Assembly (NCBI GenBank): GCA_018882545.1
Contig: VERS01000012.1
Span: 1 to 12,720, forward strand
Source of the DNA: Mycobacterium sp.
Lineage (GTDB): Bacteria > Actinomycetota > Actinomycetes > Mycobacteriales > Mycobacteriaceae
Reading direction: 5' to 3'
DNA length: 12,720 bases
Shown here one piece after another: positions 1 through 12,720 of this stretch (position 1 is its first letter; the number at the start of each line of letters is the position of its first letter). Made by a program: the position numbers and the translations under genes. The notes below the pieces were generated by a model. The model had not been told where the DNA came from and ran no database searches. It was given only the letters and a program-made list of their open reading frames with translations.

Positions 1-405
1 GCCTACGCCTGGGGCGAGGAGGCGCGGGTGGACGGGCGGCTGATGGCCAACACCTGGCAGGGTCGCTTCCCCTACCGCAACGACGGCGCCCAGGGGAAGG
101 GCACCGAGCGCTGGGTCGGCACGTCCTCAGTCGGCGAGTTCCCGCCGAACGGTTTCGGCCTGGTCGACATGATCGGCAACGTCTGGGAATGGACCACCAC
201 GCCGTATTCGGGCCAACCGGATCCGGCCGGGGCTTGCTGCCCGGTGCCGGCCGAGCCGAATCCGCAGATCATGCAGACCCTCAAGGGCGGCTCGCACCTG
301 TGTGCCCCGGAGTACTGCCACCGCTTCCGCCCGGCCGCCCGGTCACCGGAGTCCCAGGACACCTCCACCACCCATATCGGGTTTCGCTGCGTACTCAGCC
401 GGTAG
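1..405 (+). CDS. Formylglycine-generating enzyme (sulfatase-modifying factor), C-terminal part; 5' end outside window
   Basis: The reading frame is open from base 1 to the TAG at 403-405, so the gene starts upstream of the window; the GTG at 28 is internal. The 134 visible residues show the FGE-sulfatase fold: GNVWEW at window residues 59-64, then KGGSHLC, a second Cys five residues on, and a closing GFRCV. The two cysteines (residues 101 and 106, bases 301-303 and 316-318, spaced C-A-P-E-Y-C) match the active-site pair of true copper-dependent FGEs. This suggests an active enzyme rather than one of the many inactive family members. FGE oxidises the cysteine of a CxPxR motif in type I sulfatases to C-alpha-formylglycine. 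In M. tuberculosis, as I recall, the homologue (Rv0712) lies between an arylsulfatase gene and rplN, so a sulfatase gene is expected just upstream here. That is inference. Confidence 0.93.
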   Translation, partial: AYAWGEEARVDGRLMANTWQGRFPYRNDGAQGKGTERWVGTSSVGEFPPNGFGLVDMIGNVWEWTTTPYSGQPDPAGACCPVPAEPNPQIMQTLKGGSHLCAPEYCHRFRPAARSPESQDTSTTHIGFRCVLSR

Positions 406-425
406 CACCCGGCGCGAACCCCCCC

Positions 426-485
426 GCGAGCAGACGCAAACTCGCATAATTCCGGGGCCAGAAGTGCGATTTTGTGTCTGCTCGC
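426..485. repeat. Imperfect inverted repeat of the GAGCAGACGCAAA family, possible weak terminator
   Basis: Two 21-nt arms (426-446 and 465-485) pair with one G-U wobble and one mismatch around an 18-nt loop. The arms begin GCGAGCAGAC and the right arm ends GTCTGCTCGC. A run of four T (470-473) lies inside the right arm just after the inner TGCGA. The element sits 20 bases after the FGE stop codon, the right place to end that transcript. The inner 5-bp stem in front of the T run is weak, so termination strength is doubtful. The same arm sequence recurs at 5097-5152. Confidence 0.7.
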
Positions 486-525
486 CGGGAACAGGCGTGG
501 GGAGGCGCGGGGGGATCGGCCGGAT

Positions 526-555
526 TTGGCCGCCGCGGTGCCGGTGACCTAGTAT
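526..555 (+). promoter_or_regulatory. Probable SigA-type promoter of the rplN operon
   Basis: TTGGCC (526-531), an 18-base spacer and TAGTAT (550-555) fit the mycobacterial housekeeping pattern TTGNNN, 17-18 bases, TANNNT. Transcription would begin near 561-563 and leave a leader of about 145 bases before the GTG of rplN. The site lies after the inverted repeat and before the first gene of the ribosomal block, where a promoter is needed. It was read by eye, and other start sites in the gap cannot be excluded. Confidence 0.5.
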
Positions 556-561
556 TCGGGG

Positions 562-707
562 GTTGCCCGGGGCAGACCTCGGCCGGCGTGTGAGCTCGTT
601 TCCCGCGCAGGCCCCGCGTGCCCTCGGGGGACGAGACCAAGCACGACGAGGTTCCTTCTGCTTGCGCCGAAGGTTTCCCCCGCGCGTGCACAACCTAGGG
701 AGTTCTG
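562..707 (+). promoter_or_regulatory. Possible structured 5' leader of the rplN operon
   Basis: No gene is visible in the rest of the 302-base gap 406-707. The stretch after the proposed start site can form several competing helices. CTCG (623-626) pairs with CGAG (632-635). CCTCG (622-626) pairs alternatively with CGAGG (647-651). GCACG (641-645) pairs with CGTGC (685-689), enclosing CCTTC (654-658) with GAAGG (669-673). The last structure ends about 18 bases before the start codon. AGGGAG at 697-702 is the ribosome binding site. Long leaders are common in front of ribosomal protein operons that regulate themselves, but no known leader motif is recognised, so regulation is inference. Confidence 0.3.
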
Positions 708-1076
708 GTGATCCAGCAGGAATCACGGCTGAAGGTCGCCGACAACACCGGCGCCAAGGAGATCTTGTGTATCCGGGTGCTCGGCGGTTCGTCGCGGCGC
801 TACGCCGGCATCGGTGACGTCATCGTCGCGACGGTGAAGGACGCCATCCCGGGTGGCAACGTCAAACGCGGCGACGTGGTCAAAGCGGTTGTGGTGCGCA
901 CGGTCAAGGAGCGCCGCCGGCCGGACGGCAGCTACATCAAGTTCGACGAGAACGCCGCGGTGATCATCAAGGCCGACAACGACCCGCGCGGCACCCGCAT
1001 CTTCGGCCCGGTGGGCCGCGAACTGCGGGAGAAGCGGTTCATGAAGATCGTCTCGCTGGCCCCGGAGGTGCTGTAG
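708..1076 (+). CDS. rplN: 50S ribosomal protein L14
   Basis: The gene encodes 122 residues, the usual length of L14. L14 binds 23S rRNA near the L19/L3 side of the large subunit and forms part of the intersubunit bridges. The protein opens [18 protein letters not shown] and carries the conserved stretch [17 protein letters not shown] (about residues 47-63). The GTG start at 708 is chosen because AGGGAG lies five bases upstream and the N-terminus then matches the family start. This is the first gene of the spc-type operon. Its TAG stop is followed directly by the ATG of rplX with no spacer, so the two are almost certainly translated from one mRNA. Confidence 0.98.
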
Positions 1077-1400
1077 ATGAAGGTGCACAAAGGCGACACC
1101 GTGCTGGTGATCGCCGGTAAGGACAAGGGCGCCAAGGGCAAGGTCATCCAGGCCTACCCGACCCGCAACCGGGTCCTGGTCGAGGGAGTGAACCGGATCA
1201 AGAAGCACACCGCGCAGTCGGCCAACGAGCGGGGCGCCTCCTCCGGCGGAATCGTCACCCAGGAAGCACCCATCCACGTCTCCAACGTGATGGTGGTCGA
1301 CTCCGACGGCAACCCGACCCGGGTTGGCTACCGGGTCGACGAGGAGACCGGTAAGCGGGTTCGAATCTCCAAGCGCAACGGCAAGGACATCACATCATGA
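1077..1400 (+). CDS. rplX: 50S ribosomal protein L24
   Basis: The protein is 107 residues. It begins with a KOW domain ([20 protein letters not shown], residues 3-22) and continues with [10 protein letters not shown], both typical of bacterial L24, an early assembly protein of the 50S subunit near the peptide exit tunnel. The ATG abuts the rplN stop. GGAGG at 1064-1068, inside the end of rplN, gives 8-base spacing. The TGA stop overlaps the rplE start in an ATGA junction (1397-1400), a sign of translational coupling. Length is within the mycobacterial norm. Confidence 0.98.
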
Positions 1401-1972
1401 CTTCTGTCGAAGAGGTTCAGGAGAAAGTGCAGCCGCGGCTCAAGGTCCGCTACCGCAGCGAGATTCGCGACGCCCTGAACAAAGAGTTCAACTACGCCAA
1501 CGTCATGCAGATTCCGAGCGTGGTGAAGGTGGTCGTCAACATGGGCGTCGGCGACGCCGCCCGGGACGCCAAGCTGATCAACGGCGCGGTCAACGACCTG
1601 GCCCTGATCACCGGCCAGAAGCCGGAGATCCGCAAGGCCCGCAAGTCCATCGCGCAGTTCAAGCTGCGCGAGGGCATGCCGATCGGCGCGCGGGTGACCC
1701 TGCGCGGCGACCGGATGTGGGAGTTCCTGGACCGCCTGGTTTCCATCGCCCTGCCGCGAATCCGCGATTTCCGCGGCCTGAGCGCCAAGCAGTTCGACGG
1801 CCACGGCAACTACACCTTCGGGCTGGCCGAGCAGTCGGTGTTCCACGAGATCGACGTGGACTCCATCGACCGGCCCCGCGGTATGGACATCACCGTCGTC
1901 ACCTCGGCGACTAACGACGACGAGGGACGCGCGCTGCTGCGAGCCCTGGGCTTCCCGTTCAAGGAGAACTGA
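1397..1972 (+). CDS. rplE: 50S ribosomal protein L5
   Basis: The protein is 191 residues, slightly longer than the E. coli form (about 179) and close to mycobacterial L5. L5 binds 5S rRNA in the central protuberance and touches the P-site tRNA. Visible family features are [13 protein letters not shown] (about residues 38-50), [23 protein letters not shown] (about 75-97) and the C-terminal [25 protein letters not shown]. The short N-terminal piece [19 protein letters not shown] is typical of actinobacteria. The ATG overlaps the rplX stop by four bases and AAGGA at 1383-1387 supplies the ribosome binding site. Confidence 0.98.
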
Positions 1973-1975
1973 GCA

Positions 1976-2161
1976 ATGGCAAAGAAGGCTCTGGTCAATA
2001 AGGCCAAGAAGAAGCCGAAGTTCGCGGTGCGGGCCTACACCCGCTGCAACAAGTGCGGCCGCCCGCACGCTGTCTACCGCAAGTTCGGCCTGTGCCGAAT
2101 CTGCCTGCGGGAGATGGCCCATGCCGGCGAACTGCCTGGCGTGCAGAAGTCGAGCTGGTGA
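1976..2161 (+). CDS. rpsZ: 30S ribosomal protein S14 type Z (zinc-binding form)
   Basis: The protein is 61 residues, the short zinc-containing S14 used at the head of the 30S subunit. The zinc ligands are present as two CxxC pairs, C24/C27 (CNKC) and C40/C43 (CRIC). It is therefore the C+ form. Mycobacteria are known to carry a second, cysteine-free S14 elsewhere that replaces it under zinc starvation through Zur; that gene is not in this window. The start follows the rplE stop by three bases, with AGGAG in the end of rplE. Downstream, the ordinary short junction to rpsH is replaced by a 106-base tandem repeat. Confidence 0.98.
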
Positions 2162-2177
2162 GGGAGAGAGCACAGCA

Positions 2178-2234
2178 ATGACTGCGATGACGACGATGCG
2201 GAGCGCAGCGACGAGGAGGAGCAGCGCAACATGA
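2178..2234 (+). other. Candidate 18-residue mini-ORF in repeat copy 1
   Basis: ATG at 2178 opens a frame of 18 codons ([18 protein letters not shown]) ending in TGA at 2232-2234, which overlaps the ATG of copy 2 as ATGA. GGGAGAG upstream, just after the rpsZ stop, gives a usable ribosome binding site. The peptide is basic at its C-terminal half and has no recognisable domain. Translation is inferred from the layout. The role may be only to carry ribosomes toward rpsH. Confidence 0.35.
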
Positions 2235-2287
2235 CTGCGATGACGACGATGCGGAGCGCAGCGACGAGGAGGAGCAGCGCCAAATGA
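2231..2287 (+). other. Candidate 18-residue mini-ORF in repeat copy 2
   Basis: ATG at 2231 opens a second 18-codon frame ([18 protein letters not shown]), nearly identical to the first. It ends in TGA at 2285-2287, which overlaps the rpsH ATG (2284-2286). GAGGAGGAG of copy 1 (2213-2221) serves its start with about nine bases of spacing. Because 53 is not a multiple of three, the two frames and rpsH are each offset, so ribosomes must stop and restart at both ATGA junctions. Confidence 0.35.
2266..2274 (+). promoter_or_regulatory. Repeat-borne Shine-Dalgarno sequence of rpsH
   Basis: GAGGAGGAG in repeat copy 2 ends nine bases before the rpsH ATG. No other ribosome binding site is near, so the repeat itself supplies translation initiation for an essential ribosomal protein. 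The identical sequence in copy 1 (2213-2221) sits at the same distance from the ATG at 2231. Confidence 0.75.
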
Positions 2288-2682
2288 CGATGACTGACCC
2301 GATCGCGGACTTCCTCACCCGCCTGCGCAACGCCAACTCGGCCTACCACGACGAGGTGACCCTGCCGCACTCGAAGATCAAGGCCAACATCGCCGAGATC
2401 CTCAAGAGCGAGGGCTACATCAGCGACTTCCGCACCGAGGATGCCCGGGTGGGCAAGGCGCTGGTGGTCAAACTCAAGTACGGGCCCAATCGCGAGCGCA
2501 GCCTCGCCGGCCTGCGCCGGGTGTCCAAGCCGGGTTTGCGGGTTTACGCCAAATCCACCAACCTGCCGCGGGTTCTCGGTGGGCTGGGTGTGGCGATCAT
2601 CTCCACCTCCGCCGGACTGAAGACCGATCGCCAGGCCGCCCGCGAGGGCGTCGGCGGCGAAGTCCTCGCGTACGTGTGGTAG
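2284..2682 (+). CDS. rpsH: 30S ribosomal protein S8
   Basis: The protein is 132 residues, the same length I recall for mycobacterial S8. S8 binds helix 21 of 16S rRNA and is an early 30S assembly protein; in E. coli it also represses the spc operon. The protein begins [20 protein letters not shown], the canonical S8 N-terminus, and ends in the conserved [29 protein letters not shown] 2284 is chosen over the ATG at 2290 because it coincides with the end of the second 53-bp repeat and has the better-spaced Shine-Dalgarno sequence. The start codon overlaps the stop of the mini-ORF before it. Confidence 0.98.
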
Positions 2683-2707
2683 CCGGACAGGGAGAACAGG
2701 TTTAGAC

Positions 2708-3247
2708 ATGTCGCGTATTGGTAAGCAGCCGGTGCCGGTCCCGTCCGGCGTCGACGTCAGCATCGACGGCCAGAAACTCGCGGTCAAAGGCCCCAAGGGC
2801 GCGTTGGAACTGACTGTCGCCGAGCCGATCACGGTCTCGCGCGACGACGACGGCGCCATCGTGGTGACCCGGCCGAACGACGAGCGGCTGAGCCGTTCGC
2901 TGCACGGTCTGTCCCGGACCCTGGTGGCCAACCTGATCACCGGTGTGACCGAGGGTTACACCACCAAGATGGAGATCTACGGCGTCGGTTACCGCGTGCA
3001 GCAGAAGGGCAGCAACCTCGAGTTCGCCCTCGGCTACAGCCACCCGGTGCTCATCGAGGCACCCGAGGGCATCACCTTCGCGGTGGAGAGCCCGACGAAG
3101 TTCTCGGTGTCCGGCATCGACAAGCAGAAGGTCGGCCAGATCTCGGCGGTCATCCGTCGTCTGCGTCGCCCCGACCCCTACAAGGGCAAGGGCGTGCGCT
3201 ACGAGGGTGAGCAGATCCGCCGCAAGGTCGGAAAGACAGGTAAGTAG
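2708..3247 (+). CDS. rplF: 50S ribosomal protein L6
   Basis: The protein is 179 residues, the normal length. L6 binds 23S rRNA helix 97 near the factor-binding site of the large subunit. It begins [17 protein letters not shown] and contains two similar alpha/beta domains. The second ends with the L6 signature [16 protein letters not shown] (about residues 153-168). AGGGAGAACAGG lies upstream of the ATG, 25 bases after the rpsH stop. The TAG stop is two bases before the rplR ATG. Confidence 0.98.
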
Positions 3248-3249
3248 AT

Positions 3250-3663
3250 ATGGCTAAGACCACGACAACTGAGGGACCCGTCGACCGCACACCGGTTGGG
3301 ATCACGCCGTCGGCTGCCCGGCGGGTGGCCCGCCAGCGACGCCACGCCCGGCTGCGGAAGAAGGTGGTCGGTACCGCGGAGCGCCCCCGCCTGGTGGTCA
3401 ACCGCTCGGCCCGGCACATCCATGTGCAACTGGTCGACGACGGCAACGGCATCACCGTGGCGGCCGCCTCGTCCATCGAGGCCGACGTCCGTGCGGTCGA
3501 GGGTGACAAGAAGGCTCATGCCAAGCGGGTCGGCCAGCTGATCGCTGAGCGCGCCAAGGCTCTCGGCGTGCAGGCCGTGGTGTTCGACCGCGGCGGAAAC
3601 ACCTACGGGGGTCGGATCGCCGCGCTGGCCGATGCCGCCCGCGAGAGCGGACTGCGACTCTGA
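3250..3663 (+). CDS. rplR: 50S ribosomal protein L18
   Basis: The protein is 137 residues, longer than the E. coli form (117) and somewhat longer than the M. tuberculosis form as I recall it. The extra length is a poorly conserved N-terminal tail (about residues 1-22, [17 protein letters not shown]...) before the usual [20 protein letters not shown]18 binds 5S rRNA together with L5 in the central protuberance. The conserved C-terminal part [23 protein letters not shown] is present. The start is two bases after the rplF stop, and the ribosome binding site is weak (acagg), so translation probably depends on coupling. A shorter start inside the tail cannot be fully excluded. Confidence 0.96.
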
Positions 3664-3706
3664 TGACCGGCCGCGGGAACAAGACAGACAACGGAAGGAC
3701 CGCATG

Positions 3707-4423
3707 ATGACGGAGCAGACTTCAGCTCCCGAGGTGTCGCCGCAGGCCGGGGCGCCCGCTGCGGGTAGCCGCGTCGACGACCGCGGCGGCCGTGACGACC
3801 GCGGGGGCCGTGATGATCGCGGCGGCCGCGGCCGGCGGGATGACCGCGGGGGCCGCGGCGGCCGCGACGGCGGCGAGAAGAGCAACTACCTCGAACGGGT
3901 GGTCGCGATCAACCGGGTCTCGAAGGTGGTCAAGGGTGGCCGCCGGTTCAGCTTCACCGCGTTGGTCATCGTCGGCGACGGGCACGGGATGGTCGGGGTC
4001 GGCTACGGCAAGGCCAAAGAGGTGCCCGCCGCGATCGCCAAGGGGGTCGAGGAGGCTCGCAAGAACTTCTTCCGTGTCCCGCTGATCGGTAGCACCATCA
4101 CCCACCCGGTGCAGGGCGAGGCGGCTGCCGGTGTGGTGATGCTGCGTCCGGCCAGCCCCGGTACCGGGGTCATCGCCGGCGGCGCCTGCCGCGCGGTGCT
4201 CGAATGTGCCGGTGTGCACGATGTGCTGGCCAAGTCGCTGGGCAGCGACAACGCGATCAACGTGGTGCACGCCACCGTGGCCGCGCTGAAGATGCTGCAG
4301 CGTCCCGAAGAGGTGGCGGCCCGTCGCGGTCTGCCCATCGAGGACGTCGCACCGGCCGGGATGCTGAAGGCCCGCCGGGAGAGCGAGGCGGCGGTCGCGG
4401 CCGCCGCGCGGGAAGGGATCTGA
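3707..4423 (+). CDS. rpsE: 30S ribosomal protein S5 with RGG-rich N-terminal tail
   Basis: The protein is 238 residues from ATG 3707 (239 from the adjacent ATG 3704); E. coli S5 has about 167. The core runs from [19 protein letters not shown] (about residue 60 on), through [28 protein letters not shown], to the C-terminal domain [28 protein letters not shown]5 takes part in decoding fidelity and forms the mRNA entry site with S3 and S4. The extra N-terminal tail (residues 1-58) holds four DDRGGR units (24-41 and 45-50) plus further GGR steps. It is a charged, probably disordered, possibly RNA-binding extension. GGAAGGA at 3693-3699 fits the 3707 start best with seven bases of spacing. An in-frame extension upstream to 3632 overlaps rplR and is not accepted. 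Confidence 0.97.
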
Positions 4424-4429
4424 TACGCC

Positions 4430-4621
4430 ATGGCCGAACTCAGAATCACCCAGGTGCGGGGCACCGTCGGGGCGCGCTGGAAGCAGCGCGAGACGCTGCG
4501 GACGCTGGGGCTGCGCAAGATCCGCCAGTCGGTGGTCCGGGAGGACAGCCCGCAGACCCGCGGGCTGATCAAGGTTGTGCATCACCTCGTCGAGGTGGAA
4601 CCGGTGGAGGCTGAATCATGA
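4430..4621 (+). CDS. rpmD: 50S ribosomal protein L30
   Basis: The protein is 63 residues, the normal short bacterial length. It starts [31 protein letters not shown], the typical L30 opening with its conserved GLRKI step, and ends in [13 protein letters not shown]30 lies at the surface of the 50S subunit. The ATG follows the rpsE stop by six bases, and AAGGGA in the end of rpsE is the ribosome binding site with rather long spacing (11 bases). The TGA stop overlaps the rplO start as ATGA. Confidence 0.97.
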
Positions 4622-5067
4622 GCGACGTCATCAAACTGCACGACCTGCGGCCCGCCCCGGGGGAGAAGAAGGCCAAGACGCGCGTCGGCCGCGGTGAGGG
4701 CTCCAAGGGTAAGACCGCCGGCCGCGGCACCAAGGGCACCAAGGCGCGCAAGAACGTGCCGGTGACCTTCGAGGGCGGGCAGATGCCCATCCACATGCGG
4801 CTGCCCAAGCTCAAGGGGTTCAAGAACCGGTTCCGGACCTCCTATGAGGTGGTCAACCTCGGCGATATCAACCGGCTCTTCCCGGCCGGCGGTGACGTCA
4901 GCCTCGAGGATCTGGTCGCCAAGGGCGCGGTCCGCAAGAACGCTCTGGTCAAAGTGCTCGGAGACGGCAAACTCACCGTCAAGGTCAACCTGAGCGCACA
5001 CAAGTTCAGCGGCAGCGCCCGGGAGAAGATCACCGCCGCCGGCGGGTCGGCCATCGAGGTCTCCTAA
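4618..5067 (+). CDS. rplO: 50S ribosomal protein L15
   Basis: The protein is 149 residues, within the usual 144-150. L15 is a late-assembly 50S protein with a long basic N-terminal arm that reaches into 23S rRNA. The arm is visible as [31 protein letters not shown] (about residues 15-44), followed by [20 protein letters not shown] and the C-terminal globular part. GGAGG at 4606-4610 is seven bases before the ATG. This is the last gene of the ribosomal block; a strong stem-loop begins 29 bases after its TAA. Confidence 0.98.
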
Positions 5068-5096
5068 CCCGGACACACCCCCGCCCGCCCCCCGGT

Positions 5097-5152
5097 GAGC
5101 AGACGCAAAAGGCTCCGCACGCTCGGCGTGTCGGAGCCTTTTGCGTCTGCTC
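5097..5152. terminator. Perfect bidirectional stem-loop terminator after rplO
   Basis: Arms 5097-5117 and 5132-5152 are perfect reverse complements over 21 bases, each running from GAGCAGACGCAAAA (or its complement) into a GC-rich inner half. Inside, CACG (5118-5121) can pair with CGTG (5127-5130), leaving a five-base loop. The inner GGCTCCG...CGGAGCC hairpin is followed by TTTT (5139-5142) on the plus strand. By symmetry it is also followed by TTTT on the minus strand, so it can act as an intrinsic terminator in both directions. No T run follows the full outer stem. The outer arm sequence matches the repeat at 426-485. Confidence 0.8.
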
Positions 5153-5170
5153 GCGCCGGAAACGTAGCCT
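5141..5170 (+). promoter_or_regulatory. sppA: Probable promoter of a leaderless sppA transcript
   Basis: TAGCCT (5165-5170) fits the mycobacterial TANNNT -10 box and ends seven bases before the sppA ATG. TTGCGT (5141-5146) with an 18-base spacer could be the -35 and lies inside the right arm of the terminator stem. Transcription would begin at or next to the ATG, giving a leaderless mRNA. The lack of a properly spaced Shine-Dalgarno sequence before the ATG supports this. It was read by eye only. Confidence 0.5.
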
Positions 5171-5177
5171 CGGGACC

Positions 5178-6944
5178 ATGCGATCCCTCCTGCCCGGTGT
5201 GCCCAAGGACCTGCGCGGCCTCATCAAGACCGGATCCCGCCGGATCGACACCGCCCGCCACCACGGGGTACCGGACCGCTGCATCCTGGAGTTCGATGTG
5301 GAGTCCGTGCCGCCGGAGACGGCCGGCTTCGATCCGGTGCGTTTCGTCACCGGCGCGGGCCGGCCGATGCTGCTGCGGGAGGCCGTCGCCGCACTGCGCC
5401 GCGCCGCCGAGGACGACCGTGTCGCCGGCCTGATCGCCCGGGTGCAACTGCCCGCGGCCCCGCCGGCGGCGGTGCAGGAACTGCGCGAGGCTATCGCGGT
5501 GTTCAGCGCGGCCAAACCGGCACTGGCCTGGGCGGAGACCTACCCCGGGACGCTGTCCTACTACCTCGCGTCGGCGTTCGGCGAGGTCTGGATGCAGCCC
5601 TCGGGCACCGTCGGGCTGATCGGGTTCGCCACCAACGCGCTGTTCCTGCGCGACGCGCTGACCAAGGCGGGCTTGGAGGCTCAGTTCGTGGCCCGCGGGG
5701 AGTACAAGTCCGCCGCCAACATGTTCACCGAGAGCCGTTACACCGACGCCCACCGGGAGGCCGACGGTCGGTTGATCGAGAGCCTGCACGCCCAGGTGTG
5801 GCAGGCCATCGCGGAGTCCCGGGGTCTGGAGCCCGCGGCGCTGGATCGGCTCGCCGACCGCGCGCCGCTGCTACGCGACGCAGCATGTGAAGCAAAGCTG
5901 TTGGACCGCATCGGTTTCCGCGATGAGGCCTACCGGCGTATCGCCGAGTTGGCCGGAGTCCGAGACGTCAAGGACCCCGACTCCGACGACGCGCCGCCGC
6001 GGCTGTTCCTGTCCCGCTATGCGCAGACCCGCGCGCCGAGGATCCCCGGGCGCACCCGCAAACCGACCATCGCGGTGGTCACGGTGTCCGGTCCGATCGT
6101 CAGCGGCCGCGGCGGTCCGCAGGTCTTCCCGATGTCGCGCGGCAGCGCCGGTGGCGACACCATCGCCGCGGCCCTGCGGGAGGCCGCCCGCGACGACGAC
6201 GTCAAGGCGGTGGTGCTGCGCGTCGACAGCCCCGGCGGGGCGGTGACCGGGTCGGAGACGATCTGGCGGGAGGTCTGCCGCGTGCGGGAGGGCGGCAAGC
6301 CGGTGGTGGCCTCGATGGGCGGGGTGGCCGCCTCCGGGGGCTACTACGTGGCGATGGCCGCCGACCGCGTCGTCGCCAACCCCGGCACCATCACCGGTTC
6401 CATCGGCGTGGTCACCGGCAAACTGGTCGCCCGGGACCTCAAGGAGCGCCTCGGCCTGGGCTCGGACTCGCTGCGCACCAACACCAACGCCGATGCCTGG
6501 TCGGTCAACGCGCCGTTCACCGACGAGCAGCACGCCCTGGTCGAGGCCGAGGCCGACCTGTTCTACGACGACTTCGTGCGGCGGGTGGCCGACGCCCGGG
6601 GTATGACGGTCGAGGAGGTCGACGCCGTGGCCCGCGGCCGGATCTGGACCGGCGCCGACGCCCATGCCCGCGGACTGGTCGACGAACTGGGCGGTCTGCG
6701 CACCGCGGTGCGCCGCGCCAAGGTGTTGGCCGGCCTGGACGCCGACGCCAAGGTTGACCTGGCCGGGTACCCGGGTTCCTCGATGCTCGACGTGCTGCGG
6801 CCCAAGTCCTCCTCGCAGCCTGCGGCGGCGCTGCCGGATCTGGCCGCGGGGCTGCTGGGCTCGGCGGTTGCGGGCCTGGTCGATCGCGCTGAGCGCGCCG
6901 TCAGCGGGCCGGCGGCGCTGTGGCTGGGGGAGTGGCGCTTCTGA
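5178..6944 (+). CDS. sppA: Signal peptide peptidase SppA, protease IV type (S49 serine peptidase)
   Basis: The protein is 588 residues with tandem S49 domains, as in the long (67K) SppA of E. coli. The N-terminal domain carries the general-base lysine, K177 in GEYKSAAN. The C-terminal domain carries the nucleophile, S386 in VAASGGYY, preceded by VLRVDSPGGAVTGSE and followed by GTITGSIGVV. This is the Ser/Lys dyad that cuts left-over signal peptides and other membrane peptides. Unlike E. coli SppA, no hydrophobic N-terminal anchor is visible (MRSLLPGVPKDLRGLIKTG...), so membrane attachment is uncertain. The ATG at 5178 is set by the -10 box seven bases upstream and by the family-like start; there is no good Shine-Dalgarno sequence. 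In M. tuberculosis, as I recall, sppA (Rv0724) likewise follows rplO, but several other genes separate it from secY; here secY is next. Confidence 0.96.
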   Translation: MRSLLPGVPKDLRGLIKTGSRRIDTARHHGVPDRCILEFDVESVPPETAGFDPVRFVTGAGRPMLLREAVAALRRAAEDDRVAGLIARVQLPAAPPAAVQELREAIAVFSAAKPALAWAETYPGTLSYYLASAFGEVWMQPSGTVGLIGFATNALFLRDALTKAGLEAQFVARGEYKSAANMFTESRYTDAHREADGRLIESLHAQVWQAIAESRGLEPAALDRLADRAPLLRDAACEAKLLDRIGFRDEAYRRIAELAGVRDVKDPDSDDAPPRLFLSRYAQTRAPRIPGRTRKPTIAVVTVSGPIVSGRGGPQVFPMSRGSAGGDTIAAALREAARDDDVKAVVLRVDSPGGAVTGSETIWREVCRVREGGKPVVASMGGVAASGGYYVAMAADRVVANPGTITGSIGVVTGKLVARDLKERLGLGSDSLRTNTNADAWSVNAPFTDEQHALVEAEADLFYDDFVRRVADARGMTVEEVDAVARGRIWTGADAHARGLVDELGGLRTAVRRAKVLAGLDADAKVDLAGYPGSSMLDVLRPKSSSQPAAALPDLAAGLLGSAVAGLVDRAERAVSGPAALWLGEWRF

Positions 6945-7105
6945 GTGCGCCGCCGCCCGCCCGGATTCCCGCCCAGCCAGGGGTAACTGTTAGTCTCATA
7001 GACTGGTCCAGTGCGCCTGGCGCGCTGACAAAGGATACCGCCCACGCTGGCCCGGCCAGCCCCATCGGCCCGCGGCCCGCATAGTTTGGCTGTCCAGGAG
7101 GAAGA
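6945..7105 (+). promoter_or_regulatory. secY upstream region: candidate -10 boxes and leader hairpins
   Basis: No gene is seen. TAGTCT (6991-6996) and TAGACT (6999-7004) both match TANNNT and together form a small dyad, AGTCT-cat-AGACT (6992-7004); no convincing -35 precedes them. Downstream, CAGTGCGC (7009-7016) pairs with GCGCGCTG (7020-7027) around a three-base loop with one G-U, and GCTGG (7046-7050) pairs with CCAGC (7056-7060). TAGTTT (7082-7087) is a further possible -10 close to the gene. AGGAGG (7096-7101) is the ribosome binding site of secY. Confidence 0.35.
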
Positions 7106-8431
7106 GTGCTTTCGGCTTTCATCTCGTCGCTCAGGACGGCCGATCTGAGGCGGAAGATCCTCTTCACCCTGGGCATGGTCATCCTCTACCGGGCCGGCGC
7201 CACGCTACCGTCGCCCGGAGTTGACTACGGCAACGTCCAGCAGTGCATCGAGGAGGTCAGCGGCGGCGCAGGCGCCCAGATCTACTCGCTGATCAACCTG
7301 TTCTCCGGCGGCGCACTGCTGCAGTTGTCGGTGTTCGCGGTGGGCGTGATGCCCTACATCACCGCCAGCATCATCGTGCAGCTGCTCACCGTGGTGGTCC
7401 CCCGGTTCGAGGAACTGCGTAAAGAGGGTCAGGCCGGTCAAGCCAAGATGACCCAGTACACCCGCTACCTGTCGATAGCCCTGGCGGTGCTGCAGGCCAC
7501 CAGCATCGTGGCGTTGGCGGCCAATGGCGGGCTGCTGCAGAACTGCTCGGTGGAGATCCTGGACAACAAGTCGATCTTCTCGCTGGTCATCATCGTGATC
7601 GTGATGACGGCCGGGGCGGCCCTGGTCATGTGGATGGGCGAGCTGGTCACCGAACGCGGGATCGGCAACGGCATGTCGCTGCTGATCTTCGCCGGTATCG
7701 CGGCGGCGATCCCGGCCGAAGGCAAGTCGATCCTGGACTCCCGCGGTGGGCCGGTGTTCGCCGCCGTGTGCGCCGCGACCCTGCTGATCATCGTCGGCGT
7801 GGTGTTCGTCGAGCAGGGCCAGCGCCGCATCCCGGTGCAGTACGCCAAGCGCATGGTCGGCCGCCGGATGTACGGCGGTACCTCGACCTACCTGCCGCTG
7901 AAGGTCAACCAGGCCGGCGTCATCCCGGTCATCTTCGCCTCCTCGTTGATCTACATCCCGCACCTGGTCACCCAGCTCATCCAGAGCGGCCGCAGCGGTC
8001 CGGCGAACAGCTGGTGGGACCGCTTCGTCGCGGATCACCTGACCAACCCGGCCGACCCCACCTACGTGGCGATCTACTTCGGCCTGATCATCTTCTTCAC
8101 CTACTTCTACGTCTCGATCACCTTCAACCCCGAAGAGCGGGCCGACGAGATGAAGAAGTTCGGCGGCTTCATCCCCGGTATCCGCCCGGGCAAGCCCACC
8201 GCGGACTACCTGAGCTACGTGCTGAACCGGATCACCCTTCCCGGCTCGATTTACCTGGGCATCATCGCTGTGCTGCCGAACCTGTTCCTCCAGATCGGCA
8301 ACAGCGGTAGCGTTCAGAATCTGCCGTTCGGTGGTACCGCGGTGCTGATCATGATCGGCGTCGGTCTGGACACCGTGAAGCAGATCGAGAGCCAGTTGAT
8401 GCAGCGCAACTATGAAGGGTTCCTCAAGTGA
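7106..8431 (+). CDS. secY: Protein translocase subunit SecY
   Basis: The protein is 441 residues, the length I recall for M. tuberculosis SecY, with ten predicted membrane spans. SecY is the channel through which SecA and ribosomes push preproteins across or into the plasma membrane. Recognisable parts are [27 protein letters not shown] (first span), [32 protein letters not shown] (plug to second span), and the cytosolic loops [40 protein letters not shown] and [18 protein letters not shown]. The GTG at 7106 is four bases after AGGAGG and gives the conserved start [11 protein letters not shown]. The stop overlaps the adk start (GTGA, 8428-8431). Confidence 0.98.
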
Positions 8432-8979
8432 GAGTCGTCCTGCTGGGACCGCCGGGTGCGGGCAAAGGCACCCAGGCGGTCAGGCTGGCCGAGAAGCTGG
8501 CGGTCCCGCACATCTCCACCGGCGAATTGTTCCGGCACAACATCAGCAGCGGCACGTCGCTGGGCGTGCGCGCCAAGCACTACCTCGATGCCGGTGAACT
8601 GGTGCCCACCAGCCTGACCAACGAACTCGTCGACGACCGGCTCAACGAGGGCGACGCCGCCGCCGGGTTCATCCTGGACGGTTTTCCCCGCACCATCGAC
8701 CAGGCCGAGGCGCTGCACGACATGCTGGAGCAGCGCGGACTGAAACTCGACGCCGTCCTGGAACTGAGGGTTCCCGAGGAGGTGCTCATCGAGCGGCTCA
8801 TGAGCCGGGGCCGGGCCGACGACACCGAGGACGTCATCCGCAACCGGTTCAAGGTCTACCGCGACGAGACCGCACCGCTGCTGGACTACTACGAGGGCGA
8901 GCAGGCGCTGCGGACGGTCGAGGCGGTGGGCAGCCTCGACGAGGTATTCGAGCGCGCCCTGCATGCCCTCGGCCGCTGA
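8428..8979 (+). CDS. adk: Adenylate kinase, short type
   Basis: The protein is 183 residues and interconverts ATP + AMP and 2 ADP in the cytosol. The P-loop GPPGAGKGT is at residues 7-15, followed by the AMP-binding segment [10 protein letters not shown] and [16 protein letters not shown]. The lid is short: [27 protein letters not shown] lacks the long zinc-type lid of about 30 residues, which explains the length below 214; mycobacterial Adk is of this kind. The GTG start overlaps the secY stop by four bases, and GAAGGG at 8414-8419 provides spacing of eight. Linkage secY-adk-map is common in bacteria. Confidence 0.98.
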
Positions 8980-8985
8980 GGCTGC

Positions 8986-9783
8986 ATGGTTTCGCTGCCC
9001 GGGCTGCGCGGCCGTAAGACGGTCCCGGCCCGCACGGCCGGTGAACTCGACGCGATGGCGGCGGCCGGTTCGGTGGTGGCCGCGGCGTTACGCGAAGTTC
9101 AGCAGGCCGCCGCGCCCGGAGTCTCCACCAAGGATCTCGACGAGATCGCCGAAAGCGTCATCCGGCAGGCCGGTGGGACGCCGTCCTTCCTGGGCTACCA
9201 CGGCTACCCGGCCAGCATCTGCTCATCGGTCAACGACCGGGTCGTGCACGGCATCCCGGCGGCCGGGGAGGTGCTGGCCTACGGCGATCTGGTCTCCATC
9301 GACTGCGGCGCGATCATCGACGGCTGGCACGGCGACGCCGCCGTCACCTTCGGTGTCGGGGCTCTGATTCCCGCCGACGAGGCGCTCTCGGCGGCCACCC
9401 GGCAGGCGATGGAAGCCGGGATCGCGGCGATGGTGCCGGGCAACCGGCTCACCGACGTCTCGCACGCCATCGAGAGGGGCACCCGGGCCGCCGAACAGGC
9501 CCACGGCCGCCGGTACGGCATCGTCGCCGGGTACGGCGGACACGGCATCGGCCAGCGCATGCACATGGATCCGTTCCTGCCCAACGAGGGTGACCCGGGG
9601 CGCGGCCCGACCCTGGTCGCCGGGTCGGTGCTGGCCATCGAGCCGATGCTCACGCTGGGCACCACCCAGACGCGCATCCTCGACGACGAGTGGACGGTGG
9701 TCACCGCCGACGGGTCCCGCGCGGCGCACTGGGAGCACACCGTCGCCGTCACCGACGACGGCCCGCGCATCCTGACCGTGTGA
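8986..9783 (+). CDS. map: Methionine aminopeptidase type I
   Basis: The protein is 265 residues, close to the mycobacterial MapA (Rv0734) I remember. It removes the initiator methionine from new proteins when the second residue is small. All five metal ligands of the pita-bread fold are visible: D106 (SIDCGA), D117 (WHGDAA), H186 (GGHGIG), E219 (AIEPML) and E250 (WEHT). The substrate-side histidine of VVHGIP is also present. The start lies six bases after the adk stop with GAGG nearby. The TGA stop (9781-9783) faces the stop of the minus-strand marR gene with four bases between. Confidence 0.97.
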
Positions 9784-9790
9784 GCGCTCA
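9781..9790. other. Palindromic convergent stop junction TGAGCGCTCA
   Basis: The ten bases form a perfect palindrome that contains the TGA of map on the plus strand and the TGA of the MarR gene on the minus strand. No intergenic terminator can fit, so each transcript must end inside the opposing gene or be handled by Rho or RNase. Confidence 0.8.
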
Positions 9791-10288
9791 GAAGTCCCCG
9801 GCGTGCCGGCGCAGTGTGTCGATCGCCTCGACCAGCCCGCTGGCCTGAACCTCGGACATCCCGATGTCGGCGAACACCTGCTGGTTCAACGTCGCGGTGG
9901 CGTCCTCCACCGTCGAGCGTCCCAACTCGGTGATCTTCACCAGGGTGGTGCGCCCGTCGGTGGGGTGCGGTGTCCGGATCACCATCCCGTCGGCCTCGAG
10001 TCGCCGGATGGCGTGGGTGACGCTGGTGAGGTGAACCTGAAGCCGGTCAGACGCCTTGGTGATCGGCAGAGCCCCGGTCCGGCTGAACGCCAGTAATCGA
10101 AGCAACTCGAACCGGGAGAAGCTCAAATCGTAGGGGCGTAGGGCGTTTTCCACCCGAGCCAGCAGAATCTGGTGCGCCCGCATCACTGAGGTCACCGCGA
10201 CCATGCCGTCGGCGACGTCAGCCCAGCCGGACCGCACCCAGTTGGCCCGCGCCGCGGCGATCGGGTCGGGGCGATCCGGCCGGTTCAT
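9788..10288 (-). CDS. MarR-family transcriptional regulator
   Basis: The protein is 166 residues with the MarR winged-helix layout. A dimerisation helix (about 30-52) is followed by LSFSRFELLRLLAFSRTGALPITKASDRLQVHLTSVTHAIRRLEADGMV (about 55-103) with the recognition helix near 86-99, a wing ending DGRTTLVKITELGR (111-124), and C-terminal helices. MarR proteins bind palindromic operators as dimers and usually release DNA on binding a small ligand. The ATG is five bases after the mmsB stop with no clear Shine-Dalgarno sequence, so it is probably translated by coupling as the last gene of the valine operon. A role in controlling mmsA-fadE9-mmsB is inference from position; no ligand is suggested by the sequence. 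Confidence 0.93.
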   Translation of the reverse strand: MNRPDRPDPIAAARANWVRSGWADVADGMVAVTSVMRAHQILLARVENALRPYDLSFSRFELLRLLAFSRTGALPITKASDRLQVHLTSVTHAIRRLEADGMVIRTPHPTDGRTTLVKITELGRSTVEDATATLNQQVFADIGMSEVQASGLVEAIDTLRRHAGDF

Positions 10289-10293
10289 CCGAA

Positions 10294-11163
10294 TCAGCGC
10301 AGGGTTTCGATCACCGCGCTGAAGTCCAGGTCGGCGTGCTCCTCGGCGAAACGGGCGTAGATCGCGGCGGCGTGGCTGCCCAGCGGCGCCGAGGCACCGG
10401 TTGCGGCCACCGCATCCATCGCCAGCCCGAGGTCCTTGTTCATCAGCGCGGTGGCGAACCCCGGCTTGAACCCGTTGTTGGCCGGTGAGGCCGGAACCGG
10501 GCCGGGCACCGGGCAGTTGGTGTGCACCGCCCAGCAGTTGCCGGTCGCCCCGGTGACCACGTCGAAGAGCGACTGAGCCGACAGGCCCAGCTTCTCGGCC
10601 AACATGAACGCCTCACCGACCGCGATCTGCTGGACCGCCAGCAGCATGTTGTTGCACAGTTTGGCGGCCTGCCCGGCCCCGGAGCCGCCGCAGTGAATGA
10701 TCTTGCCCGCCATGGCCTCCAGCACCGGCCGGGCTCGGTCCAGGGCCTGGGCCTGGCCGCCCACCATGAAGGCCAGCGTTCCGGCGACCGCCCCCTTGAC
10801 CCCGCCGGAGACCGGGGCGTCGAGTTGGGCGAATCCGCGTTCGTCGGCGTAGCCGTTGATCTGGCGGGCGTCGTTGACGGCGATGGTCGAGCTGTCGACG
10901 AAGAGGGTGCCCGCGGCGGCGCTGGGCATGACCTCGGCGTAGCACTCCTTGACCAGGGTGCCGTTGGGCAGCATGGTGAGCACCACGTCGGCACCCTGGA
11001 CCGCCGCCGCGCCGCTGTCGAGGACGGCGACGCCTTTGGCGGCGGCGGCCTCGCGGGCGGCGGGGACCGGGTCGAACCCCTGAACGGTGTACCCGGCGTT
11101 GACCAGGTTGCCCGCCATCGGGGTGCCCATATTGCCCAGTCCCAGGAATGCGATCGTGGTCAT
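10294..11163 (-). CDS. mmsB: 3-hydroxyisobutyrate dehydrogenase
   Basis: The protein is 289 residues and oxidises 3-hydroxyisobutyrate to methylmalonate semialdehyde with NAD+ in valine breakdown. The N-terminal Rossmann motif is FLGLGNMGTPMAGNL (residues 6-20). DAPVSGGVKGAVAGTLAFMVGG is the substrate-side segment, and the catalytic lysine is K168 in GQAAKLCNN. ATG 11163 is chosen because MTTIAFLGLGNMG is the family start and GAGGAG lies just upstream; the longer in-frame extension to 11421 reads through fadE9 in the wrong frame. The gene follows fadE9 by 22 bases and precedes the MarR gene by five. Related beta-hydroxyacid dehydrogenases look similar, but the neighbours fix the call. Confidence 0.95.
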   Translation of the reverse strand: MTTIAFLGLGNMGTPMAGNLVNAGYTVQGFDPVPAAREAAAAKGVAVLDSGAAAVQGADVVLTMLPNGTLVKECYAEVMPSAAAGTLFVDSSTIAVNDARQINGYADERGFAQLDAPVSGGVKGAVAGTLAFMVGGQAQALDRARPVLEAMAGKIIHCGGSGAGQAAKLCNNMLLAVQQIAVGEAFMLAEKLGLSAQSLFDVVTGATGNCWAVHTNCPVPGPVPASPANNGFKPGFATALMNKDLGLAMDAVAATGASAPLGSHAAAIYARFAEEHADLDFSAVIETLR

Positions 11164-11185
11164 CGGTCTCCTCGTGGTCGTTCCG

Positions 11186-12361
11186 TCATGCCGAACTGCG
11201 AGCGGCGCCGGCGGCGGATCGGCCGATGACGACCCGCATGATCTCGTTGGTGCCCTCCAGGATGCGGTGCACCCGCAGGTCGCGGACGATCTTCTCCAGG
11301 CCGTACTCGCGCAGATAGCCGTACCCGCCGAGCAGTTGCAGCGCGCGGTCGGCCACATCGAAACACGCGTCGGTGACGTACAGCTTCGCCATCGCGCACA
11401 GCGTGACCTTGTCGGGTTCATCCCCGTCCAGGGCGCCGGCAGCCCGCCACAGCATGAGCCGGGAGGTCTCCAGCGCGGTTGCCATATCCGCCAGCGCGAA
11501 CCGGATCGTCGGCTCGTCGATCAGCGCCGAGCCGAAGGCGTGCCGGTCCACCAGATAGCTCGCGGCCTTGTCGTAAGCGGCCTGCGCACCGCCCAGCGAG
11601 CAGGCGGCGATGTTGAGTCGGCCGCCGTTGAGGCCGTTCATGGCGATCCCGAACCCGGTGCCCGCGGCCTCGGGACCGCCGAGCAGCGCATCGGCCGACA
11701 CCCGTACACCCTCCAGGACGACCTGCGCGGTGGGCTGGGCGTTCCAGCCCATCTTGTCCTCGTTTGCCCCGAAACTCAGACCCGGAGTGCCCTTCTCGAC
11801 GATGAATGCCGAGATACCCCGCGGCCCGTCGGCGCCCGTACGGGCCATGACCACGTAGACATCGGAGGCACCCGCACCGGAGATGAACTGCTTGACGCCG
11901 TGCAGGACATAGTCGTCGCCGTCGCGAACCGCCTTGGTGCGCAACGCACCAGCGTCCGAACCGGCGCCGGGTTCGGTCAGGCAGTAGCTGGCGATGAGCT
12001 CCATCGAGGCCAGTCGAGGCACCCACGACTTGCGCTGCTCGGGGGTGCCGTAGGTGTCGATCATCCAGGCGCACATGTTGTGGATCGAGATGAACGAGGA
12101 GATCACCGGATCGGCGGCGGCGAGTTGCTCGAAGATCCGCACAGCGTCGAGGCGGCGCAGACCGCTGCCGCCGACGTCCTCGCCGCAGTAGATGGCGCCC
12201 ATCCCGAGTTCCGCCGAAGCGCGCAGCACGTCCACCGGGAAGTGTTTGGTCTTGTCCCACTCCAGGGCATGGGGCGCAAGGTGTTTGGCGGCGAAGGCGG
12301 CGGCGGTGTCGGCGATGACCTTCTCGTCGTCGTCCATGACGGTGAAGTTCACGGGTGTCAC
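11186..12361 (-). CDS. fadE9: Acyl-CoA dehydrogenase, probably isobutyryl-CoA dehydrogenase
   Basis: The protein is 391 residues from GTG 12361 and is a FAD enzyme that introduces the 2,3 double bond into a short branched acyl-CoA. Visible are the FAD-binding signature YCLTEPGAGSDAGAL, KQFISGAGASDVYVVMARTG, GGRLNIAACSLGGAQAA, and the C-terminal LLGGYGYLREYGLEKIVRDLR. The catalytic base is expected at E369 in ILEGTNEIMR, the position used by short- and medium-chain and isobutyryl (ACAD8-like) enzymes. Placement between mmsA and mmsB points to isobutyryl-CoA from valine. The GTG start overlaps the mmsA stop as GTGA. A GTG at 12352 giving MNFTVMDDDEK is an alternative, and there is no strong Shine-Dalgarno sequence at either. 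The extension to 12412 overlaps mmsA and is not favoured. Confidence 0.94.
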   Translation of the reverse strand: MTPVNFTVMDDDEKVIADTAAAFAAKHLAPHALEWDKTKHFPVDVLRASAELGMGAIYCGEDVGGSGLRRLDAVRIFEQLAAADPVISSFISIHNMCAWMIDTYGTPEQRKSWVPRLASMELIASYCLTEPGAGSDAGALRTKAVRDGDDYVLHGVKQFISGAGASDVYVVMARTGADGPRGISAFIVEKGTPGLSFGANEDKMGWNAQPTAQVVLEGVRVSADALLGGPEAAGTGFGIAMNGLNGGRLNIAACSLGGAQAAYDKAASYLVDRHAFGSALIDEPTIRFALADMATALETSRLMLWRAAGALDGDEPDKVTLCAMAKLYVTDACFDVADRALQLLGGYGYLREYGLEKIVRDLRVHRILEGTNEIMRVVIGRSAAGAARSSA

Positions 12362-12720
12362 TTCATCGTCGGGATGACGAACTCCGCGCCATCCTTGATG
12401 CCCGACGGCCACCGCTCGGTGATCGTCTTGGTCTTGGTGTAGAACAGGATCGAGTGCGGTCCGTGCTGGTTGAGATCGCCGAAGCCGGACCGCTTCCAGC
12501 CGCCGAAGGTGTGATAGGACACCGGCACCGGGATCGGCACGTTGACCCCGACCATGCCGACCTGCACCCGGGCGACGAAGTCCCGCGCGGTGTCACCGTC
12601 GCGGGTGAAGATCGCCACCCCGTTGCCGTACTCGTGCTCCGAGGGCAGCGCCAGCGCTTCTTCGTACGTTTTCGCCCGCACGATGCACAGCACCGGCCCG
12701 AAGATCTCGTCGGTGTAGAT
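12358..12720 (-). CDS. mmsA: Methylmalonate-semialdehyde dehydrogenase (CoA-acylating), C-terminal part; 5' end outside window
   Basis: The frame is open to the window edge. The last 120 residues are visible, beginning IYTDEIFGPVLCIVRAKTYEEAL, the aldehyde dehydrogenase EIFGPV motif. They continue through GNGVAIFTRDGDTARDF, VGMVGVNVPIPVPVSYHTFGGWKRSGFGD and SILFYTKTKTITERW to ...PTMK. The N-I/V-P-I-P-V-P-V segment and YHTFGGWK are characteristic of MmsA and separate it from other aldehyde dehydrogenases. The enzyme converts methylmalonate semialdehyde to propionyl-CoA using NAD+ and CoA. The catalytic cysteine lies upstream of the window. This is the most upstream visible gene of the minus-strand operon, so its promoter is not in view. 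Confidence 0.95.
   Translation of the reverse strand: MYTDEIFGPVLCIVRAKTYEEALALPSEHEYGNGVAIFTRDGDTARDFVARVQVGMVGVNVPIPVPVSYHTFGGWKRSGFGDLNQHGPHSILFYTKTKTITERWPSGIKDGAEFVIPTMK

Follow-up and report, generated by a model that had tools for sequence, protein, structure and literature searches.

The window analysed here, a stretch of 12,720 nucleotides from Mycobacterium sp. (assembly GCA_018882545.1, contig VERS01000012.1), carries a run of ribosomal protein genes whose order, using NCBIfam names, is L14, L24, L5, type Z S14, S8 and L6. The space between the genes for type Z S14 (rpsZ) and S8 (rpsH) consists of a 16-nt linker followed by two 53-bp units, the coordinates of which are collected in Table 1. 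Tandem Repeats Finder delimited the repeat at 2177-2288 with a period of 53, 2.1 copies and a score of 210, and on that score a chance tandem is unlikely. A preliminary description of this DNA, which had been made from the sequence by eye, placed tandem 53-bp repeats at exactly this position; it had counted 50 identical bases out of 53, and comparison of the two units revealed 51 (96%). The first bases of rpsH, ATGAC, are also the first bases of each unit, and the first unit occupies the place that the rpsH start has in relatives without a unit. The ATG that follows the last unit is the rpsH start itself, and each unit contains a Shine-Dalgarno-like GAGGAGGAG nine bases before the next ATG, both as the preliminary description had them. 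The GAGGAGGAG of the second unit is the apparent ribosome-binding site of rpsH.

Table 1. Features at the rpsZ-rpsH junction, in window coordinates (MIRU, mycobacterial interspersed repetitive unit).
Feature	Position	Strand	Basis
rpsZ (type Z S14)	ends 2161		ORF list; NCBIfam NF005974, E 1.2e-35
16-nt linker GGGAGAGAGCACAGCA, Shine-Dalgarno-like, 5' of first repeat ORF	2162..2177	+	sequence; junction comparison
MIRU-type unit 1, 53 bp	2178..2230	+	repeat finding; genus matches
Repeat ORF 1, 18 codons; stop overlaps ORF 2 start in ATGA 2231-2234	2178..2234	+	
Shine-Dalgarno-like GAGGAGGAG, 9 nt 5' of ATG at 2231	2213..2221	+	sequence reading
MIRU-type unit 2, 53 bp	2231..2283	+	repeat finding; genus matches
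Repeat ORF 2, 18 codons; stop overlaps rpsH start in ATGA 2284-2287	2231..2287	+	
Shine-Dalgarno-like GAGGAGGAG of rpsH, 9 nt 5' of rpsH ATG	2266..2274	+	sequence reading
rpsH (30S ribosomal protein S8)	2284..2682	+	ORF list; NCBIfam NF001109, E 1.3e-52

Other repeats were seen elsewhere in the window. Near the 5' end of rpsE, at 3775-3876, tandem repeats of 9/18 bases lie where Asp, Arg and Gly codons abound. Terminator-like inverted repeats built on GAGCAGACGCAAA occupy 428-487 and 5097-5152, and the latter has arms of 21 bases (5097-5117 and 5132-5152) that are complementary throughout.

The repeat family in the genome and the genus

MIRUs are dispersed repeats that form tandem arrays at gene starts, contain a small ORF with overlapping ends and occupy DTGA insertion sites; they serve as strain markers. 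Their mobility is, to our knowledge, unexplained. The first description is said to be that of Supply et al. in 1997, from the senX3-regX3 junction.

In its own assembly (84% complete, 755 contigs) the window pair is the sole full match to the unit. One other credible copy was found there (L002), partial and diverged (36 bases at 94% or 32 at 97%), which lies about 47 bases from an apparent contig end and runs right up to the ATG of an ORF that starts with MPTALITGAGGG, presumably a dehydrogenase-like protein. Matches L003-L008 (E > 0.02), of which only the mid-locus stretches were viewed, were taken as chance. Two near-identical copies here and a single credible, partial copy elsewhere in the assembly are compatible with the rpsH ribosome-binding region having simply been duplicated in place, outside any dispersed family. 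However, a search of the genus revealed matching units in 101 of 198 genomes at E<=1e-3, each with 1 to 13 matches when tandem copies are included and most of those read at other gene starts, and the same unit lies 5' of rpsH in 35 of 190 genomes. Because of these matches across the genus, a local duplication unrelated to a dispersed family was rejected, and we regard it as highly improbable. When a family-wide draw of 151 genomes was searched, seven had matches at E<=1e-4; two of the seven (G307 and G315) lie outside the genus, both with weak matches that were set aside, and L379, the one locus among them that was read around its match, contained no unit-like array.

Arrays at the loci read comprise 1 to 9 copies, mostly spaced at 51-54 bp. 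The spacing was 53 in 42 of 59 measured rows, rpsH rows included, and 52 in a further 12, so that exact overlap is not universal. We then asked where the arrays end. The 69 loci used for this purpose were the 29 best other matches and 40 picked among the matches listed; L341 and L343, in which the pattern identified no core, and L333 and L346, which lie too near a contig end, were excluded, leaving 65. A gene start in the sense direction followed the last unit in 58 of these 65 loci (five of the 58 being rpsH itself), compared with 14 of 64 in a reverse-strand control and 20.7% at random places. No gene start followed the last unit in the other seven (L109, L311, L317, L321, L331, L334 and L340). 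Judged by their N-termini, the genes after units also include what we take to be frr (L094 and L345), carA (L108) and purE (L116). At L099 an array of five 53-bp units separates a sensor histidine kinase gene from a gene for an OmpR/PhoB-type (PhoB/MtrA-type) regulator. We presume these flanking genes to be SenX3 and RegX3, a naming for which none of the NCBIfam models listed reaches its cut-off.

With MIRUs the units have in common their length class, the arrangement in tandem arrays, a sense position at the starts of genes, a small ORF that overlaps the start after it, a predominance of DTGA starts and presence at a regX3-like start. They differ from MIRUs as we know them in occupying the rpsH start within the spc operon, in the distinct sequence group formed by the rpsH units and in the existence of an 83-86-bp form with an in-frame insert. 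Membership of the window pair in this family, as a tandem MIRU pair, is well supported. The preliminary description had called the repeat MIRU-like and a portable translation-initiation cassette: the first is borne out by the genus matches and their spacing, and the sense gene starts after last units fit the second. It had also reasoned that a unit absent from the rest of the genome, at a junction identical in all relatives, would be a simple local duplication. The unit is present elsewhere in the genome, as the diverged part-copy, and the junction differs among relatives, which have 0, 1 or 2 units. The earlier interpretation is therefore supported in substance, and to it the present analysis adds the ORF with its ATGA overlap, rpsH as a repeated site and the sequence likeness among rpsH units.

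Units, leader hairpin and possible unit tails at the rpsH junction

The gene rpsH was found in 190 of the 198 genomes and its junction was read in 191 rows from these 190; scripted counts use 189 rows, without L307 and L381, neither of which has a unit. Units are present between rpsZ and rpsH in 35 of the 190 genomes, as one unit in 29, two in four (L118, which is this window, L142, L159 and L280) and a diverged unit in two (L295 and L301). In genome G167 rpsH occurs on two contigs, L142 with two units and L203 with none; this is probably a mixed assembly. In all 35 unit-bearing rows the rpsH ATGA contains the TGA that closes the last repeat ORF. Unit length is 53 in 28 rows, 86 in six and 83 in one, and all of these lengths are 2 mod 3. 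The 83-86-bp form carries an in-frame insert of 30-33 bases (L151, L180, L182, L184, L194, L195 and L236); weaker matches to the 86-bp form occur elsewhere in some of nine genomes.

These 35 open frames are weak evidence of selection, because few single mutations would create a stop and the rows are related. That scarcity of potential stops, together with a repeat peptide that varies at several codons and a predicted fold in which GCGC arms enclose each unit's Shine-Dalgarno sequence, would also suit a unit acting mainly as a DNA or RNA element, either a spacer or a hairpin that hides the Shine-Dalgarno sequence, with the ORF incidental. We consider this unlikely: comparison with shuffled sequences revealed no marked fold in the RNA of the units (z -1.59, with 14 of 200 shuffles as good), and every one of the 35 rpsH rows keeps the frame, even across inserts of 33 or 30 bases.

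A second feature of the junction is a hairpin, CGNNN-UA-GGYCC ... GG-AA-ACC-N-NNNCG, located directly 5' of rpsH in many Actinomycetes. All five pairs of its outer helix can be placed in 118 of 189 genus rows and in 59 of 79 named actinobacterial loci (80 were fetched, one without a recognised start), counts that are flattered by taking the best of several placements. In an alignment of 29 sequences, from which the structure itself was also drawn, 95.8% of cells were paired compared with 85.7% after shuffling, and the covariation score was 0.394 compared with 0.182; none of 500 shuffles reached the observed paired percentage, covariation score, number of cells changed on both sides or number of pair types. 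Five pairs were changed on both sides, compared with 3.2 in shuffles, a value reached by 18 of 500, and all slid versions scored lower. Searches of nine sources returned no Rfam family at the gathering score, and one locus searched at a low threshold gave chance-level hits only. By a loose pattern the hairpin is kept in 23 of the 35 unit-bearing rows, with the unit lying between it and rpsH; junction comparison revealed no hairpin in the window. Our guess is that it is a candidate control element for a ribosomal protein, possibly S8. Like the autoregulatory leaders of ribosomal protein genes, it is a covarying hairpin just 5' of the gene; unlike them, it has no Rfam match in the stretches tested and is absent from the window.

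Some junctions that have no unit appear to retain part of one. In four of 38 short unit-free linkers (L242, L204, L263 and L128), 14-16 of 18 positions agree with a unit tail, whereas the control ribosome-binding regions, 182 from rpsZ and 108 from leader-type rpsH, reach at most 11 of 18. Ten rows in the clade of L242 share its linker with an apparent one-base gap; their ungapped score is only 11, no better than that of the best controls. The resemblance suggests that in these lineages unit tails became the ribosome-binding sites of rpsH, and were possibly domesticated.

Target-site signature and history of the rpsH units

The bases that open a unit tend to be those that also open the gene downstream of it, even where that gene starts with GTG or TTG. 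We quantified this tendency in 47 de-duplicated, non-rpsH loci, after setting aside genes starting MTMT (the rpsH rows and a single further gene). The first six bases of the unit were those of its own gene in 27 of the 47, against a permutation mean of 3.3 and with none of 20000 permutations as high. Unit starts had been required to be ATG, GTG or TTG, so that agreement at the first three positions was wholly or partly imposed; at positions 4, 5 and 6 unit and gene agreed in 42, 38 and 31 of 47 loci, against 34.4, 17.1 and 17.4 expected. The gene starts in these loci were ATGA in 30, TTGA in seven and GTGA in three, and the other seven were not DTGA. The agreement would be explained if 5-6 bases spanning the start codon had been duplicated, and the shared bases are such as a target-site duplication would leave. 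These gene-specific 5-6-base repeats and some exact empty sites bear on possible movement by transposition; no enzyme or event was seen.

The empty sites come from 14 pairs of filled and empty junctions. Five pairs differ by exactly one unit length, namely 53 in L285/L213, L253/L204, L158/L260 and L146/L128 and 86 in L236/L172; another five differ by 52, 54, 85 or 87, and the remaining four by some other number of bases, two-unit arrays being involved in three of the four. L236/L172, L158/L260 and L146/L128 are sisters on the junction tree, and L285/L213 and L253/L204 are not. On this tree, which was built from 180 of the 189 rows (nine were omitted for short or unparsed flanks) and has about 540 columns and many weak forks, the presence of the unit changes 28 times, with a range of 27-30 in the first 200 of the 1000 bootstrap trees. 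If the unit arose once, 50 losses must be assumed, and if it was only ever gained, 31 gains, compared with 28 changes when both are mixed. All of these counts are rough because the tree rests on one short region.

The rpsH units themselves have a sequence group of their own. In 33 of 35 rows the rpsH unit is closer to another rpsH unit than to any of 54 units from elsewhere, the exceptions being L259, which ties, and L301, which is nearer to generic units. Such a group fits poorly with fresh insertion from each genome's own pool, and favours either an old rpsH lineage that was often lost or an exchange of junctions between species. We give even odds to the account in which a single old insertion at rpsH was lost cleanly many times, by slippage between the short ATGAC repeats, or was passed between species, with the same present function. 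Several empty sites are clean and a unit-like tail is kept in four unit-free genomes, as this account would have it; yet it must accommodate 50 losses where 31 gains or 28 mixed changes would suffice, and the 83-86-bp form is found in two parts of the rough tree that are far apart. Somewhat below even we place a bolder proposal, in which the rpsH start would be a recurrent docking site, genus-wide, for a mobile cassette that targets start codons. This cassette would duplicate 5-6 bases over the start and bring in a coupled mini-ORF that separates rpsH from an old RNA control element. It may have been domesticated in some lineages, with the control element gone and a leftover tail serving as the ribosome-binding site of rpsH.

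For the window itself, our reading is that the pair is a tandem MIRU positioned exactly at the rpsH start codon, which arrived by insertion and of which each unit left rpsH a coupled start; we put its probability at roughly 0.78, and the nine junction pairs that do not differ by exactly one unit count against it. According to the model, a unit would insert at a DTGA-type start (ATGA, GTGA or TTGA) and in doing so duplicate about 5-6 bases over it, after which the old start and old Shine-Dalgarno sequence would drive the short ORF of the unit. Ribosomes that reach the end of this ORF would terminate at the TGA within ATGA and then initiate, or reinitiate, at the ATG that overlaps it, where the unit's own GAGGAGGAG may assist. 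Each unit would leave rpsH with a working, coupled start, and the gain, loss or tandem growth of units could be tolerated in an essential operon. Genes that are translationally coupled through ATGA overlaps offer a parallel, since here too a stop, that of the repeat ORF, overlaps the start of rpsH; here, however, the upstream partner is an 18-codon repeat ORF and not a gene. Both the coupled translation and its effect on S8 output are inferred.

Ribosomal protein operons rank with the most conserved strings of genes, and the ratios of their proteins are tightly set. At the rpsH start of such an operon a repeat would have entered or left many times, leaving an apparent start signal each time. 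The junctions of the genus offer a natural series (hairpin alone, hairpin plus unit, unit alone and tail alone) in which the evolution of translation signals in an essential operon may be tested. Moreover, the repeat provides a countable target-site signature for MIRUs.
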